This document shows positions 1 through 64,000 of a DNA stretch of 64,000 nucleotides, piece by piece (position 1 is the stretch's first letter; every line of letters begins with the position of its first letter). A program made the position numbers and the translations under genes. The notes under the pieces were generated by a model, which saw only the letters and a program-made list of their open reading frames with translations, did not search any database and had not been told where the DNA came from. Origin of the DNA: Herbinix luporum (lineage in GTDB: Bacteria; Bacillota; Clostridia; Lachnospirales; Lachnospiraceae); assembly GCF_900070325.1 (NCBI RefSeq), contig NZ_LN879430.1, positions 2,101,379 to 2,165,378 on the forward strand, given 5' to 3'.

Positions 1-61
1 TAGCTGCAAAGGCTCTAATCTGGTTGTTTGCAGCACTTGCCCTTACAATATAATCTGTCAT
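1..61 (-). CDS. hslO: Hsp33 redox-regulated chaperone, N-terminal fragment (cut by window edge)
   Basis: The first 20 codons on the minus strand read MTDYIVRASAANNQIRAFAA, the characteristic start of the Hsp33 family, a redox-activated holdase chaperone of the cytosol. The rest, including the C-terminal zinc-binding cysteines, lies beyond the left edge. The ATG is at 61-59. It lies 112 bases downstream of a methyltransferase gene on the same strand and may be co-transcribed with it. Only the N-terminal motif supports the call, but the motif is distinctive. Confidence 0.8.
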   Translation of the reverse strand, partial: MTDYIVRASAANNQIRAFAA

Positions 62-173
62 ATTTCAACTAATCCTTTCTATTTCTTCATCCTCTGGTAT
101 ATGTTAATTTGCTTAATATGATTCCAATCTATGCATTGATATACATAATCAATTAATAATCTCTTAAATGTTT

Positions 174-944
174 CTATATATATAATTTGTTGGACCTGTG
201 CCTTTCCCTGGCAATTATATATACCCTTTCGCTATCTATTCTTGGCTCTTTATCAGTAAGCTCATGATAAGCTCCTAACATATCAAGTCCAGCCTGGTCT
301 AAAAGCTTTTTTATAGTTTCTATATCGTATGCTTTCCTAATATGGGTCTCTTTGTGTTTACTGTATAAATTGTCCCCTTGTCTTTGGAATAAGGTTAGGT
401 TAACCTCATTAATCATTTCATCGGGATAAAGGGTATTTTCCCAGATAAAGCAGCCATCTTCATGATCCATATATGTTACATTGTCTGCCAATACTTCCTC
501 ATAAAGATACTGGGTATCCATATCAAAGATAAAGAGGCCACCGGGATCAAGATAATTTCCCACTAAGTTAAACACCTTCCTAAGATCATCAGAATTTACC
601 ATATAGTTAATACTGTCGCAGACACAGATTACTGCCGCTACAGTTCCATAAAGTTCAAATTCCCTCATATCTTGGCATAGATAAAGAATACCATCATCTA
701 AGCCCTCACTTTTTTCCCTGGCTATAGAAAGCATTTCTTGGGAAATATCAATTCCTATCATGTCATAGCCTTTTTTGGCCATCCTTCTGGTCATCTTCCC
801 TGTACCGCAGCCTAGCTCCAGTAGCAGTCCCTTATCTATACCATGTTTTTTAAGTATATTCTCTATATAATCAGCCCATTTGTCATAGGGTATATGATTC
901 ATTAATATATCATATACTGAGGCAAAGCCCGTATAAGCTTCCAT
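174..944 (-). CDS. Class I SAM-dependent methyltransferase
   Basis: This 256-aa cytosolic protein has a Rossmann-type SAM-binding fold. Motif I is LLELGCGTGKM near residues 41-51, followed by the acidic strand end GIDIS and a motif-II-like LYLCQDMREF stretch. The C-terminal half is typical of small-molecule methyltransferases with a methyltransf_25-like core, and the substrate cannot be read from sequence. The ATG at 944 follows a weak AAAGGAGA ribosome site. It lies directly upstream of hslO on the same strand. Confidence is high for the enzyme class and low for its role. Confidence 0.85.
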   Translation of the reverse strand: MEAYTGFASVYDILMNHIPYDKWADYIENILKKHGIDKGLLLELGCGTGKMTRRMAKKGYDMIGIDISQEMLSIAREKSEGLDDGILYLCQDMREFELYGTVAAVICVCDSINYMVNSDDLRKVFNLVGNYLDPGGLFIFDMDTQYLYEEVLADNVTYMDHEDGCFIWENTLYPDEMINEVNLTLFQRQGDNLYSKHKETHIRKAYDIETIKKLLDQAGLDMLGAYHELTDKEPRIDSERVYIIARERHRSNKLYI

Positions 945-1063
945 TTTATCTCCTTTTATGCTGTTTTAGTTTGTATATTTATCCATTGTCTAAAACACAT
1001 TTTATCATACAATATTTTTACATACAACAAGGATATTCAAATATTTCCAAAATTAAACTTAAT

Positions 1064-1109
1064 CCAAAAAAAATAGCAGGGCATATAGAACTTATGCCCA
1101 ACTATTTTT
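1064..1109 (-). terminator. Intrinsic terminator of xylB
   Basis: Stem GGGCATA (1079-1085) pairs with TATGCCC (1093-1099), extended by ATAG/CTAT. On the minus strand it is followed by a run of eight T. It lies 30 bases past the xylB stop. Confidence 0.75.
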
Positions 1110-1141
1110 CTATGATTTCAACTATTTTTACACTCTATATC

Positions 1142-2611
1142 TTATACCATTTTATCAAACATATCCTTTAATGTAGGATATATTTCTTTAAACACCTGAT
1201 ATTTTTTATTATAAAGCTCTACAATATCAGGATCCTGCTCAGTGGTCTCAACTACCTTAATAAGCTTTTCTGTTGCTTCTTCTACACTGGCATATTTGCC
1301 GCAGCCTACAGCTGCTAAAATAGCTGCACCAAAGGCCGGACCTTCCTCAGAGTTTATCTTATCTACCTTAACGTTAAGAACATTAGCCACTATCTTACAC
1401 CATAGAGGGCTTTTTGCTCCCCCACCGTTAATTCTGGTTCTTTCTATATTAACACCTAAGGACTTAGCAATTTCAAAGGAATCACGAAGAGCAAAGGCTA
1501 CACCTTCTAAAACTGCCTGTGTCATATCTGCACGGGTTGTATCCATGGTCATACCGATAAAGGTACCCCTTGCATTGGGATTGTTATGAGGTGTTCTTTC
1601 TCCCATCAGATATGGTAGGAAGTATACATTGTTCTGGCCAAGTTTTGTAATATCCTTCTGCTCCTTGCTATACTCCTTGGTTCCGATGATTTCATCCATC
1701 CACCATTTGTTAGAAGCTGCTGCAGAAAGCATAACACCCATTAAGTGATATTTTCCGTCAGCATGGCAGAAGGCATGAAGGGCATTATTATCATCCACTG
1801 CAAAATTCTGTGAGGATATAAAGACAACACCGGAAGTTCCCAGTGATATATTACATTTTCCTTCCCCTACTGTACCTGTACCTACCGCTGCAACTGCCTG
1901 GTCACCGCCACCTGCAATTACTTTAACAGTGCTTGGAAGACCAAGTTCATCTGCTGCCTTCTGACTTAGTGTTCCTACAACTTCATAGGATTCAAAAACC
2001 TTAGCCATCTGTTCTTCCTTAAGTCCGCATATATCAAGCATTTCTTTGGACCAGCACTTATTCTTAACATCAAATAATAACATACCGGAAGCATCTGATA
2101 CATCAGTACAATGTACTCCGGAGAGCATATATGCAATATAATCCTTAGGCAGCATAACCTTTTTTATCTTTGCAAAATTATCAGGCTCATGCTTTCTTAC
2201 CCATAATAATTTAGGTGCAGTAAATCCGGTCAGGGCCATATTGGCTGTATAAGAGGATATTTTTTCTCTACCTATCTCATTATTTAAATAATCACATTCT
2301 GCCTGGGTACGTCCGTCATTCCATAAAATTGCAGGACGGATAACCTTGTCATTCTCATCAAGAATAACCATTCCATGCATCTGTCCGCTAAAGCTTATAC
2401 CGTCAATTTCATCCTTATTGCAATCCTTGGTTAATTCTTTAATACCATCTACTAAAGCACTATACCAATCCTCGGGATTCTGCTCGGACCAACCGGGCTT
2501 AGGAAAGTATAAGGGATATTCCCTGGTAACTATACTCTTAATTTGTCCTTCTTCATCCATTAGTAATAACTTTACAGAGGATGTTCCTAAATCAACACCA
2601 ATATACAGCAT
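1142..2611 (-). CDS. xylB: Xylulokinase
   Basis: This 489-aa FGGY-family kinase phosphorylates D-xylulose to xylulose 5-phosphate, feeding the pentose phosphate pathway. The N-terminal phosphate-binding motif IGVDLGTSSVKLLL, the central GFTAPKLLWV and SGQMHGMV segments, the GGGDQAVAAVGTG loop and the C-terminal NGGGAKSPLWCKI motif are the usual xylulokinase landmarks, and the length fits. The frame is open upstream to 2662, but the ATG at 2611 has the ribosome site GAAAGGAG nine bases before it and begins directly with MLYIGVDLG, so that start is preferred. A ROK-family regulator is divergently transcribed next door, as expected for xylose control. No xylA is present in the window. Confidence 0.93.
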   Translation of the reverse strand: MLYIGVDLGTSSVKLLLMDEEGQIKSIVTREYPLYFPKPGWSEQNPEDWYSALVDGIKELTKDCNKDEIDGISFSGQMHGMVILDENDKVIRPAILWNDGRTQAECDYLNNEIGREKISSYTANMALTGFTAPKLLWVRKHEPDNFAKIKKVMLPKDYIAYMLSGVHCTDVSDASGMLLFDVKNKCWSKEMLDICGLKEEQMAKVFESYEVVGTLSQKAADELGLPSTVKVIAGGGDQAVAAVGTGTVGEGKCNISLGTSGVVFISSQNFAVDDNNALHAFCHADGKYHLMGVMLSAAASNKWWMDEIIGTKEYSKEQKDITKLGQNNVYFLPYLMGERTPHNNPNARGTFIGMTMDTTRADMTQAVLEGVAFALRDSFEIAKSLGVNIERTRINGGGAKSPLWCKIVANVLNVKVDKINSEEGPAFGAAILAAVGCGKYASVEEATEKLIKVVETTEQDPDIVELYNKKYQVFKEIYPTLKDMFDKMV

Positions 2612-2736
2612 GTGTGTGTCTACTCCTTTCATTATATGAATTTTAGGCACCCAGGCAGCCATTGCCGTGCAGATTTATTGTACGTCATCGCATGCTTTAT
2701 GGGCTATAAATTCTTGAAAATCATCTTGTTAATTGA

Positions 2737-2758
2737 TTAAACTATATTAATTTAACTA
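2737..2758. promoter_or_regulatory. Candidate operator in the xylB-xylR intergenic region
   Basis: The 344 bases between the two starts hold a direct repeat TTAAACTA (2737-2744) and TTTAACTA (2751-2758), 14 bases apart, next to the near-palindrome GTTAATTGATTAAAC (2729-2743). It could be a ROK/XylR binding site. It does not match the Bacillus XylR consensus closely, so this is inference from position. Nothing else was recognised in the gap. Confidence 0.3.
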
Positions 2759-2955
2759 TAGCAACCCCACCTTCTAATGTCAAGCTGCAATCACTCCTTC
2801 AAACAATAATCTCTTTCCAAATTAAGCATTATATGATAACATGACCATAGGTAAATTAGTACAATTGTATTACTAATATGAAAAATTATAAAAATATGCA
2901 TAATATGAGCAATTCTTAATATTTTGTTTATTTATGTAAGTGAAAGGTGAATGTT

Positions 2956-4122
2956 ATGGTTACAGGCAGTAAAGAACTAATACGGGATATTAATACCCAT
3001 CTGGTATTAGAAACCATCATAAATGAAGCCTCTATCTCAAGAGCAGCTACGGCAAAACATCTTGGATTAACCAAGGCTACTGTTTCTGCCATTGTACAAG
3101 ACTTAATTAATCGTAAGCTGGTTATAGAAATAGGCAGTGATGATACAAGCCTAGGTAGAAAACCCATCCTTCTTAGCTTAAATAAGAAGGCCGGTTTTGT
3201 TGTATCTATTGATCTTGGGGTTGATACCATATCTGCATTGGTTTCTGACTTAGCCGGAGAAGATTGCAGCATAAAGCAAATAAGAACCCCAAAAAATGCA
3301 GCTAATATAATAAATGAAATAATTAATTTAATTGAATCTATGAAATTCCCAAGCGATACTCCATATGGACTGGTGGGTATAAGCATTGGAATACATGGTG
3401 TAACAGCTAATAATCAAATATCATTTGCACCATATTATAATTTGTCCGGGTCAGATCTTGCAAAGACCATAGGTGAACACTTTAATGTTCCTATATATCT
3501 TGAAAATGAGGCTAATTTATCCGTAATAGGAGAAAAAACCTTCCAATATGACTATTCTAATATAGCCAATATCAGCATTCATTCCGGTATTGGACTGGGT
3601 ATAATTATTAATAACCAACTCTATAGCGGATATAGCGGCCATGCCGGTGAATTTGGCCATACTATTGTAGAAATTGATGGCAGACAATGTCCCTGTGGCA
3701 ACCTTGGATGTTTAGAGCAATATGTATCTGAACGGGTATTGCTTAATGAATTTGCAAAATTAAAGGGATTAGAGGAAGTAGATTTTAATACTTACCGTGA
3801 TATGTATGAAGAAAATGATCCTGATGCAATTAAGATCTTAGATCAATTTATAAAATATATATCCGTGGGAATTAATAATATTTTAAATGCTTATAATCCG
3901 GAGATTGTTATTATTAACAGCTCATTTACAATTCATTTTCCCCATGCACTTAAAAAGATCGAGGATGCCCTAAAAAGCAAAATGAATAATTATATCAGAA
4001 TCGTTCCATCGGTTCTCCAAGACACATCTATTTTGCTTGGGGGCGCATGTGTGGCTATCAAGAATTTCTTAGGGGTCAATAATCTAAAACTAAATAATGC
4101 AAAGTATCAATCTCCTTTTTAG
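2956..4122 (+). CDS. xylR: ROK-family transcriptional regulator, probable xylose repressor
   Basis: An N-terminal winged helix-turn-helix (about residues 10-65; SISRAATAKHLGLTKATVSAIVQDL) is joined to a C-terminal ROK sugar-kinase-like domain. The zinc motif CPCGNLGCLEQY (about residues 250-261) and the GHAGEFGHTIV segment are the ROK signature. A GTG at 2947 is possible, but the ATG at 2956 sits seven bases after GAAAGGTG and fits better, giving 388 aa. Divergence from xylB makes control of xylose use the likely role. NagC-type sensing of another sugar cannot be excluded. Confidence 0.85.
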   Translation: MVTGSKELIRDINTHLVLETIINEASISRAATAKHLGLTKATVSAIVQDLINRKLVIEIGSDDTSLGRKPILLSLNKKAGFVVSIDLGVDTISALVSDLAGEDCSIKQIRTPKNAANIINEIINLIESMKFPSDTPYGLVGISIGIHGVTANNQISFAPYYNLSGSDLAKTIGEHFNVPIYLENEANLSVIGEKTFQYDYSNIANISIHSGIGLGIIINNQLYSGYSGHAGEFGHTIVEIDGRQCPCGNLGCLEQYVSERVLLNEFAKLKGLEEVDFNTYRDMYEENDPDAIKILDQFIKYISVGINNILNAYNPEIVIINSSFTIHFPHALKKIEDALKSKMNNYIRIVPSVLQDTSILLGGACVAIKNFLGVNNLKLNNAKYQSPF

Positions 4123-4132
4123 AGATAATATT

Positions 4133-4168
4133 GGACTTGTGTATAAACTGACACAAGTCCTTTTTTAT
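4133..4168 (+). terminator. Intrinsic terminator of the ROK regulator
   Basis: A perfect 10-bp stem GGACTTGTGT/ACACAAGTCC with an 8-nt loop is followed by TTTTTTAT, starting 11 bases after the stop codon. Confidence 0.9.
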
Positions 4169-4196
4169 ATAATATCTATTTTAATATAGGAGACAA

Positions 4197-4251
4197 ATAA
4201 AAAACATGACCTATTTGGAAAATGTAAACATAGATCTCCAAACATGTCATG
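4197..4251 (-). terminator. Terminator-like hairpin after the SASP gene
   Basis: On the minus strand, outer arms CATGAC/GTCATG and inner arms TTGGA/TCCAA are followed by TTTTTTA. It lies 55 bases beyond the spore protein stop. Confidence 0.5.
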
Positions 4252-4306
4252 CTTTTTATATGAATTATATTTACTAACTTACTTTATAAGTCTAAACTAA
4301 ATATTA

Positions 4307-4528
4307 TTATTTAACCTGTTCTTTTTCAACTTCACTCTGTTTTTTTAATTCCCTCTTTCTTTTGGTTATTAAGCCCCCTATCCTTCCTGATTCTTTTGCC
4401 GTAAGGGATTGCCAACCGCTTGTAAGCACTTTATCTAAGTATCCCAGTTCACTGGCAATCTCATATTTCATTTCTTCCTCAGGTTTTAAATTATTCAAAT
4501 CTATCTTCTTATTGCGTTTTTTTCCCAT
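4307..4528 (-). CDS. Alpha/beta-type small acid-soluble spore protein
   Basis: This 73-aa basic protein carries the two conserved SASP boxes: MKYEIASELGYLDKV (about residues 20-34), with the germination-protease cleavage region, and LTAKESGRIGGLITKRKRE (about 42-60), the DNA-contact region. Such proteins coat and protect spore DNA and are degraded by Gpr at germination. The N-terminus (KKRNKKIDLNNLKPEE) is longer and more charged than in classical Bacillus SASPs, a variant seen in Clostridia. The ATG at 4528 follows AAAGGGTG. It is monocistronic between two terminators and likely forespore-expressed. Confidence 0.88.
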   Translation of the reverse strand: MGKKRNKKIDLNNLKPEEEMKYEIASELGYLDKVLTSGWQSLTAKESGRIGGLITKRKRELKKQSEVEKEQVK

Positions 4529-4557
4529 CCTGTTACACCCTTTCTTTCTTACTTTTC

Positions 4558-4588
4558 TAGAGTGTAACCAACTTCAATAAGAATATTC
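4558..4588 (-). promoter_or_regulatory. Candidate sigma-G promoter of the SASP gene
   Basis: Minus-strand GAATA (4588-4584) lies 19 bases from CACTCTA (4564-4558). These resemble the sigma-G -35 (GnATA) and -10 (CAnnnTA) elements, placed about 30 bases upstream of the SASP start. The spacing is one base longer than ideal. Confidence 0.45.
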
Positions 4589-4603
4589 TATTTGTATTAA
4601 AAG

Positions 4604-7600
4604 TCATTCTTTAACCGGGATTTCTTTTCCTAGGTAAAGGGAGTAGATAACCATTTCCTTAACCTTTTTATTTAATATCTGTTCCAATGCTTTTTTATAG
4701 TAAATAAGCTGTATCTTATATCTGTCAAGTAGCTGTTTTTCATTATGAGCAATGTCTGATTTATAATCAAGAAGAACCAGCTCGCCCTCCTCTTCAAAGT
4801 ACACATCAATAATTCCTTGAATAAGAACAAGCTCCTCGCTATCCTGATCAGGATATATATCCTTTGCCTTTAATCCTATGACAAATTGTTTTTCTTTATA
4901 CAGCTTTCCTGCTGCCTGAGCCTTCATCACCCTTTTGGCTATATTACTCTGGCTGTATCTAAATATATTCTTAAGGTTAAGTTTAGCCATATCCTCTTTT
5001 GTAATTTTTCCGGCTTCTATCATACCATCCAGTTCCCATAGTAAATCCTTGTAATCATTTACCTTACTAAGATCTAAAAGTTCCAGCACCTTATGATAAA
5101 GAGTACCCCGGTCCGTACCGGATATTTGCTCACTAGCTTCCTTAGCAAAGTTGGGAACATATTGGTTTTCATTAATGGCACTTTTCTTTTCCTCGGTCCC
5201 TACATTATCCGCTTCTTCTAGCCTGCGATCAAATAATATCTCACTATCCTCATCATCAATAAATTGCCCAATCTTTTTTAACTCTGATACCGTCAGTTTT
5301 ACCCTAAGATTTGCTTCTTTAGAATAAGGATAGTCAAAATTAAGTCTTTCCTTAATCTCATTTTGAATATTTTCATTTCTTTTCTGATTAATTATACGGT
5401 TATCTAACTCTTCTTGATCATTTTGCAGAAAGACCTGCTTAACCATATCTTCATAAATAATATCCTGCTTTTTATAAACTTTAATGTCCATATAATCCCT
5501 AGGCTTATTATTCATGGCAGGAAGGACCAAGTCCAGATAATTTTTCACTGATGTAAGTTCAAAGAAGGAGAAATCTTTCTTCACATATAAATCTTCCATG
5601 GATTTTAAATATCCGGTCATAATAAGTTTTTCTTTAGCCCTTGTCATGGCCACATATAGAACCCTAAGTTCTTCACCTAGACTGTCAATCAGGCTTTTTT
5701 TCTGGATTACTTTCTTAAGTAGGGTATTAACCTTAGTCCTATTCTCGAGATCAATATAATCAGGTCCTACCCCGTAATCAACATGAAGTAAAATACTGCT
5801 TCTTTGATCCTGCATATTAAACTGTTTACTTAGACCGCTTACAAATACAACCGGAAATTCCAGCCCCTTACTTTTGTGTATACTCATAATCCTTACCGTA
5901 TCATCATGTTCTCCGGAAATAGAGGCTTCTCCAAAATCCACTTCATATTTATGAAGCTTTTCTATATAACGGATAAAGTGAAACAAACCGCTATAAGTGC
6001 CTTTTTCAAACCTGACTGCATGGGAAATCAACATGTCGATATTTGCTTTCCTTCTATCCCCTCCGGGCATAGCCATAACATAATAAGCATATCCGGTCAT
6101 ATCCAAAACTTCTTGAATCAGTTCATGGATGGGAGTATATTTTACCATATCCCGCAGTTTATGAAGCATATCTAAAAATACCTTTAGTTTATCCTTTATG
6201 GCTTCATTAGAACCTTCATTGGCATAAGCTAAAGCTGCACTATACATTGTTGAACTTTTATCCATAAGCCTAATTTGAGCCAGCTCATCAGATGAAAAAC
6301 CCCCAATAGGAGAATATAAGACTCCGGCAAAAGGTATATCCTGCCTGGGATTATCAATAATCCTTAACATATTTAATAGGGTCATAATCTCTGAAGTCTG
6401 AAAATAACCTGTTCCGGTATCGGCATAAGCAGGGATTCCTTCCTGCATCAGGGTATTTACAAAAACATCAGCCCATCCTGTCATGGTACGAAGTAGGATT
6501 ACTATATCTTTAAGTTTGGCCGGCCGGTGAATTATATTACCTTCCTCATCTTTATCAATCAAAAGCAGCCCCTTATCCGGATCTATAATTTCCTTAATAC
6601 GTTTTGCTACTGCTCTTGCTTCTAATTCTTTCTTAGTATATTGGATTTCATCCTCATCTGATTCTTGCAATATAACTTCCTTATTCTGACCGGTATCACC
6701 CTTTAGGCCATCTTCACTCTCATCTTCTTCCTCTGATACAAGTATCAGTTCCACATCTTTTGATATTCTTGCCTTTACCTTATCTGTGAGTTTTTCAGCC
6801 TCTTCTTTAGGAAGCAGTTCTTCAAATAATTCTCCATATTTTAAGGAAGCCGCTTCATCGTAAACAACTCCTCCCACAGACTCAGTCATAATCTGTTCAA
6901 AGATATCATTTACAAAGTCTAAAACTACTTTCCTGCTTCTAAAGTTCTTATCAAGATCTATTCTTTGGGTAGGATTTATATTGCCCTCATCATCCTGGTC
7001 ATAAGTTCCATAAGTTTTTAGCTTTTCAAGAAATATCTCAGGCATGGCTAGGCGGAATTTATAAATGCTTTGCTTTACATCTCCCACCATAAATCGATTA
7101 TATACTCCAATATTTTCCCTTGATATACTTTGAAGAATTGTTTCTTGAACCAGGTTACTGTCTTGATATTCATCTATTAATATTTCTTCAAATTGCTCAC
7201 TAAGTTCCATAGCGGCTTTTGTGGGAATTATTTTCCCCTCTTTTTCCTCTACTAATATGCTTAGGGCAAAATGCTCCAAATCATTAAAATCCAAAATATT
7301 TTTTTCTTCTTTTTTAGCTGCAAAAGCTTCCATAAAATCCAGGGTAAGCTTTGATAATACCTCCATTACCCCACTAACAGACTTAAGATCATTATACATT
7401 TCTTCTGCAGATTGAAAGAAAAACTGATTAGTAAGATCCTTTATAGCCTTTTTAACTTCCTCCCTTAAGGCTTTTACCCTATCTTTTTTTTCCGGGGATA
7501 CATCAGCCTGTCTTTTTGATGACAGCCGTACAAATGATATCTTAAAAAAAGCTTCTCCATAGCCTTCATAAGAGCTTTCTTTCATAAGCTCTTCAATCAT

Positions 7601-8362
7601 GGTCCTATCACTGACAAGAGCCGGAAGATAAGCCTCTGGTCCGTCCACTTCATTGCATATTTCTATGGCTGCATCTATCTTTTTTAACAAATCACCAAGT
7701 ACTATAGATATATAATCTAATAATTCTTTCATCCATTTGGCCTTATTCATATCATCAATAGATTCAAGTTTAAAGCTTTCTTGAATTTTTTCCAACCAAA
7801 GCTTAGGCCAAGGATTACTCATAGCAAAATTATATAAGGACAGTACCAACTCCTCTACGGGAAGGTCGGATTTGTAACGGGAATAACTCTCAATAAGCTT
7901 AAGAAAATCTTTGCTGCCCTCTTCATACCATTTTTCCAATACCTCTGATATAATATCAGATTTCATCAGGGTAATCTCAGATTCATCTGCCAGTTTGAAA
8001 GAAGGATCAAGGTCTATATGATGAAAATAGTTTCTTATAACATTTAGGCAGAAACTATGTATTGTAGTGATATGGGCACTTTGCAGTAGGGAAAGTTGTT
8101 TTTGCAGGTGAACCTTATCCGGTTCTTCAATAAGTTTTCTATCAAGAGCCTTACCTATCCTATCCCTCATCTGAGCGGCTGCAGCATTGGTAAAGGTAAC
8201 CACAAGAAGCTGATCAATGTCTAGGGGTTTTTCTCCCTCTGAAATCATTGAAATAATCCTTTCCACCAAAACCGCAGTTTTACCGGAACCTGCCGCTGCA
8301 GAAACCAATAGATTCTTATTTCTTGTATCTATGACCTTCTGTTGTGCTTTAGTCCAAGCCAT
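4604..8362 (-). CDS. addA: ATP-dependent helicase-nuclease subunit AddA
   Basis: This 1252-aa UvrD/Rep-type helicase of the AddAB complex processes double-strand breaks for RecA. Walker A AAAGSGKTAVLVERI lies near residues 22-36, with helicase motifs ILIDEYQDSN (II), VGDVKQSIYKFR (III), RIMSIHKSKGLEFPVVF (V) and LRVLYVAMTRAKEKL (VI). The C-terminal RecB-like nuclease shows GTLYHKVLELL, GIIDVYF and LVLLDYKSD with the catalytic D-x-K triad. Length is normal for AddA. The ATG at 8362 follows AAAGGAGG. It is transcribed 32 bases after addB, clearly as an operon. A block of acidic residues in the middle (around 555-600) is low-complexity. Confidence 0.96.
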   Translation of the reverse strand: MAWTKAQQKVIDTRNKNLLVSAAAGSGKTAVLVERIISMISEGEKPLDIDQLLVVTFTNAAAAQMRDRIGKALDRKLIEEPDKVHLQKQLSLLQSAHITTIHSFCLNVIRNYFHHIDLDPSFKLADESEITLMKSDIISEVLEKWYEEGSKDFLKLIESYSRYKSDLPVEELVLSLYNFAMSNPWPKLWLEKIQESFKLESIDDMNKAKWMKELLDYISIVLGDLLKKIDAAIEICNEVDGPEAYLPALVSDRTMIEELMKESSYEGYGEAFFKISFVRLSSKRQADVSPEKKDRVKALREEVKKAIKDLTNQFFFQSAEEMYNDLKSVSGVMEVLSKLTLDFMEAFAAKKEEKNILDFNDLEHFALSILVEEKEGKIIPTKAAMELSEQFEEILIDEYQDSNLVQETILQSISRENIGVYNRFMVGDVKQSIYKFRLAMPEIFLEKLKTYGTYDQDDEGNINPTQRIDLDKNFRSRKVVLDFVNDIFEQIMTESVGGVVYDEAASLKYGELFEELLPKEEAEKLTDKVKARISKDVELILVSEEEDESEDGLKGDTGQNKEVILQESDEDEIQYTKKELEARAVAKRIKEIIDPDKGLLLIDKDEEGNIIHRPAKLKDIVILLRTMTGWADVFVNTLMQEGIPAYADTGTGYFQTSEIMTLLNMLRIIDNPRQDIPFAGVLYSPIGGFSSDELAQIRLMDKSSTMYSAALAYANEGSNEAIKDKLKVFLDMLHKLRDMVKYTPIHELIQEVLDMTGYAYYVMAMPGGDRRKANIDMLISHAVRFEKGTYSGLFHFIRYIEKLHKYEVDFGEASISGEHDDTVRIMSIHKSKGLEFPVVFVSGLSKQFNMQDQRSSILLHVDYGVGPDYIDLENRTKVNTLLKKVIQKKSLIDSLGEELRVLYVAMTRAKEKLIMTGYLKSMEDLYVKKDFSFFELTSVKNYLDLVLPAMNNKPRDYMDIKVYKKQDIIYEDMVKQVFLQNDQEELDNRIINQKRNENIQNEIKERLNFDYPYSKEANLRVKLTVSELKKIGQFIDDEDSEILFDRRLEEADNVGTEEKKSAINENQYVPNFAKEASEQISGTDRGTLYHKVLELLDLSKVNDYKDLLWELDGMIEAGKITKEDMAKLNLKNIFRYSQSNIAKRVMKAQAAGKLYKEKQFVIGLKAKDIYPDQDSEELVLIQGIIDVYFEEEGELVLLDYKSDIAHNEKQLLDRYKIQLIYYKKALEQILNKKVKEMVIYSLYLGKEIPVKE

Positions 8363-8394
8363 AGGTATCCTCCTTTACATACATATCTGTGAAT

Positions 8395-11300
8395 CTAATT
8401 TTCTTTCTCTTCGGATACATCCTTATCTCCCCAGATTTCCTCCTTTAATTCATCCACAGATCTTTTAGCCAGGTTGCGATATGAATAACCGGGAAGTCTC
8501 GCATCAAAACCACAGGCATTTTTATATTCACAATAATCGCAGGCAGTTCTCTCCCCTGCCCTATAGGGATTAAGCCTGGCATCCCCTTCTAGTATCTGGT
8601 TTTTATCCTCAACCAATCTTTTATTAACAAAATTAAGCAGTGCTTGTATCTGTTTTTTGCTTGCTGCCGATGAACGTTTGGACAGCTCACCTTCTTTATT
8701 GGTCTCTATCGGAATAATATCGGATTTTACAGAAGCCCTAAGGGTTCCGTCAGGCCCCTTTAATTTATTATCCATAAGCCCTATAATTTCCTTGTCTTGA
8801 TTAACCAGCCCGTTCATCTTCAGCTTCTTATATATATCCTCATCAACCTGGTCAGACTTTGCTACAATGGGATCATCTATATGGTAATAGAAAATACCTG
8901 CCGGAATTATCTCTTTATCCTTATACTGCTTACTTAAAAATTCTATGGCAGCACTTAGATAGATTGCTAGTTGCTTTTGTAGTCCGTAATATATACTCTG
9001 AATATCAAAGGCCGTAGCTCCGGTTTTGTAATCAATAACCCTAACATATAATTTATCCTCTGTTTCATATAGATCCATCCTATCAATTCTTCCCCGCAGC
9101 AATAAATCCTCATCAGGTATATGATAAAAAGCCATCTCATAGCCCGCAGGCTCAAATACCCCCTGGCGAATCTGATTACACAAGGCCCATAAGGTTCTTA
9201 TGGTAATCCTTTCAATTCGTTTAATTAAGTACTCATTTCTTTTACTGCTTCTTAGATAGCTACCCTCAAAATCATCTACAGCTTTTTTTACTGCTTCTAT
9301 AGCCCACTCTTCTCTAATTTCATCAGGTATTGTATGCCAATTATATCGGCTGACATCCAGCATTTTCGAAAATTCATCTATGGCATTATGAAAGATATTA
9401 CCTATATCAGGTACAGCCAGTTTATACTCCTTACGCTGCTCTAGGGACAGACCATAGGACATAAAATGGGCAAATGCACAACCTGCATAGCGCTCAAGTC
9501 TGGTAACACTTCCGCTTAATTTATCACCATAAAGTAAGTATGCCGCTTCCTTTGATATACCTTTTTCTTTATTGACATAAAAAGCTCCGGCTATTAATAG
9601 GTCCAGTATTCTTCTTCTTTCCTGGTCATTTCTATAATAATAATACAGTTCATTAAAAATTTCAGAAGTTTGGCTATTTCTAAGTCCCTCAGACAAATAT
9701 CTTATTCCTTCATCCTGAAGGATATAATCCATATCATCAGTTTCTTCATCGTAAGTTGTAATAGTAAGTTTTTTAAAATAGGACAAGAGCTTGCTGATTA
9801 GGAAAGAAGGTCCTACTGATTTACCTTCTTCATTTACCCTATGAAATGTTATATATAACTTATCCTGAGGCTTGGTCACATTAAGATATATGTAGAACTG
9901 CTCGGTAAATGCCTGCTGCCTCTTTGTGGGAGCCAGTTCAATTCCATTGTTAGTAAGCAGCTCCCTTTCCACATCCGATAAGATACCGCCACTGCCAATA
10001 ACCTTAGGAACTATACCTTCATTAACTCCTACAAAAAACAAGGCCCTAATATCTTTTAATCTGGTCCGTTCAGTATCTCCTATTACAATCTCATCCATGC
10101 CCGGAGGAATAAGACCTACTTTCGCCTCAGCAAGACCGGTTTCAAGTACCTCTCCAAATTCCTTTAAGCTTATATGTTCATCCCCAAGAAGAAGTACAAT
10201 CTGGTCATAAAGTTCCATTACGATACGATATACCTGGTCATACTCCTTAGACATAAGGGGTAAATTTAATTCTTTAAAATAATTATTAAAGCTCTCAAGC
10301 TTTTCCCATACATTTAAGCGTATTCCCAAATCATATAAAGCCTGTACATAATCCCTTACCTTATTATCTTTGTTTTTAAGAGTTTCATACAAGGGATGTA
10401 GCTCTTCTATAAATCTTTCCCGTATGGAATTTAACTGTTCCAAATCAAGTGTCTTTTTCCTTCCAAGGTTTCTGGTAAATGGCTCTAGGTATCTTTTAGC
10501 TCCTCTTATTCCAAAGGCAATAACATAATCCTCTAAAAGGTCTACTTCATCTTGGGATATATTGCTAAGGCCACTTCTTAAGTAAGCAAAGACACTTTCA
10601 TAACTATAATCTTCTAAGGCAATCTGGGTTGCAGAACGGATAAATACAACAAAGGGATTTCCCAGAATCTCCTTCTTATAATCTATAAAACAAGGTATAT
10701 TGGCCTGAGTAAAATAATATTTAGCAAGCCTGCCATATCTTTCTATATCCCCTGTAACCACTGCAATATCCTTATATCTATATCCCTCTTCCCTAATAAG
10801 ACGTTTTATTTCCCTAACTACAAAAGCAATTTCACTTTCAGGATCCTTGGCACCATGGATGCTTATCTCATCCTGTTCTTTCTCATACCGATCGTAGGGA
10901 TAACGAAAGAGATTATGCTCTAAAAATGCCAGAGCCGGGGATTTTCTGAAGCGGTAAGGAACCTTACCATCCTTCTTATTTTGGACAAAAATTGGCTCTT
11001 CAATTTTTGTATCTGTATCAAGAGCTATATCATATAGCTTTTTTATGGTTTTTTGGCTTAGTCCAAAGAGCCCATAGTCTGATTTTTCTTCTATCAAGGG
11101 CTCCCTAGGGTCGATTGTTACAGTAACCATAACCTTTTTAGCTAATTTCATCATCTTGGCTAGGATTTCATTCTGACAGGGAGTAAATCCCGTAAACCCA
11201 TCCAGGCATATGACACTGTTTTTTAGCCAAGTAGATTGATCAATTACCTTACTAAGTACAAGCAAGATTTCCTCAGCTGTTATATATCGTTCATTCATAA

Positions 11301-11805
11301 AATCAGCAAAACCCTTATATATGGTTCGAATATCATGGAGCTTTGCCTTTAATACCGGCTTCTTTGCTGAAATCTCCATCATTTCTTCAAAATCATCCGG
11401 TCTAATATTATATTGATAAAATTCAGACAGCAGTGATTTAAGCTCATTAATAAATCCGGCTTTTTTTACACCGGACCCAAATAATATTAGTTCCTTTCTT
11501 TTTTCTGCCACCACCCTACGGATAACCATGCTTTTTCCGGTATCCTCTAATATAGGAAAGTCATTACCTCCTACTTCATCAAAAATCCGGTAAGCAAAAC
11601 GCATAAATGACAAGATATCCACATTTATAACCCCATTGTTTGGATGCATGGATACCATATCCTTCTGGGTTTGCAAAGTAAACTGCTCCGGAACAATAAT
11701 AAGATAATTGGTGTCGGGATTTTTTATAGATTCTTCAATAATATTATGATACATCTGATGGGATTTGCCTGAACCGGCACTTCCTAGATAAAGTTGCAAA
11801 GACAT
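8395..11805 (-). CDS. addB: ATP-dependent nuclease subunit AddB
   Basis: This 1136-aa AddAB partner has a degenerate helicase core, a second nuclease domain and an iron-sulfur cluster. It starts LQLYLGSAGSGKSHQMY (Walker A, residues 8-15). The C-terminal nuclease shows LLLRGRIDRMDLYE and VRVIDYKTGATAF. Four cluster cysteines are visible: one in YAGCAFAHF and three in ACDYCEYKNACGF near the C-terminus. The first possible ATG (11811) abuts the ribosome site GGAAGGAGG with no spacing, so the ATG six bases later (11805) is chosen. In Chi-recognising AddAB enzymes, AddB carries Chi recognition. Confidence 0.95.
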   Translation of the reverse strand: MSLQLYLGSAGSGKSHQMYHNIIEESIKNPDTNYLIIVPEQFTLQTQKDMVSMHPNNGVINVDILSFMRFAYRIFDEVGGNDFPILEDTGKSMVIRRVVAEKRKELILFGSGVKKAGFINELKSLLSEFYQYNIRPDDFEEMMEISAKKPVLKAKLHDIRTIYKGFADFMNERYITAEEILLVLSKVIDQSTWLKNSVICLDGFTGFTPCQNEILAKMMKLAKKVMVTVTIDPREPLIEEKSDYGLFGLSQKTIKKLYDIALDTDTKIEEPIFVQNKKDGKVPYRFRKSPALAFLEHNLFRYPYDRYEKEQDEISIHGAKDPESEIAFVVREIKRLIREEGYRYKDIAVVTGDIERYGRLAKYYFTQANIPCFIDYKKEILGNPFVVFIRSATQIALEDYSYESVFAYLRSGLSNISQDEVDLLEDYVIAFGIRGAKRYLEPFTRNLGRKKTLDLEQLNSIRERFIEELHPLYETLKNKDNKVRDYVQALYDLGIRLNVWEKLESFNNYFKELNLPLMSKEYDQVYRIVMELYDQIVLLLGDEHISLKEFGEVLETGLAEAKVGLIPPGMDEIVIGDTERTRLKDIRALFFVGVNEGIVPKVIGSGGILSDVERELLTNNGIELAPTKRQQAFTEQFYIYLNVTKPQDKLYITFHRVNEEGKSVGPSFLISKLLSYFKKLTITTYDEETDDMDYILQDEGIRYLSEGLRNSQTSEIFNELYYYYRNDQERRRILDLLIAGAFYVNKEKGISKEAAYLLYGDKLSGSVTRLERYAGCAFAHFMSYGLSLEQRKEYKLAVPDIGNIFHNAIDEFSKMLDVSRYNWHTIPDEIREEWAIEAVKKAVDDFEGSYLRSSKRNEYLIKRIERITIRTLWALCNQIRQGVFEPAGYEMAFYHIPDEDLLLRGRIDRMDLYETEDKLYVRVIDYKTGATAFDIQSIYYGLQKQLAIYLSAAIEFLSKQYKDKEIIPAGIFYYHIDDPIVAKSDQVDEDIYKKLKMNGLVNQDKEIIGLMDNKLKGPDGTLRASVKSDIIPIETNKEGELSKRSSAASKKQIQALLNFVNKRLVEDKNQILEGDARLNPYRAGERTACDYCEYKNACGFDARLPGYSYRNLAKRSVDELKEEIWGDKDVSEEKEN

Positions 11806-11946
11806 AACCATCCTCCTTCCCAGTTTTCTTTACATCTAAAACAAATTTTGCCACCTTAACAGAACAAATCGGCATAAATTAATATAATGAATAATAATAT
11901 ATAGTAAGATTAAGACAATGAAGCAATTATGCTCCGGAGGATAGAA

Positions 11947-12378
11947 ATGGCAAAAAAAATTGTTGTTATCCAATTAAAAGAAATCATATATACTGTAATA
12001 TTTGCTGCTTTAGGAATTCTTCTAATACTTCTTCTAATCTTTATGTTTAGCGGAAAAGACAGTGAAGATGTGGCAACCGAAACCAAGTTATATAAGGCCG
12101 GAGTATGGACCTGCGCCATCCCCCTTAGCGACACTGTAATCAATTTAGAAGTAGTCCTAGATGAAAATCAAATCAAATCGGTACGGATGGTTAACATTGA
12201 TGAGACAGTAACTACCATGTATCCCCTTGTAGAACCTGCCTTAGAAGAAATCTCAACCCAATTGAGTAACGATGTTCCCATAGACCAGTTAGAATTAAGG
12301 GATGACAGCAGGTATACTCAGACTCTTTTGATTGAAGCCATTAAGGTTGCCCTTGATAAAGCTAGAGTCACACCCTAA
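11947..12378 (+). CDS. Membrane-anchored FMN-bind-like protein of unknown function
   Basis: This 143-aa protein has a short basic N-terminus, one strong membrane segment (about residues 13-37, IIYTVIFAALGILLILLLIFMF) and an extracytoplasmic domain of about 100 residues. The domain pattern (VVLDENQIKSVRMVNIDET ... AIKVALDKA) resembles the FMN-binding domain of RnfG/NqrC-type proteins, but the SGAT flavin-attachment motif is absent. The role is therefore unknown. The ATG at 11947 lies six bases after CGGAGG. It is divergent from addB and convergent with degV. Confidence 0.6.
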   Translation: MAKKIVVIQLKEIIYTVIFAALGILLILLLIFMFSGKDSEDVATETKLYKAGVWTCAIPLSDTVINLEVVLDENQIKSVRMVNIDETVTTMYPLVEPALEEISTQLSNDVPIDQLELRDDSRYTQTLLIEAIKVALDKARVTP

Positions 12379-12402
12379 CCATACTTACATAGCACCTTCT
12401 TA

Positions 12403-12464
12403 GAACAACGTTCTGCAAGTAATTGGCGGATAGGGCCAGTTACTTATAGAACGTTGTTCCTTTT
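12403..12464. terminator. Bidirectional terminator between converging genes
   Basis: The perfect outer stem GAACAACGTTCT/AGAACGTTGTTC plus partial inner pairing (AAGTAATTGGC with CCAGTTACTT) is flanked by T-rich DNA on the plus side. It separates the plus-strand membrane gene from the minus-strand degV. Confidence 0.75.
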
Positions 12465-12472
12465 AGTGCATA

Positions 12473-13351
12473 TTAAAAATATTTTTTATATGGTGATTCT
12501 TCATTAAGAAATACAATTCCTATAATACCAGGTCCCGTATGGGCACCTATGGCACAACCTACATAATTATCCATAAATTGTTTGCAACCATATGTATTTT
12601 CTAGCATTTCCCTTACAGTTTCCATTGTTTTGGCATCATCTCCGTGAACAATGCCTATAACTTGATTTGATAAGTCTTTTCCTCTTTCTCCTACTATTTC
12701 AATTAATCGTTTTAGAGACTTCTGCCTTCCCCTTACCTTTTCTATGGGTTCAAGAGCTCCATCATCATTAACATGAATAATTGGTTTAATATCCAGTAGA
12801 CTTCCTGCAATAGCTGATGTTCTGCTTAAGCGTCCGCCTTTTAATAGATACTCTAATGTTTTAACTGTAAAGATTTGTTCCATATGTTCACAATGCCATT
12901 CTATAGCTTGGATAATTTCTTCTTTAGTAGCACCTGCCTGCTGCATTTTTAAGGCATAATATGTTACCAGACCAAAACCTAAAGAGGCACACTTAGAATC
13001 GATAATGGTCAAATCAAAATCTGGATATTCTTCCAAAAGCTCTGTTTTGGCAATATTGGCTGCATTAAAGGTTCCTGCAATCCCGGTAGAAAAACAGATA
13101 TAGATTAGCTCATCGCCCTTTTTTGCATATGGCAAGAAATTGTCATAAAACATCTGAGAATTAATATGATAGGTTTTAATATCATTCCCTTTCTGAAGAA
13201 TATTGTAAAACTCCTCAGGGAATATGGTCTTACCGTCAAAATAATCCTTTTCATCAATAACTACAGGTGTAGGTATTACATGTAATCCATATTCATCCGT
13301 TACCCATTTTGGTATATCGGATGCGGAATCGGTAACAATCTTTAGTGCCAT
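12473..13351 (-). CDS. DegV family fatty-acid-binding protein
   Basis: This 292-aa protein has the full DegV/FakB fold. The N-terminal KIVTDSASDIPKW holds the conserved TDSxxD fatty-acid carboxylate site. The middle FSTGIAGTFNAANIA, the LKGGRLSRTSAIAGSLLDIKP motif and the C-terminal AHTGPGIIGIVF motif are all present. FakB proteins hand fatty acids to the FakA kinase for phospholipid synthesis. The specific lipid cannot be inferred. The ATG follows AAAGGGAG. It is monocistronic, next to nadE on the same strand. Confidence 0.9.
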   Translation of the reverse strand: MALKIVTDSASDIPKWVTDEYGLHVIPTPVVIDEKDYFDGKTIFPEEFYNILQKGNDIKTYHINSQMFYDNFLPYAKKGDELIYICFSTGIAGTFNAANIAKTELLEEYPDFDLTIIDSKCASLGFGLVTYYALKMQQAGATKEEIIQAIEWHCEHMEQIFTVKTLEYLLKGGRLSRTSAIAGSLLDIKPIIHVNDDGALEPIEKVRGRQKSLKRLIEIVGERGKDLSNQVIGIVHGDDAKTMETVREMLENTYGCKQFMDNYVGCAIGAHTGPGIIGIVFLNEESPYKKYF

Positions 13352-13396
13352 AATATTCTCCCTTTCTTAACTTTTGCTCTTGTATCTAAAAGCTTA

Positions 13397-15331
13397 TTAT
13401 GAAATGCCCATAAGCTCATCTAACCATAAGGCAGACTTTGCATCACTGGGCATCCTTAAATCTCCTCTCGGAGAAATAGATACCCTTGTAACCTTTGGTC
13501 CATCCGGTAGACAAGACCTTTTGTATTGCTGTGCAAAAAATCTTTTATAAAACATCTGCATCCATTTTAATATTTCCTCATTACTATACTCCTTAGCAAA
13601 TGCAGTCTGAGCCATACGATATATTTTCTCAGGGGAAAATCCATACTTAAGAACATAGTATAAAATAAAATCATTGAGCTTATATGGTCCTACGGATTCC
13701 TCTGTTACCTGATATTTATTCTCTCTGCTAGGAGGAAGAAGTTCAGGACTAACGGGAGTATCTATAATATCTTTTAAGACCCTTGATAATTCCTCATTAA
13801 CAGTGACATCTGCTGCCCATTCTACTAAAGCTCTAACCAAAGTCTTAGGCAGGGATGAATTAACCCCATACATGGACATATGGTCTCCGTTATAGGTAGC
13901 CCAGCCAAGAACCAGTTCTGACATATCCCCTGTTCCTATTACTATTCCATTATGCTTATTGGCCAGATCCATAAGTACCTGTGTTCTTTCTCTTGCCTGA
14001 CTGTTCTCAAAGGTGATATCATGAGTATCCAAATCATGGCCTATATCCTTAAAATGCTGTATAACCGCATCTGTAATAGGTATATCCAGTAAGCTTGCAC
14101 CTATATTTTTTGTAATTGCAAGGGCGTTATTATAGGTACGACTAGAGGTTCCAAAGCAGGGCATTGTTACCGCAAGAATCCCCTTCTTATCAAGACCTAA
14201 CATCTCAAAGGCACGTTCTACTACCAGTAAGGCTAGAGTTGAATCTAATCCCCCTGATACCCCAATTACCGCACATTTTGTTCCGATATGGGCAAGCCTT
14301 GCTTTTAATCCCACCGCTTGAATTTCAAAAATTTCTTCACACTGTTTAATTAATTCTTCCTTACTTTCCGGAATAAATGGAAATGGCTTTATTTTTCTTG
14401 TAAGCTTATAAGGTTTTAGTTGATAATCTCCATCTAAAAAGCAATAAGGAATCTTAATATAATCTGATATATCTTTATCATCAAAATAATTATTCTTTCT
14501 TCTTCTCTCGCTCTTTATTATTCCTAAATCTATTTCACTTACTATTAATTCATTATTGCTAAAGGGTTCTGCCTGTGAGAGTAAAGTACCGTTTTCAGCT
14601 ATTAAGTTATGACCTGAGAACACTAAATCAGTGGTAGATTCTCCCTCTCCGGCATTAGCATATATATAACCACAGATTAATCTTGCCGATTGATTTTTTA
14701 TATAATTTCTTCGATATCCGGCTCTTCCTGCCAGTTCATTGCTGGCAGAGAGATTGGCTATAATTGTAGCCCCTGCCATACAGTGATATGTTCCAGGAGA
14801 TAGGGGCATATATAAATCCTGGCCTATCTCAACTCCCACCTTAAAATCAGGGAGATTCCTACATTCAAATATCAATTTATGACCAAAATATACTTCTTCC
14901 CCTAAGAACTCTACCTTTATAGCTTCTTTGGGTCCCGGGGAAAAATATCTTGCTTCATAATACTCTCCATAATTAGCTAGGGCCTTTTTAGGAATTAATC
15001 CTAACAGCTTACCCCCCTGAATAACTGCCGCAGTATTATAAAGTCTACCCTCATATTCAAAGGGAAAGCCTATTATAGTAAGAAGCTCCTTATCCTTAGT
15101 GAAATTAATAATCTCTTTTACCTGCATTTTTGCATGGTGAAGTAGGGTTTCTTGTAAAAGCAAATCTCCGCTGCTATATCCCGTAACACAAAGCTCTGGG
15201 AATACCAAAAGTTTTACATCTTGTTTTTCTGCAGTGTCTATAATTTTAATCACTTGCTTGGCATTATAAGTACAATCTGCCAGTCGAATCTTAGGTGTAG
15301 CTGCAGCAACCCGAATAAATCCATGCTTCAT
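13397..15331 (-). CDS. nadE: NAD+ synthetase, glutamine-type, with a glutaminase domain lacking its nucleophilic Cys
   Basis: This 644-aa two-domain enzyme makes NAD+ from nicotinate adenine dinucleotide. The N-terminal nitrilase-type glutaminase keeps the triad Glu (LVFPELCVTGYSSGD) and Lys (LIPKKALANYGEYYE). Where the family has ICEDLW with the catalytic Cys, this protein reads EIGQDLYMP, and codon GGC (14824-14822, residue 170) is Gly. The C-terminal ATP-pyrophosphatase domain is intact (GVSGGLDSTLALL; VIGTGDMSELVLGW). It may therefore depend on free ammonia. The ATG at 15331 has GGAG six bases upstream and is preferred over 15352. Confidence 0.92.
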   Translation of the reverse strand: MKHGFIRVAAATPKIRLADCTYNAKQVIKIIDTAEKQDVKLLVFPELCVTGYSSGDLLLQETLLHHAKMQVKEIINFTKDKELLTIIGFPFEYEGRLYNTAAVIQGGKLLGLIPKKALANYGEYYEARYFSPGPKEAIKVEFLGEEVYFGHKLIFECRNLPDFKVGVEIGQDLYMPLSPGTYHCMAGATIIANLSASNELAGRAGYRRNYIKNQSARLICGYIYANAGEGESTTDLVFSGHNLIAENGTLLSQAEPFSNNELIVSEIDLGIIKSERRRKNNYFDDKDISDYIKIPYCFLDGDYQLKPYKLTRKIKPFPFIPESKEELIKQCEEIFEIQAVGLKARLAHIGTKCAVIGVSGGLDSTLALLVVERAFEMLGLDKKGILAVTMPCFGTSSRTYNNALAITKNIGASLLDIPITDAVIQHFKDIGHDLDTHDITFENSQARERTQVLMDLANKHNGIVIGTGDMSELVLGWATYNGDHMSMYGVNSSLPKTLVRALVEWAADVTVNEELSRVLKDIIDTPVSPELLPPSRENKYQVTEESVGPYKLNDFILYYVLKYGFSPEKIYRMAQTAFAKEYSNEEILKWMQMFYKRFFAQQYKRSCLPDGPKVTRVSISPRGDLRMPSDAKSALWLDELMGIS

Positions 15332-15501
15332 AGCTTTCTCCATTTCTTGCATCTATCAAATGTAATTTATGTATTAATCGACATCCTTCATAGTATAAAC
15401 ATAAAAACATATGTTTTATACCCATATTATAAAAGTAACTTCTTTAAAATACAAGTACTATATAATTTTTGGAAGAAAAGCACAATGACTTTTTAGTAAA
15501 T

Positions 15502-15716
15502 AAAAAAGCGGCCGAAGCCGCCCTTATCATTAGTATAAACCCCCAAAATGCCGTTTCCTGCATTTTGACTCCTAGCTTCGCTAGGTGGGTAACCGCATAT
15601 CAGCTTCTGCCTTCCGCTACTAGGCGGCTTGACATCCACCAATAAATGTAGGAAACCCTTATTACAACATGTAGGTTCAAAATTACAGGAGTGTCGAACA
15701 TCTCAGGAACATCTTT
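15502..15716 (-). ncRNA. ssrS: 6S RNA
   Basis: On the minus strand an RNA of about 215 nt runs from a consensus promoter to an intrinsic terminator. It opens with TTCCTGAGATGTTCG, like the 5' end of 6S RNAs, and contains TTTGAACCTACATG and a CACCTAGCGAAGCTAGGAGTC hairpin. The termini pair: 5' TTCCTG with 3' CAGGAA (15560-15555), and ACTCC with GGAGT, giving the long interrupted rod with a central bubble typical of 6S RNA. 6S RNA binds sigma-A RNA polymerase and mimics an open promoter. The terminator stem is GCGGC-TTCG-GCCGC (15521-15508) plus T6. A second hairpin, AAAATGC/GCATTTT, competes with the 3' closing strand. Confidence 0.82.
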
Positions 15717-15722
15717 AAGTAT

Positions 15723-15751
15723 ATTATAATAGATTATTAGCTGTAATTCAA
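15723..15751 (-). promoter_or_regulatory. Promoter of 6S RNA
   Basis: Minus-strand TTGAAT (15751-15746), a 17-bp spacer and TATAAT (15728-15723). It predicts a start near 15716, just upstream of the conserved 6S 5' end, and begins 28 bases past the histidine kinase stop. Confidence 0.85.
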
Positions 15752-15778
15752 GGTTTTTATAATGAATTTTCTTGGTAT

Positions 15779-17266
15779 TTAAAGGGTTGTGCTCTCTTCT
15801 AATTCAAAAGGGGGAAAAGTAAATGTAAATGTACTACCCTCTCCCAGTTTTGAGCTAACCTCAATATTTCCATTATGTTTTAGGGCAATCTGTTTTGCTA
15901 TGGCAAGCCCTAGTCCTGTGCCAGATTTATTTTGTCTAAGACTTGATTTGTAAAATTTTTCAAATATATTGGCCAAATCATTTTCATCCATTCCGATACC
16001 TTCATCTTTAATGGATACTATTATTTTGTCCTTCTTGGCTATATTTATGTATATAGATTTAAATTCCTCTGTGAATTTTATGGCATTATCTAAAATCACC
16101 ATAAACATCTGTCTTAGTCTATCATAGTCACCAAGCATCATAATTATAGGACTATCTTTAGTTATTTCCACTTTTATGTTTTTCTTTTCAGCTATTGTTC
16201 CTGCGCTGCGAATAATATCATCAAAGACCTGGACTAAGTTAACCGGTTCGCTTTCAATGGCAAAATCCGGATTTTGCATTTTAGATAGTATCATTAAATC
16301 CCCAATTAATCTTTCCATGCTTTTACATTCTGAAAGCATCCGTTCATAATATTGCTTTACTTTTTCTTCGTCTTTTACAACTCCGTCAACTAAAGTTTCC
16401 GTATAAGCCCTAAGAACGGTAATCGGTGTCCTTAACTCATGGGATACATTTGCAAAAAAATCTAATCTCATTTGATCTAAATTCTTTCGCTGAGTCTCAT
16501 TTTCCAGTAACTTCTCAGATAGAATATCTACAGTTTTAGCCAAATCACCAAGCTCATCATTCCTTTTAATTCCTGTCTTAGAATGGTAATTACCTGCTGC
16601 CAGTGATAGGGCTGTGATACGCATCCTTGATATAGGAAGGGACAGCTCTGTAGCAAATATAATAACTATAACAAAGGATATTGCTAAGGCTACAACACTA
16701 CTTAAAACAATCAAGGATAGGATGTCATTTATAATATCAGTAAGTCCTTTTACAGGTGCCTTCAGCAGCAGTGCCCCTGCCACCTCTCGGTTTACACCCA
16801 AAACAGGTACCGCTACTGTTATGGTCTGAGTCTGATATATTTCGTCATCGGCTATAGTAAATACTCTTTTATTATTAAAAGCACTTTCAACCAAATCAAT
16901 ATACTCAGTATATCCGACAGAAAATTCTTCTAATGAGTTGGTTTCCATTCGTTCATCCATCGGCAATACTGCATTAGGATTTGAGATAGTCCATATATCA
17001 AGTCCCATAATTTTTTGCTGATTGTTAATGTACTCCAAAAACCCACTATAGTTTCGCGTATTTATATGGTTCATAGTCATCATTTCTGAAATATTTGAAG
17101 CCTGTCCCATTAATTCTTCCCGCGTGCTTTTCATAGTTGTGTTTTTATATAGCTGCATAAAAATCAAGCAAATCAGTACAGCCGTCACCAACAACATCAT
17201 TGCATAGTTTAAATACAGCTTAAAAAACAAGCGGTTATAAACGCGAACCTTGTTTTCTTTTGCCAT
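15779..17266 (-). CDS. Sensor histidine kinase (HAMP, HisKA, HATPase)
   Basis: This 495-aa membrane kinase has TM1 at about residues 18-38, an extracellular sensor domain of about 140 residues, TM2 at about 180-206, a HAMP linker, a HisKA dimerisation domain with phospho-acceptor His near residue 276 (FFANVSHELRTPIT), and HATPase boxes DNAIKFTEE (N), DEGIGMDENDL (G1) and GTGLGLAIAK (G2). The sensor is PhoR/YycG-like in size, but its ligand is unknown. The ATG follows GGAGGAAT. It is encoded 34 bases downstream of its response regulator. Confidence 0.92.
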   Translation of the reverse strand: MAKENKVRVYNRLFFKLYLNYAMMLLVTAVLICLIFMQLYKNTTMKSTREELMGQASNISEMMTMNHINTRNYSGFLEYINNQQKIMGLDIWTISNPNAVLPMDERMETNSLEEFSVGYTEYIDLVESAFNNKRVFTIADDEIYQTQTITVAVPVLGVNREVAGALLLKAPVKGLTDIINDILSLIVLSSVVALAISFVIVIIFATELSLPISRMRITALSLAAGNYHSKTGIKRNDELGDLAKTVDILSEKLLENETQRKNLDQMRLDFFANVSHELRTPITVLRAYTETLVDGVVKDEEKVKQYYERMLSECKSMERLIGDLMILSKMQNPDFAIESEPVNLVQVFDDIIRSAGTIAEKKNIKVEITKDSPIIMMLGDYDRLRQMFMVILDNAIKFTEEFKSIYINIAKKDKIIVSIKDEGIGMDENDLANIFEKFYKSSLRQNKSGTGLGLAIAKQIALKHNGNIEVSSKLGEGSTFTFTFPPFELEESTTL

Positions 17267-17300
17267 GTTTTTTTATTCCTCCACCATATCGGTTGAACTC

Positions 17301-17996
17301 TTATTCCTCTATAAGTTCAAATTTATAACCTACTCCCCAGATAGTTTTAATGGTCCATTCAGGATGTTCTACAGCATCTATTTTTGCACGAAGTCTTTTT
17401 ATATGTGAATCTACTGTCCTGCTGTCGCCATAATAATCAAAGCCCCAAAGACTATCCAAAAGATTATCCCTGGTAAAGACTTTATTTGGATTGGAGGCCA
17501 ATGTCCACATGGTTTCAATTTCCTTTTTAGTAAGGGCAATTTTTTTACCTCCAATATGTACACTATACTCTTCAAGATTTATCTCCAGATTACTGATAGA
17601 GATAACATTTTCTGAAGCATTGCTTTTTGATGCTTTTGCCATCCTTCGAAGCACCGCCCTTACTCTGGCCATAACTTCTCTCGGACTAAAGGGTTTTACT
17701 ATATAATCATCGGCTCCTATATCAAGTCCCATAATCTTATCAAAATCTTCCCCTCTTGCTGTAATCAGGATAACAGGTACATCTGATTTACTTCTAATCT
17801 TTCTGCAAACCTCGTATCCGTCTTCTTTTGGCATCATGACATCTAGCAGCACTACCTCAGGATCATACTTCTTAAATAATCGGATTGCTTCCTCTCCATC
17901 GTATGCTACTACCGGTTCAAACCCTTCCATCTTAGAATATGTGGATAGGATATCAGTGATATCATGATTATCATCTGCGATTAAGATATGCTGCAT
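17301..17996 (-). CDS. OmpR/PhoB-type response regulator
   Basis: This 231-aa protein has an N-terminal receiver domain with the acid pocket at D8-D9, phospho-acceptor D52 (VVLLDVMMP), the conserved T and K (LITARGED; DYIVKPFSPRE), and a C-terminal winged helix (about residues 130-230; RTVDSHIKRLRAKID and TIWGVGYKFE). It pairs with the kinase downstream as a two-component system. The ATG follows a perfect AAAGGAGG. The regulon cannot be told; the neighbouring Ig-domain and cell-wall genes are possible targets. Confidence 0.93.
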   Translation of the reverse strand: MQHILIADDNHDITDILSTYSKMEGFEPVVAYDGEEAIRLFKKYDPEVVLLDVMMPKEDGYEVCRKIRSKSDVPVILITARGEDFDKIMGLDIGADDYIVKPFSPREVMARVRAVLRRMAKASKSNASENVISISNLEINLEEYSVHIGGKKIALTKKEIETMWTLASNPNKVFTRDNLLDSLWGFDYYGDSRTVDSHIKRLRAKIDAVEHPEWTIKTIWGVGYKFELIEE

Positions 17997-18084
17997 AATT
18001 GTTACCTCCTTTATACAAGCAAAATATAAATTAAATAGTGGCTAATAAACAAGGGAAACTATTTATTCTATATGTTTTAATATA

Positions 18085-18114
18085 AGTATATCAAAAATAT
18101 GTCTTTTTTGTAAA
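18085..18114 (-). promoter_or_regulatory. Candidate promoter of the two-component operon
   Basis: Minus-strand TTTACA (18114-18109), an 18-bp spacer and TATACT (18090-18085), about 95 bases upstream of the regulator start. The 417-base gap to the divergent Ig-domain gene shows no other clear element; it is AT-rich, with TATATTATTA runs near 18200-18240. Confidence 0.55.
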
Positions 18115-18413
18115 TAATTTTACATATTTGTTACGAACTGAAAATGTATATATGATAAGGAAATTACAGAGTCTAATAGGAGGCTATGTCATATTAAATA
18201 TCCATTATATATTATTATATATTATTACTATATCATAAAACAAGTAGTAATACTTTATTAACCATACATTAATATACTTGAATAGTTTGTTGTTTTGTAA
18301 CAAATTATTAATATATAGAGATATCCGTGACACTTTTCTGACAAAATCAACTTATATACTGGTATTGCAGATAAGGATGTGACATAGGAATTCCATAAAT
18401 CGGAGGAAATACC

Positions 18414-19310
18414 ATGAAAAAGAAATTTCTATGTAATTGTTTGATTTTGTTTGGCCTACTTCTTTTCTTTACTGTCATGCCTCAAATTATACAGTCACCC
18501 CTTAGTGTAGTTAGGGCATCAGAAGTTGAAAAGGAGAAAAATAATGAATATAGGCTTAACCTTAAATCTATTACCCTAGTAAACGGAAAATCATTTACAT
18601 TAAAAGTTTATAATCTTGAAGATGATGCTAAGGTTAGCTTTAAATCCGCTGACCCAAGCATTGCATCTGTTAATGAGAACGGAACATTTAAGGCTAATAA
18701 AGTTGGATCTACTACAATTACAGCAACAGTAAGGCGAGGTTCTAATTCTACTTCACTTACCTGTGATGTTAAGGTTGGACCACCGGCTTTTAGCGTGAAG
18801 ATGACCAGGTCCATAATTATACTGGGACAAAAACAAAGTGCATTATTAGAGGTTATAATGAAGCCCAGTAACACTGCAGAACTTGCCAAGTTTTCCAGCT
18901 TTAATTCGTCAATTGCTTCTGTTAGTTCCGGAGGCCGAGTAACAGCTAAAAGACTGGGAATGACTTATATATTTGCCGAAATAGATGCTGTTAATTTAGA
19001 CGGAAGCAAGAAATTTGCTTCCTGCAGTGTAATAGTAACTAAACCTGAAGAAGTAACTCAATTAAGAAAGTATTTTTCCAATCATTTAGAATTAAGCTTA
19101 ATATCTGAATCTGATTTGTCAGCTGCCTTGTATGAATTTTTTAATTCCAATAATACAACAGAATCAAATTCCGGTAGCGAATCATCAATCGTAGATAACT
19201 TGGATAAATTCTTAAATTTAAAGTTTAACTTGGAAAATTTAAAAAAGACTTATCAAGAAAGATTACAGCCTGTAGTAGAAATTAAATTAAGTTCCCAAGC
19301 AGGAATTTAA
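18414..19310 (+). CDS. Secreted protein with bacterial Ig-like (Big_2) domains
   Basis: This 298-aa protein has a signal peptide (KKKFLCNC, then a hydrophobic run to about residue 27, and a cleavage region near VVRASE at about 35). One clear Big_2 domain spans about residues 48-120 (SFKSADPSIASVNENGTFKANKVGSTTITATV) and a second, weaker one about 125-205 (FNSSIASVSSGGRVTAKRLGMTYIFAEI). The C-terminal 90 residues are Ser/Asn-rich then helical. The role is probably cell-surface or matrix adhesion; no enzyme motif is seen. The ATG follows CGGAGG. Confidence 0.8.
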   Translation: MKKKFLCNCLILFGLLLFFTVMPQIIQSPLSVVRASEVEKEKNNEYRLNLKSITLVNGKSFTLKVYNLEDDAKVSFKSADPSIASVNENGTFKANKVGSTTITATVRRGSNSTSLTCDVKVGPPAFSVKMTRSIIILGQKQSALLEVIMKPSNTAELAKFSSFNSSIASVSSGGRVTAKRLGMTYIFAEIDAVNLDGSKKFASCSVIVTKPEEVTQLRKYFSNHLELSLISESDLSAALYEFFNSNNTTESNSGSESSIVDNLDKFLNLKFNLENLKKTYQERLQPVVEIKLSSQAGI

Positions 19311-19330
19311 TAAAAGAATAAGAAGCAAAA

Positions 19331-19377
19331 GAGGACTGTTTCAAAAAATAAAATCTTAATTTGAGACAGCCCTCTTT
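19331..19377 (+). terminator. Intrinsic terminator
   Basis: Arms GAGGACTGTTTCAAA (19331-19345) and TTTGAGACAGCCCTC (19360-19374), then TTT. It ends the Ig-domain gene. Confidence 0.7.
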
Positions 19378-19404
19378 CTATATTATATAAACAGGAGGAA
19401 TACA

Positions 19405-19773
19405 ATGAATTTTAAATTTAACCATTATAATTTCAATGTACTGGATTTAGATAAGTCCATAAAGTTCTATGAAGAAGCCTTAGGCTTAAAGGAGGTTAGC
19501 CGTAAGGTATCAGACTCCGGTGATTTTATTTTAGTATATCTTGGAGATGGAAGTTCAGATTTTCAATTGGAGTTAACATGGCTTAGGGACTGGGATAGAT
19601 CTTATAACCTTGGTGATAATGAATTTCATCTAGCCTTTGTAACAGATGATTATGAAAATGCATATAAAAAGCATAAAGAAATGGGATGCATTTGTTACGA
19701 GAATCCAGCCATGGGTATTTATTTTATTAATGACCCCGATGGTTACTGGTTAGAAATCATTCCAAAGAAATAA
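19405..19773 (+). CDS. VOC-superfamily protein (glyoxalase I-like)
   Basis: This 122-aa protein has two beta-alpha-beta-beta-beta modules. The N-terminal HYNFNVLDLDKSIKFYEEALGL motif, the FQLELTW strand and the C-terminal YFINDPDGYWLEIIPKK motif carry the metal-binding His and Glu positions expected for lactoylglutathione lyase-type proteins (H7, E54, H75 region, E118). It is often annotated gloA in Clostridia, but glutathione is usually absent there, so the substrate is uncertain. The ATG follows AGGAGGAATACA. Monocistronic. Confidence 0.85.
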   Translation: MNFKFNHYNFNVLDLDKSIKFYEEALGLKEVSRKVSDSGDFILVYLGDGSSDFQLELTWLRDWDRSYNLGDNEFHLAFVTDDYENAYKKHKEMGCICYENPAMGIYFINDPDGYWLEIIPKK

Positions 19774-19782
19774 TACTGCCAC

Positions 19783-19827
19783 AAGCCCAAATTGGTAATT
19801 TTCTACCTTTTTTGGGCTTACTTTTTT
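19783..19827 (+). terminator. Intrinsic terminator
   Basis: AAGCCCAAA (19783-19791) pairs with TTTGGGCTT (19811-19819), followed by a T run at 19822-19827. Confidence 0.75.
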
Positions 19828-19855
19828 ATTGCCTATATATACTGTGATCTATTCA

Positions 19856-19863
19856 CATACTTA
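19856..19863 (+). promoter_or_regulatory. Possible mother-cell (sigma-E/K) -10 element
   Basis: CATACTTA, with ATATATA 14 bases upstream, resembles sigma-E/K -10 elements (CATACANT / CATAnnnTA) ahead of the first SpoIID-like paralogue. The match is imperfect. Confidence 0.25.
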
Positions 19864-19916
19864 AATATGGTTACATAAGTTATTATTAAAAATATAAAGA
19901 TTGGGGCAACAAGTAT

Positions 19917-21167
19917 ATGTATAGACACATAGTATATCCTGCCCAGATGGAGACTCAGTCCTTAGGGTATCTAAGGGTACGAACAACAACACAAAATTTG
20001 CTTCCCATAGAGGATGTTACTATTAGAATTTATTCGCCAAGTTCTCCTGATAGAGTTATCGAGGAATTTAAAACAAATAATGAAGGCCTTACCGATATGA
20101 TATCACTACCGACTCCGCCAATAAATTATAGCCTGGAGCCATCATCCATACAACCTTATTCTAATTTTGATATGCAGATATCTGCTGCCGGTTTCGAATC
20201 AGTTTATGTAGCAGATATAGAAGTTTTACCACAAGTAACCGCCTTGCAAGAAGTAACCCTTACCCCAGTGCCGGAACCCATAGAAAGATCTTATATTATT
20301 TCACCCCACACCCTATATGCCGAATATCCCCCTAAGATACCTGAACCAGAAATAAAACCAACCGGTGAAACCGGTGAAATAGTTCTTGGCAGGGTAGTTG
20401 TTCCCGAATATGTTATAGTCCATGACGGACCTCCCTCAAGTTCGGCTCAGAATTATTATGTGAAATTTCAAGATTATATTAAAAATGTGGCTTCCAGTGA
20501 AATTTATGCAACATGGCCGGAAGCATCTATATATGCCAATGTGCTTGCAATTCTTTCATTTACTTTAAATCGTGTATATACAGAATGGTATCGTAATCAA
20601 GGTTATAATTTTACCATAACCTCCTCCACTGCCTTTGACCATAAGTGGATTAATGGACGTAACATATTTGATAATATTAGTTTTATAGTGGATTCAGTCT
20701 TTGTTAATTATCTATCCAGGCCCAATATTATACAACCTATTCTTACTCAGTACTGTGACGGTAACCGTGTTCAATGTCCCGGCTGGATGACTCAATGGGG
20801 TTCAAAATCCTTAGGAGATCAAGGTTACTCTGCAATAGAAATTTTAAGACATTTTTATGGTAGCAGCATATATATCAATACAGCTACACAAGTTTCAGGT
20901 GTTCCATCCTCCTGGCCCGGCTATAACCAAGATATCGGATCAACCGGCAGTAGTGTCCGTACAATCCAAGAACAACTTAATACTATATCAGAGGCCTATC
21001 CTAGAATACCTAAGATTATAGTAGACGGTATATACGGCCCTGAAACCGCCAATGCCGTTAGAATCTTCCAAGAGATATTTAATTTACCTGTAACAGGTGT
21101 TGTTGATATAGGAACATGGTATAGAATTTCAAGAATCTATGTAGGTGTCACAGGAATGGGTGTATGA
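19917..21167 (+). CDS. SpoIID-like / peptidoglycan-binding protein, paralogue 1
   Basis: This 416-aa protein has no signal peptide or membrane segment. Residues 1-115 form an Ig-/carboxypeptidase-regulatory-like beta domain (YLRVRTTTQNLLPIEDVTIRI). Residues 180-315 carry SpoIID/LytB-like motifs: DYIKNVASSEIYATWP matches the EYLYAVIPSEM motif of the SpoIID protein at 58457-60952, and WMTQWGSKSLGDQGYSAIEI matches its GMSQNGVKSLADAGKKYDDI. Residues 335-410 are a PG_binding_1 domain (VRTIQEQLNTI ... VDGIYGPETANAVRIFQ). It is a probable spore-envelope glycan enzyme made in the mother cell; this is inference. The ATG at 19917 has only a weak upstream GGGG. Confidence 0.72.
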   Translation: MYRHIVYPAQMETQSLGYLRVRTTTQNLLPIEDVTIRIYSPSSPDRVIEEFKTNNEGLTDMISLPTPPINYSLEPSSIQPYSNFDMQISAAGFESVYVADIEVLPQVTALQEVTLTPVPEPIERSYIISPHTLYAEYPPKIPEPEIKPTGETGEIVLGRVVVPEYVIVHDGPPSSSAQNYYVKFQDYIKNVASSEIYATWPEASIYANVLAILSFTLNRVYTEWYRNQGYNFTITSSTAFDHKWINGRNIFDNISFIVDSVFVNYLSRPNIIQPILTQYCDGNRVQCPGWMTQWGSKSLGDQGYSAIEILRHFYGSSIYINTATQVSGVPSSWPGYNQDIGSTGSSVRTIQEQLNTISEAYPRIPKIIVDGIYGPETANAVRIFQEIFNLPVTGVVDIGTWYRISRIYVGVTGMGV

Positions 21168-21186
21168 TAGGATTATTATTCTAGGC

Positions 21187-21214
21187 ACCATCCGCACTCT
21201 TTAATCATATTGTA
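21187..21214 (+). promoter_or_regulatory. Candidate sigma-K promoter
   Basis: AC (21187-21188), 17 bases, then CATATTGTA (21206-21214), a full match to the sigma-K -10 CATAnnnTA with an acceptable -35 AC spacing. It lies 28 bases upstream of the second SpoIID-like gene. It is short and degenerate, so suggestive only. Confidence 0.4.
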
Positions 21215-21242
21215 TTATTGAATGATTTTTAGAGGTTAAACC

Positions 21243-22544
21243 ATGTCTTATTCTTTTTTTAATAAATATGTGAGAGATAAAAATAAAAGTATCAGGCTGT
21301 ATCCCGCACAGATGGGAACTCAAACCTTTGGTAAACTGCAAGTAAGATGTGTTACACCAAATATGGCTCCGATTGAAGGAGCTACAATTAGTATATCTTC
21401 TCCTTCTCAACCTACAGTCATCCTAGAAGAACTAACAACAAATGTATCGGGACTGACTCCTCAGATAGAACTTCCGGCCCCACCTATTGATTACAGCCTA
21501 GAACCCTCAGAGGTGCAACCCTATGCAGAGTATAATATCCGGGCCATGCAACCGGACTATACTCCTGTTAGCGTCGCTAATATACAGCTTCTTGCCCAAG
21601 TTACTGCTATCCAAGATGCTACTATGGAGCAGGCACCGGAACCGGATATCGAAGGTTCTTTATTTGTTATCCCGCCCCATACCCTATTTGGAGATTTTCC
21701 TCCTAAAATAGCAGAACCGGAAATCGTCCCTGCCGCAGAAACAGGTGAAATTGTACTAAGTCAGGTTGTAATCCCGGAGTACGTCATTGTCCATGACGGT
21801 CCCCCAACGGATGCTTCCGCAGCTAATTATTATGTAAAATTCCGAGATTATATTAAAAATGTAGCTTCCAGTGAAATCTATGCCACCTGGCCAGAATCCA
21901 CCATTCAGGCAAATGTACTGGCCATACTATCTTTTACTCTAAATCGGGTATTTACAGAATGGTACCGTAATCAGGGATTTAATTTTACTCTTACCTCCTC
22001 TACAGCTTTTGACCACAAATGGATCCCGGGACGTAATATATTTGATAATATAAGCCTTATTGTGGATTCCTTATTTGTAAATTATTTATCCAGGCCCAAT
22101 GTCAGGCAGCCTATCCTAACACAGTATTGCGACGGAAATAGAGTACAATGTCCCGGCTGGATGACCCAGTGGGGATCTAAGAATTTAGGAGATCAGGGAT
22201 ATGATGCCATAAGTATATTAAGACACTTTTACGGGGAATCAATCTTTATAAACACTGCACCTCAAGTATCAGGGGTTCCCTCTTCTTTCCCCGGTTATAA
22301 CTTGGATATCGGAGCTAGCGGTGACAATGTAAGAACAATACAAGAACAACTAAATACTATTTCAGATACCTATACACAAATTCCTAAAGTTGCCGTAACA
22401 GGTCAATATAATGAACAAACTGCTGAAGCAGTAAAGGCTTTTCAAAGTATCTTCAATCTTCCTCCTAACGGAATTGTTGACTTTCCTACTTGGTATAGCA
22501 TATCCGGTATATATGTAGCTGTTACTAGGATGGCAGAATTGTAA
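21243..22544 (+). CDS. SpoIID-like / peptidoglycan-binding protein, paralogue 2
   Basis: This 433-aa tandem copy of the preceding gene has the same order: Ig-like N-terminal domain, SpoIID-like core (DYIKNVASSEIYATWP; WMTQWGSKNLGDQGYDAISI) and C-terminal PG_binding_1. The C-terminal two thirds are near-identical, including TAFDHKW, QYCDGNRVQCPGW and LSRPN, whereas the N-terminal domains have drifted. It has about 16 extra N-terminal residues (MSYSFFNKYVRDKNKS). No secretion signal is seen. The ATG follows GAGGTTAAACC. Intact motifs in both copies argue that both are functional. Confidence 0.72.
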   Translation: MSYSFFNKYVRDKNKSIRLYPAQMGTQTFGKLQVRCVTPNMAPIEGATISISSPSQPTVILEELTTNVSGLTPQIELPAPPIDYSLEPSEVQPYAEYNIRAMQPDYTPVSVANIQLLAQVTAIQDATMEQAPEPDIEGSLFVIPPHTLFGDFPPKIAEPEIVPAAETGEIVLSQVVIPEYVIVHDGPPTDASAANYYVKFRDYIKNVASSEIYATWPESTIQANVLAILSFTLNRVFTEWYRNQGFNFTLTSSTAFDHKWIPGRNIFDNISLIVDSLFVNYLSRPNVRQPILTQYCDGNRVQCPGWMTQWGSKNLGDQGYDAISILRHFYGESIFINTAPQVSGVPSSFPGYNLDIGASGDNVRTIQEQLNTISDTYTQIPKVAVTGQYNEQTAEAVKAFQSIFNLPPNGIVDFPTWYSISGIYVAVTRMAEL

Positions 22545-22574
22545 ATTTTCTTAAAAATTTGTGCTTAATATCAA

Positions 22575-22610
22575 GAAAAAGGAGGGTAATACATACTCTC
22601 CTTTTCCTTT
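22575..22610. terminator. Bidirectional terminator
   Basis: AAAGGAG/CTCCTTT arms around a 13-nt loop, with T-rich flanks both ways, lie between the paralogue pair and the convergent deacetylase gene. Confidence 0.65.
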
Positions 22611-23501
22611 CTACCATTCAAAAATATAGGGCTCCCTATTATCTAAAGTGCCAAAATCATAACCTTTATCCTTTATCAAATCTATAATTTCCGGAAGGGT
22701 CTCTACGGTTAGCCTATTGATACCTGAATCATGCATTAATATAATAGGATGATCATAATTTTCCAGATCTTTTTCCACATTACGTCTAATGGAATATGCT
22801 GTTGGCCTTCCAACAGAATCATTGGAATCTACATTCCAATCATAACAGGCAAAGCCTCTACGTTTCATTTCATCAAGTAATACATCTTTCATTCCTTTGC
22901 TATATCCGTTATTACTTCCCCAGGGAAAACGGTATATATTTGCCCTAATTCCGGTAATTTCATAAATCTGTTGATACACTGTATTATAGTCTTCTAAAAA
23001 CCGTTCCACCGAGCAATATATTTTATCGCAAATATGTGAATATGTATGAATACCTATGGTATGCCCTTCATTGGCCATTCTTCTTAAGGCTTCTTCTCCC
23101 TCCTTTGTAATTGCACTTCCTACAATAAAAAAAGTTGCAGGTATATTATTTTCATTTAAAATATCTAATATCTCAAAAGTATTTGAACTTGGTCCATCAT
23201 CAAAGGTTAAATATGCGGTTTTCTTTTCCTTTAAATTTTTTTTAGGAGGATTATATACGGCATAAAGCTCGGGAAAAAGTGTAGTATAATCCCCATCCTT
23301 ACTAGCTTCTGAATGAACATGTAAATGCTTCTGGGCTTCCAGATTATTTTCCAACTTGGCCATTAGCATAATACTATCATCATATTTTTTTTCTAAACTT
23401 AGTTCATCCTTAGATATTTTGTTTTTATCATCATTAGATAATGCATAAACTAAAAATAGACCGAAAAATATTAATATAATAAAATATATAAACTTATTCA
23501 T
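22611..23501 (-). CDS. Polysaccharide deacetylase (NodB family)
   Basis: This 296-aa membrane-anchored or secreted CE4 enzyme removes acetyl groups from peptidoglycan or another glycan. The N-terminal hydrophobic segment (residues 3-20) is followed by a charged stalk. The NodB domain starts near residue 95 with TAYLTFDDGPSSNTF (motif 1, catalytic Asp), then GIHTYSH (motif 2, metal His pair), RFPWGSNN (motif 3), and a C-terminal ILMHDSG motif. The frame is open to 23537, but the ATG at 23501 has AGAGGGG upstream and begins the membrane anchor. It is convergent with the SpoIID-like pair. Confidence 0.9.
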   Translation of the reverse strand: MNKFIYFIILIFFGLFLVYALSNDDKNKISKDELSLEKKYDDSIMLMAKLENNLEAQKHLHVHSEASKDGDYTTLFPELYAVYNPPKKNLKEKKTAYLTFDDGPSSNTFEILDILNENNIPATFFIVGSAITKEGEEALRRMANEGHTIGIHTYSHICDKIYCSVERFLEDYNTVYQQIYEITGIRANIYRFPWGSNNGYSKGMKDVLLDEMKRRGFACYDWNVDSNDSVGRPTAYSIRRNVEKDLENYDHPIILMHDSGINRLTVETLPEIIDLIKDKGYDFGTLDNREPYIFEW

Positions 23502-23600
23502 TAAAAAATCCCCTCTTTTGCTGCTATACTTAATCATATGCAGTAAAAGAGGGGGAAATTGTATGTCCCTATACTTTTATCTTTGTTTTATTATGTAAAT

Positions 23601-24275
23601 TTAGCCTTCCAAGGCCATTTTCTTAATTTCATAAAGAGCCTGCCTAACCGGCGGGGTGATAAGAATAAGAACAGTTAAAATAGCTTCCGGTACAATATAA
23701 GAGGCGTTATAGGTTAAGGAATACAATATTACATTTTTTCCTCCTGCATACTCATGGAAATAAACTATTCCTGTTATTACATGGCAGATATATCTTCCGG
23801 TCACCCCTAAAAGATAACCCTTAATTATTCCGTATTCTGACTTGGAAAATAAGCCTGCCAGCCCCAGACATCCAAAGGCAATAGGATAATCTAAAATAGG
23901 CTGGATTAATGTTATGGCATAAGGCTTTAATATAAAATCTAATATTCCATAGGCTACCCCTGTGATTATACCGGACTTGGTTCCATACAGATAACCTATC
24001 AAACAAATAAAAAACATCCTAAACAGTGTGATAGAACCTCCAAAGGGAAGATCATATACGGTAAAAAATGATGTTACCACTGCCATTGTCATGGCCACTG
24101 AAGAAAAAGCCAATTGCTTGATATTAAACTTGTGCTCTACATTGCTAACTGTAAGTAAAACAACTAAGAGCATAACTATAATTATCAGTAGGACTATTTT
24201 TCCTGCCGTAGTAGGATAAAAACTTTGACTTTCAAGATCTCTTACTATAAAAAAATCAAATAATTTTTCAAACAC
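23601..24275 (-). CDS. thiT: Thiamine-specific ECF transporter S component ThiT
   Basis: This 224-aa membrane protein has about six hydrophobic helices. The family core is clear: PFGGSITLFRMFFICLIGYLYG, GVAYGILDFILKP and LIQPILDYPIAFGCLGLAGLF match the ThiT thiamine pocket region. It binds thiamine outside and needs the shared ECF ATPases and T protein, which are not in this window. It has an extra N-terminal helix compared with the classical protein of about 190 aa. The start codon is GTG at 24275, seven bases after GGAGG, which is itself the 3' arm of the riboswitch terminator. Confidence 0.9.
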   Translation of the reverse strand: MFEKLFDFFIVRDLESQSFYPTTAGKIVLLIIIVMLLVVLLTVSNVEHKFNIKQLAFSSVAMTMAVVTSFFTVYDLPFGGSITLFRMFFICLIGYLYGTKSGIITGVAYGILDFILKPYAITLIQPILDYPIAFGCLGLAGLFSKSEYGIIKGYLLGVTGRYICHVITGIVYFHEYAGGKNVILYSLTYNASYIVPEAILTVLILITPPVRQALYEIKKMALEG

Positions 24276-24306
24276 AAAAAAACCTCCTTTTATTTGCTAA
24301 GGAGGG
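24276..24306 (-). terminator. Riboswitch-controlled terminator overlapping the thiT ribosome site
   Basis: CCTCCTT (24305-24299) pairs with AAGGAGG (24289-24283), then TTTTTTT. The downstream arm is the thiT Shine-Dalgarno sequence, so the hairpin would both end transcription and hide the ribosome site. Confidence 0.85.
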
Positions 24307-24319
24307 GACACTTGACACT

Positions 24320-24412
24320 TGATTGCTTCCTTACGCCGGTATTACCCGGATCAAGTAGTGAGGGTCAGCATGTTATTACTAAACATGCTTCTCAGCTGTC
24401 GCTCCCCTAGCA
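24320..24412 (-). promoter_or_regulatory. TPP riboswitch (THI element)
   Basis: The minus-strand RNA contains the conserved THI blocks: GGGGAGC, GCTGAGA, ACCCTCACTACTTGATCCGG and GGTAATACCGGCGTAAGGAAGC, with a variable P3 arm GCATGTTTAGTAATAACATGC. It precedes thiT, a thiamine transporter gene, which matches function. When TPP binds, the adjoining terminator should form. Confidence 0.95.
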
Positions 24413-24512
24413 TTATTATTAATACATATGTAGTTTCCTACTCTATCATATACAATCCTTATATACTTGTCAATACGTTATATATTAATTTCAAGTAAAT
24501 TAAGTTGTTTAT

Positions 24513-24555
24513 AAAAAAGGTGCCCCATATGATGAAATATCATCTTGGGACACCA
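24513..24555 (-). terminator. Terminator of groES-groEL
   Basis: Arms GGTGTCCC and GGGGCACC around an inner ATGATATTTCATCAT stem, followed by TTTTTTA on the minus strand, 35 bases after the groEL stop. Confidence 0.8.
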
Positions 24556-24589
24556 TAAAAGATTGATTTTTCTTTGTCTTTCGGTCTGA

Positions 24590-26227
<1,638 letters not shown>

Positions 26228-26230
26228 TTA

Positions 26231-26518
26231 TTAGTCTTCTACTATTGCTACTATATCGCTCTGCTTAACGATGATAAACTCTTCTTCATCAAGCTTAACT
26301 TCTGTTCCGGCATATTTTGAATATATAACTTTATCTCCGACTTTTACTTGCATAGTAACTTCTTTACCATCAACCATGCCGCCTGGTCCAACAGCAATAA
26401 CTTCTGCCTGCTGTGGTTTTTCTTTTGCTTGACCGGGTAAAACAATTCCGGACTTTGTTGTTTCTTCTGCAACTAACTGCCTTAAAACCACCTTATCTCC
26501 TAATGGTACAAGCTTCAT
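26231..26518 (-). CDS. groES: Co-chaperonin GroES
   Basis: This 95-aa heptameric lid of the GroEL chamber begins MKLVPLGDKVVLRQL and carries the mobile loop TTKSGIVLPGQAKEKPQ and the KVGDKVIYSKYAGTEVKLDEEE core. The frame is open upstream to 26641, but the ATG at 26518 follows AAAGGAGG and matches the family start. It is the first gene of the operon. Confidence 0.98.
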   Translation of the reverse strand: MKLVPLGDKVVLRQLVAEETTKSGIVLPGQAKEKPQQAEVIAVGPGGMVDGKEVTMQVKVGDKVIYSKYAGTEVKLDEEEFIIVKQSDIVAIVED

Positions 26519-26634
26519 TTCATATTCCTCCTTTAAATTATTACATGTGAAATAACACCTTGTCATAATAAAATTTATATATTTACATTTTGTGTTATTT
26601 CCACTATGTATTATTAACCAAATTTTGAGAATTA

Positions 26635-26661
26635 TTAGCACTCTTGCCTGTTGAGTGCTAA
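26635..26661. promoter_or_regulatory. CIRCE operator (HrcA binding site)
   Basis: A perfect inverted repeat TTAGCACTC-N9-GAGTGCTAA, the HrcA operator of heat-shock operons, lies in the groES 5' region. Confidence 0.97.
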
Positions 26662-26673
26662 CTGATAGTTAAT

Positions 26674-26702
26674 ATATTAGTAAATTTACTTTTAATATGC
26701 AA
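26674..26702 (-). promoter_or_regulatory. Promoter of groES-groEL
   Basis: Minus-strand TTGCAT (26702-26697), a 17-bp spacer and TAATAT (26679-26674), directly upstream of CIRCE, so HrcA would block initiation or early elongation. Confidence 0.7.
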
Positions 26703-26832
26703 CTTCACATCTAATAAAATTTGGCATATTATTCATCGTTTTCTCCCGCTTACTCTTAATATCTCATTTTTTCTCATCTTTTCTAATTTTATCTGTCTGA
26801 GCATATATAAAACTTAATATAATAGTGCAAAT

Positions 26833-26868
26833 AAGAAGAGTTATCACCCTATGGCAATAACTCTTCTT
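26833..26868. terminator. Terminator-like hairpin after the DUF6062 gene
   Basis: AAGAAGAGTTAT pairs perfectly with ATAACTCTTCTT. It lies about 80 bases past the DUF6062 stop and about 130 upstream of the groES promoter, followed by TTATTT on the minus strand. Nothing else was seen in this gap of about 290 bases. Confidence 0.6.
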
Positions 26869-26950
26869 ATTCCCATATACTACTTCTAGTATATTAAGAA
26901 TTAGAAACTCTATACCAAAACCGGTATTATTATTCTAATAAAATATCCAT

Positions 26951-27667
26951 CTAAATGATACTATTAGTCTTCGTAATTGCTCTTGGTAATGCATCCTTTG
27001 AATTTTTCCATGGTTCATTAGCATAACGATAATCAAATTTATTAATAAACCATTCTAAATCATCTCTGACCCTTTTCATATTCTCAATATATAATAAGTT
27101 CAAATCATCGGTAAAGGATTTAAGTTGGCTACCGCTTAAATGCTTAGGAGCTACTTTATAAAGTAAAGCATAATGATCATTACAAAATCCTTGACAAGCT
27201 TTAAACTTTTGCCTAAATTCTTCTTCATGACGATATAAATAAAATACTGTGGCTATATAACGTTCAAAAGTCCGATTAATCATTTCACATATATAGCAGG
27301 AGCTATTAAGCTTCTCCATATAGGATACAACACCTAGACTGGACCCCTGCTTTTTAAACAAAGAAGGTGCTGCTATTTTTGTACTACTGGCGGATTGTTT
27401 CTCAACATCCTTAATTACTCTATCCATATGACTTTTTAAAATTAGAGCTAATCCAAGACGGTTCTGATTCTTATATAAAAGTTCCATATGACTTTTACAA
27501 AAACCCAACCTTGAAGTTTCACCACGGACATCATCTTCCATATAACTAGGTCCCATGGTAAAATCAATTGCCTTTTCTTCTAATTCTTTTCTCATATTAC
27601 AAACCGGACATTCTGAAACCTTATCAAATGCTTCATTCACAGGTATAGTATGCAATTTTTCCTTCAA
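26951..27667 (-). CDS. DUF6062 family protein with two Cys/His repeats
   Basis: This 238-aa cytosolic protein has unknown function. It has two similar halves: CPVCNMRKELEEKA followed by LGFCKSHMELLYKNQNRLG, and CYICEMINRTFERYIAT followed by CQGFCNDHYALLYKVA. Each half has C-x2-C and C-x3-H, which looks like a duplicated metal-binding module. The start is TTG at 27667, immediately after the upstream DUF2225 stop, with AGAGGGAAG as ribosome site; no ATG occurs before the first CxxC. It is translationally coupled with DUF2225. Confidence 0.75.
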   Translation of the reverse strand: MKEKLHTIPVNEAFDKVSECPVCNMRKELEEKAIDFTMGPSYMEDDVRGETSRLGFCKSHMELLYKNQNRLGLALILKSHMDRVIKDVEKQSASSTKIAAPSLFKKQGSSLGVVSYMEKLNSSCYICEMINRTFERYIATVFYLYRHEEEFRQKFKACQGFCNDHYALLYKVAPKHLSGSQLKSFTDDLNLLYIENMKRVRDDLEWFINKFDYRYANEPWKNSKDALPRAITKTNSII

Positions 27668-28507
27668 TTATCTTCCCTCTTTTATCAATTCTTTTATATC
27701 TCTTGCTCTCTCCTTAATTCTTTCACTGGCATCCCTTGAGACTAATACTCTAGATACCCATCTTGATGCTTCGTCTAAGTTCCCCTTCTTTCTGGCCAGT
27801 TCTGCTACAAGAATTGTCATAGTATTTTCATCCATACCGCACATAGGAAATGCTTCTTTCATAAATGCCTCAGAAAAGCCCTCATATGCATTGGATAAAA
27901 ACTCTTTTTCCTCTTTTTTAAGTTTAGCTATTTCTTCTTTATAATTAGGTGTATCTAAAGGAAGATTCTCTGCCTTTCCCCTAATTACCCATGCTGTCTT
28001 TAAACAGGTATATGCCCTTTCTGAAGTCTTTGCTTTTTTTATAATAGAATTTACCAAGGCCATCTTATGTCTTGCGATTGCATCATCATAGGTATAGACA
28101 CTTTCTGGTTCTGCAGTGGGCTTATATTTTACAGAAATGTTCTTCCTAATCAAATCAGCCTGAGCATTAGTTACATACTTAAAAAATCTGTTCAATGCTG
28201 CATATCCACATTTGGGACATAAAATGGCATCATATTTTAAAGGATCCGCCTGTACATATTTTGGCCTTAAATCCGTATCAAGACTTTGAAGTTTTACCCT
28301 ACCTGTTTTAACTGCCTTGGATTTAAATTCCGTATTACAAACAGGGCATGTATAGGTCTTATCAAAAATTATATCTGCTTCAGAAAAGGTGTTTTGCTTA
28401 CTTTTCTTACCGTCTTTTTCTTCATCCTTTTCCTCTTCATCATATATATTGATATTTGATAAATTATTTAGTCCAAATTCCTCTAATCCAGAAAATAAAT
28501 TAGCCAT
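27668..28507 (-). CDS. DUF2225 family zinc-ribbon protein
   Basis: This 279-aa protein has an acidic/lysine-rich N-terminal segment (residues 20-40), then a zinc-binding pair CPVCNTEFKSKAV (near 54) and CPKCGYAALNRFF (near 98), and a mostly helical C-terminal half with TPR-like spacing (AYTCLKTAWVIRG; AELARKKGNLDEASRWVSR). This is the DUF2225 architecture and its function is unknown. The ATG follows AGAGGAGG. The stop abuts the DUF6062 start, so the two probably work together. Confidence 0.85.
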   Translation of the reverse strand: MANLFSGLEEFGLNNLSNINIYDEEEKDEEKDGKKSKQNTFSEADIIFDKTYTCPVCNTEFKSKAVKTGRVKLQSLDTDLRPKYVQADPLKYDAILCPKCGYAALNRFFKYVTNAQADLIRKNISVKYKPTAEPESVYTYDDAIARHKMALVNSIIKKAKTSERAYTCLKTAWVIRGKAENLPLDTPNYKEEIAKLKKEEKEFLSNAYEGFSEAFMKEAFPMCGMDENTMTILVAELARKKGNLDEASRWVSRVLVSRDASERIKERARDIKELIKEGR

Positions 28508-28637
28508 AGTTCCTCCTCTGCTTGTATCAGTTAAAAATAACTATATATATCAAAGTTTATGATTGGTTTTATTATGTAATATGATATCACATTATTAATA
28601 AAGATAAAAGTTTAATTTGTCTACAATATTATTTGTA

Positions 28638-28686
28638 AAGTAAAAAGCTGTACTACAATTCCCTATAAGGGATATAGCACAGCTTC
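28638..28686 (-). terminator. Terminator of the SleB-like gene
   Basis: AAGCTGT ... ACAGCTT outer arms and a TCCCT/AGGGA inner stem, then TTTTTAC on the minus strand, 20 bases after the stop. Confidence 0.7.
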
Positions 28687-28705
28687 TTTTAGCAAAATGT
28701 TTAAA

Positions 28706-29518
28706 TTATTTAGTTCTGTAAAAAATATGGTCACCTATAATCTTGTAGTCATATTTTTTCTTTATACTTGATGCACCTTTTTTCATACTAAAACAGAGAA
28801 AATCACCGATATTATTTTCCCCTTCTAGGGCAGCCTTTGCTGCTCTAATCGCCCTATTCATTGCCTTTTTCTCAGATGCAGAATTACGACCAGGGTATTT
28901 GCCTGTATCATAAAGCTCTAAGGCCCTATCCAAAATACTTTTACCTGTCTTTTTATTCTTTACTGTAACTGAAAATTGGACTGACCATTTCCTGTCGTAT
29001 ATTACTTCTTCAATGGTGTTTACATGGGCATAAGCCTTACTTTTAGCTCTATTAAGAACTACATTAGCTACGGCAAGCATACCCTCATAGGACTGATCCC
29101 CTGCTTCTGAATAAACTAGAGCTGATAATAGTCTGAGTTCCTTCTTAGAATAAGCAGGCTTTTTCTTCTTAGTCTCTTTCTTCTTGGTCTCTTTCTTCTT
29201 AGCTTTTTCTTTCTTCTTTTCTTCTTCCTTTTCTTCCGACTCTTTTTGTTCTTCTTCCGTTTTCACAATTTCAGCTTCTTTAGCTTCTTTTTCAATATAG
29301 TAAACCTGTCCCTGCTCGTCTACATAGGTTTCATAGGCTAGGGCAGCAAGTATTTCTCTATCATTATCTATAGCTTCTTCCGAAAAGTATATATCTGTAG
29401 TATTATCGGTAGCATTCTCTGATTTCGTAAGATCAGTGGCATATGCTGCTTGTCCAAATCCCAGCGAAATCATTAAAACCCCTATTAAAGTAACAATTAG
29501 TTTCTTTATTGTATTCAT
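28706..29518 (-). CDS. Secreted SleB/CwlJ-type cell wall hydrolase
   Basis: This 270-aa protein has a signal peptide (MNTIKKLIVTLIGVLMISLG, cleavage near AYA at about 27), a charged linker with a long Glu/Lys-rich stretch (about residues 90-125, KKKEKAKKKETKKKE), and a Hydrolase_2 domain from about 130. LLSALVYSEAGDQSYEGMLAVANVVLNR carries the catalytic Glu of SleB-type lytic transglycosylases, followed by IEEVIYDRKWSVQF and FCFSMKK-type motifs. A role in spore cortex or vegetative wall turnover is possible; no peptidoglycan-binding domain is present. The ATG follows AAGGAGATAACA. Confidence 0.87.
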   Translation of the reverse strand: MNTIKKLIVTLIGVLMISLGFGQAAYATDLTKSENATDNTTDIYFSEEAIDNDREILAALAYETYVDEQGQVYYIEKEAKEAEIVKTEEEQKESEEKEEEKKKEKAKKKETKKKETKKKKPAYSKKELRLLSALVYSEAGDQSYEGMLAVANVVLNRAKSKAYAHVNTIEEVIYDRKWSVQFSVTVKNKKTGKSILDRALELYDTGKYPGRNSASEKKAMNRAIRAAKAALEGENNIGDFLCFSMKKGASSIKKKYDYKIIGDHIFYRTK

Positions 29519-29697
29519 TGTTATCTCCTTGAAATTAAAATGTTACATTTTTGGAACATTCATAACATTTTGTTAATATTTTATTAATAATTATATCATG
29601 TATTTTTAAAAAATCAACCCCTAAAAATTCCATGATTTATAAGCAGAGCTAATTATACCTAAATTAGCTGGTTTTCTTAACGTTTGACTTTCAATTC

Positions 29698-29726
29698 TTG
29701 CATTATACTTTCTACTTAGATATAAT
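29698..29726 (+). promoter_or_regulatory. Promoter of the DeoR remnant
   Basis: TTGCAT (29698-29703), a 17-bp spacer and TATAAT (29721-29726), 30 bases upstream of the GTG start. Confidence 0.65.
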
Positions 29727-29756
29727 ACCCTTATTATCGTAAGGGGGTTATAGGTA

Positions 29757-30008
29757 GTGAAACATCAAATGGAATTTATTTTACAGGAATTAGATGAAAA
29801 AGGTTCTGTAAGAGTATCTGATTTAAGTAAGCAACTAGACTGCTCGGAAGTTACAATAAGAAATGACATACAAAAACTAGAAGATAAAGGCTTATTAATA
29901 AGAACCCATGGGGGAGCTACAAAAACAGGAGCTCAAGTTTCAGTTAACTATCAAGCAGGTAACTTATATAAAAATGCAGACAAAAAGCAATTAACTTTGT
30001 ACTTCTAA
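29757..30008 (+). pseudogene. DeoR-family regulator, C-terminally truncated remnant
   Basis: This 83-codon frame encodes a complete DeoR helix-turn-helix (VRVSDLSKQLDCSEVTIRNDIQKLEDKGLLIRTHGGA, about residues 17-54) followed by only about 25 residues of the linker. The sugar-phosphate-sensing domain of about 170 residues is missing, and the next 140 bases show no continuation. The GTG start has AAGGGGG nine bases upstream. It may still be expressed from the promoter at 29698-29726 as a stand-alone DNA-binding peptide, but a deletion remnant is the simpler reading. Confidence 0.7.
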
Positions 30009-30150
30009 AATTGAGACATGTATCAGTTATTTCAAATAAACCATTATTTATGGTTTTATGCCTTTAATACATAGTATTGTTATACTCCCTTACATTTTTT
30101 ACTCCATACCATATACGTCCTACATTGGAATAGACTGTGTTTCAACTAAG

Positions 30151-31263
30151 TTAATTCTTTTCCTGGTCTTTTCTATACTTTGCCAATAATAAATCAACCA
30201 TACGACCATAGCTTTTTACTCCGTCCGATTGTGCATTGGCCTTTAAATAGGTATCATTGATTTTATTGGAAACAGTACTGACCACCGTATCTTCGTATTT
30301 GGCCCAATATTCATTATTGGCTCGCAAATCTTTTATGACTCCCTCTAGGTAGGTATCCCGGATATCAAAATACAACTGCGGATTTTGACGGTATAAGGCA
30401 TTACCGGATATAATCAGGGCCAGCATGGTACTACTATACTTAATCTCAACTTTATCAGAACACATACCTGCAAGATAAGCTATAAAGTTTGCCTCATCTT
30501 CTCTCATAAAACCCCTTTGATGGGCAAGTTCATGGAGCATGGTAGCCGGAATTGAATAATCAGGGATATGCACATTCACATTAGCTTCCATGGTAAAAGG
30601 AATGAAAATCCCTGTGGTCTCAGTATAAGACATTAAACTTGAAAACAATACAGGCTTGGGAGAGCTATATCTGCCTCCAAGAACCGGGTATTCTTCCGAT
30701 AAACGTTTCATAGCTTTGCCGGTTTCTTTGGCCAGCTTATATTTACTCATGGATAATTTAAAAACTCCATTTTCATCAACTTCAGGGATTTGGCTCCTAA
30801 GTTCATTTGCCTGATTTGCCAGCTCTTTTGTCATATTAAATAGCTCATCTAAAGAGGATTTTTTTATCTCCAAATTTGAATAATGGCTAAAAGAATATCT
30901 ATAATAATTAAGTCCTCCCAAAAGGGTAAAAGAAAATAGGACTACACTTGCTGTGCAAAATACATTTATTATACCCTTTAAAATATATACTTTACGGCTA
31001 TCCTTATCTTTTATTACACGAATAAGAAACCTTATGAAGATAGCTATCAAAATTATCGGTATCAATATAATAAGGACTTCTGCCAAAGATATAGGTATAA
31101 TACCGGTTATAAAAGCAACAAGTTGTGATAAATATCTATAAATATGTAAAGCATATATCTCTTCTGCAAAATAACTGCTCTTTCTGGCTAATAATATCAA
31201 AATAAAAGAAAGAGGAAATAACAATAATAAATAATTACGCTTTAATTTTAACAGCTTAGTCAA
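30151..31263 (-). CDS. DUF3810 family membrane protein with HExxH-type motif
   Basis: This 370-aa protein has three hydrophobic segments in the first 125 residues (LLLLFPLSFILILLA; YLSQLVAFITGIIPISLAEVLIILIPIILIAIF; VFCTASVVLFSFTLLGG), then a large extracytoplasmic domain. MLHELAHQRGFMREDEANFIAYL near residues 245-267 is a zinc-metallopeptidase-like HELxH followed by a Glu-containing helix, conserved in DUF3810. No substrate is known. The start is TTG at 31263 with AAAGGGGG upstream; no nearer ATG fits the membrane segment. Confidence 0.8.
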   Translation of the reverse strand: MTKLLKLKRNYLLLLFPLSFILILLARKSSYFAEEIYALHIYRYLSQLVAFITGIIPISLAEVLIILIPIILIAIFIRFLIRVIKDKDSRKVYILKGIINVFCTASVVLFSFTLLGGLNYYRYSFSHYSNLEIKKSSLDELFNMTKELANQANELRSQIPEVDENGVFKLSMSKYKLAKETGKAMKRLSEEYPVLGGRYSSPKPVLFSSLMSYTETTGIFIPFTMEANVNVHIPDYSIPATMLHELAHQRGFMREDEANFIAYLAGMCSDKVEIKYSSTMLALIISGNALYRQNPQLYFDIRDTYLEGVIKDLRANNEYWAKYEDTVVSTVSNKINDTYLKANAQSDGVKSYGRMVDLLLAKYRKDQEKN

Positions 31264-31383
31264 TTGTATCCCCCTTTCAGAAAATTGATTTTATAAACTA
31301 TAAATAATAGTAACATAATTAACTATTGACTTCAATATTTGAAGCTAATTACATCTTTTTTACATACAAGTCCCAAAAATCCA

Positions 31384-31421
31384 TAAAAAAACCGGAAACC
31401 TTATCATTAGGCTTCCGGTTA
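31384..31421 (-). terminator. Terminator of metNIQ
   Basis: AACCGGAAGCCT pairs with AGGTTTCCGGTT (one mismatch), then TTTTTTT on the minus strand, 12 bases beyond the metQ stop. Confidence 0.88.
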
Positions 31422-31432
31422 AATAGTTAATT

Positions 31433-32293
31433 CTAAAACAGGGGAACTACTGCTCCTTCATATGTTGTTTCAATAAACTCTCTTACTTCATCACTTTTTA
31501 GGGCTTCTACAAGGGCTTTAATCTCTTCCCTTTTTTCGTCCCCTTTTCTTACAGCTATGACATTACCATAGGTTTCTGCCGCTAATGAATTCTGATCCTC
31601 TACCACAATAGCATCCTTTGATACATTTAAATCACCCTGAATAGCATAGTTACCATTTATAACTGCCATATCCACATCATTTAAGGAAGGAACAAGTTGT
31701 GCCGCTTCTATTTCATGAATTACAAGATTCTTTGGATTTTCCGCAATATCATTAATGGTTGCATTCATACCGGCACCTTCTGTAAGTTTTATTAGCCCTT
31801 GGGCTTCCAGTAATAGAAGGGCCCTTGCTTCATTAGTTCCGTCATTGGGTATGGATATTTCTGCCTTATCCTTTAGTTCCTCAAAAGTCTTAGTCTTTCC
31901 GGGATAAATACCAAAGGGCTCATAATGAATAGCAGCAACAGACACCAAATTCAGGCTACGTTCTTCATTAAAATTATCTAGGTAAGGCTTGTGCTGAAAG
32001 AAATTAGCATCCAGGTCACCATAATCTAGAGCAAGATTTGGCTGAACATAATCGGTATACTCAATAATTTCCAGCTCATATCCCTTAGCTGCTAAAAGTC
32101 CTTTAGCAACTTCTAAGATTTCTGCATGAGGTGTAACACTGGCTCCTACCACAATTTTTTTCGAGTCCTTGTTGGAACCTTCTTCTTTACCTTGTGTAGT
32201 ATTATCTGTACCATTCTTTTTATTAGCACCACAGCCACTAAGAAGAACTGCTGTTAATAAAGTAAGTAGTACTACTGTAACAATTTTCTTCAT
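31433..32293 (-). CDS. metQ: Methionine-binding lipoprotein MetQ (NlpA family)
   Basis: This 286-aa substrate-binding protein belongs to the MetNIQ importer. The lipoprotein signal ends in the lipobox LLSGC (Cys about 21), followed by a Lys/Asn-rich linker and the NlpA domain beginning KIVVGASVTPHAEILEVA. Typical landmarks YTDYVQPNLALDYGDLDANFFQHKPYL and ISIPNDGTNEARALLLLEAQGLI are present. It binds methionine (possibly D-methionine or sulfoxide) outside the membrane. It is the last gene of the operon, 61 bases after metI, and is presumably controlled by the leader upstream of metN. Confidence 0.95.
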   Translation of the reverse strand: MKKIVTVVLLTLLTAVLLSGCGANKKNGTDNTTQGKEEGSNKDSKKIVVGASVTPHAEILEVAKGLLAAKGYELEIIEYTDYVQPNLALDYGDLDANFFQHKPYLDNFNEERSLNLVSVAAIHYEPFGIYPGKTKTFEELKDKAEISIPNDGTNEARALLLLEAQGLIKLTEGAGMNATINDIAENPKNLVIHEIEAAQLVPSLNDVDMAVINGNYAIQGDLNVSKDAIVVEDQNSLAAETYGNVIAVRKGDEKREEIKALVEALKSDEVREFIETTYEGAVVPLF

Positions 32294-32354
32294 CCTAATA
32301 CCTCCTAATATTTTTATAATTAACCATACCTAATATTATCCTTTTTATAAGTTT

Positions 32355-33014
32355 CTATAATCTCTTATCAGTATGTTTCATCCATATGGTTCCGATCTCC
32401 TGAAATACTTGGACAATCAATACCATTAAAATTATAGTGACCAGCATTATATCCGTCTGATTGCGGTGGTATCCATAATTTATTGCAATTGTACCAAGTC
32501 CTCCACCTCCGACAAATCCGGCCATTGCTGAATAACCAAGAATTGTGACTACTGCAATAGCCCCTCCCATAATCAAAGATGGCTTAGCCTCAGGAATCAG
32601 CACCTTAAAGATTATCTGCAAAGGTGAAGCCCCCATGGACTGTGCCGCTTCTATCACCCCATAGTCCACCTCTTTTAAAGAACTTTCTACTAACCTAGCA
32701 ATATACGGAGCCGAACCAATAACTAAAGGAACAATTACCGCTTTATAACCTAGGGTAGTACCTATAAGCATTCTGGTAAATGGCATTAAGGCCACCAAAA
32801 GAATAACAAAAGGAACAGAACGAATTATATTTACTATTATCCCTAGAATTTTATTTAGTATCACAAGGGGAGCAATACCATTCTTATCGGTAACTACCAA
32901 CAAGATGCCTAAGGGAAGGCCTAGTATATAAGCAAATAAGGAAGATACTAAAGTCATATACAAAGTCTCTAATATGCCTTCTCCTATCATATTAATTACC
33001 GCCTGACTAAACAT
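32355..33014 (-). CDS. metI: Methionine ABC transporter permease MetI
   Basis: This 219-aa permease has about five membrane helices and the BPD_transp_1 signature EAAQSMGASPLQIIFKVLIPEA (residues about 140-161), the EAA coupling loop. Sequences such as ETLYMTLVSSLFAYILGLPLG and IVNIIRSVPFVILLVALMPFTR are typical of MetI. The ATG lies one base after the metN stop, and its ribosome site GGAGGTGATTTAG is inside the end of metN, showing tight coupling. Confidence 0.95.
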   Translation of the reverse strand: MFSQAVINMIGEGILETLYMTLVSSLFAYILGLPLGILLVVTDKNGIAPLVILNKILGIIVNIIRSVPFVILLVALMPFTRMLIGTTLGYKAVIVPLVIGSAPYIARLVESSLKEVDYGVIEAAQSMGASPLQIIFKVLIPEAKPSLIMGGAIAVVTILGYSAMAGFVGGGGLGTIAINYGYHRNQTDIMLVTIILMVLIVQVFQEIGTIWMKHTDKRL

Positions 33015-33015
33015 G

Positions 33016-34023
33016 CTAAATCACCTCCTCATGGGGTATTTTATTGGCCTCTAGATATGCAAATATCCTTTTCTTTCCCATTTCATCATCGGGCAGCTGG
33101 ATAATCATTTGTCCGTATGCTTTACCATAAATATCATTTGTGTCTGCAAATAAAATATTCACCGGAGCTTTACATTCCAATATCATATTTGCAATAACCG
33201 GCTCTAAAGAAGTCCTTCCGTCAAAGATAATACGTAATTTGTCCTTACCTTCAAAGATTTCAATATGATTTGCCCCCGGAAATATTAACTTCTTTGCAAT
33301 CTTAGATTTTGGTTTCATAAAGACTTCATCAACATCACCTATTTCAGCTATATTACTATGATCTATAATAGCCACACGGTGGCAAATCTCTTCAATAACA
33401 CTCATTTCATGGGTAATCACTATTATCGTAATCCCCAGTTTCTGATTTATTTCATTTAAAAGTTTTAAAATAGACCTGGTAGTAGTGGGATCTAAAGCAC
33501 TGGTAGCTTCATCACATAAAAGTACCTTGGGCTTTGTTGCTAGGGCTCTGGCTATGGCTACCCTTTGCTTTTGTCCTCCAGAAAGCTTAGCGGGATATGA
33601 ATTTGCCTTATCACTAAGCCCCACTATCTCAAGAAGTTCTATGGCCCGTTTTTTTGCCTCCTTCTTTGAAACCCCTGCTATCTCTAAAGGAAAGCATACA
33701 TTCTGCAGTACAGTCCGCTGCATCAGCAAATTAAACTGCTGGAAAATCATCCCCATAGATTGCCTAATCTTCAATAATTCATGTTTACTTACTTTAGATA
33801 AATCAATTCCGTTAAAAACAACTGTACCTTCCGTCGGTTTTTCTAAGTAATTAATACATCTAACTAAGGTACTTTTTCCCGCACCACTAAGACCTATAAT
33901 TCCGAAAATTTCACCTTCATATATTTTAAGATCAATTCCTTTTAGGGCAGTTACTTTGTTATTGTTATTTTCAAAAGTCTTGCCAAGTCCAATTAATTCA
34001 ATTATAGGTTTCCGATTACCCAT
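33016..34023 (-). CDS. metN: Methionine ABC transporter ATPase MetN
   Basis: This 335-aa ATPase has Walker A GLSGAGKSTLVRC (about residues 43-55), a Q-loop FQQFNLL, signature LSGGQKQRVAIARAL, Walker B VLLCDEATSALDP and H-loop VITHEM. The C-terminal NIL domain (about residues 260-335) is the regulatory methionine-binding domain that gives transinhibition in MetNI. The ATG at 34023 follows GCGGAGGTGG. It is the first structural gene, behind a leader peptide and terminator, with no SAM riboswitch. Confidence 0.96.
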   Translation of the reverse strand: MGNRKPIIELIGLGKTFENNNNKVTALKGIDLKIYEGEIFGIIGLSGAGKSTLVRCINYLEKPTEGTVVFNGIDLSKVSKHELLKIRQSMGMIFQQFNLLMQRTVLQNVCFPLEIAGVSKKEAKKRAIELLEIVGLSDKANSYPAKLSGGQKQRVAIARALATKPKVLLCDEATSALDPTTTRSILKLLNEINQKLGITIIVITHEMSVIEEICHRVAIIDHSNIAEIGDVDEVFMKPKSKIAKKLIFPGANHIEIFEGKDKLRIIFDGRTSLEPVIANMILECKAPVNILFADTNDIYGKAYGQMIIQLPDDEMGKKRIFAYLEANKIPHEEVI

Positions 34024-34068
34024 AATACCACCTCCGCCACATTTACATAATTAGGAAATACAAGAGTA

Positions 34069-34097
34069 ATAAAAACAGGAGGCCTGATAGCCTCCTG
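34069..34097 (-). terminator. Attenuator terminator in the metNIQ leader
   Basis: A perfect 8-bp stem CAGGAGGC/GCCTCCTG with loop TATCAG is followed by TTTTTATT on the minus strand. It stands between the leader ORF stop (34163) and the metN start (34023). Directly 5' of it, CTGGT-TTTT pairs with AAAA-ACCAG and TTAGGA(A)TATA with TATATCCTAA, giving a second large hairpin at about 34160-34098. Confidence 0.88.
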
Positions 34098-34162
34098 CTG
34101 GTTTTTACCTTCTATTATATTTAGGATATAGTAAGCTTATATTCCTAAGGAAAACACCAGAT

Positions 34163-34261
34163 TCATCTATCAGAGCGCAATATGATATAAGGCATGCCGT
34201 ACATAGTACACATACCAAACATGTTACACATATTGCACATGATGATGCTTGATGTTTTCAT
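34163..34261 (-). CDS. Methionine/cysteine-rich leader peptide of metNIQ
   Basis: A 32-codon ORF on the minus strand starts MKTSSII, then MCNMCNMFGMCTMYGMPY, then IILRSDR and TGA. Methionine stands at residues 1, 8, 11, 14, 17, 20 and 23, so from residue 8 every third codon is ATG; Cys is at 9, 12 and 18. A ribosome site GGAAGGGAG lies eight bases before the ATG, and a consensus promoter lies 72 bases upstream. Within the ORF, GCAATATG (34236-34229) can pair with CATATTGC (34184-34177), giving a pause-type hairpin. Position, codon bias and the downstream terminator fit a ribosome-stalling attenuator that senses charged Met-tRNA, possibly also Cys. It was too short for ordinary gene calling. 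Confidence 0.82.
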   Translation of the reverse strand: MKTSSIIMCNMCNMFGMCTMYGMPYIILRSDR

Positions 34262-34332
34262 CAGATAAGCTCCCTTCCGTACTATAACTTCTCTCACTTA
34301 ATTCCCAGTAATCACATATGTATGTAGGGAGT

Positions 34333-34361
34333 AGTATAACTTATGTTTAAATTATTGTCAA
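34333..34361 (-). promoter_or_regulatory. Promoter of the metNIQ leader
   Basis: Minus-strand TTGACA (34361-34356), a 17-bp spacer and TATACT (34338-34333), a near-perfect sigma-A promoter. It predicts a start near 34326 and a leader transcript of about 300 nt before metN. Upstream, 34362-34507 is AT-rich apart from a GC patch at about 34408-34429 that I could not assign. Confidence 0.88.
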
Positions 34362-34507
34362 TACACTTTATCAGAAAAAAGCAATAGCTTTTATCAATAA
34401 TTTACTGCACCCCCGGTAAGGCGGCGAAAGTTAAAATTCCATGTTTGCTCTTCAATTTTATATATAATTTTTTTAAAACTGTAAAGTCAAAAAATAATTA
34501 CTGTATA

Positions 34508-34535
34508 CAAAAAAGAACTCTAGATAAGAGTTCTT
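34508..34535 (-). terminator. Terminator of tRNA-Pro
   Basis: AAGAACTCT/AGAGTTCTT arms around TATCT, then TTTTTTG on the minus strand, about 40 bases past the tRNA 3' end. Confidence 0.8.
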
Positions 34536-34573
34536 CTAATCTTGCTACTATAATTATTATATAAATAAAATAA

Positions 34574-34648
34574 TCGAGGTGACAGGATTTGAACCTGCGG
34601 CCTCTACGTCCCTAACGTAGCGCTCTAGCCAAACTGAGCCACACCTCG
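34574..34648 (-). tRNA. tRNA-Pro (anticodon AGG)
   Basis: A complete cloverleaf on the minus strand: acceptor CGAGGTG/CACCTCG, D stem GCTC/GAGC, anticodon stem CTACG/CGTAG with loop TTAGGGA (AGG at 34-36), T stem GCAGG/CCTGT with loop TTCAAAT, discriminator A, and no encoded CCA. AGG reads CCU Pro codons; A34 is uncommon in bacterial tRNAs outside tRNA-Arg(ACG). A TATAAT box lies about 20 bases upstream of the 5' end. Confidence 0.93.
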
Positions 34649-34898
34649 ATGTTCCGGTTCTCCCCCTATTATATCAATAAGAAAAGAGCGGATATACTAC
34701 TGGACTCTTGCTCTTTAGCAGCGCCCAATTAACTTACGAATGATATCTTATCATATCTTTATTGAATTGTCCATAGAAATTTTATAGATTTTTATAGCAT
34801 TATTCAACCAACAATTCAGTAAACTTAACTAAATCTAGTTAAGCCAACTCAAATTCTCTAAATATGCAATCCTAATCAAACATTATTTCAGTTAGATT

Positions 34899-35198
34899 TT
34901 AATCATTTAACTTCATCATAATATCTTTTATTAAGTCTTTATAGTTACTACATTCTGAAAGAATTTGCCCTGCATCAGAAACATAATCTCTGTACTTTGG
35001 CTCAAAACCGGTACCCTCATCAAATAGTCCTTTTAAACTTTCACTTAACATGGCAAAATACTTATATTTATTATAATCTTTTAAAGCTAGAAATTCTTGA
35101 AAACTTTTGTAATTATCTAAATTTAATTCTTGTTTTCCTAAGGAGTATTCATGTAGAAGAAATTTACTAGTGTTGCTTGTTTATATTTTATTTTTCAT
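34899..35198 (-). pseudogene. Small gene of unknown function interrupted by an early stop codon
   Basis: An ATG at 35198, nine bases after GGAG, opens MKNKI and then meets TAA (35183-35181). The same frame then runs uninterrupted for 93 codons to 34901, including LDNYKSFQEFLALKDYNKYK and FEPKYRDYVSDAGQILSE, with coding-like composition. I do not recognise the family; size and charge are those of a small cytosolic accessory or immunity-type protein. Alternatives are translation from an internal ATG (35084, giving 61 aa) or a sequencing error. A promoter-like TTGACC-17-TAATAT overlaps the annotated start, so the true start could be downstream. Confidence 0.5.
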
Positions 35199-35249
35199 TA
35201 TATATTACTCCTTAATTTGGAAAAGGTCAACATATTATGGTTTATTATT

Positions 35250-35272
35250 AAAAAAAGCACCCCGAAGGATGC
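35250..35272 (-). terminator. Intrinsic terminator
   Basis: GCATCC-TTCG-GGGTGC hairpin followed by TTTTTTT on the minus strand, upstream of the interrupted small gene and downstream of tRNA-Thr. Confidence 0.75.
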
Positions 35273-35363
35273 ATTAATACAATTCATTTATAATTCTCTC
35301 ATTTCCTCAACTATAGATGATTAGGTCAGCAAATAGTCATAAGTCATAGAAAAAACTCATTAG

Positions 35364-35402
35364 AAAAAGGCTGTAACGACTTTTCCAAAATCGCTACAAC
35401 CC
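35364..35402 (-). terminator. Terminator of the sigH-tRNA-Thr unit
   Basis: GGGTTGTAGCGA pairs with TCGTTACAGCC (one mismatch), then TTTTTCT on the minus strand, 14 bases after the tRNA. Confidence 0.78.
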
Positions 35403-35416
35403 TTTATTTTACTTAA

Positions 35417-35489
35417 AGCTGTTGGGCGGACTTGAACCGCTGACCTCCTCATTACCAATGAGGTGCTCTACCATCTGAGCTACAACAGC
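35417..35489 (-). tRNA. tRNA-Thr (anticodon GGT)
   Basis: Minus-strand cloverleaf: acceptor GCTGTTG/CAACAGC, D stem GCTC/GAGC, anticodon stem CCTCA/TGAGG with loop TTGGTAA, T stem GCGGG-type with TTCAAGT loop, discriminator T, no encoded CCA. The 5' end is only 3 bases after the sigH stop codon, so it is probably processed from the sigH transcript. Confidence 0.94.
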
Positions 35490-35492
35490 AAC

Positions 35493-36143
35493 TTATACTT
35501 TTTGTTTTTCTTCAATATCCTTAAGCACTTGGTTTAGCTTAGTCTTAATTCTTGTTAAGGCATTGTCTATGGTCTTTGGTTCTTTACCAAGTACCTCTGC
35601 AATCTGGACATACTTTAAATCCTGCATGTACAAACTAAGCACTTTCTTCTCCAAGTCGCTCAGGCGTCTTACAAGTTCATATTCTATCATACTGGTATTC
35701 TCTTTGTCAATAACTAATTCTTCAGGATTTGAACTATTTTTTTGGTGTATTATGTCTACTAGGGTCTCTTTTTCCAATCCTTCCCCATTATCTCCTGAAA
35801 GCGGTGTATATATGGATATATATGTATTTAAGGGGATATTCTTCTTTCTATTGGAGACCTTTATTGCACTATAGATTTGCCTTGATATACATAAATCAGC
35901 AAAGTTAAAGAAAGAGCTTTGCCTATCCTTATTATAATCACGAATAGCCTTATAAAGCCCAATCATTCCCTCCTGAATTAGATCATCTTTATCACCACCG
36001 ATTAAAAATAAAGCTTTTGCTTTATTCCTAACCAGGTACTTATATTTTTCAAAAAGATAATCCATAGCAGAACCATCCCCTGCCTGTATCAGACTAACAA
36101 TTTCTTCATCGGGCATGGCATTGTATTTACTATTAGTCATCAT
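35493..36143 (-). CDS. sigH: RNA polymerase sigma-H factor (sporulation initiation)
   Basis: This 216-aa sigma-70 family protein of SigH type has region 2 (ADxLFEKYKYLVRNKA; DDLIQEGMIGLYKAIRDYN), which binds core and the -10 element, and region 4 near the C-terminus (DLKYVQIAEVLGKEPKTIDNALTRIKTKL), which binds the -35 element. It directs the transition to sporulation. The ATG-ATG start follows AAGGAGTTGAG. Gene order rlmB-sigH is the conserved clostridial arrangement. Confidence 0.93.
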   Translation of the reverse strand: MMTNSKYNAMPDEEIVSLIQAGDGSAMDYLFEKYKYLVRNKAKALFLIGGDKDDLIQEGMIGLYKAIRDYNKDRQSSFFNFADLCISRQIYSAIKVSNRKKNIPLNTYISIYTPLSGDNGEGLEKETLVDIIHQKNSSNPEELVIDKENTSMIEYELVRRLSDLEKKVLSLYMQDLKYVQIAEVLGKEPKTIDNALTRIKTKLNQVLKDIEEKQKV

Positions 36144-36176
36144 CTACTCAACTCCTTATTGCCCTGTAAACATTTA

Positions 36177-36917
36177 TCAACAAATTCTTTGCCTAACGAT
36201 TTCATAGGCCAGTATTCCTGCTGCTACGGATGCGTTTAATGAATCTACTTTACCGAACATAGGAACCTTAGCAATAAAATCACATTTTTCCTTTATAAGC
36301 CGTCCTACTCCTTCACCCTCACTACCTATAACTAATCCAATAGGGCCTTTTAGGTCTAGATTATACATCAATTCTCCGTCCATATCTGCACATACAAACC
36401 AAATACCTTTTTTCTTTAATTCCTCTATTGTAACAGATAAATTAGTCACCTTTGCAACCGGAAGATAATTAATGGCTCCGGCTGAGGTTTTTGCCACTGT
36501 GGCAGTAAGTCCAACAGCCCTGCGTTTTGGAATTATTATTCCATGGGCTCCAGCTTGATGAGCAGTACGGATAATAGCTCCAAGATTATGAGGGTCCTCA
36601 ATGCTGTCTAGTAGCAATATAAAGGGAGCCTCTCCTTTCTTGTTTGCAGCCTCTAATATATCATCTACTTCGGCATATTCATATGCTGCAACATAAGCTA
36701 TAACCCCTTGATGTTTTCCTGTTTGAGACATTTGATTTAGTCTTTCTTTGGTCACATAGCTTATTATAACATCCATTTTCTTTGCCTTACTGACAATAGT
36801 TCTGATAGGACCATCCTGACTGTCGTTAAGTACAAATAAGCGGTCGATAGGTCTGCCTGCTCTTAATGCTTCTAAAACTGCATTTCTTCCCTCTATTGTA
36901 AACTCTTCGTATCTCAT
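36177..36917 (-). CDS. rlmB: 23S rRNA (guanosine-2'-O-)-methyltransferase RlmB
   Basis: This 246-aa SpoU/TrmH-family enzyme has an N-terminal substrate-binding domain (EGRNAVLEALRAGRPIDRLFV) and a C-terminal knotted SPOUT domain. Motif 1 is LDSIEDPHNLGAIIRTAHQAGAHG, motif 2 GLVIGSEGEGVGRLI, and motif 3 SLNASVAAGILAYE. It methylates G2251 of 23S rRNA in E. coli; the exact site here is inferred. The ribosome site is weak and distant (AGGAAAGG, 13 bases). It lies 33 bases upstream of sigH, in the same operon. Confidence 0.92.
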   Translation of the reverse strand: MRYEEFTIEGRNAVLEALRAGRPIDRLFVLNDSQDGPIRTIVSKAKKMDVIISYVTKERLNQMSQTGKHQGVIAYVAAYEYAEVDDILEAANKKGEAPFILLLDSIEDPHNLGAIIRTAHQAGAHGIIIPKRRAVGLTATVAKTSAGAINYLPVAKVTNLSVTIEELKKKGIWFVCADMDGELMYNLDLKGPIGLVIGSEGEGVGRLIKEKCDFIAKVPMFGKVDSLNASVAAGILAYEIVRQRIC

Positions 36918-37017
36918 CTTTTTACCATGCCTTTCCTAGATGTTTCTGATTTTTATATTTTATTATACCAATTTATTATTATAGCTAGATAAAATACTAA
37001 CCATATGAAAATGAAGT

Positions 37018-37896
37018 CTAATCATCAGTTCTTATACTATCCATGTACTCTTTTAAAGCTTCTTGCCAATCCTTCATATAATAACTATGACACTCTCTTA
37101 GCTTTTTATTATCAAGTACAGAATACATAGGACGTTTTGCCGGAGTAGGATATTCTTCGGTAGATATAGCTTCCACCTCAATATTTAAACCGGCCATTTC
37201 AAATATTTTTTGTGCAAACTCATACCAGCTGGCCTTACCCTCACAGGTGGCATGGTATTTACCATAACTGTCTGTTTCCATTAAAAATATAATAGCTCTG
37301 GCTAGCTCCAGTGCACTGGTTGGAGTTCCTATCTGATCGGACACCACCCGGATTTTTTTACCTTCCTTAGCTAATCTTAGCATGGTTTTTACGAAATTCT
37401 TGCCCTCTCCATATAACCAAGCTGTATGGAGTACAAAAGCCTTGGGGCAATACTCCATAACAAAATTATCTCCTGCCAGCTTAGTATGGCCATATATATT
37501 TATTGGATTTGCTTTGGTTTCTTCTGTATAAGGTGATTTAGCTTGTCCGTCATATATATAATCGGTTGAAACATGAATAAGCTTTGCATCAACTTTTGCG
37601 GCTGCTTTAGCAAGATATTTAGGTCCTAGGGCGTTTATTTTATAGGCCATTTCCTGCTGACTCTCACATAAATCCACTGCAGTCATAGCAGCACAATTAA
37701 TAATAATATCTGGTCTTATACCTATAATTTCAGCTTCTACTGCGGCTTCATCTGTTATATCTAATTTTCTAACAATACCATCTTCACTAGGCTGATAATC
37801 CGTAAGATACAATTGATAGTCTTTATTATCCTTTAAAAGATTGTATAGGGCATGTCCCAATTGCCCCAGTCCACCTGTAATAAAAATCCCTTTCAT
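37018..37896 (-). CDS. rfbD: dTDP-4-dehydrorhamnose reductase
   Basis: This 292-aa short-chain dehydrogenase completes dTDP-L-rhamnose synthesis using NAD(P)H. It has the Rossmann motif FITGGLGQLGHAL (residues 4-16), the RmlD motif DIIINCAAMTAVDLCE, the active-site HVSTDYIYDG and YGHTKLAGD (catalytic Tyr-x3-Lys), and the C-terminal PMYSVLDNKKLRE motif. The rest of the rhamnose pathway (rmlA, B, C) is not adjacent. The ATG follows AAGGAGAG. Confidence 0.93.
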   Translation of the reverse strand: MKGIFITGGLGQLGHALYNLLKDNKDYQLYLTDYQPSEDGIVRKLDITDEAAVEAEIIGIRPDIIINCAAMTAVDLCESQQEMAYKINALGPKYLAKAAAKVDAKLIHVSTDYIYDGQAKSPYTEETKANPINIYGHTKLAGDNFVMEYCPKAFVLHTAWLYGEGKNFVKTMLRLAKEGKKIRVVSDQIGTPTSALELARAIIFLMETDSYGKYHATCEGKASWYEFAQKIFEMAGLNIEVEAISTEEYPTPAKRPMYSVLDNKKLRECHSYYMKDWQEALKEYMDSIRTDD

Positions 37897-37984
37897 ATTC
37901 TCTCCTTAGTATTTCCCAATAATAAATATAGTATAAACAATCCAATATCAAAATACAATGCGAATATATCTCAAAATTATATTA

Positions 37985-38004
37985 GGGGGCATTAACTGCC
38001 CCCC
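37985..38004. terminator. GC-rich terminator-like hairpin
   Basis: GGGGGCA (37985-37991) pairs with TGCCCCC (37997-38003) around TTAAC. It lies between the TIGR04086 stop and rfbD; T residues after it are few on the minus strand. Confidence 0.5.
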
Positions 38005-38031
38005 TTTACATACATAAATATAAAGTTTATT

Positions 38032-38406
38032 TCAGCTAATCATTCCACCCAACATACCACTTAGGCTAGTAATAATAAATACTGTAAATAAATTTCCCAG
38101 GGGAAGAACACTTCCATGGTTCATCATTAAGGATATCAGCATTAAAATCACAAAGTAAAATATACCTACAATTAAGCCCCACAGAAACTTTCTTTGTTCT
38201 GTTTTTTTTCCGATAAAAAAGCCCCCGATAAATGTAGAAATAATATAGGACAAATTAATTACGCCACTGATAACAGTTGAGGAAATATCTAGCTTTAACA
38301 TAAGAAATGAAAGAATCAGCAATAATAAAGCAGTAATAATATATGAAAATACCAAAGCTTCCAATATATAGATAATTGCTGAGTTTTGTGATTGTGCCTT
38401 GCTCAT
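38032..38406 (-). CDS. TIGR04086 family membrane protein
   Basis: This 124-aa protein has four predicted membrane helices: ILEALVFSYIITALLLLILSFLML, VISGVINLSYIISTFIGGFFIG, FLWGLIVGIFYFVILMLISLMM, and LFTVFIITSLSGMLGGMI. It matches the pattern of the TIGR04086 family of sporulating Firmicutes, function unknown. The frame is open to 38466, but the ATG at 38406 follows AAGAGGTGTATT and is preferred. Confidence 0.8.
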   Translation of the reverse strand: MSKAQSQNSAIIYILEALVFSYIITALLLLILSFLMLKLDISSTVISGVINLSYIISTFIGGFFIGKKTEQRKFLWGLIVGIFYFVILMLISLMMNHGSVLPLGNLFTVFIITSLSGMLGGMIS

Positions 38407-38485
38407 AATACACCTCTTAATCGGACCTATACTAGAATATATTAAGCTATAAGGGAATTTATTCATTTAATATTGACAAACTTAC

Positions 38486-39910
38486 TTATTTCTTTTTTAG
38501 TCCATCTACCGAGTAATTACAAGCTGCATTCCATAAAAGCCATTCCTTATATCCTGCACCATATACGCCGCCAATTTGTTCCCTAAGTTCCAATCCTCCA
38601 TATTCCTGATAATTCTTAATCCAAGTAGCTGTAAAATCTTGAAGCCAAGGCCTAACAATTGCTTTATGTTCCCCTTCCGGAATTTGATCTAATTTTTCCT
38701 TAGAAGCAGTTAGGACCTTTCGTACTATTTTAAAAGGCTCTAAATCAGGGTGATCCACTCCATAGTTACCTTCACCAAAGTGGGAAGGATAAATCATGGG
38801 ACAAATATAATCTAAATACTTAGCCATTTCCACATAATTTTGCCCTACAAGCCCCGCATCAATACTACTGCTTATAATAGTTCCATATACATCTGCCGAG
38901 ACAAATACTCCTAAGGGCTTCAATTTTTCATAAGCATATTTGGTAAATTCAATAATTATATCTTCTTTTGTTTTCTCCCTGGCCAAAGGTCCAAAATCTA
39001 CATTTGACATACCTTTACCGGTTGAAAAGCGGATATAGTCAAATTGAATTTCCTTAAAACCTATTTCTGCTGCCTTGCTAGAAACTTCTATCAGGTAGTC
39101 CCATACTTCTTTCTCATAAGGATTAACCCAACACTCACCATTATTGTCCCTATATAAGGAACCATCTTTATTCTTTATAGCCAACTCATGTTTTTGTTCT
39201 GCTAAATAAGGATCTTTAAATGCTACAATCCTGGCAATTGGATAAATATCTTTTTCTTCTAATATTGCCATCAATTCTTCTATATCGGAAATCGTATTGG
39301 TTGTTGCACCAATCTCCAAAGCCTTAGGGCTGTCCATCATATAAGTAATCCTGCCATTATCATCTTTTATATCTATTACCATGGCGTTAATTTCAGTAGT
39401 ATCGGCTATTTCAAACAACTTTTCTCTCTTGTCCATAATAGCTCTAGACGTTACATAAATTCCTTTTACCCTAACAGGTTCCCTGTTATCAACTTCCTGT
39501 AAGGTTTTATCATCTTTTGATTCATCTACTACTTTATTTTTTGAATCTTTACTATTTACGGGGATTGTTTCTATTTCCTCCGTTGAAGTTTCTGAGGAAT
39601 TTTCAAAAGAATCTTTAGAATCAGTATCCTTATTAGAATCCGGTAAAACATTTGTATCTTCTTTATTAGACAAATTTTCGACTTCTATATTATCTTGATT
39701 AATATTTTTTCCCATATTAAATTCATTTTTATTACGGTTTTTTTGCTCATCCATCTTTAAGCGAACCCCATAATAAGAAGCAAATCCTATACATGCTGAA
39801 AAGATAAGAAGTAAAATAACCTTTATAAAAGTATTTCCCCTTCTTTTTCTCCGATTCCTATATGACTTTTCATAATCTATATACATATCAAACCTATTTT
39901 TTCTTCCCAT
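38486..39910 (-). CDS. Membrane-anchored putative glycoside hydrolase (DUF4015)
   Basis: This 474-aa protein has a basic N-terminus, one membrane segment (about residues 27-50), and an acidic Ser/Asn/Asp-rich stalk (about 55-145). A (beta/alpha)8-like domain starts with VKGIYVTSRAIMDKREKLFEIADTT. Segments MVIDIKDDNGRITYMMDSP, GFKEIQFDYIRFSTG and YGTIISSSIDAGLVGQ are typical of DUF4015 glycosidase-like proteins, and candidate acids are in DIKDD and FDYIRF. The substrate is unknown; it is likely a surface polysaccharide. Confidence 0.85.
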   Translation of the reverse strand: MGRKNRFDMYIDYEKSYRNRRKRRGNTFIKVILLLIFSACIGFASYYGVRLKMDEQKNRNKNEFNMGKNINQDNIEVENLSNKEDTNVLPDSNKDTDSKDSFENSSETSTEEIETIPVNSKDSKNKVVDESKDDKTLQEVDNREPVRVKGIYVTSRAIMDKREKLFEIADTTEINAMVIDIKDDNGRITYMMDSPKALEIGATTNTISDIEELMAILEEKDIYPIARIVAFKDPYLAEQKHELAIKNKDGSLYRDNNGECWVNPYEKEVWDYLIEVSSKAAEIGFKEIQFDYIRFSTGKGMSNVDFGPLAREKTKEDIIIEFTKYAYEKLKPLGVFVSADVYGTIISSSIDAGLVGQNYVEMAKYLDYICPMIYPSHFGEGNYGVDHPDLEPFKIVRKVLTASKEKLDQIPEGEHKAIVRPWLQDFTATWIKNYQEYGGLELREQIGGVYGAGYKEWLLWNAACNYSVDGLKKK

Positions 39911-40063
39911 TTATAACACTCCATATTTTCATCTTATTTCTAGTTATTTAGTATTTCTTTTTGACCATTACTAATTCTATGTATATTATTATTAATTTCC
40001 ATAATATTATGATAAAGATTCAAATTAACTAAGTCAATATAAAACCTTTGTTAGCTTTTAATA

Positions 40064-40093
40064 TTGACAATGATTTTTTAATCATTATATAAT
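40064..40093 (+). promoter_or_regulatory. Promoter of the XRE regulator with an internal palindrome
   Basis: TTGACA (40064-40069), an 18-bp spacer and TATAAT (40088-40093). The spacer contains AATGATT-TTTT-AATCATT, a perfect inverted repeat and a good candidate for an autoregulatory operator of the downstream HTH protein. Confidence 0.7.
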
Positions 40094-40129
40094 AAATCGA
40101 TAGCAATAAACTTACATTTGGAGGCATTA

Positions 40130-40465
40130 ATGAAGTTCAATACACGCTTAAGGCAGCTTAGATTGAACAACAAGATGACACAAAGCGAATTAGCTGATAT
40201 ATTAGGACTTAAACCAACAGCCATATCCAACTATGAGTCTAGTAGAAATGAACCATCCTTTGAAAAACTTATTATATTAGCAAAAATTTTTGATGTCTCT
40301 TGTGACTATCTATTAGGAATATCAGACTCATATATATCAAACAGTGGAAAGTTCTTAGATAAGGATATTGAGGATTTTTTAGAAATGTATCAGCAATTAG
40401 ATCAAGAAAATATTAAGGAACTAAAAAATTATCTCCAATACCTCTTATACAAACAGAAACATTAG
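40130..40465 (+). CDS. XRE-family transcriptional regulator
   Basis: This 111-aa protein has an HTH_3 domain (RLRQLRLNNKMTQSELADILGLKPTAISNYESSRNEPSFEKLIILAKIF, about residues 5-53), the CDYLLGISD motif that follows HTH_3 domains, and a helical C-terminal tail (about 70-111) for dimerisation. The ATG at 40130 lies five bases after GGAGG; the TTG at 40118 overlaps that site and is rejected. Targets are unknown, though its own promoter carries a palindrome. Confidence 0.9.
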   Translation: MKFNTRLRQLRLNNKMTQSELADILGLKPTAISNYESSRNEPSFEKLIILAKIFDVSCDYLLGISDSYISNSGKFLDKDIEDFLEMYQQLDQENIKELKNYLQYLLYKQKH

Positions 40466-40500
40466 AAATTTCAAATTACATTTTATTATATTTTCCAACT

Positions 40501-40537
40501 AAAAAAGGATAGGCATTTCAAAGTGCTTATCCTTTTA
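40501..40537. terminator. Bidirectional terminator
   Basis: AAAGGATAGGCA and TGCTTATCCTTT arms with T runs on both strands, between the converging XRE and SEC-C genes. Confidence 0.8.
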
Positions 40538-40556
40538 TATATTGCTCTTGCTACCA

Positions 40557-41063
40557 TTATGCGTTTAATCCACAGCATTTTTTATATTTCTTACCGCTTC
40601 CGCATGGACATGGCTCATTTCTACCTATTTTCTTACCCTTAACAATAGTTTTGGAATTCTTTTGCTCTTTATATAATTCTTTTCTACGGTCTTTTGTAAG
40701 CAAGGGTTCCCATTCCTCAAGATTATATAACCAATCTGCTTCTGCAGCTACCATATTATAATAAAGCTTCTCTTTATCATAAGCAAGACTTACCACTGTA
40801 TCCTTATCCATTTCTTCTATGGGATTAGGAGTTATAAGACTATCATTTATACCGTCTAAGAAGCCTACAAAATATTTTAGCTCAGTATCAAATTCTTTGG
40901 CCAGTTCTTCAACGCTTCCTTCCCATACTTTATCGGGATTGGCAAGTAGCTTCTGATAAATCTCCTTCTCAATATTAAAGTACTTTGCCCAAAACATCTG
41001 GCCTGACCTGGTATTCATATCATAGGCATAGGCAAAATCTCTCCACTCTTTAAGTAGTCCCAT
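40557..41063 (-). CDS. SEC-C motif protein of unknown function
   Basis: This 168-aa protein has a helical N-terminal region (about residues 1-140) and a C-terminal SEC-C zinc motif [19 protein letters not shown], as at the end of SecA. Such stand-alone proteins occur widely in Clostridia with undefined roles. Of two ATGs, 41072 directly abuts GGAAGG, so 41063, nine bases after it, is preferred. Confidence 0.8.
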
Positions 41064-41207
41064 ACTTTTCATCCTTCCATTGTTCTGTATTTTATAGTCT
41101 GTAATTATAACATATTGCCTATGTATTTTCCATCAAGATTTTTTTACTAAATTAAATAAATTATGTATAAATTAAGTAAAAATGTATCATAATAGTAATA
41201 TCCTAAT

Positions 41208-41355
41208 ACAGAACATGTCTGTAAGGATAAAATGCGTATGCTCTTTCATAATTGGACTCCCCCTCCAATTATGAGCACTAAAGAAAAACTAAATACTTAT
41301 CCTCCCCTTTTTAATGGAAGACCTGTCACAACAAAGTGGCAGGTCTTTCATTTTA
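41208..41355 (+). ncRNA. Candidate C-rich small RNA
   Basis: No convincing gene lies between 41064 and 41358. A plus-strand transcript is suggested by TTAAGT (41172-41177)-18-TAATAT (41196-41201) and a terminator at 41318-41348 (AGACCTGTCAC/GTGGCAGGTCT, then TTTCATTTT). In between, an 11-bp hairpin TCATAATTGGA/TCCAATTATGA (41246-41274) displays the loop CTCCCCC, and a second unpaired CCTCCCC lies at 41301-41307. C-rich loops complementary to Shine-Dalgarno sequences are typical of trans-acting sRNAs in Firmicutes. The promoter is weak, so expression is inferred. Confidence 0.45.
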
Positions 41356-41358
41356 TAA

Positions 41359-41739
41359 TTATTTCGTCAACTGAAGCACATTTTTCCAGTCTGATGTATA
41401 TCCCATTGTATTTAAAACTTTTTGAATAGATATAACCTTTAATTGACGTGATAATTTCTTTATAGCTGAATCAAACAAATATTTAAGATGAATAATTCGT
41501 ATTTCCCTGTCGAAAGTATATAAAGCATATATCTCATCTAATAACGTATTATCTAAGTATTCTTCTTCAGTAGTCGCAGTAGCTCTATTCTTTAGAAAAA
41601 GATCCTTATATCCATTAATAACATTATAATAGTTCTCCTTTTCTAATATTCTAATAGCCTTAGATCCATCTTTTACCTGCAAATTTCTTTTTCGCAAAAT
41701 ACGTACTAGCTGACGATATGTTTTATATACTTTACTCAT
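41359..41739 (-). pseudogene. Abi_2 (AbiD/AbiF-like) abortive-infection protein, shortened remnant
   Basis: This 126-aa frame begins with a typical Abi_2 N-terminus: YKTYRQLVRILRKRNLQVKD, AIRILEKENYYNVINGYKDLFL and LYTFDREIRIIHLKYLF. Abi_2 proteins are about 300 aa; here the sequence passes into a short tail (ISIQKVLNTMGYTSDWKNVLQ) that resembles the extreme C-terminus of such proteins. The middle, including the RNxxxH HEPN RNase motif, is absent, suggesting an in-frame internal deletion. The ATG at 41739 follows AGAGGCG. It keeps its own promoter and 5' hairpin. Confidence 0.65.
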
Positions 41740-41756
41740 AAATCGCCTCTCCCTAT

Positions 41757-41809
41757 AAAAAACCCCCGGGCCCGAAGGACACCGGAGGACAAACTGGCAA
41801 ATATTTTGC
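41757..41809 (-). ncRNA. Short GC-rich hairpin leader ahead of the Abi remnant (abiF-RNA-like position)
   Basis: The predicted transcript starts near 41809, folds CCTCCGG/CCGGGGG plus GTCC/GGGC around TTC (41788-41763), meets TTTTTT, and then gives the Abi ribosome site. Structured RNAs directly upstream of abiF genes (abiF RNA motif) act in RNA-antitoxin-type systems. Position and shape fit, but I could not compare it with the published consensus. Confidence 0.5.
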
Positions 41810-41815
41810 ATACAT

Positions 41816-41844
41816 ATATTAACATTGTTTAATATAAATGTCAA
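41816..41844 (-). promoter_or_regulatory. Promoter of the Abi leader
   Basis: Minus-strand TTGACA (41844-41839), a 17-bp spacer and TAATAT (41821-41816), a strong sigma-A promoter placed 28 bases before the hairpin. Confidence 0.8.
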
Positions 41845-41890
41845 TAAAAAGCAAATACAAAATACAGCCTATATTATCATATGCTATTAG

Positions 41891-42292
41891 ATAAGATATA
41901 TTCCTTGGCCCAATATAGGAGATACTTACATAGAAATCAACATTTCTAAACAATATCTATGGTTTTATAAGGATGGGAAACTTCTTAGCCAAGGACCTGT
42001 AGTTACAGGAAATCCAAATAGAGGCAATGCTACAGTTCTTGGAGTCTACATGGTTAATTACAAGCAAAAGGAAGCAACCTTAAGGGGACCTGGATATGAA
42101 GCCAAGGTAAAATACTGGATGCCCTTTTTCGGCAATATAGGTTTACATGATGCCCCTTGGAGATCTAGTTTTGGAAGAGATATTTATTTAAGAAACGGAA
42201 CCCATGGATGTGTAAATGCCCCCCTATATTTGGCAAAGACTATTTTTGAGAATATCGATGAAGGAACTCCTGTTATCGTTTATAAAGAATAA
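41891..42292 (+). pseudogene. L,D-transpeptidase (YkuD) catalytic domain, 5'-truncated
   Basis: The frame is open from a stop at 41888 to 42292 (133 residues) with no start codon before 42050. It holds a whole YkuD domain: WPNIGDTYIEINISKQYLWF at the N-terminal edge, KDGKLLSQGPVVTGNPNRGN, GLHDAPW and the catalytic RNGTHGCVNAP (His and Cys intact). Full-length clostridial enzymes (about 450 aa) have a membrane anchor and PG_binding_4 domains before this, which are gone. Starting at 42050 would split the domain, so this is a remnant, next to the decayed Abi gene. Confidence 0.75.
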
Positions 42293-42526
42293 TTAATCCA
42301 TATCATTTGTATCTTAAATTTCACATATTTTATGAACTTTTACTTGTATATTTATAACATAAAGTATATAATATGGTTATTAAACTAATTTGTGTCGACG
42401 AATTTAATGTTTATTTAGATAAATAAACTAAAATCTATCCCTATAAAAGAAAAATCATCAGGTTAGGTTGTAATTATATATGATTATATAAGTTTTGTAA
42501 ATTTTTGATTGTTTTTATCATTTTAA

Positions 42527-42554
42527 TTGATTTTTTATAATCAAATGATATAAT
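42527..42554 (+). promoter_or_regulatory. Candidate promoter of the chemoreceptor gene
   Basis: TTGATT (42527-42532), a 16-bp spacer and TATAAT (42549-42554), 69 bases before the start. The -35 is also the arm of TTGATT-TTTTAT-AATCAA. The 330-base gap also has a palindrome GTTTATTT-AGAT-AAATAAAC near 42409-42428; nothing else was recognised. Confidence 0.5.
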
Positions 42555-42622
42555 TGGAATATATCAGCCAAAAATGACGTTAAAATGCATAAAACTAAAA
42601 AGACAATGGAGGAGATCACCTT

Positions 42623-44743
42623 ATGAAAAAACCGAACAATGGATTATTAGAATCTATCAAGTCATCTTTTTCCACAAATAAAAACGATTTTGTGGACAAT
42701 GACAAAAACAAAATTAACTTCTTTTATACCTTGCGATTTAAATTGATTGCATTGTTTTTAATCCCAGTTGTTTGTATAATACTTCTTGGAATAGTTTCTT
42801 CTAATCAAGCCTCCTCAGGAATTGAGAAATATTATAAAAATGCCACTGAAGATTCTATTAACATGGCCGCTGAATATATGCGTTTTGGTTTTGATAATGT
42901 AAAAGTTGCCAGTAACCAATTTGTCGGCGACACTACCCTTATGGAATATTTGAGAAACCAAGGGGACATGATGGATCGTAGGGATACAATGAATAGTACT
43001 CAAAAAACAATCTCAGCTAGAATTACATCTGATGAATTTATTAAAAATATTTACATAATTTCTGACACAGCTAAGTCAATTATGACAGCACAAGTACAGA
43101 TTGAAGATGGCTTTTATGCTGGACTTTCCGAAACCGAAATTGGTAAATATTTAATCGAAAACCCCATGAAGTACATATGGAGCGGTCAGGATGATTATCT
43201 AGATGAGAAACTGAATACTAAACCTGATGATTATGCCATAAGATTAATCAGACCTTTTGGAAATCTTGACTCAGTTTTAATTATGGACATAAGAGTAGAT
43301 ACTATCAATAAAATTTTGGCTGATTTGTCATTTGAATCCGGTTATTTAGGTTTTATAGCTCCTGATGGTTTTGAAGTTATAGATAAAACAAATAAGAATG
43401 TTAAAACAGATAAAGCAGTATTTACAGATCAGCAATTTTATAAGAAAGCATTAGAGTCAAATACATCTACTGGCTCTGATACTGTCGATTATAAAGGCAA
43501 AAAGCATTTATTCTTATACTCAAAAATTGGTGATACAGGAGCAATGATTTGTTCCTTAATGCCTTTATCAGTCATAAACAACCAAGCTTCAAACATAAGA
43601 ACTACTACAGTTATAATTGTTATTATTGCCTGTCTTATAGCAATAACTACAGCAGTTGTTTTATCCACCGGTATTAATAACACAATAAACAATATCAACT
43701 CTGTTCTTAGAAGAGCTGCTAAAGGTGATCTTACAATACAATTTTCAATAGACCGTAAGGATGAATTTAAAGTACTCTCAGAGCAAGTACAAGCTACTAT
43801 CAATAATATGAAGCAATTGATACAACAGGTAAAAGATTTAAGTATGGAAGTATCCTTTTCATCTAACAGTGTATCAAAAGCTTCCGAGGCTTTCTTAAAA
43901 TCCTCTAGTGATATATCAAGAGCTATGACTGAAATTGAACAAGGTGTTAACCAACAAGCTTTAGAAGCTGAGCAATGCTTAACTCAAATGGATGCCTTGA
44001 ATAAGAAAATTGAATTAGTTAGCGACAATACAAAAGAAATTGGTCTTATTGCAGACAACACTAAACAAAGAGTTATTGAAGGAACCTATGTTTCTGATGA
44101 ACTAAATAAGCAAACTTCTTCAACAATATCTACTACAAAAGGTATTATTCAAGAAATAGAAAAACTAGCTGAAAAATCTTCATCAATTAATAGCATAATA
44201 AATGTTATAAATGATATAGCTAATCAAACTAATCTTCTTTCACTGAATGCTTCTATTGAGGCATCCCGTGCAGGAGAATACGGAAGAGGTTTTGCTGTTG
44301 TAGCTAGTGAAATAAGAAATCTAGCAGAACAATCAAAATCTTCTGTTAACGATATTAAATTTATAATAGAGAGTATATTAGAAGATACGATAAATGTAGT
44401 GGAAATAGCTAGAAAAGTTGAAAGTGTATTAAAATTACAGGAAAGTGCAGTTAAGAATACTACAGATTCCTATCAAGACATCAATGAAAGTGTTGAAAAA
44501 CTTGTTGTATTCTTAAAACAAATCTCCGAGAATGTGGATAGCATTAATGAGACAAGGGTTACTACCCTATCTTCCATTGAAAATATATCTGCAGTTCTTG
44601 AAGAGATTGCAGCCGCCTCCAACAATGTCAGTCAATCTTCCAACGAACAGCTACATTCTGTTGAGAGCTTGAACTTATCTGCAGTAAGACTAGATACTCA
44701 TGTGGATAATCTCACTAAGGAGATAGAGAAATTTAAAGTTTAA
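42623..44743 (+). CDS. Methyl-accepting chemotaxis protein
   Basis: This 706-aa transmembrane chemoreceptor has TM1 at about residues 38-60, a large Cache-type ligand domain (about 65-320) and TM2 at about 328-350. A HAMP domain ([28 protein letters not shown]) is followed by a long coiled-coil signalling domain whose hairpin tip is [40 protein letters not shown], the CheA/CheW contact. The ligand is unknown. No che genes are nearby. The ATG follows GGAGGAG. Confidence 0.94.
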
Positions 44744-44767
44744 TTACTATAGTACCAAAGCTACCAT

Positions 44768-44812
44768 AAACAAATTGTGAGCGAAAACTAAGTTTTCGTT
44801 CACAATTTGTTT
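44768..44812. terminator. Long inverted-repeat terminator
   Basis: About 22 bp of near-perfect pairing, AAACAAATTGTGA-CGAAAACT with AGTTTTCG-TCACAATTTGTTT, 24 bases after the chemoreceptor stop; the T tract is short (TTTACT). Confidence 0.7.
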
Positions 44813-44848
44813 ACTATATCTGGTAGTTAAAAAGAAAGGATATCGTCG

Positions 44849-45082
44849 ATGAAAAAAGAAAAAGGAAAAAGAGTAGCTGCAATTATAGGTATTGTAGCCA
44901 TATTATCACTATACCTGATATCTTTACTCATTAGTATTTTTGCCTCTGATAAATATCCGGGCTTATTTATGGCAAGTGTATTCCTAACTGTTATCATACC
45001 TATTATGATTTATTGCTTAGTTGCAGTTTATAAACGGGTCCATAGAAAAAATGACGATACTGATGAAAGCAATAATATATAA
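44849..45082 (+). CDS. Small two-helix membrane protein of unknown function
   Basis: This 77-aa protein has a basic start (KKEKGKR), TM1 at about residues 9-32 (AAIIGIVAILSLYLISLLISIFA), TM2 at about 38-60, and a charged tail (RVHRKNDDTDESNN). The ATG follows AGAAAGGATATCG. No family recognised; the arrangement is that of many small Firmicutes membrane proteins. Confidence 0.65.
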   Translation: MKKEKGKRVAAIIGIVAILSLYLISLLISIFASDKYPGLFMASVFLTVIIPIMIYCLVAVYKRVHRKNDDTDESNNI

Positions 45083-45101
45083 GCTGAATAAAGCCAAAAA
45101 T

Positions 45102-45130
45102 AAAGGGAAGCTTAGGCTTCCTCTTTTATT
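45102..45130. terminator. Terminator overlapping the rarA stop codon
   Basis: GGGAAGC (45105-45111) pairs with GCTTCCT (45116-45122), with the rarA TAA in the loop, then TTTATTTTT on the minus strand and TTTTATTTT on the plus. It serves both converging genes. Confidence 0.75.
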
Positions 45131-46434
45131 TTCTTAAAATATTCCTTTATGGTTTTTTCATAGCCGTTATCTGACGGAACATAGAATACATAGTCCTTGA
45201 TTTCATCAGGTAAATACTGCTGTTTTACATAGTGATTTTTATAATCATGGGCATACTTATATCCAATTCCCCGTCCAAGCTTTTCAGCTCCCTTATAGTG
45301 GGCATCTCTTAGATAAGGAGGGATGGTTGCGGTCTTTTCTGTCTCAACCACTTTCATTGCCGCTTCTATAGCCTTGACTGCAGAATTGCTTTTAGGTGCA
45401 GAAGCTACATAGGTTACTGCCTGTGCCAGTATTATCTGGGCTTCAGGCATACCTACCCGCTCTACAGCCAAAGAAGCATTTACAGCCACTACTAAAGCAT
45501 TAGGGTCTGCATTTCCAACATCCTCAGCAGCACATATCATAATTCTTCTTGCTATAAATGCCACATCTTCCCCTGCATAAAGCATTCTGGCTAAATAATA
45601 TACTGCCGCATCAGGATCCGATCCTCTCATACTTTTTATAAATGCAGATATGGTATCGTAATGACTGTCACCACCCTTGTCATATTTCAATGCTCGTTTT
45701 TGAATACATTCTGAGGCAACATCCAATGTTATATGGATTAGGCCATCCTCTGACCGTTCTGTTGTAAGAACCCCTAATTCTATGGCATTTAAAGCTGATC
45801 TTGCATCTCCATTAGATACATCTGCCAAAAACTCTAAAGCATCATCGTATAACTTTGCCCCATAAGCTCCTAGACCTCTTTCTTCATCTGTAATGGCCCT
45901 CTTTAATAATATCTTTATATCATCTTTTTCTAATGGATTTAATTCAAATATTATTGACCTAGAGATTAAAGCTGAATTAACTTCAAAATAAGGGTTTTCT
46001 GTAGTTGCCCCTATCATGACTATAGTACCATCCTCAACAAATGGTAGTAGATAATCCTGCTGACTTTTATTAAATCTATGGATTTCATCTATGAATAAAA
46101 TGGTCTTCTTCCCGTACATACCCAAATTATTCTTAGCTTCCGCAATCACTGCCTCCATATCCTTTTTCCCCGATGTAGTAGCATTTAATTGTGTAAATAT
46201 GGAGCTTGTAGTATTGGCTATAACCTTAGCTAGGGTGGTCTTACCTGTTCCGGGAGGTCCATAAAATATAATGGAGCTGATTTTATCCGCCTTAATGGCA
46301 CGATAAAGAAGCTTGTCTTTACCAATAATATGCTTTTGTCCAACTACTTCTTCTAAGGTTCGGGGACGAAGCCTAGAAGCTAAGGGTGATTCTTTTTTCA
46401 TTGTGTTTGTTCTCATATAATCAAATAAATCCAC
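45112..46434 (-). CDS. rarA: Replication-associated recombination protein RarA (MgsA)
   Basis: This 440-aa clamp-loader-like AAA+ ATPase acts at stalled forks. It has an N-terminal SPLASRLRPRTLEEVVGQKHIIG motif, Walker A FYGPPGTGKTTLAKV, Walker B LFIDEIHRFNKSQQDYLLP, sensor 1 IGATTENPYFEVNSALISR, and the C-terminal MgsA tetramerisation domain (GGDSHYDTISAFIKSMRGSDPDAAVYYLARM). The frame is open to 46458, but the GTG at 46434 lies seven bases after GGAGG and begins VDLFDYMR; another GTG lies at 46437. Confidence 0.94.
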   Translation of the reverse strand: MDLFDYMRTNTMKKESPLASRLRPRTLEEVVGQKHIIGKDKLLYRAIKADKISSIIFYGPPGTGKTTLAKVIANTTSSIFTQLNATTSGKKDMEAVIAEAKNNLGMYGKKTILFIDEIHRFNKSQQDYLLPFVEDGTIVMIGATTENPYFEVNSALISRSIIFELNPLEKDDIKILLKRAITDEERGLGAYGAKLYDDALEFLADVSNGDARSALNAIELGVLTTERSEDGLIHITLDVASECIQKRALKYDKGGDSHYDTISAFIKSMRGSDPDAAVYYLARMLYAGEDVAFIARRIMICAAEDVGNADPNALVVAVNASLAVERVGMPEAQIILAQAVTYVASAPKSNSAVKAIEAAMKVVETEKTATIPPYLRDAHYKGAEKLGRGIGYKYAHDYKNHYVKQQYLPDEIKDYVFYVPSDNGYEKTIKEYFKKIKEEA

Positions 46435-46566
46435 CACATTACCTCCGTGAAACTTCAATGTATTTTAATTTAAATCTACTATCTTTCTTATTGCAATTTT
46501 TTAGTATTTTGGCATAATAATAATCATAATAATAATTAGGATAAAATAATAAAATGAGGTGATTAC

Positions 46567-46752
46567 ATGAACCTACCCAAGGATCCTTTTATATTACTAA
46601 GCTATCTTAATACAAAGTTAAGAAATCAATATCAGTCACTGGATGAGCTATGTATGGAACTTCAGGCAGATAAAGAACAACTTACCTCTTCCCTATCTGC
46701 CATCGGTTATTTCTACAATCAAAAGCTAAATCAATTTGTTCAAAAGGATTAA
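46567..46752 (+). CDS. DUF4250 domain protein
   Basis: This 61-aa protein matches the DUF4250 pattern: LPKDPFILLSYLNTKLRNQY, SLDELCMEL and a C-terminal IGYFYNQKLNQFV. It is probably a small helical DNA- or protein-binding domain; function unknown. The ATG follows GAGGTGATTAC. Its stop overlaps the stop of the converging vanZ gene by four bases. Confidence 0.85.
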   Translation: MNLPKDPFILLSYLNTKLRNQYQSLDELCMELQADKEQLTSSLSAIGYFYNQKLNQFVQKD

Positions 46753-47243
46753 CCACAAGATAATTTATTAATTTGATCTCTTTCTCTTTTATGCTGAATT
46801 GATTTTATAATCTTAAATAGGGAAAAACCAATAACGGCACCTATTGTATCTATGAGTACATCCCTTATCTCTCCGCTTCTTCCCGGAACAAAGGTCTGGT
46901 GATATTCATCTGTAATAGCATAAAAGGCTGTCATTCCTATTGTCATATAAGCTAATCTTGCACCACTTATACCCCTTAAGTAAAGCGGCCATGCTATGGC
47001 TGCAGCCAGAATTGCATACTCCGTAATATGGGCTCCCTTTCTTACCACATGATCCAATACCCTTAAGATATTTAATCTTTCCTCTCCTTCTTTAACCTGC
47101 CCGGTTAAACCTTCATAAATGGAATAAATATTATCTGCTATTTTCAAGCTGCTTTGGCCGGATATGTCTGCCGGCTTTGACGAAAAATTAAATATTATAA
47201 TCATTACAAGTATAGCCGGTAACCAAGATAGTCGCTTTTTCAT
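46749..47243 (-). CDS. VanZ family membrane protein
   Basis: This 164-aa protein has four to five hydrophobic segments and the VanZ-like pattern: an early FNFSSKPADISGQSS motif, RVLDHVVRKGAHITEYAILA, and the conserved AITDEYHQTFVPGRSGEIRDVLIDTIGAVIGF. VanZ homologues are linked to low-level teicoplanin resistance in enterococci; the role here is unknown. The ATG at 47243 with GAGGGAGT is preferred over TTG at 47258. Confidence 0.88.
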   Translation of the reverse strand: MKKRLSWLPAILVMIIIFNFSSKPADISGQSSLKIADNIYSIYEGLTGQVKEGEERLNILRVLDHVVRKGAHITEYAILAAAIAWPLYLRGISGARLAYMTIGMTAFYAITDEYHQTFVPGRSGEIRDVLIDTIGAVIGFSLFKIIKSIQHKRERDQINKLSCG

Positions 47244-47333
47244 ATAATACTCCCTCAAGTTATTCTGTACTTATTATACTATTATAGCATAAAAGAAAAG
47301 ATGTTAAAACGTATGTTTCCTATTTAGTCTTAC

Positions 47334-47361
47334 TTGCCTCATAAAAATGATATGTTATAAT
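47334..47361 (+). promoter_or_regulatory. Promoter of yigZ
   Basis: TTGCCT (47334-47339), a 16-bp spacer and TATAAT (47356-47361), 33 bases before the start. Confidence 0.65.
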
Positions 47362-47393
47362 ATATAGGTATAATTTAAACGGAGGACATAAAA

Positions 47394-48053
47394 ATGGAAC
47401 AATTCTTGGGTTCTTACAATACAGTCTATCAGGGCGGTGTGGGAGAAATAGTTATGAAAAAATCAAGATTTATTTCAACTGTAAGCCCAGCTGAAACCGA
47501 AGAAGAAGCCCTTGCCTTTATAGAAAGTCTAAGGAAAAAATATTGGGATGCAACCCATAATTGTTATGCCTATATAATAGGTACAAATAATCCTATAATG
47601 CGTTGCTCAGATGATGGTGAACCCAGTAAAACTGCCGGTAAACCAATGCTTGATGTCTTAATAGCTAAGGAGTTAACTAATCTTGTAGTAGTTGTAACCC
47701 GCTACTTCGGAGGAACTTTACTGGGAACGGGAGGACTGGTAAAGGCATACCAATCTGCTACCATTGAAGGTTTAAATAATAGTGTTATTATAAAAAAAGA
47801 GCCTGGGGTCCATATGCAGATTAAAACGGATTATAATCTGATTGGCAAACTACAATATTTTATTGCACAGGAAAATTTATCTATCATTTCTTCAGAATAT
47901 ACAGATATTGTTACATTAGAACTGATGATACCTCTAAATATGGTAACTGGTTTTCAAAAAAAGCTGTCAGACCTATCTAATGGCACCATATCCGGTAGCA
48001 AAATAAAAGAGGCATACTTTGCAATCATTGACGGCAAAGTACACCTATTTTAA
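47394..48053 (+). CDS. yigZ: YigZ/IMPACT family protein
   Basis: This 219-aa cytosolic protein has the UPF0029 N-terminal domain: KKSRFISTVSPAETEEEALAF, HNCYAYIIG, CSDDGEPSKTAGKPMLDVL and VVVVTRYFGGTLLGTGGLVKAYQSA. A C-terminal DUF1949 ferredoxin-like domain follows (about residues 140-205). It is related to the eukaryotic translation regulator IMPACT; the bacterial role is not settled. The ATG follows CGGAGGACAT. Confidence 0.93.
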   Translation: MEQFLGSYNTVYQGGVGEIVMKKSRFISTVSPAETEEEALAFIESLRKKYWDATHNCYAYIIGTNNPIMRCSDDGEPSKTAGKPMLDVLIAKELTNLVVVVTRYFGGTLLGTGGLVKAYQSATIEGLNNSVIIKKEPGVHMQIKTDYNLIGKLQYFIAQENLSIISSEYTDIVTLELMIPLNMVTGFQKKLSDLSNGTISGSKIKEAYFAIIDGKVHLF

Positions 48054-48129
48054 TAGAACTGTCTATTTTAGATTAGTTAGAAGATAAGACATGATTGGTA
48101 AAGTAATATGAATAATAATATGTAAGTTG

Positions 48130-48420
48130 TTATACAGCTTCTAAAGTAATTAAATCGTCTATGATTTCTACCATTGAAATCGGAGTTACTACATTTTCAT
48201 ACAGAATTTTAATAATTGCTTCCACCTTATCCTTGGAATACGAGATTCCCTTGATCTCATCAATTTCTACATTGTTACCTAGATACTTGGCAATCTGTAT
48301 TCCATAATATGGCTCCCCGCTGTCAGCTTTAAGGTTTTCTGTGATTTTATACTCCAGCCTCATACTTCTGTTGTCATCCAATGTTACTTCATTACTAAAC
48401 AGTAATTGCATCTTTCCCAT
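48130..48420 (-). CDS. DUF6514 family protein
   Basis: This 96-aa cytosolic protein has a pattern typical of the clostridial DUF6514 family: MRLEYKITENLKADSGEPYYGIQI, then IKGISYSKDKVEAIIKILYENVVTPISMVEIIDDLI. Function unknown. The ATG follows GGGGGTAATAAT. Divergent from the penicillin-binding protein gene. Confidence 0.75.
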   Translation of the reverse strand: MGKMQLLFSNEVTLDDNRSMRLEYKITENLKADSGEPYYGIQIAKYLGNNVEIDEIKGISYSKDKVEAIIKILYENVVTPISMVEIIDDLITLEAV

Positions 48421-48819
48421 ATTATTACCCCCATATTAAATGAAAATCCTGATAACAACTGACAAAAATAATTATACACTGAATATAGCAATTAATAAAG
48501 TAAAAATTAACGCACCTTTCTTTAGTGTTCGTTATATTTCGACATATCATCGTTTTTTGAGACTATTTTATGTTAAAATGACTCAAAAAATAATATATTA
48601 TGAAAATTTCCAGATATTAACAGGTAATTGTAAAAATATTACTATCTAGATGTTTTTTTGGAATTACATATTTTATAGCAAATTTAATATTTATAGATAT
48701 CCATTTGTTGTAATTTATTGACTCATATAGAAATTTCTCTTTATTTCATGGCTATAATTTGTTATACTAATCATATCTTTAAAGTCCATGCGTATGTTTT
48801 ATGCAAATTGGAGGTAATT
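48421..48819. other. Gene-free intergenic stretch
   Basis: About 400 AT-rich bases between DUF6514 and the penicillin-binding protein gene. A TATACT box lies at 48762-48767 with a poor -35 (TTTATT, 17 bp upstream). No structured RNA, repeat or credible ORF was recognised. Confidence 0.5.
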
Positions 48820-51624
48820 ATGGATTATAGTAAAAAAGGAATTGAAAACAAACAAAGCTATATAAAATCAACTTCCAGACGGCTTACTTCAAAATTTCGC
48901 GTAACTTTATTTAGAGTATGCCTCATTATGGCAGTTGTAACAGTCATTATCTGTGTATATGCAGGTCTTGGCTATATAAAAGGACTTATAGACAGTGCTC
49001 CTAACATTACCCAGATTGATGTTATGCCTAAGGGATATACGACCAAGGTATATGATAGTGATGGTAATGTTATAGAACATTTGATTGGTGCCCATGCAAA
49101 TCGTGAGTATGTAAAAATCAGTGATATACCAAAAGTAGTTCAGGACGCATTTGTCAGCATTGAGGATGAACGTTTCTATGAGCATGACGGAATCGATGTA
49201 CGAGGTATATTTCGTGCCTTCTTTTCCGGTATAAAAGGCGGAGAATTTAGCCAAGGGGCCAGTACAATAACACAACAGTTATTAAAAAACCAAATATTTG
49301 GTGGCGGTAGTGAAAAAAACTTTATAGACAAGCTAGAACGTAAAATTCAAGAGCAATACCTTGCTATCCAATTAGAAAATAAATTAGACAAGGATTTGAT
49401 TCTTGAATACTACTTAAATACCATTAATCTTGGAGCCGGTACCTATGGGGTTCAGACAGCGTCTAAAAGATACTTTAACAAGAACGTTGGAGAACTCACC
49501 CTATCAGAAGCTGCTGTTATAGCAGCTATTGCACAGCTTCCTTCTTATCACAATCCTATAACTAATCCGGAAAGGAACGAAGTTAGAAAGAATGAAGTTC
49601 TAAGACAGATGCTTAAACAGGGTAAGTGTAGTCAGGAAGAATACGATGAAGCTATGGCTGATGATGTTTATTCCAGAATTCAGACAGTTAATGAGGAGTA
49701 TACCACCAAATCCTATTACAGTTATTTCACCGATGAATTAATCGTACAGGTAATGGAAGATTTACAATCAGAACTTGGTTATACTCAAACTCAAGCCTTA
49801 GACTTAATATACAGTGGTGGATTAAGGATTATTACTACACAAGATTCCACAATACAGCGTATTGTAGATGAAGTAGTAGCGGATGAATCTAACTACCCCG
49901 AAATGGGAAAATCATTATGGGAATTAACATATGCCTTATCCATACAAAAAAATGATGAAGATAAAACCACTATTCATTATCACAGTGATGACCTTTTGAA
50001 ATATTTTAAAGATTATCCTGATCCCGATAATCTTTATGTCGATACAAAAGATAGTAAATTCTCCTTATTGTTCACAGACAAAGAGGATATGCAAAATAAA
50101 ATTAATGAATTTAAGGAAGCCATGATGGATGAAGGGGATATAATTCTAGGGGAGAAAATTGATATGGTTATACAACCTCAAGTCTCCTTCGTGGTGATGG
50201 ATCAGCATACCGGACATGTTCTGGCCATCGTCGGTGGCAGGGGTGAAAAAACCGGTAATCGTACCCTAAACAGAGCTACAGATACAAAAAGACAGCCGGG
50301 TTCAACATTTAAGATTCTATCCACTTATCTTCCTGCTTTGGATTCTGCCGGCTTTACTCTTGCCAGTGTCATAGATGATGCGGGGCCTTATTACTACCCC
50401 GGAACCAATACTGAAGTAAGCAACTGGAGATCCAAAAAGGAATATGAAGGTTTATCTACTATACGAAAAGCTATTTATGATTCTATGAATATTGTAACCG
50501 TAAAGACCTTGGTTGAAGTAACTCCCAATGTAGGCTATGACTATTTGAAAAAGCTTGGTTTTACTACCTTGGTAGAATCAAGAACAGAGCCTGATGGTAG
50601 AGTTGTATCAGATATTAACTATCCTATGGCATTAGGAGGTCTAACTGACGGTGTAACCAACCTAGAACTTACAGCAGCCTTTGCTGCCATAGCCAATAAA
50701 GGACTTTATATAGAACCTATTTTCTATACAAAAATTTTAGACCACAATGGCAAGGTCTTACTTGAAAATGAGCCTGAAAAAGAACAAGTTATCAAAGAAT
50801 CCACCGCATGGTTACTTACAAATGCAATGGAAGATGTAGTAACTATCGGAACCGGTAAGCAATTAAAACTTCAAGCAATTGATATGCCTGTTGCAGGTAA
50901 AACAGGATCAACTTCAGATTATAACGATTTATGGTTTTCAGGCTATACTCCTTATTATACAGCTTCTGTATGGGGAGGTTTTGATCACAATAGAGCTCAG
51001 TCAGAACGTACCTATACTCGTACAATTTGGCGTACTATTATGGAAAGAATTCATATTGAAAAAGGTCTGGAGAAAAAAGACTTTACCATGCCCGATACAA
51101 TAGTTTCTGCAAAGATATGTACTAAGTCAGGTAAATTAGCTGTAGAGGGATTATGTGATCATTATTTAGGAGGTAATACTGTAAGAGTTGAGTATTTTGC
51201 CAAGGGATCCGAGCCTAGGGTAAAATGTGACGTCCATGTAAAAGCACACATATGCACGGAAACAAATAAATTGGCTACTGAATTTTGTCCTAACCAGAAA
51301 GAGGCAGTATATCTTAACAAGACAGAAACCGGTGTAACCTATGATACCCCTTATATACTACCTAAGGACAAATGTACAGTCCATAGTCACCCTGGATTTA
51401 ATCCTCCTTTTGATTTCAATTTACCCGGTAATCAAAATGGAAATCAAAACGGCAATCCTAATAATGGAGAAGAAAATCCCCCAGATAACCAGGAACCACC
51501 GGATAATCCGGAAAATGGAAACGAAAACGGAAACCAAAATGGAAATGTAGAAGATCCCAATAATTCCGATGGGCAAAATCAAAATGAAGATTCAAATAAC
51601 TTTTGGAGTTGGTTTAATCCATAA
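48820..51624 (+). CDS. Class A penicillin-binding protein (PBP1A type)
   Basis: This 934-aa bifunctional wall synthase has a cytoplasmic basic tail, a TM at about residues 30-55, a GT51 glycosyltransferase domain with catalytic Glu in FVSIEDERFYEHDGIDVRG and QGASTITQQLLKN, and a transpeptidase domain with RQPGSTFK (SxxK), SMN (SxN) and AGKTGSTSDYNDLWF (KTG). Two Cys-containing PASTA-like/linker segments and an Asn/Gly/Pro-rich tail (NGNQNGNPNNGE repeats) end in WSWFNP. The ATG at 48820 after TGGAGG is preferred over 48718. It polymerises and cross-links peptidoglycan. Confidence 0.94.
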   Translation: MDYSKKGIENKQSYIKSTSRRLTSKFRVTLFRVCLIMAVVTVIICVYAGLGYIKGLIDSAPNITQIDVMPKGYTTKVYDSDGNVIEHLIGAHANREYVKISDIPKVVQDAFVSIEDERFYEHDGIDVRGIFRAFFSGIKGGEFSQGASTITQQLLKNQIFGGGSEKNFIDKLERKIQEQYLAIQLENKLDKDLILEYYLNTINLGAGTYGVQTASKRYFNKNVGELTLSEAAVIAAIAQLPSYHNPITNPERNEVRKNEVLRQMLKQGKCSQEEYDEAMADDVYSRIQTVNEEYTTKSYYSYFTDELIVQVMEDLQSELGYTQTQALDLIYSGGLRIITTQDSTIQRIVDEVVADESNYPEMGKSLWELTYALSIQKNDEDKTTIHYHSDDLLKYFKDYPDPDNLYVDTKDSKFSLLFTDKEDMQNKINEFKEAMMDEGDIILGEKIDMVIQPQVSFVVMDQHTGHVLAIVGGRGEKTGNRTLNRATDTKRQPGSTFKILSTYLPALDSAGFTLASVIDDAGPYYYPGTNTEVSNWRSKKEYEGLSTIRKAIYDSMNIVTVKTLVEVTPNVGYDYLKKLGFTTLVESRTEPDGRVVSDINYPMALGGLTDGVTNLELTAAFAAIANKGLYIEPIFYTKILDHNGKVLLENEPEKEQVIKESTAWLLTNAMEDVVTIGTGKQLKLQAIDMPVAGKTGSTSDYNDLWFSGYTPYYTASVWGGFDHNRAQSERTYTRTIWRTIMERIHIEKGLEKKDFTMPDTIVSAKICTKSGKLAVEGLCDHYLGGNTVRVEYFAKGSEPRVKCDVHVKAHICTETNKLATEFCPNQKEAVYLNKTETGVTYDTPYILPKDKCTVHSHPGFNPPFDFNLPGNQNGNQNGNPNNGEENPPDNQEPPDNPENGNENGNQNGNVEDPNNSDGQNQNEDSNNFWSWFNP

Positions 51625-51631
51625 AGTTTAT

Positions 51632-51677
51632 AAACAGGTAGAACCTAGATTAATAGAAATGGGTTCTACCTGTTTTA
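51632..51677. terminator. Bidirectional terminator
   Basis: A 14-bp stem AAACAGGTAGAACC/GGTTCTACCTGTTT between the converging penicillin-binding protein and spoVAE genes, with T-rich flanks. Confidence 0.85.
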
Positions 51678-51680
51678 CAT

Positions 51681-52037
51681 TTATGACTTCATCTTCGGTT
51701 CAAAGAACCAAGAGGCTATATAAGAAAAAATTAATGCAGCTGAAATTCCTACTGCAGAAGCTGAAAATCCTCCTTTAAAAATACCTATAAAACCTTCTTG
51801 ATCTACAGATTTTTTTATACCTTGAAATAAGCTATTACCAAAACCGGTTAAGGGTACGTTGGCTCCGGCACCGGCCCATTTTGAGAAAGGCTCATATACA
51901 CCTACAGCCCCCAATAGGGCACCTAGGCAAACCAGTATTACCATTACCCTTCCCGGCATTAATTTTGTCTTATCAAGTAAAATTTGAGTAAGGGCGCATA
52001 TTGCTCCTCCTACTAAAAAAGTAATGATATAATCCAC
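51681..52037 (-). CDS. spoVAE: Stage V sporulation protein AE
   Basis: This 118-aa membrane protein has about four helices: DYIITFLVGGAICALTQILLD, VMVILVCLGALLGAVGVYEPF, the ANVPLTGFGNSLFQGIKK motif and a C-terminal helix. It matches SpoVAE(b), part of the spore inner-membrane channel moving dipicolinic acid. The start is GTG at 52037 with AAGGAGTG ten bases upstream. It is last of the spoVAC-AD-AE set. Confidence 0.93.
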   Translation of the reverse strand: MDYIITFLVGGAICALTQILLDKTKLMPGRVMVILVCLGALLGAVGVYEPFSKWAGAGANVPLTGFGNSLFQGIKKSVDQEGFIGIFKGGFSASAVGISAALIFSYIASWFFEPKMKS

Positions 52038-52061
52038 GGATTTTCACTCCTTCCTTTACCT

Positions 52062-53141
52062 TTATCTGGCTTCTACCATAACCCCATGAGCAATACCGGG
52101 AACCGTATTCCCTTCATTAAAACTGACCTGAGATAGGAGGGCACCGGTTGGTACAAATAATACCCTCTTCCATATACCTTCTTTTAATTGTTTTAATACA
52201 TAACTACAAAAAGTAATTGCAGAGCAGCCACAGCCGCTTCCTCCCGCATGGGTATCCTGGGTTTCTTGATCATATATTTCTATGCCACAATCCATATGCC
52301 GCTTGCTTATGTCATAATTTTTTTCATTTAACAAATCTATTAAAATATCCTTACCTACATAACCTAAATCTCCCGTAATTATCTTATCGTAATAGTCAGG
52401 CTTTATATTAAAATCCTCGAAATTTTGCTTTATAGTTTCAAAGGCTGCCGGAGCCATAGCTGCACCCATATTCATAGAATCTTTTATACCATAATCAACT
52501 ATTTTACCGGTTGTAACCCCTGTAATTACTATATCCGGTTCCCCCTCTTTCTTTTTTTGACTTTTTTGATCGGATAATATAACAGCACCGGATCCCGTAA
52601 CTGTCCAAGAAGCAGAATAAGGTCTTTGATTACCATAATCTAGGGGGAATCTAAATTGCTTTTCTGCTCCTGCAAAATGGCTGGAAGTTATGGCAATTAC
52701 CTTTTTGGCATACGCTCCGTCCACCAGTATAGCCCCAAGACTCATTGCCTCTCCCATAGTGGAACAAGCACCATAAACTCCAAATAGGGGAATGTTTAGC
52801 TCTGCTATTCCAAAAGATGTAGCAATTAATTGTCCAAGCAAATCTCCACCTACAAGATATCTAATATCTGTATTTTTTAGTTCTGCCTTCATAAGGGCCC
52901 TTTGGGCTGTCATTTTCATTAATTCACTTTCTGCTGCCTCCCAGTTATCTTGTCCAAACATAGAATCTTCCACAACCTGATCAAATAAGTTTCCTAGAGG
53001 GCCTTCTCCTTCCTTTTTACCGGCTATGGAAGCAGCTGCTATAATATAAGGGGGATTTTCAAATGCAATACTTTGCTTTCCCACCATTTTCTTATTATTA
53101 ATTCCTACTTCATGTTTATTATCACTGTTTTTTTGAGACAT
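52062..53141 (-). CDS. spoVAD: Stage V sporulation protein AD
   Basis: This 359-aa protein has a thiolase/KAS-III-like fold: FGVYGACSTMGEAMSLGAILVD holds the Cys-like pocket segment, followed by ASWTVTGSGAVIL and HAGGSGCGCSAITFCSYVL. SpoVAD binds dipicolinic acid for uptake into the forespore. The frame opens at 53165, but the ATG at 53141 after CAGGAGTTG is preferred. Co-operonic with spoVAC and spoVAE. Confidence 0.94.
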   Translation of the reverse strand: MSQKNSDNKHEVGINNKKMVGKQSIAFENPPYIIAAASIAGKKEGEGPLGNLFDQVVEDSMFGQDNWEAAESELMKMTAQRALMKAELKNTDIRYLVGGDLLGQLIATSFGIAELNIPLFGVYGACSTMGEAMSLGAILVDGAYAKKVIAITSSHFAGAEKQFRFPLDYGNQRPYSASWTVTGSGAVILSDQKSQKKKEGEPDIVITGVTTGKIVDYGIKDSMNMGAAMAPAAFETIKQNFEDFNIKPDYYDKIITGDLGYVGKDILIDLLNEKNYDISKRHMDCGIEIYDQETQDTHAGGSGCGCSAITFCSYVLKQLKEGIWKRVLFVPTGALLSQVSFNEGNTVPGIAHGVMVEAR

Positions 53142-53172
53142 CTTTACAACTCCTGTTCTAAACAAAATATAC

Positions 53173-53673
53173 TCAAACTATACCTATTTGTTTTAGAATA
53201 TAATAGATTAATCCCAGCACCCATGAAGTAAATATTCCATATAGGATGACCGGTCCTGCAATTGTAAACACCTTACACCCTATACCAAATACCTGGCCTT
53301 CCTTTTTGTATTCTACTGCCGGCGCAGCAACAGAATTAGCAAAACCGGTAATCGGTACCAGGGTTCCTGCTCCCCCATACTTTGCCAATTTCTGATAAAA
53401 TCCTAATCCTGTAGATAGAATGGATAAAAAAATCAGACATAAGGTAGTATAGGCTTTTGACAACTCCATATCACCGGTTCTCGACAAGAAAAAACTTGTT
53501 AACCCTTGACCGATTACACATATAGCACCTCCGATTATATAAGCCATAACACAGTTTTTTACTGTACTAAAAGTGGGAGTAACCTGCTTAACATATTGGT
53601 TATAATATTGGTTTCTAACCGTTGTGTTTTTCTCCCTTACAACATCTGAGATTTTACTCTTTTGCTTTTCCAT
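53173..53673 (-). CDS. spoVAC: Stage V sporulation protein AC
   Basis: This 166-aa membrane protein has a cytoplasmic head (about 40 residues) and four helices, with CVMAYIIGGAICVIGQGLTSFFL, LVPITGFANSVAAPAVEYKKEGQVFGIGCKVFTIAGPVILYG typical of SpoVAC. It is a mechanosensitive-channel-like subunit releasing dipicolinic acid in germination. The ATG follows AGGAAGGTG. The upstream neighbour is a 53-aa membrane protein. Confidence 0.94.
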   Translation of the reverse strand: MEKQKSKISDVVREKNTTVRNQYYNQYVKQVTPTFSTVKNCVMAYIIGGAICVIGQGLTSFFLSRTGDMELSKAYTTLCLIFLSILSTGLGFYQKLAKYGGAGTLVPITGFANSVAAPAVEYKKEGQVFGIGCKVFTIAGPVILYGIFTSWVLGLIYYILKQIGIV

Positions 53674-53699
53674 CTAAATCACCTTCCTACTTAATAGCT

Positions 53700-53861
53700 T
53701 TATAAAGGCTGTATGATTTCATCAGTAGATACTTCTACTAATGTGCCATCATATTCGCTTTTCTTATCTCCGGTAAAAAAGCCAACCCATAAGGCTACAG
53801 CAAGGGCTGCTATAATAAGAAAGGCTCCCAGTAGAAAAATTCTTCTTTTTTTCAACATCAT
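53700..53861 (-). CDS. 53-aa single-pass membrane protein between sigF and spoVAC
   Basis: A short ORF missed by usual length cut-offs: MMLKKRRIFLLGAFLIIAAL then AVALWVGFFTGDKKSEYDGT and LVEVSTDEIIQPL. It has a basic start, one TM helix (about residues 8-29) and an acidic tail. The ribosome site TTAGGAGCG precedes tandem ATGs at 53861/53858. It lies 26 bases upstream of spoVAC and is probably the first gene of the spoVA operon, behind a consensus sigma-G promoter and a terminator-like hairpin. No family recognised; possibly a forespore membrane accessory of the SpoVA channel. Confidence 0.72.
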   Translation of the reverse strand: MMLKKRRIFLLGAFLIIAALAVALWVGFFTGDKKSEYDGTLVEVSTDEIIQPL

Positions 53862-53880
53862 ATTATCGCTCCTAATCAAT

Positions 53881-53912
53881 AAAAAAGCATCAGTTTACTT
53901 GTCTGATGCTTT
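53881..53912 (-). terminator. Strong intrinsic terminator between sigF and the spoVA operon
   Basis: AAAGCATCAG (53912-53903) pairs perfectly with CTGATGCTTT (53893-53884), then TTTATT on the minus strand. It follows sigF but lies downstream of the candidate sigma-G promoter, so it would also sit in the spoVA leader. Confidence 0.85.
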
Positions 53913-53933
53913 GTTATTATTATTTATTGGTAT

Positions 53934-53963
53934 TATTATGTGTTTTTATAAAATTAACTATAC
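53934..53963 (-). promoter_or_regulatory. Consensus sigma-G promoter of the spoVA operon
   Basis: Minus-strand GTATA (53963-53959), exactly 18 bp, then CATAATA (53940-53934). This fits the sigma-G consensus GHATR-N18-CATNHTA in every position, and spoVA is sigma-G-dependent in Bacillus subtilis. Confidence 0.7.
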
Positions 53964-53986
53964 TGGAAATTACATGTATTAGGCCT

Positions 53987-54703
53987 TTAAGCACCCAGCT
54001 TTTCTCTTAAAATTTTTAAAATTTTTTTCTCCATTCTGGATACCTGCACTTGAGATATACCAAGTTCTTTTGCAATATCTGTTTGGGTTCTATCTTTAAA
54101 GTATCTAAGCTTGATAATTAACTGCTCCTTTTCATCCAAGGAAGCAATAATTTCTTTTAAAGCAAGCTTATCTATCATATTTTCACTTTCATCTTTTGCT
54201 TCTGTTAATTTATCAATCAAATATATTGGACTTCCGTCACCTTGATAAATGGTTTTATATAAAGATTCTACTTCTGCCCCGGTTTCTAATGCCATCAAAA
54301 TTTCTTCTCTTGTAATATTAAGTTCCCGTTCGATTTCTTCAATAGTAGGCTCTCTGCCATACATATTCCCACACTTTTCTCTAAAAGCCCTTATCTTTGC
54401 GGCACTTTCCTTCAATGACCTGCTTACTTTAATCATCCCATCGTCCCTTAAAAATCGTTTAATCTCTCCCGTAATCATGGGAACAGCATAGGTTGAAAAT
54501 TTTACATTATATGAAGAGTCAAACTTATCTATTGCCTTTATCAAACCTATGGTACCGATTTGAAATAAATCTTCCATCTCATGACCCCTGTTGGTGAATC
54601 TGCGGACAATGCTCCAGACTAAACCCATATTTTCTGTAACAACTCTATCTCTAGCTTCCTTATCACCTTCTTTTGATCTTTTAATCAGCTCAAGCGTATC
54701 CAC
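53987..54703 (-). CDS. sigF: RNA polymerase sigma-F factor (forespore)
   Basis: This 238-aa sigma-70 protein has region 2 ENMGLVWSIVRRFTNRGHEMEDLFQIGTIGLIKAIDKFD, region 3 SRSLKESAAKIRAFREK, and region 4 DEKEQLIIKLRYFKDRTQTDIAKELGISQVQVSRMEKKIL. SigF is the first forespore-specific factor and is held by SpoIIAB. The start is taken as GTG at 54703, downstream of AAGGGAGTG; the ATG at 54724 has no ribosome site. It is the third gene of spoIIAA-AB-sigF. Confidence 0.95.
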   Translation of the reverse strand: MDTLELIKRSKEGDKEARDRVVTENMGLVWSIVRRFTNRGHEMEDLFQIGTIGLIKAIDKFDSSYNVKFSTYAVPMITGEIKRFLRDDGMIKVSRSLKESAAKIRAFREKCGNMYGREPTIEEIERELNITREEILMALETGAEVESLYKTIYQGDGSPIYLIDKLTEAKDESENMIDKLALKEIIASLDEKEQLIIKLRYFKDRTQTDIAKELGISQVQVSRMEKKILKILREKLGA

Positions 54704-54732
54704 ATTAAAACTCACTCCCTTCATACCATCAA

Positions 54733-55203
54733 TTAAATTGCACTCTGACCTGTTTGATTTGTGAACCCTTTTATAGCCTCTTTACCTATAGTTTTTTTCA
54801 TTCTAACCAGAGTACCTTGGCCAGGGATTGATTCCACTTCAAGCTCGTCCATAAAAGCCTCCATAAAAGAAAATCCCATGCCTGACCTTTCTAATTCTGG
54901 CCTGCTTGTATATAAAGGCTCCATGGCTTTATCAATATCTTCAATTCCTCTTCCCTTATCTTCAACCTCTACTGTCAGTTCATTATCTTGGATATAGCAG
55001 CGCATTGTAATTATGCCGATTTTATCTCCGTAGCCATGGATGATGCAATTTGTAACAGCTTCTGATACAGCCGTTTTTATATCAGCCAATTCCTCTATTG
55101 TAGGATCTAGGGCAGCTACAAAAGCAGCAACTACTGTACGTGCAAAACTTTCATTCTGTGATCTACTTTCAAATTCTAATACCATCCTATTTGTATTATC
55201 CAT
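54733..55203 (-). CDS. spoIIAB: Anti-sigma-F factor SpoIIAB
   Basis: This 156-aa GHKL-type serine kinase and anti-sigma factor has the N-box [18 protein letters not shown]1 [17 protein letters not shown], and G2-like [20 protein letters not shown]. It binds SigF with ATP and phosphorylates SpoIIAA. The ATG follows AAAGGGGAT. It lies between spoIIAA and sigF as in all endospore formers. Confidence 0.96.
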
Positions 55204-55238
55204 CTTAATACTTATCCCCTTTCTTTATAGTTTAATAA

Positions 55239-55625
55239 CTATTTCAAATGATTTAATGCCGCCTCTACGGTGTCATATTTATTAATAATTTTATAAAGGC
55301 CTGACATACGAAAAATTCTATCCACTGTAGAGTTAACACTTGCCACAGCAATCTTTCCTCCTATAAAGATTACTTTTTTATATCTGCCCATAATCACACC
55401 TATCCCCGCACTGTCCATAAAATTAGCACCGGAAAAATCAAATATAATATGTTTAATATGATTTCTTTCTATTATTCTGTCTGCCTTCTCCTTAATTTTA
55501 ACTGCATTATGATGATCTAGCTCATCATTCAACCTAATAATTAAACACCTTTGATTTATCTCATAGGACGTTTCCTCCTTTCCCGGTTTCTTCTCAAATT
55601 TTGGATGCATCTTGCCATTTTGCAT
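55239..55625 (-). CDS. spoIIAA: Anti-sigma-F factor antagonist SpoIIAA
   Basis: This 128-aa STAS-domain protein carries the phosphorylation motif FMDSAGIGVIMGRYKK with the target Ser near residue 72. Unphosphorylated SpoIIAA releases SigF from SpoIIAB. It has a longer, charged N-terminal tail (about 17 residues) than the Bacillus protein. The ATG at 55625 lies nine bases after ACGGAGGGG. First gene of the operon. Confidence 0.95.
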   Translation of the reverse strand: MQNGKMHPKFEKKPGKEETSYEINQRCLIIRLNDELDHHNAVKIKEKADRIIERNHIKHIIFDFSGANFMDSAGIGVIMGRYKKVIFIGGKIAVASVNSTVDRIFRMSGLYKIINKYDTVEAALNHLK

Positions 55626-55693
55626 TAGAATATTCCCCTCCGTTCATACTATTTTTATCTATTTCTTACTATTTTTTCCATGTATGCTTAAGA

Positions 55694-55722
55694 AAAAAGA
55701 CATTTTAATTAAAACGTCTTTT
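55694..55722. terminator. Terminator downstream of the TPR gene region
   Basis: AAAAGACATTTTAATTAAAACGTCTTT forms a 12-bp near-perfect hairpin flanked by T runs in both directions, between the TPR gene stop and spoIIAA. Confidence 0.7.
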
Positions 55723-55774
55723 TCCTAAACTTTTATCATAAGTTATTTAACAACTTTTAGTTGATTTTATATCT

Positions 55775-57181
55775 TTAATCTTCAGATATACTGTTTAAAA
55801 ATTGCTTTGCATCATTAAATCTTCTTGAATCAGAAAAATCATTAATAACTATCTCATAATAAACTCTGGCATTCTCATAGTCTTCTAGTCGGTGATATGA
55901 CCTTGCTATAAAATAAATAGCATCAACATTATCAGAATTATAGTTATATGACATATTTAAAGTTTCTAATGCTTCTTCATACTTCCCAGCACTATATAAG
56001 TCATGTCCTTCATCGTATAACTGATCAGAAACTATAGGAAATATCTCCTGAGTAAGCCTTTCATACAGCTGTAAGGATTCCTCTGACTCAAATTGGCTTG
56101 TATCTATTGTACTAAGAATTTCTGCAATACCTAAAAGCTCCCTGTCTCTTTCTCTCTTTGTTAATTCATTCATATAAAGGGAGGATGCCTCAAATAAGGG
56201 ATCATATAACTGGGGATTATTATTTGGTTCTTCTATACTGTCTAGTTCCTGCTGCAAGGCATCAAGCTTTAACTGCAGCTGGGCTTTTTCATCTTGTAAT
56301 TTTGCTATAGCGGTATCCTTTTCCTCCAATGCAGCTAATTTCTCAGAATAGTCCACAACGTCTTTGTTTTTATTGGAAACCTCGTTGTTTTTAATTGAAG
56401 GTATAAGCAAAAATAAGGATACGGACAAGCCTATTATTACACCAATCACCAAATTTACAAAAGCCATAACATTGGGCTTATCCTCACGGTAAGATGAAAT
56501 AGGCATAATAGTTGAAGGTTGATTATTGTCTATGTTAGATGATGTCTCCGTACTACGGGTCAAACTTGGCTGTGCTTCAAGCTCCCTCAGATACTTTAAT
56601 GTAGTTGTATTAGACACATCTATCTTAGCAGCTTTTAGTAGGCATTTTTTAGCCCTTTCTTTGTCTTGGTTTTTCATGTAAATTAATGCAAGTAAATGAT
56701 AAGCACGAAGAAAATGAGGATTTAGTGAAATAACTCTCTTTAGCTGTATAGTAGCCAAATCATCACTACCTTGCTTTGCAAAAACCAAGGCATTATTATA
56801 TCTTTTAATTGCCTGATTAAGTCCATCAAGCTTGGTGGGATTTTCCTGAACTGCATTGATGTACCGTTCTGCATCATTATCATCAGGCTTAAAATGCTTG
56901 CTAATCACCCATTCACTGAGTGCAGCCACTGTTTCGCCCATTTCAAAATATATTAATCCCAATAAATTTCTTGCATCTGTGTTGGCTTTATTAAGTTCAA
57001 GACTCTTCTTTAATGCAGTTATTGCCCCTGATAAGTCCCGGACCTTAGCCCTTGCCAAACCATTATTATAATACATATTTGAAGCCATTAAGACTTTCTT
57101 ATATAATGTTAAGTCCTGGCCACAATGATTACAGCTTTTTTTATTGCCTGAAATATTCTTTTGGCAATTTGGACATACCAT
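55775..57181 (-). CDS. Zinc-ribbon, TPR and coiled-coil membrane protein
   Basis: This 468-aa protein has an N-terminal double zinc knuckle CPNCQKNISGNKKSCNHCG (residues 3-21). Cytoplasmic TPRs follow (about 30-210, e.g. GAITALKKSLELNKANTDARNLLGLIYFEMGE), then a TM helix (about 240-262, VMAFVNLVIGVIIGLSVSLFLL), a coiled coil (about 280-320, EKDTAIAKLQDEKAQLQLKL), and extracytoplasmic TPRs (about 380-465). It is likely a membrane scaffold; function unknown. The ATG follows AGGTGGGG. It lies 36 bases downstream of a 44-aa gene on the same strand. Confidence 0.8.
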   Translation of the reverse strand: MVCPNCQKNISGNKKSCNHCGQDLTLYKKVLMASNMYYNNGLARAKVRDLSGAITALKKSLELNKANTDARNLLGLIYFEMGETVAALSEWVISKHFKPDDNDAERYINAVQENPTKLDGLNQAIKRYNNALVFAKQGSDDLATIQLKRVISLNPHFLRAYHLLALIYMKNQDKERAKKCLLKAAKIDVSNTTTLKYLRELEAQPSLTRSTETSSNIDNNQPSTIMPISSYREDKPNVMAFVNLVIGVIIGLSVSLFLLIPSIKNNEVSNKNKDVVDYSEKLAALEEKDTAIAKLQDEKAQLQLKLDALQQELDSIEEPNNNPQLYDPLFEASSLYMNELTKRERDRELLGIAEILSTIDTSQFESEESLQLYERLTQEIFPIVSDQLYDEGHDLYSAGKYEEALETLNMSYNYNSDNVDAIYFIARSYHRLEDYENARVYYEIVINDFSDSRRFNDAKQFLNSISED

Positions 57182-57217
57182 ACTTTATCCCCACCTAACT
57201 TCCTTAATCATAATGAG

Positions 57218-57352
57218 TTATTCTTTTTCCTTAATAAGTTCCTTTAAAATATCCGAGATATCCATCAAATCATTATTATAAATCACATCTTCTGCCTGTT
57301 CTATTTCCGGACTGGGTTGGAATTTTTCGATTTCTTCTTCAAAATTAATCAT
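57218..57352 (-). CDS. 44-aa acidic protein upstream of the TPR gene
   Basis: A short ORF reads MINFEEEIEKFQPSPEIEQA, then EDVIYNNDLMDISDILKELI and KEKE. The ribosome site AGAAGGAGATTAG is excellent, and the ORF is likely co-transcribed with the zinc-ribbon TPR gene. It is acidic and helical with no membrane segment. I do not recognise a named family. It may be a partner of the TPR protein. Confidence 0.7.
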   Translation of the reverse strand: MINFEEEIEKFQPSPEIEQAEDVIYNNDLMDISDILKELIKEKE

Positions 57353-57594
57353 ACTCTAATCTCCTTCTCTTAGAACTTATGACCTATGAATTATACCATA
57401 ATTATCTAAAAGCTCTCTATCTAACATAATAACCATAATACAAATAAAAATCAAGAGTTTATAAGTGGTTAGCAAATATTTTTTCATATGCAAACTCTTG
57501 ACTAAGGAATATTATTGATTAAAATAATAGTATGTTTTATACTTACATATAATATAATGAAACATCGTCTTACTATTTAGGATTGAGGTTTTGT

Positions 57595-58470
57595 ATGATT
57601 AAATCAATTTTAAAATTAACAACATTATTTTCAAGAAAAATAAGAGATGATTATGTGTCAGCCTTTTCTGCTCAAGCTGCCTTCTTCATCATCATCTCTT
57701 TTTTCCCTTTTATAATGTTTTTACTTAGTATAGTTCCTTTTTTTAATATACAAGAAAGCACTATACTTACAATTTTTACACAAATTTTTCCTAAGGCATT
57801 TAATTCTTTTGTAGTTAGGGTAATTACTGATGTCTATGAAAGAACCAATTCCGGTACCCTAATCTCTATTACGGCTATTACTGCTCTTTGGTCCGCCGGA
57901 AAGGGTTTTTTTGCAATTATGAAGGGTCTAAATTCTGTATACAATATACAAGAAACCAGGCATACCCTCTTTCTTAGAATTACTTCTACAATATATACCT
58001 TGGTATTTGCCATAATGTTGGTTGCCAGCATAGTGCTTTTTGTTTTTGGTAATAAATTATACTTCTGGACCACAAGACGATTTCCCGTATTACAGGATTT
58101 AGCCTTGGTTATTATAAGCCTTCGCACTATTGTAGGTCTTATTACACTTTTTGTATTCTTCTTAGTTATTTATATTGTGGTACCTAACAGAAAGACCAAG
58201 GTATCAAAAGAAGTTCCGGGAGCTATGATATGTGCCGGGGGATGGATGGGATTTTCCTATGCCTTCTCCTATTATATTGACCATTATTCCAACTATGCTT
58301 CTATGTATGGAAGCCTAACAACCATTGTATTGTTCATGCTTTGGCTATACTTTTGTATGTATTTATTATTTATAGGGGCTGAAATAAACCAATTTCTCCA
58401 AGATAAATCTTGGGATGAACTTAAACAGCTTTATCGTAATCCTCCCCATGAAATTACTATTGATAAATAA
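57595..58470 (+). CDS. YihY/BrkB family membrane protein
   Basis: This 291-aa protein has six predicted membrane helices. The family pattern is clear: the N-terminal DYVSAFSAQAAFFIIISFFPFIMFLLS, ALWSAGKGFFAIMKGLNSVYN in the middle, VPNRKTKVSKEVPGAMICAGGWMGFSYAFSYYIDHY and LYFCMYLLFIGAEINQFL near the end. Once called ribonuclease BN in error; now considered an envelope or transport protein of unknown substrate. The ATG at 57595 follows TTGAGG. Its 3' end overlaps the converging SpoIID gene by 14 bases. Confidence 0.9.
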   Translation: MIKSILKLTTLFSRKIRDDYVSAFSAQAAFFIIISFFPFIMFLLSIVPFFNIQESTILTIFTQIFPKAFNSFVVRVITDVYERTNSGTLISITAITALWSAGKGFFAIMKGLNSVYNIQETRHTLFLRITSTIYTLVFAIMLVASIVLFVFGNKLYFWTTRRFPVLQDLALVIISLRTIVGLITLFVFFLVIYIVVPNRKTKVSKEVPGAMICAGGWMGFSYAFSYYIDHYSNYASMYGSLTTIVLFMLWLYFCMYLLFIGAEINQFLQDKSWDELKQLYRNPPHEITIDK

Positions 58471-60952
58471 ATCCAAGATTCGTTCCTCTATAAAAATAGG
58501 TTATTATATCATCATATTTCTTTCCGGCATCTGCCAAGGATTTAACCCCGTTTTGGCTCATTCCTACACCATGGCCATAACCGCCTCCGGTAAATGTAAA
58601 GGCAGATAGCTTCCCATCCTCCATTTTTTTATCTATGAAGAAAAATGCACTGGGCAGCAAGCTTAAATCTTTTACCCCTTCCCCATCTAAACGATAGACT
58701 AAAGAATTTGCCGGTGACAAAAGGGCTCTTATATTATATTCTGTCTGAACTTTAATTGTCTTTTCAGTACCCTGGATTATTAATTCAGTGATTATTCCAC
58801 CGGTCCCTCTTTTTTTGACGTAAATATCCACAATATCTCCCACTGTAGTAACAGGGAGACTTTCATATACCGCATCTTTATCCTTAGGATTTTTACTAAC
58901 CAAAGTTTTTATTAGATTAGGATTAGCCTTATATCTACCTTCAAGCTTTTTGTCTATATTCTCTTTTATATCTTTTATATCTATGGTAACATTCCACCGG
59001 TACCAATTAAAGCCGCTGTCATAGGTGACAAATTCCTCATCCAGTATAAAGCTTTTGAAATTTTCTTCTTTTGTAAGATCTTTGTATAAACCATCTTCCC
59101 CGTCAGATATTACATCTTCGCTATCCCCTTCTTCTGTCAGTAGTCTTCCGCTTAAGTAAGGAATTGCTGATCCCCCTGACCATACATGCTCTACTCCTGT
59201 AGTATGGCCACAGGAAGTTGAAAAATAATATGCCGTAATTACCTCTCCCTCATACTCCACTACTTTTCCATAGGTATCCTTAACAGCTAAGATGGAATCT
59301 TCATTTTCCTCAATATTATTATAAACCTGATATGCTACACTATCGTCCACATGGGCCCCATATTTGCTTAGGCTATTGGCAACAAGATGCTTATATGCAT
59401 AACTTCTGGCACAAACCGCCTGAACTTTTAAGGGCTCTAAGCCATAGTATGTAGGCATCTCACTGGGAATAACCGCATATAGATACTCTTCTAAGGGCAG
59501 TTCATTAACAATAAGAAGCCCCTTATCTGTTTCTGCAATCTCTATTCTCCCCCTATATTTCGGTTTACCATAAGAACGCTCCACTGATAAAAGTTTAATC
59601 TTTCCCCTATCTGAAACAGGCTCAATAATTATTCTACCGGATGATAACATCTTATCCCCCGGCTGTAATTTTATGGTTTCATCGGCCGAATATTTTTTTT
59701 CTTTATCCTTTAGCTTAACAATAAAATCAGTTGTAGCACCAAATTCAATCTCACTATGATATATATCTTTAAAACCTGTGGTATGAAGTAGTACTCTGAT
59801 ATTTTCTGCCTTTATACTTTCCCTAATTAAGGCCGCACTTACCTTTCCCCCCGATACTACAAAATCTGTTGTATCATAACCTACTAAGATACTATTGGTT
59901 TTTTCCATGGAAAGATCCCCGTATATTTTATAGATCTTATAATTTGCATCCAGTGGTATCTTTCCATATCCCTCAATCTCAATAAAATCTTCCCCTGATA
60001 ATAAAACCTTACCCTGAATGATATCAGGCTTTATACTTATGCTAACAATATATCCATTTTCTATGGTGATATCTCCCACAATTCTTTCTAAATTCTGAGA
60101 AAGTTTATATAAGGTCTCAAACTCTTTATGTATTCCATTTATAAAAGTTTGAACCTTAAGTTCTTTTCCTTCCTCAATCCAAACATTATTAATTACAATC
60201 TTATCAGTATGGATTTTTTTAATATATACAATCTCATTGGCAGAGACAAGGACTTCTATACCTTTATTATTAAAACGTTTTAGTATTTCTTCACCGGTAA
60301 GACTTTCATATGATCTTTTTACTTCAGGATAGAATATTCCTTCATAATCTTTGGTATTTTGATAATAGTAATTACCCTTGTCAGTTACTATTCTATCCTT
60401 TCCTTCCTCAGAATCCTCCTTATCTAGAACAAATAAAAGCTCATCCTTAACAAGCTTCTCTTCTTCCGGAATTAACCCAAGAAGAACATTATATAGCTCT
60501 AAAAACTGTGATATAGGCATTGCCTTATCTGAATCTAAAAAGTCAAAGGATAAGTTTTGGTATACCCCTTGAAGCTGTGTATGTAAGGTTATAAGCTTAT
60601 CAATTAGCTGTTTACACTGTCCTAAGGTCAAGGCTTTCTTAGGAGATTCTGTAATACTAGCTTCTATCAGACCCATTTTATATACAGCATTAACATAGCT
60701 GTCATACCAGCCTGACATATCCTCATCCTTATATGTAATTTCCATTGATAGGGCTTCTCTTGAGGCCCTATCATATTCAAGGTAACTTAGTAAGCGGTAT
60801 GCCTCTGCCTTTGATATAACCTTTTCCTTTACAAGTTCTTCAGTTTCCCCATATTCATCAGTCTTGATTCTCCTAATGATATTGGCTGCCAAGACTGCTA
60901 TTACAATTATTATACAGATACCAATTATAATAAACTTATTCTTAGTATTCAT
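58457..60952 (-). CDS. Large SpoIID/LytB domain protein
   Basis: This 831-aa protein has an N-terminal membrane anchor (residues 6-26) and a helical segment with SLH-like spacing (about 45-125). A long beta-rich region follows (about 200-480), then a SpoIID domain (about 485-825) with ELPLEEYLYAVIPSEMPTYYG, VQAVCARSYAYKHL, AYYFSTSCGHTTGVEHVW and GYGHGVGMSQNGVKSLADAG. The catalytic-type Glu of SpoIID (IPSEM) is present. SpoIID enzymes cut denuded glycan strands in engulfment; this one is far larger than SpoIID (about 340 aa), so a vegetative or surface role is possible. The ATG follows AGGAGGTAGG. Confidence 0.88.
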   Translation of the reverse strand: MNTKNKFIIIGICIIIVIAVLAANIIRRIKTDEYGETEELVKEKVISKAEAYRLLSYLEYDRASREALSMEITYKDEDMSGWYDSYVNAVYKMGLIEASITESPKKALTLGQCKQLIDKLITLHTQLQGVYQNLSFDFLDSDKAMPISQFLELYNVLLGLIPEEEKLVKDELLFVLDKEDSEEGKDRIVTDKGNYYYQNTKDYEGIFYPEVKRSYESLTGEEILKRFNNKGIEVLVSANEIVYIKKIHTDKIVINNVWIEEGKELKVQTFINGIHKEFETLYKLSQNLERIVGDITIENGYIVSISIKPDIIQGKVLLSGEDFIEIEGYGKIPLDANYKIYKIYGDLSMEKTNSILVGYDTTDFVVSGGKVSAALIRESIKAENIRVLLHTTGFKDIYHSEIEFGATTDFIVKLKDKEKKYSADETIKLQPGDKMLSSGRIIIEPVSDRGKIKLLSVERSYGKPKYRGRIEIAETDKGLLIVNELPLEEYLYAVIPSEMPTYYGLEPLKVQAVCARSYAYKHLVANSLSKYGAHVDDSVAYQVYNNIEENEDSILAVKDTYGKVVEYEGEVITAYYFSTSCGHTTGVEHVWSGGSAIPYLSGRLLTEEGDSEDVISDGEDGLYKDLTKEENFKSFILDEEFVTYDSGFNWYRWNVTIDIKDIKENIDKKLEGRYKANPNLIKTLVSKNPKDKDAVYESLPVTTVGDIVDIYVKKRGTGGIITELIIQGTEKTIKVQTEYNIRALLSPANSLVYRLDGEGVKDLSLLPSAFFFIDKKMEDGKLSAFTFTGGGYGHGVGMSQNGVKSLADAGKKYDDIITYFYRGTNLGFIYQ

Positions 60953-61102
60953 AGCCTACCTCCTCCCGTCTAGGTTTGTCCAGGCTTATTACTTGTTACT
61001 AGCTTGATTATCCTATATGTTAGTATATTATGTCAATGCTATGAATATTCGTACAAGTTGTATGATCATTTCTACAAATAAGCATAAAAATGGCTCTAAG
61101 GC

Positions 61103-61145
61103 AAGTAATGGAGCATGTTTCAAAAGAAAACATGCTCCATTACTT
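61103..61145. terminator. Terminator hairpin after the DUF4340 gene
   Basis: An 18-bp perfect stem AAGTAATGGAGCATGTTT/AAACATGCTCCATTACTT, 12 bases beyond the DUF4340 stop. The T tract after it is weak. Confidence 0.7.
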
Positions 61146-61157
61146 TATATTACTTTA

Positions 61158-62660
61158 TTATTCTGCTTTTTTAAACTCTTCTATAGTCTTTATTATTTGG
61201 TCAATTCTTCTTTTATCAGCTTTAAATATAATAGGACCACCGTTGTCTGCTATATAGAAACTTTCGTCATAAGGATAATATTTGCTGGTATAAGTCTTAT
61301 CACTATCTTCTAAATGATATGATATGGTAAGAATCGGATCTAATTCCTTAAGAGAAACTTCTTCTTTAAGCTGTGTATCAAATTTTGCTCCTATCATAAC
61401 TTGATACACATCCTTAAATGTATCCTCTTCTACCTCTTTACCGTTATAATAATAGCTAGCCTTGGTTTCTTCATTTCCTTCACTATCGGTAGTAACTTCC
61501 CTCTTTATCTCCATAGTATATGGTTTACCGGAGATATCGATATCTATACGATCTACCGTTTCTATATTATAAATACTTATGAAAGTACTTAAGATACTAA
61601 AGGCATCTACCTGAAGCATAGCATCTACATCTTCTGCTTCCATGGTATAGACTGCAGCTTCTCCATCTTTTCTTACATAATAATCTCCTTTATCATTCAG
61701 ATTACCAATGTATAACTTAAAGCTTTTCTCCTTAGTGACGGTCTTTGTAGTTATTTCTTCTCCTGTATCAGGATCCTTCTGTGGCTCATCTAGCTCTTCT
61801 TCATGCTGTTCATAGTATTCTACTAATATAGAAGCAGTAGGATCCTCTAAGCCATATTTAGCCAAATCTTCTCCCTTATAGTCCACGCAGGATAGAAAAT
61901 AAAATCTTGTGAAATTAGATATTACCTCTGATACCTTAGAGCTGTCTGCTGAATATGGTTCTTCAAAAGGTTTAAGGACAGCCCATGAAAGCAGGGGAGT
62001 ACCTGCCTTATGATACTTAGAATCTTCATCATAAATCAGTTCAAAGTCCTCCCCATCCTTTTTAAGAACCTCAATATGATAAATATCATTAGAGGTTAAG
62101 GAAGGTCCGTTATCAACCTGAGTCATACTAACATCACTGTAAGATAGGTAGGTGCCATAAAGAGTGGGAACTATAAATACAGTATCATTTCCATCTAATT
62201 TGGCATAATAACCCTGTCCCCCACTAACCTCGTCTCCTAATAATAAAGTAACACTTTTTCCGTCTGACTGTGTGGCCTTAAGAGAGGCATAGGGACTTAC
62301 AAGACCATATTGTGCAAGATCCTCAGGTTTTTCATCTACTATACGTTCTGCCTTTACCTCATCAATAATACTAATCATATTATCTACATAATTTTGCTTA
62401 ATGGGCCGTTCTTTGTCTGCTTCGGTTACCCAGGTATCATCCTCAAGAATCAAAATCATATCTGCTTCATCATTTTTAAAGTGGATTCTTTCTATAAGGT
62501 CAGGATCCATAGTGGCAAGAATGAGGGAATCGTCTTCACTTGCAGTTTCACCCCTATCCTTGTTCTTATTGAGATACCATACATAAAAGCCTGACATTAG
62601 GCCCAACATCACTACAAGAAAGATTAAGGTAAGCAGGTTTTTCTTTTTTCTCTTTGTCAT
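61158..62660 (-). CDS. DUF4340 domain protein
   Basis: This 500-aa protein has one N-terminal membrane helix (residues 6-29), with the rest extracytoplasmic and beta-rich. It has repeated DUF4340 segments such as ILEDDTWVTEADKERPIKQNYVDNMISII, AQYGLVSPYASLKATQSDGK and LAKYGLEDPTASILVEYYE, a duplicated wall- or surface-domain pattern. It overlaps the upstream GldG gene by one base (TAATG), and its ribosome site GAGGAGG lies within GldG. Partner of an ABC-type complex; substrate unknown. Confidence 0.88.
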   Translation of the reverse strand: MTKRKKKNLLTLIFLVVMLGLMSGFYVWYLNKNKDRGETASEDDSLILATMDPDLIERIHFKNDEADMILILEDDTWVTEADKERPIKQNYVDNMISIIDEVKAERIVDEKPEDLAQYGLVSPYASLKATQSDGKSVTLLLGDEVSGGQGYYAKLDGNDTVFIVPTLYGTYLSYSDVSMTQVDNGPSLTSNDIYHIEVLKKDGEDFELIYDEDSKYHKAGTPLLSWAVLKPFEEPYSADSSKVSEVISNFTRFYFLSCVDYKGEDLAKYGLEDPTASILVEYYEQHEEELDEPQKDPDTGEEITTKTVTKEKSFKLYIGNLNDKGDYYVRKDGEAAVYTMEAEDVDAMLQVDAFSILSTFISIYNIETVDRIDIDISGKPYTMEIKREVTTDSEGNEETKASYYYNGKEVEEDTFKDVYQVMIGAKFDTQLKEEVSLKELDPILTISYHLEDSDKTYTSKYYPYDESFYIADNGGPIIFKADKRRIDQIIKTIEEFKKAE

Positions 62661-64000
62661 TAACGCTTCCTCCTCTTAACAACAACAATGACACCTGATG
62701 TAAGGATAATCACAGGAAGAATAACAATTGCTATAGCAGCCCATATCAATGCCGGCTTCTGTGTGATATTTAGGGGCTCAGGATATAGATATCTAGCCCT
62801 TACAGATATGGTTTCTAGCTCTCCTACAAGATTACCTATAGTATTAACCAGTAGATGGAAATTGCCATAGCTGCTTAGCATATTATCATCAAATATCATT
62901 TCAGAGGTATATACTACCATATTGGATGTTACGTTGTTAAAGGTATCGCTAGACTTTAAGCCTATATAGAAGGGACCTTCTATATCTCCTTCTTCTTTCA
63001 TAAGAGTCTCAGGATTATCATTTATCTTGGAATATGACTTATCCGATGTCTCTAATAGAGGTTCTACGGTTAATGAACTTTTTATATTATCCATAATTCT
63101 AAGTCCGGAGGATTTTGGTGTAACTACTATACGATTGCTATTATATAAGCCCTTAGTAATATCGTGTTCTAATACTTTAGGAACTATATATCTAGGATAT
63201 AGGGGAACAAACATGTCGGTATCCCCTTCACATATAATTCCCTTCTCCATCTGAATGCCGTAATAATTTATAAGGGAATTAAGATTGGCAAAATCCTGTG
63301 TCTGATAGTCCATAACAATAACTACATTACCACCTGCTGCCATATACTCCTTAATCATATTCAATTCTGCATCGGAAAAGTCTAGCTTTGGTGCATTGAT
63401 TAATAAGACATTACAATCATCCGGTACTTTTTCTACCGTTAAGGTTTGAAGAGGAAGTATGTCAATATTCATTTTCGACATAATCTCATTAAAAAGTGAT
63501 CCAATCTCATATTCCTCATGGCCAACTGTATAATAGACAACCGGAAGATCAGGATTTGTTACATATTGAATTGCTGATATAAGCTGACCTTCTACGTCAA
63601 TACCTACTGTATAATACTGAAAATACTGCTGGTTAAACTCCTGCACAAGCATATCATTATAATCCACATATTTAGCCTGCTTAGTACGTTCATTTACAAC
63701 TAAAAAGCTATTAAGAGAAACTTCATCATCCACATATTCCTTAGTAAAGGTTGGGTACTGAATAGGGTCTTTCTGCTTCAAGGTAATATGGTCGGAAAGA
63801 CTATCAAACTTCTCAGCAATCCTTTGAAACATAGGTGCTTCATTACCTGCTTCAATTAAATAATAAATTGTAACCTCATCTTCCATATTCTTTATGTATT
63901 CTTTAGTTTCCTTTGTTAAGGTATATATGCCTTCAGAACTTAAATCAATCTTTAAATCAAACTCTGTTATAATCAGATTTGCAAGAAGCACTAATATGAT
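62660..64000 (-). CDS. GldG-type ABC transporter auxiliary protein (continues past the right edge)
   Basis: At least 446 residues are visible. The frame stays open to the window edge (IILVLLANLIITEFDLKIDLSSEGIYTL), so the N-terminus and first membrane helix are probably outside; the GTG at 63991 is not a likely start. The domain has the GldG pattern: LTKETKEYIKNMEDEVTIYYLIEAGNE, VVYYTVGHEEYEI, and VLLINAPKLDFSDAELNMIKEYMAAGGNVVIVMDY. A C-terminal TM (about the last 30 residues) ends in VVKRRKR. It forms an operon with DUF4340, normally with an ABC ATPase and permease further upstream. Confidence 0.87.
   Translation of the reverse strand: MILVLLANLIITEFDLKIDLSSEGIYTLTKETKEYIKNMEDEVTIYYLIEAGNEAPMFQRIAEKFDSLSDHITLKQKDPIQYPTFTKEYVDDEVSLNSFLVVNERTKQAKYVDYNDMLVQEFNQQYFQYYTVGIDVEGQLISAIQYVTNPDLPVVYYTVGHEEYEIGSLFNEIMSKMNIDILPLQTLTVEKVPDDCNVLLINAPKLDFSDAELNMIKEYMAAGGNVVIVMDYQTQDFANLNSLINYYGIQMEKGIICEGDTDMFVPLYPRYIVPKVLEHDITKGLYNSNRIVVTPKSSGLRIMDNIKSSLTVEPLLETSDKSYSKINDNPETLMKEEGDIEGPFYIGLKSSDTFNNVTSNMVVYTSEMIFDDNMLSSYGNFHLLVNTIGNLVGELETISVRARYLYPEPLNITQKPALIWAAIAIVILPVIILTSGVIVVVKRRKR

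Follow-up and report, generated by a model that had tools for sequence, protein, structure and literature searches.

The closest described systems are the attenuators of the trp, his, leu, thr, ilv and pheA operons of Proteobacteria and some Actinobacteria, in which a short ORF led by a Shine-Dalgarno sequence (SD) is rich in codons for the amino acid of the operon, a terminator lies before the structural genes, and the pairings 1:2, 2:3 and 3:4 are mutually exclusive. The specificities listed for such attenuators are His, Leu, Thr, Trp, Ile/Val and Phe; methionine is not among them (PMC3766115). In Firmicutes, histidine leader-peptide attenuators with tandem His codons are found at hisS/hisZ and his operons, where ordinary leader-peptide attenuation stands in place of T-boxes in Gram-positive bacteria (PMC2965389, PMC9413887). 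Codons of a sulfur amino acid occur in the Cys-codon uORFs of mycobacterial cys operons (PMC1262725; PMC13236596), which were described in 2026 as translation attenuation (PMC13236596) and for which no conserved terminator is reported. No RNA structures were found upstream of methionine operons in Actinobacteria (PMC1262725). The met genes of Gram-positive bacteria carry Met T-box and SAM (S-box) riboswitches, which also act by premature termination and of which the T-box reads tRNA charging too; here the RNA itself is the receptor for the tRNA or SAM, and translation is not involved. No methionine leader peptide or metNIQ attenuation was described in the open-licence papers covered by our literature search, and the methionine (possibly Met plus Cys) specificity of leader-peptide attenuation is apparently unreported.

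The DNA analysed here, referred to as the window, is a stretch of 64,000 nucleotides of Herbinix luporum. A locus upstream of its metNIQ operon is very probably a trp-type ribosome-mediated transcription attenuator, in which Met codons with adjoining Cys codons would act as the sensor. The basis of this reading is the anatomy of the locus, its conservation, the alternative pairings with their dependence on ribosome position, the genus-wide link to metN and the recurrence of unrelated Met-rich leaders. The actual stalling, the in vivo dependence on methionine and the magnitude of the effect are what we infer from these. In contrast to the classical attenuators, the sensor is Met (plus Cys), the target is an importer and the host belongs to Clostridia; region 1 of Herbinix is the leader's own start-codon segment, and there is one Met in every three codons instead of a tandem run. 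The Firmicutes histidine attenuators serve another amino acid, gene and set of lineages, the mycobacterial uORFs belong to Actinobacteria, and the Met T-box and SAM riboswitches are absent at the Herbinix locus. Promoter, SD, a 32-codon ORF, UGA, intrinsic terminator, metN, metI and metQ follow one another on the minus strand, and the elements up to metN that the initial annotation lists were all confirmed:

34333..34361, minus strand: sigma-70-type promoter, TTGACA (34361-34356), 17-nt spacer, TATACT (34338-34333); 11/12 consensus matches
34270..34278, minus strand: Shine-Dalgarno of the leader ORF, GGAAGGGAG, 8 nt 5' of the ATG
34163..34261, minus strand: leader peptide ORF, 32 codons + UGA (ATG 34261; UGA 34165-34163), MKTSSIIMCNMCNMFGMCTMYGMPYIILRSDR; present in 27/34 Herbinix genomes
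34193..34240, minus strand: putative sensor codons, Met 8, 11, 14, 17, 20, 23 and Cys 9, 12, 18
34250..34261, minus strand: region 1 (A), AUGAAAACAUCA, at the start codon of the leader; partner of region 2B in both the window fold and the RNAalifold consensus
34150..34173, minus strand: region 2, consisting of C, CUGAUAG (34173-34167, directly 5' of the UGA), and B, CUGGUGUUUUC (34160-34150)
34084..34105, minus strand: region 3, consisting of E, AAAACCAG (34105-34098, pairs with B), and D, CUAUCAG (34090-34084, pairs with C)
34071..34099, minus strand: intrinsic terminator, hairpin 34099-34076 and U-run 34075-34071; kept in 26/26 aligned homologues
33016..34023, minus strand: metN (ATG 34023), ATPase with C-terminal NIL domain; ABC_tran and NIL domain matches
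32355..33014, minus strand: metI, permease; NF008049, above cut-off
31433..32293, minus strand: metQ, NlpA/MetQ-family substrate-binding lipoprotein; Lipoprotein_9 match and NCBIfam search

The leader ORF contains six internal Met in 32 codons, one every third codon. Region 3 shares sequence with the terminator, namely with its 5' arm and its loop. The best NCBIfam model for the metN product was MetN, with a score under the equivalog cut-off. The leader RNA was much more stable than its shuffles (RNAfold z = -6.7). Of the two hairpins proposed in the initial annotation besides the terminator, RNAfold gave no independent pair; from the start codon to the terminator, mainly one long hairpin was formed, which spans the whole ORF and competes with the antiterminator. 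A tRNA gene is located at 34574-34648 on the minus strand, just upstream of the leader promoter, and the same tRNA 3' end (CCTGTCACCTCGA) was also seen upstream of several homologous leaders.

The metN orthologues closest to that of the window come from the same genus (Herbinix/Mobilitalea), the MetN of Herbinix hemicellulosilytica being 84% identical, and a related leader precedes every same-genus orthologue for which complete upstream DNA exists. With a covariance model derived from 26 genus leaders, exactly one copy, before metN, was found in 27 of the 34 Herbinix genomes. Four of the seven remaining genomes had no close metN match, two had a distant metN only, and in one the contig ended at metN. 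No true copy was found by this search outside Herbinix among 397 family genomes; the weak matches L036 and L037 resulted to be just terminators of unrelated genes. A weak second peptide match in the own genome (L002) sits inside an apparent transporter gene and was dropped, and the spaced-ATG pattern occurs at one further place only in that genome (C1:1969671).

In the alignment of the 26 leaders, the purine-rich SD was retained throughout and a TTGACA/TATACT pair of like kind was present upstream of many of the homologous leaders. Met codon 8 was found in 26/26, and the gaps in the Met-rich core were 3, 6 or 18 nt, all multiples of three. In the ten close relatives that could be aligned without gaps, the six ATG codons (18 nt) were invariant in 10/10, whereas 19 of the 33 other core positions varied (hypergeometric p about 2e-5); several Cys positions were replaced by Tyr, Phe, Ser or Gly. 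The N/S was 0.51 in the coding frame compared with 0.65 and 0.51 for the alternative frames, and the coding frame was not singled out, probably because the RNA structure constrains every frame. Better evidence for coding than N/S comes from the ATG codons, which do not vary, and from the indels, which keep the frame. In one Herbinix leader (L014:2578-2787), a UGA at codon 29 ends the ORF four codons early, with all its Met codons retained.

RNAalifold on the 26 leaders, unprompted, gave two helices, the terminator (3:4) and the 1:2 helix, in which region 1 (AUGAGAACAUC, the leader start segment) is paired with region 2B (GAUGUUUUCAU, directly after the stop in the clade of the window). A competing pairing is also evident from the alignment: the GAUAG-type segment C, which lies around the stop codon, can pair with the CUAUC-type segment D, located in the terminator loop and 5' arm, and this helix is lengthened when B pairs with E, the A-rich segment before the terminator. 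The antiterminator, left unassigned in the initial annotation, can thus be given as region 2 (C and B) with region 3 (D and E). C and D were complementary in 26/26 homologues. Coordinated changes were detected: GAUAAG or GAUAGG next to GU occurs mostly with CUUAUC, and GACGGC occurs with GCUGUC (L017, L022, L023) or GUUGUC (L027). The support for C:D consists of coordinated length change and U-A/C-G exchange and is partly clade-structured. The cognate C:D mean was -5.65 kcal/mol compared with -4.05 kcal/mol for non-cognate pairs, and this was equalled in 0/5000 permutations, a figure inflated by shared ancestry. As judged from the aligned sequences, the leaders have and conserve all the alternative pairings of a trp-like attenuator (1:2, 2:3, 3:4). 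Together with the genus-wide Met-rich frame tied to metN, these pairings support the leader-peptide attenuator that the initial annotation had proposed.

The dependence on ribosome position was studied by masking the ribosome footprint and folding the RNA as it stands just before the 3' arm of the terminator is made. With the ribosome on a Met codon, C:D reached at least 4 pairs in 25/26 homologues and B:E was formed too. With the ribosome at the stop, C:D was 0 in 25/26. Without a ribosome, C:D amounted to at most 0.1 pair in 23/26, and region 1:2 formed 7-13 pairs in 23/26. In the case of the window leader, C:D was about 4-5 pairs for all Met codons from 8 to 23 and 0 from codon 29 onward. 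The exceptions were L021-L023 with a poor protector helix, L022 and L024 with some antiterminator in the absence of a ribosome, L019 with a weak C:D, and L028, whose early stop would leave C unmasked. The structure is predicted to switch between three states, with the ribosome stalled, at the stop or absent.

According to the proposed mechanism, RNA polymerase would transcribe the leader as the ribosome translates the 32-codon ORF. When charged elongator Met-tRNA is scarce, the ribosome would stall, first at codon 8, where by the usual footprint size it should lie over region 1. Region 2 would then be free for region 3 (the terminator 5' arm and loop), the terminator would not form and metNIQ would be transcribed. 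When methionine is plentiful, the ribosome would reach the UGA and cover C of region 2, and the terminator would form; if no ribosome is loaded, region 1 would pair with region 2, and again the terminator would form. Against this mechanism it can be argued that methionine starvation should also lower initiation on the leader itself, limiting or blunting the response.

Outside the genus, the scan covered the 80 best metN relatives from other genomes plus another 80 upstream regions. Met-rich SD-led ORFs unrelated in sequence precede metN in Lacrimispora/Hungatella-like Clostridium, Agathobaculum and Intestinibacillus, and further ones were found in one Oscillospiraceae MAG and several additional families. 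Among 132 distinct non-Herbinix metN regions, SD-preceded uORFs with at least 4, 5 and 6 Met per 15 codons were present in 31, 22 and 13, respectively, compared with 0.2, 0.0 and 0.0 expected from dinucleotide shuffles, the independent cases being nearer ten since many of the 132 loci are relatives. The next excess after Met was that of Cys (7 compared with 0.45 expected at the lowest threshold), and the other amino acids stayed within about fourfold. In 619 kb around 80 metN loci, read on both strands, 32 of the 33 ORFs with at least 5 Met per 15 codons lay no more than 600 nt upstream of metN, a non-independent count that includes relatives. A terminator followed the Met-rich leader in 21 of the 22 examined outside Herbinix.

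In Agathobaculum, region 2 (GCUCGUUUUUC) pairs with the SD segment of the leader itself and also with the 5' side of the terminator, GAAAACGAGC; 9 of these 11 pairs were never broken in 13 sequences, and the antiterminator pairs stay intact through one-sided A-to-G changes. By its sequence, Agathobaculum appears to follow the same logic as Herbinix with different letters. A separate conserved antiterminator, of 13-15 pairs, is present in the Lacrimispora-like group, whose terminator stem changes. For single representatives of the other groups, the mean z of antiterminator complementarity was about -1.6, strong in some and at background in others. The SD of the Agathobaculum leader pairs with codons late in the same ORF (columns 9-26 and 62-80 of alignment A2; L095:1286-1467 and relatives), and a leader of this kind would block its own translation if early loading of a ribosome fails.

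The role of the peptide and of its cysteines has to be weighed against stalling at Met codons. It is known that in TnaC the nascent chain is arrested in response to tryptophan. A Met/Cys-rich peptide could likewise arrest the ribosome in the tunnel upon a ligand such as a metal, an oxidant, Met or SAM, and switch the same RNA structures. Metal binding is conceivable for Met-x-x-Met and Cys motifs, part of Herbinix conserves MCGMCSMP well, and Cys adjoining Met recurs in every leader group. However, the peptides of different groups are unrelated save for their Met and Cys content, there is free variation among close relatives at the residues that separate the Met codons, and the conserved GFARFSA of Agathobaculum is accounted for by RNA pairing of its codons, so that such a nascent-chain sensor is considered unlikely. 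In 12 representative leaders, all of which (12/12) qualify by Met count alone, Cys was the commonest non-Met residue (38/299, p about 2e-12 compared with its codon share) and followed Met in 26 of the 67 Met-nonMet steps. This could mean that cysteine is a second signal, or that AUGUGY is preferred on other grounds. The same enrichment and Met-Cys steps, and the Cys-codon leaders known in Actinobacteria (PMC1262725), would also fit cysteine as the main signal with the Met codons secondary. This is very unlikely, given that Met is far more enriched and invariant in position, that several Cys are replaced in relatives and that the operon encodes a MetNIQ importer with a NIL domain.

The ORF would be incidental if the locus were a translation-independent riboswitch or a divergent T-box or S-box, and the strong folding and the frequent T-box or SAM riboswitches before clostridial metN point in that direction. 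Yet no T-box (RF00230), SAM/S-box (RF00162) or other Rfam family matched at the leader even at a permissive threshold, in agreement with the lack of such motifs recorded in the initial annotation, and the below-threshold matches look like chance. The SD, start codon, Met codons and in-frame indels are all conserved, and the unrelated RNAs of other groups have just the Met-rich frame and the terminator in common, which makes a riboswitch highly improbable.

Returning to the Met-codon attenuator, an extended form of it appears possible, if somewhat doubtful as a whole: a dual sulfur-amino-acid attenuator that senses the charging of both Met- and Cys-tRNA, whose Met-Cys-rich peptides were reached repeatedly in separate clostridial lineages, replacing T-box/SAM control of metNIQ, and which works although methionine starvation weakens initiation on the sensor ORF. 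With the proposed attenuator, methionine, also the starter of every protein, would join the amino acids read by leader-peptide attenuation, and classical attenuation would be frequent at a single operon throughout Clostridia, which are believed to rely on T-boxes and riboswitches. The several unrelated natural leaders are material for separating Met-codon stalling from initiation failure as the determinant of the output. A mode of metNIQ regulation is also suggested for many gut and biogas bacteria whose leaders are covered by no RNA family model.

In other Clostridia, T-boxes were found before metN at 14 loci (L126, L138, L142, L158, L166, L168, L172, L176, L177, L179, L183, L185, L200, L205), four of them slightly to clearly under the Rfam cut-off, yet with E below 1e-16, and SAM riboswitches at L117 and L127. 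One clostridial family contains leader genera and T-box genera alike. Five changes of the leader label, gains and losses pooled, are required on the MetN tree, and at least four of them are forced by well-supported branches. Elsewhere in the own genome, there are 12 T-box matches and one SAM (S-box) riboswitch, the latter preceding what we take by eye to be an S-adenosylmethionine synthetase gene. The window also contains a TPP riboswitch (24311-24418, minus strand) and a 6S RNA (15536-15712, minus strand), both above the gathering score.
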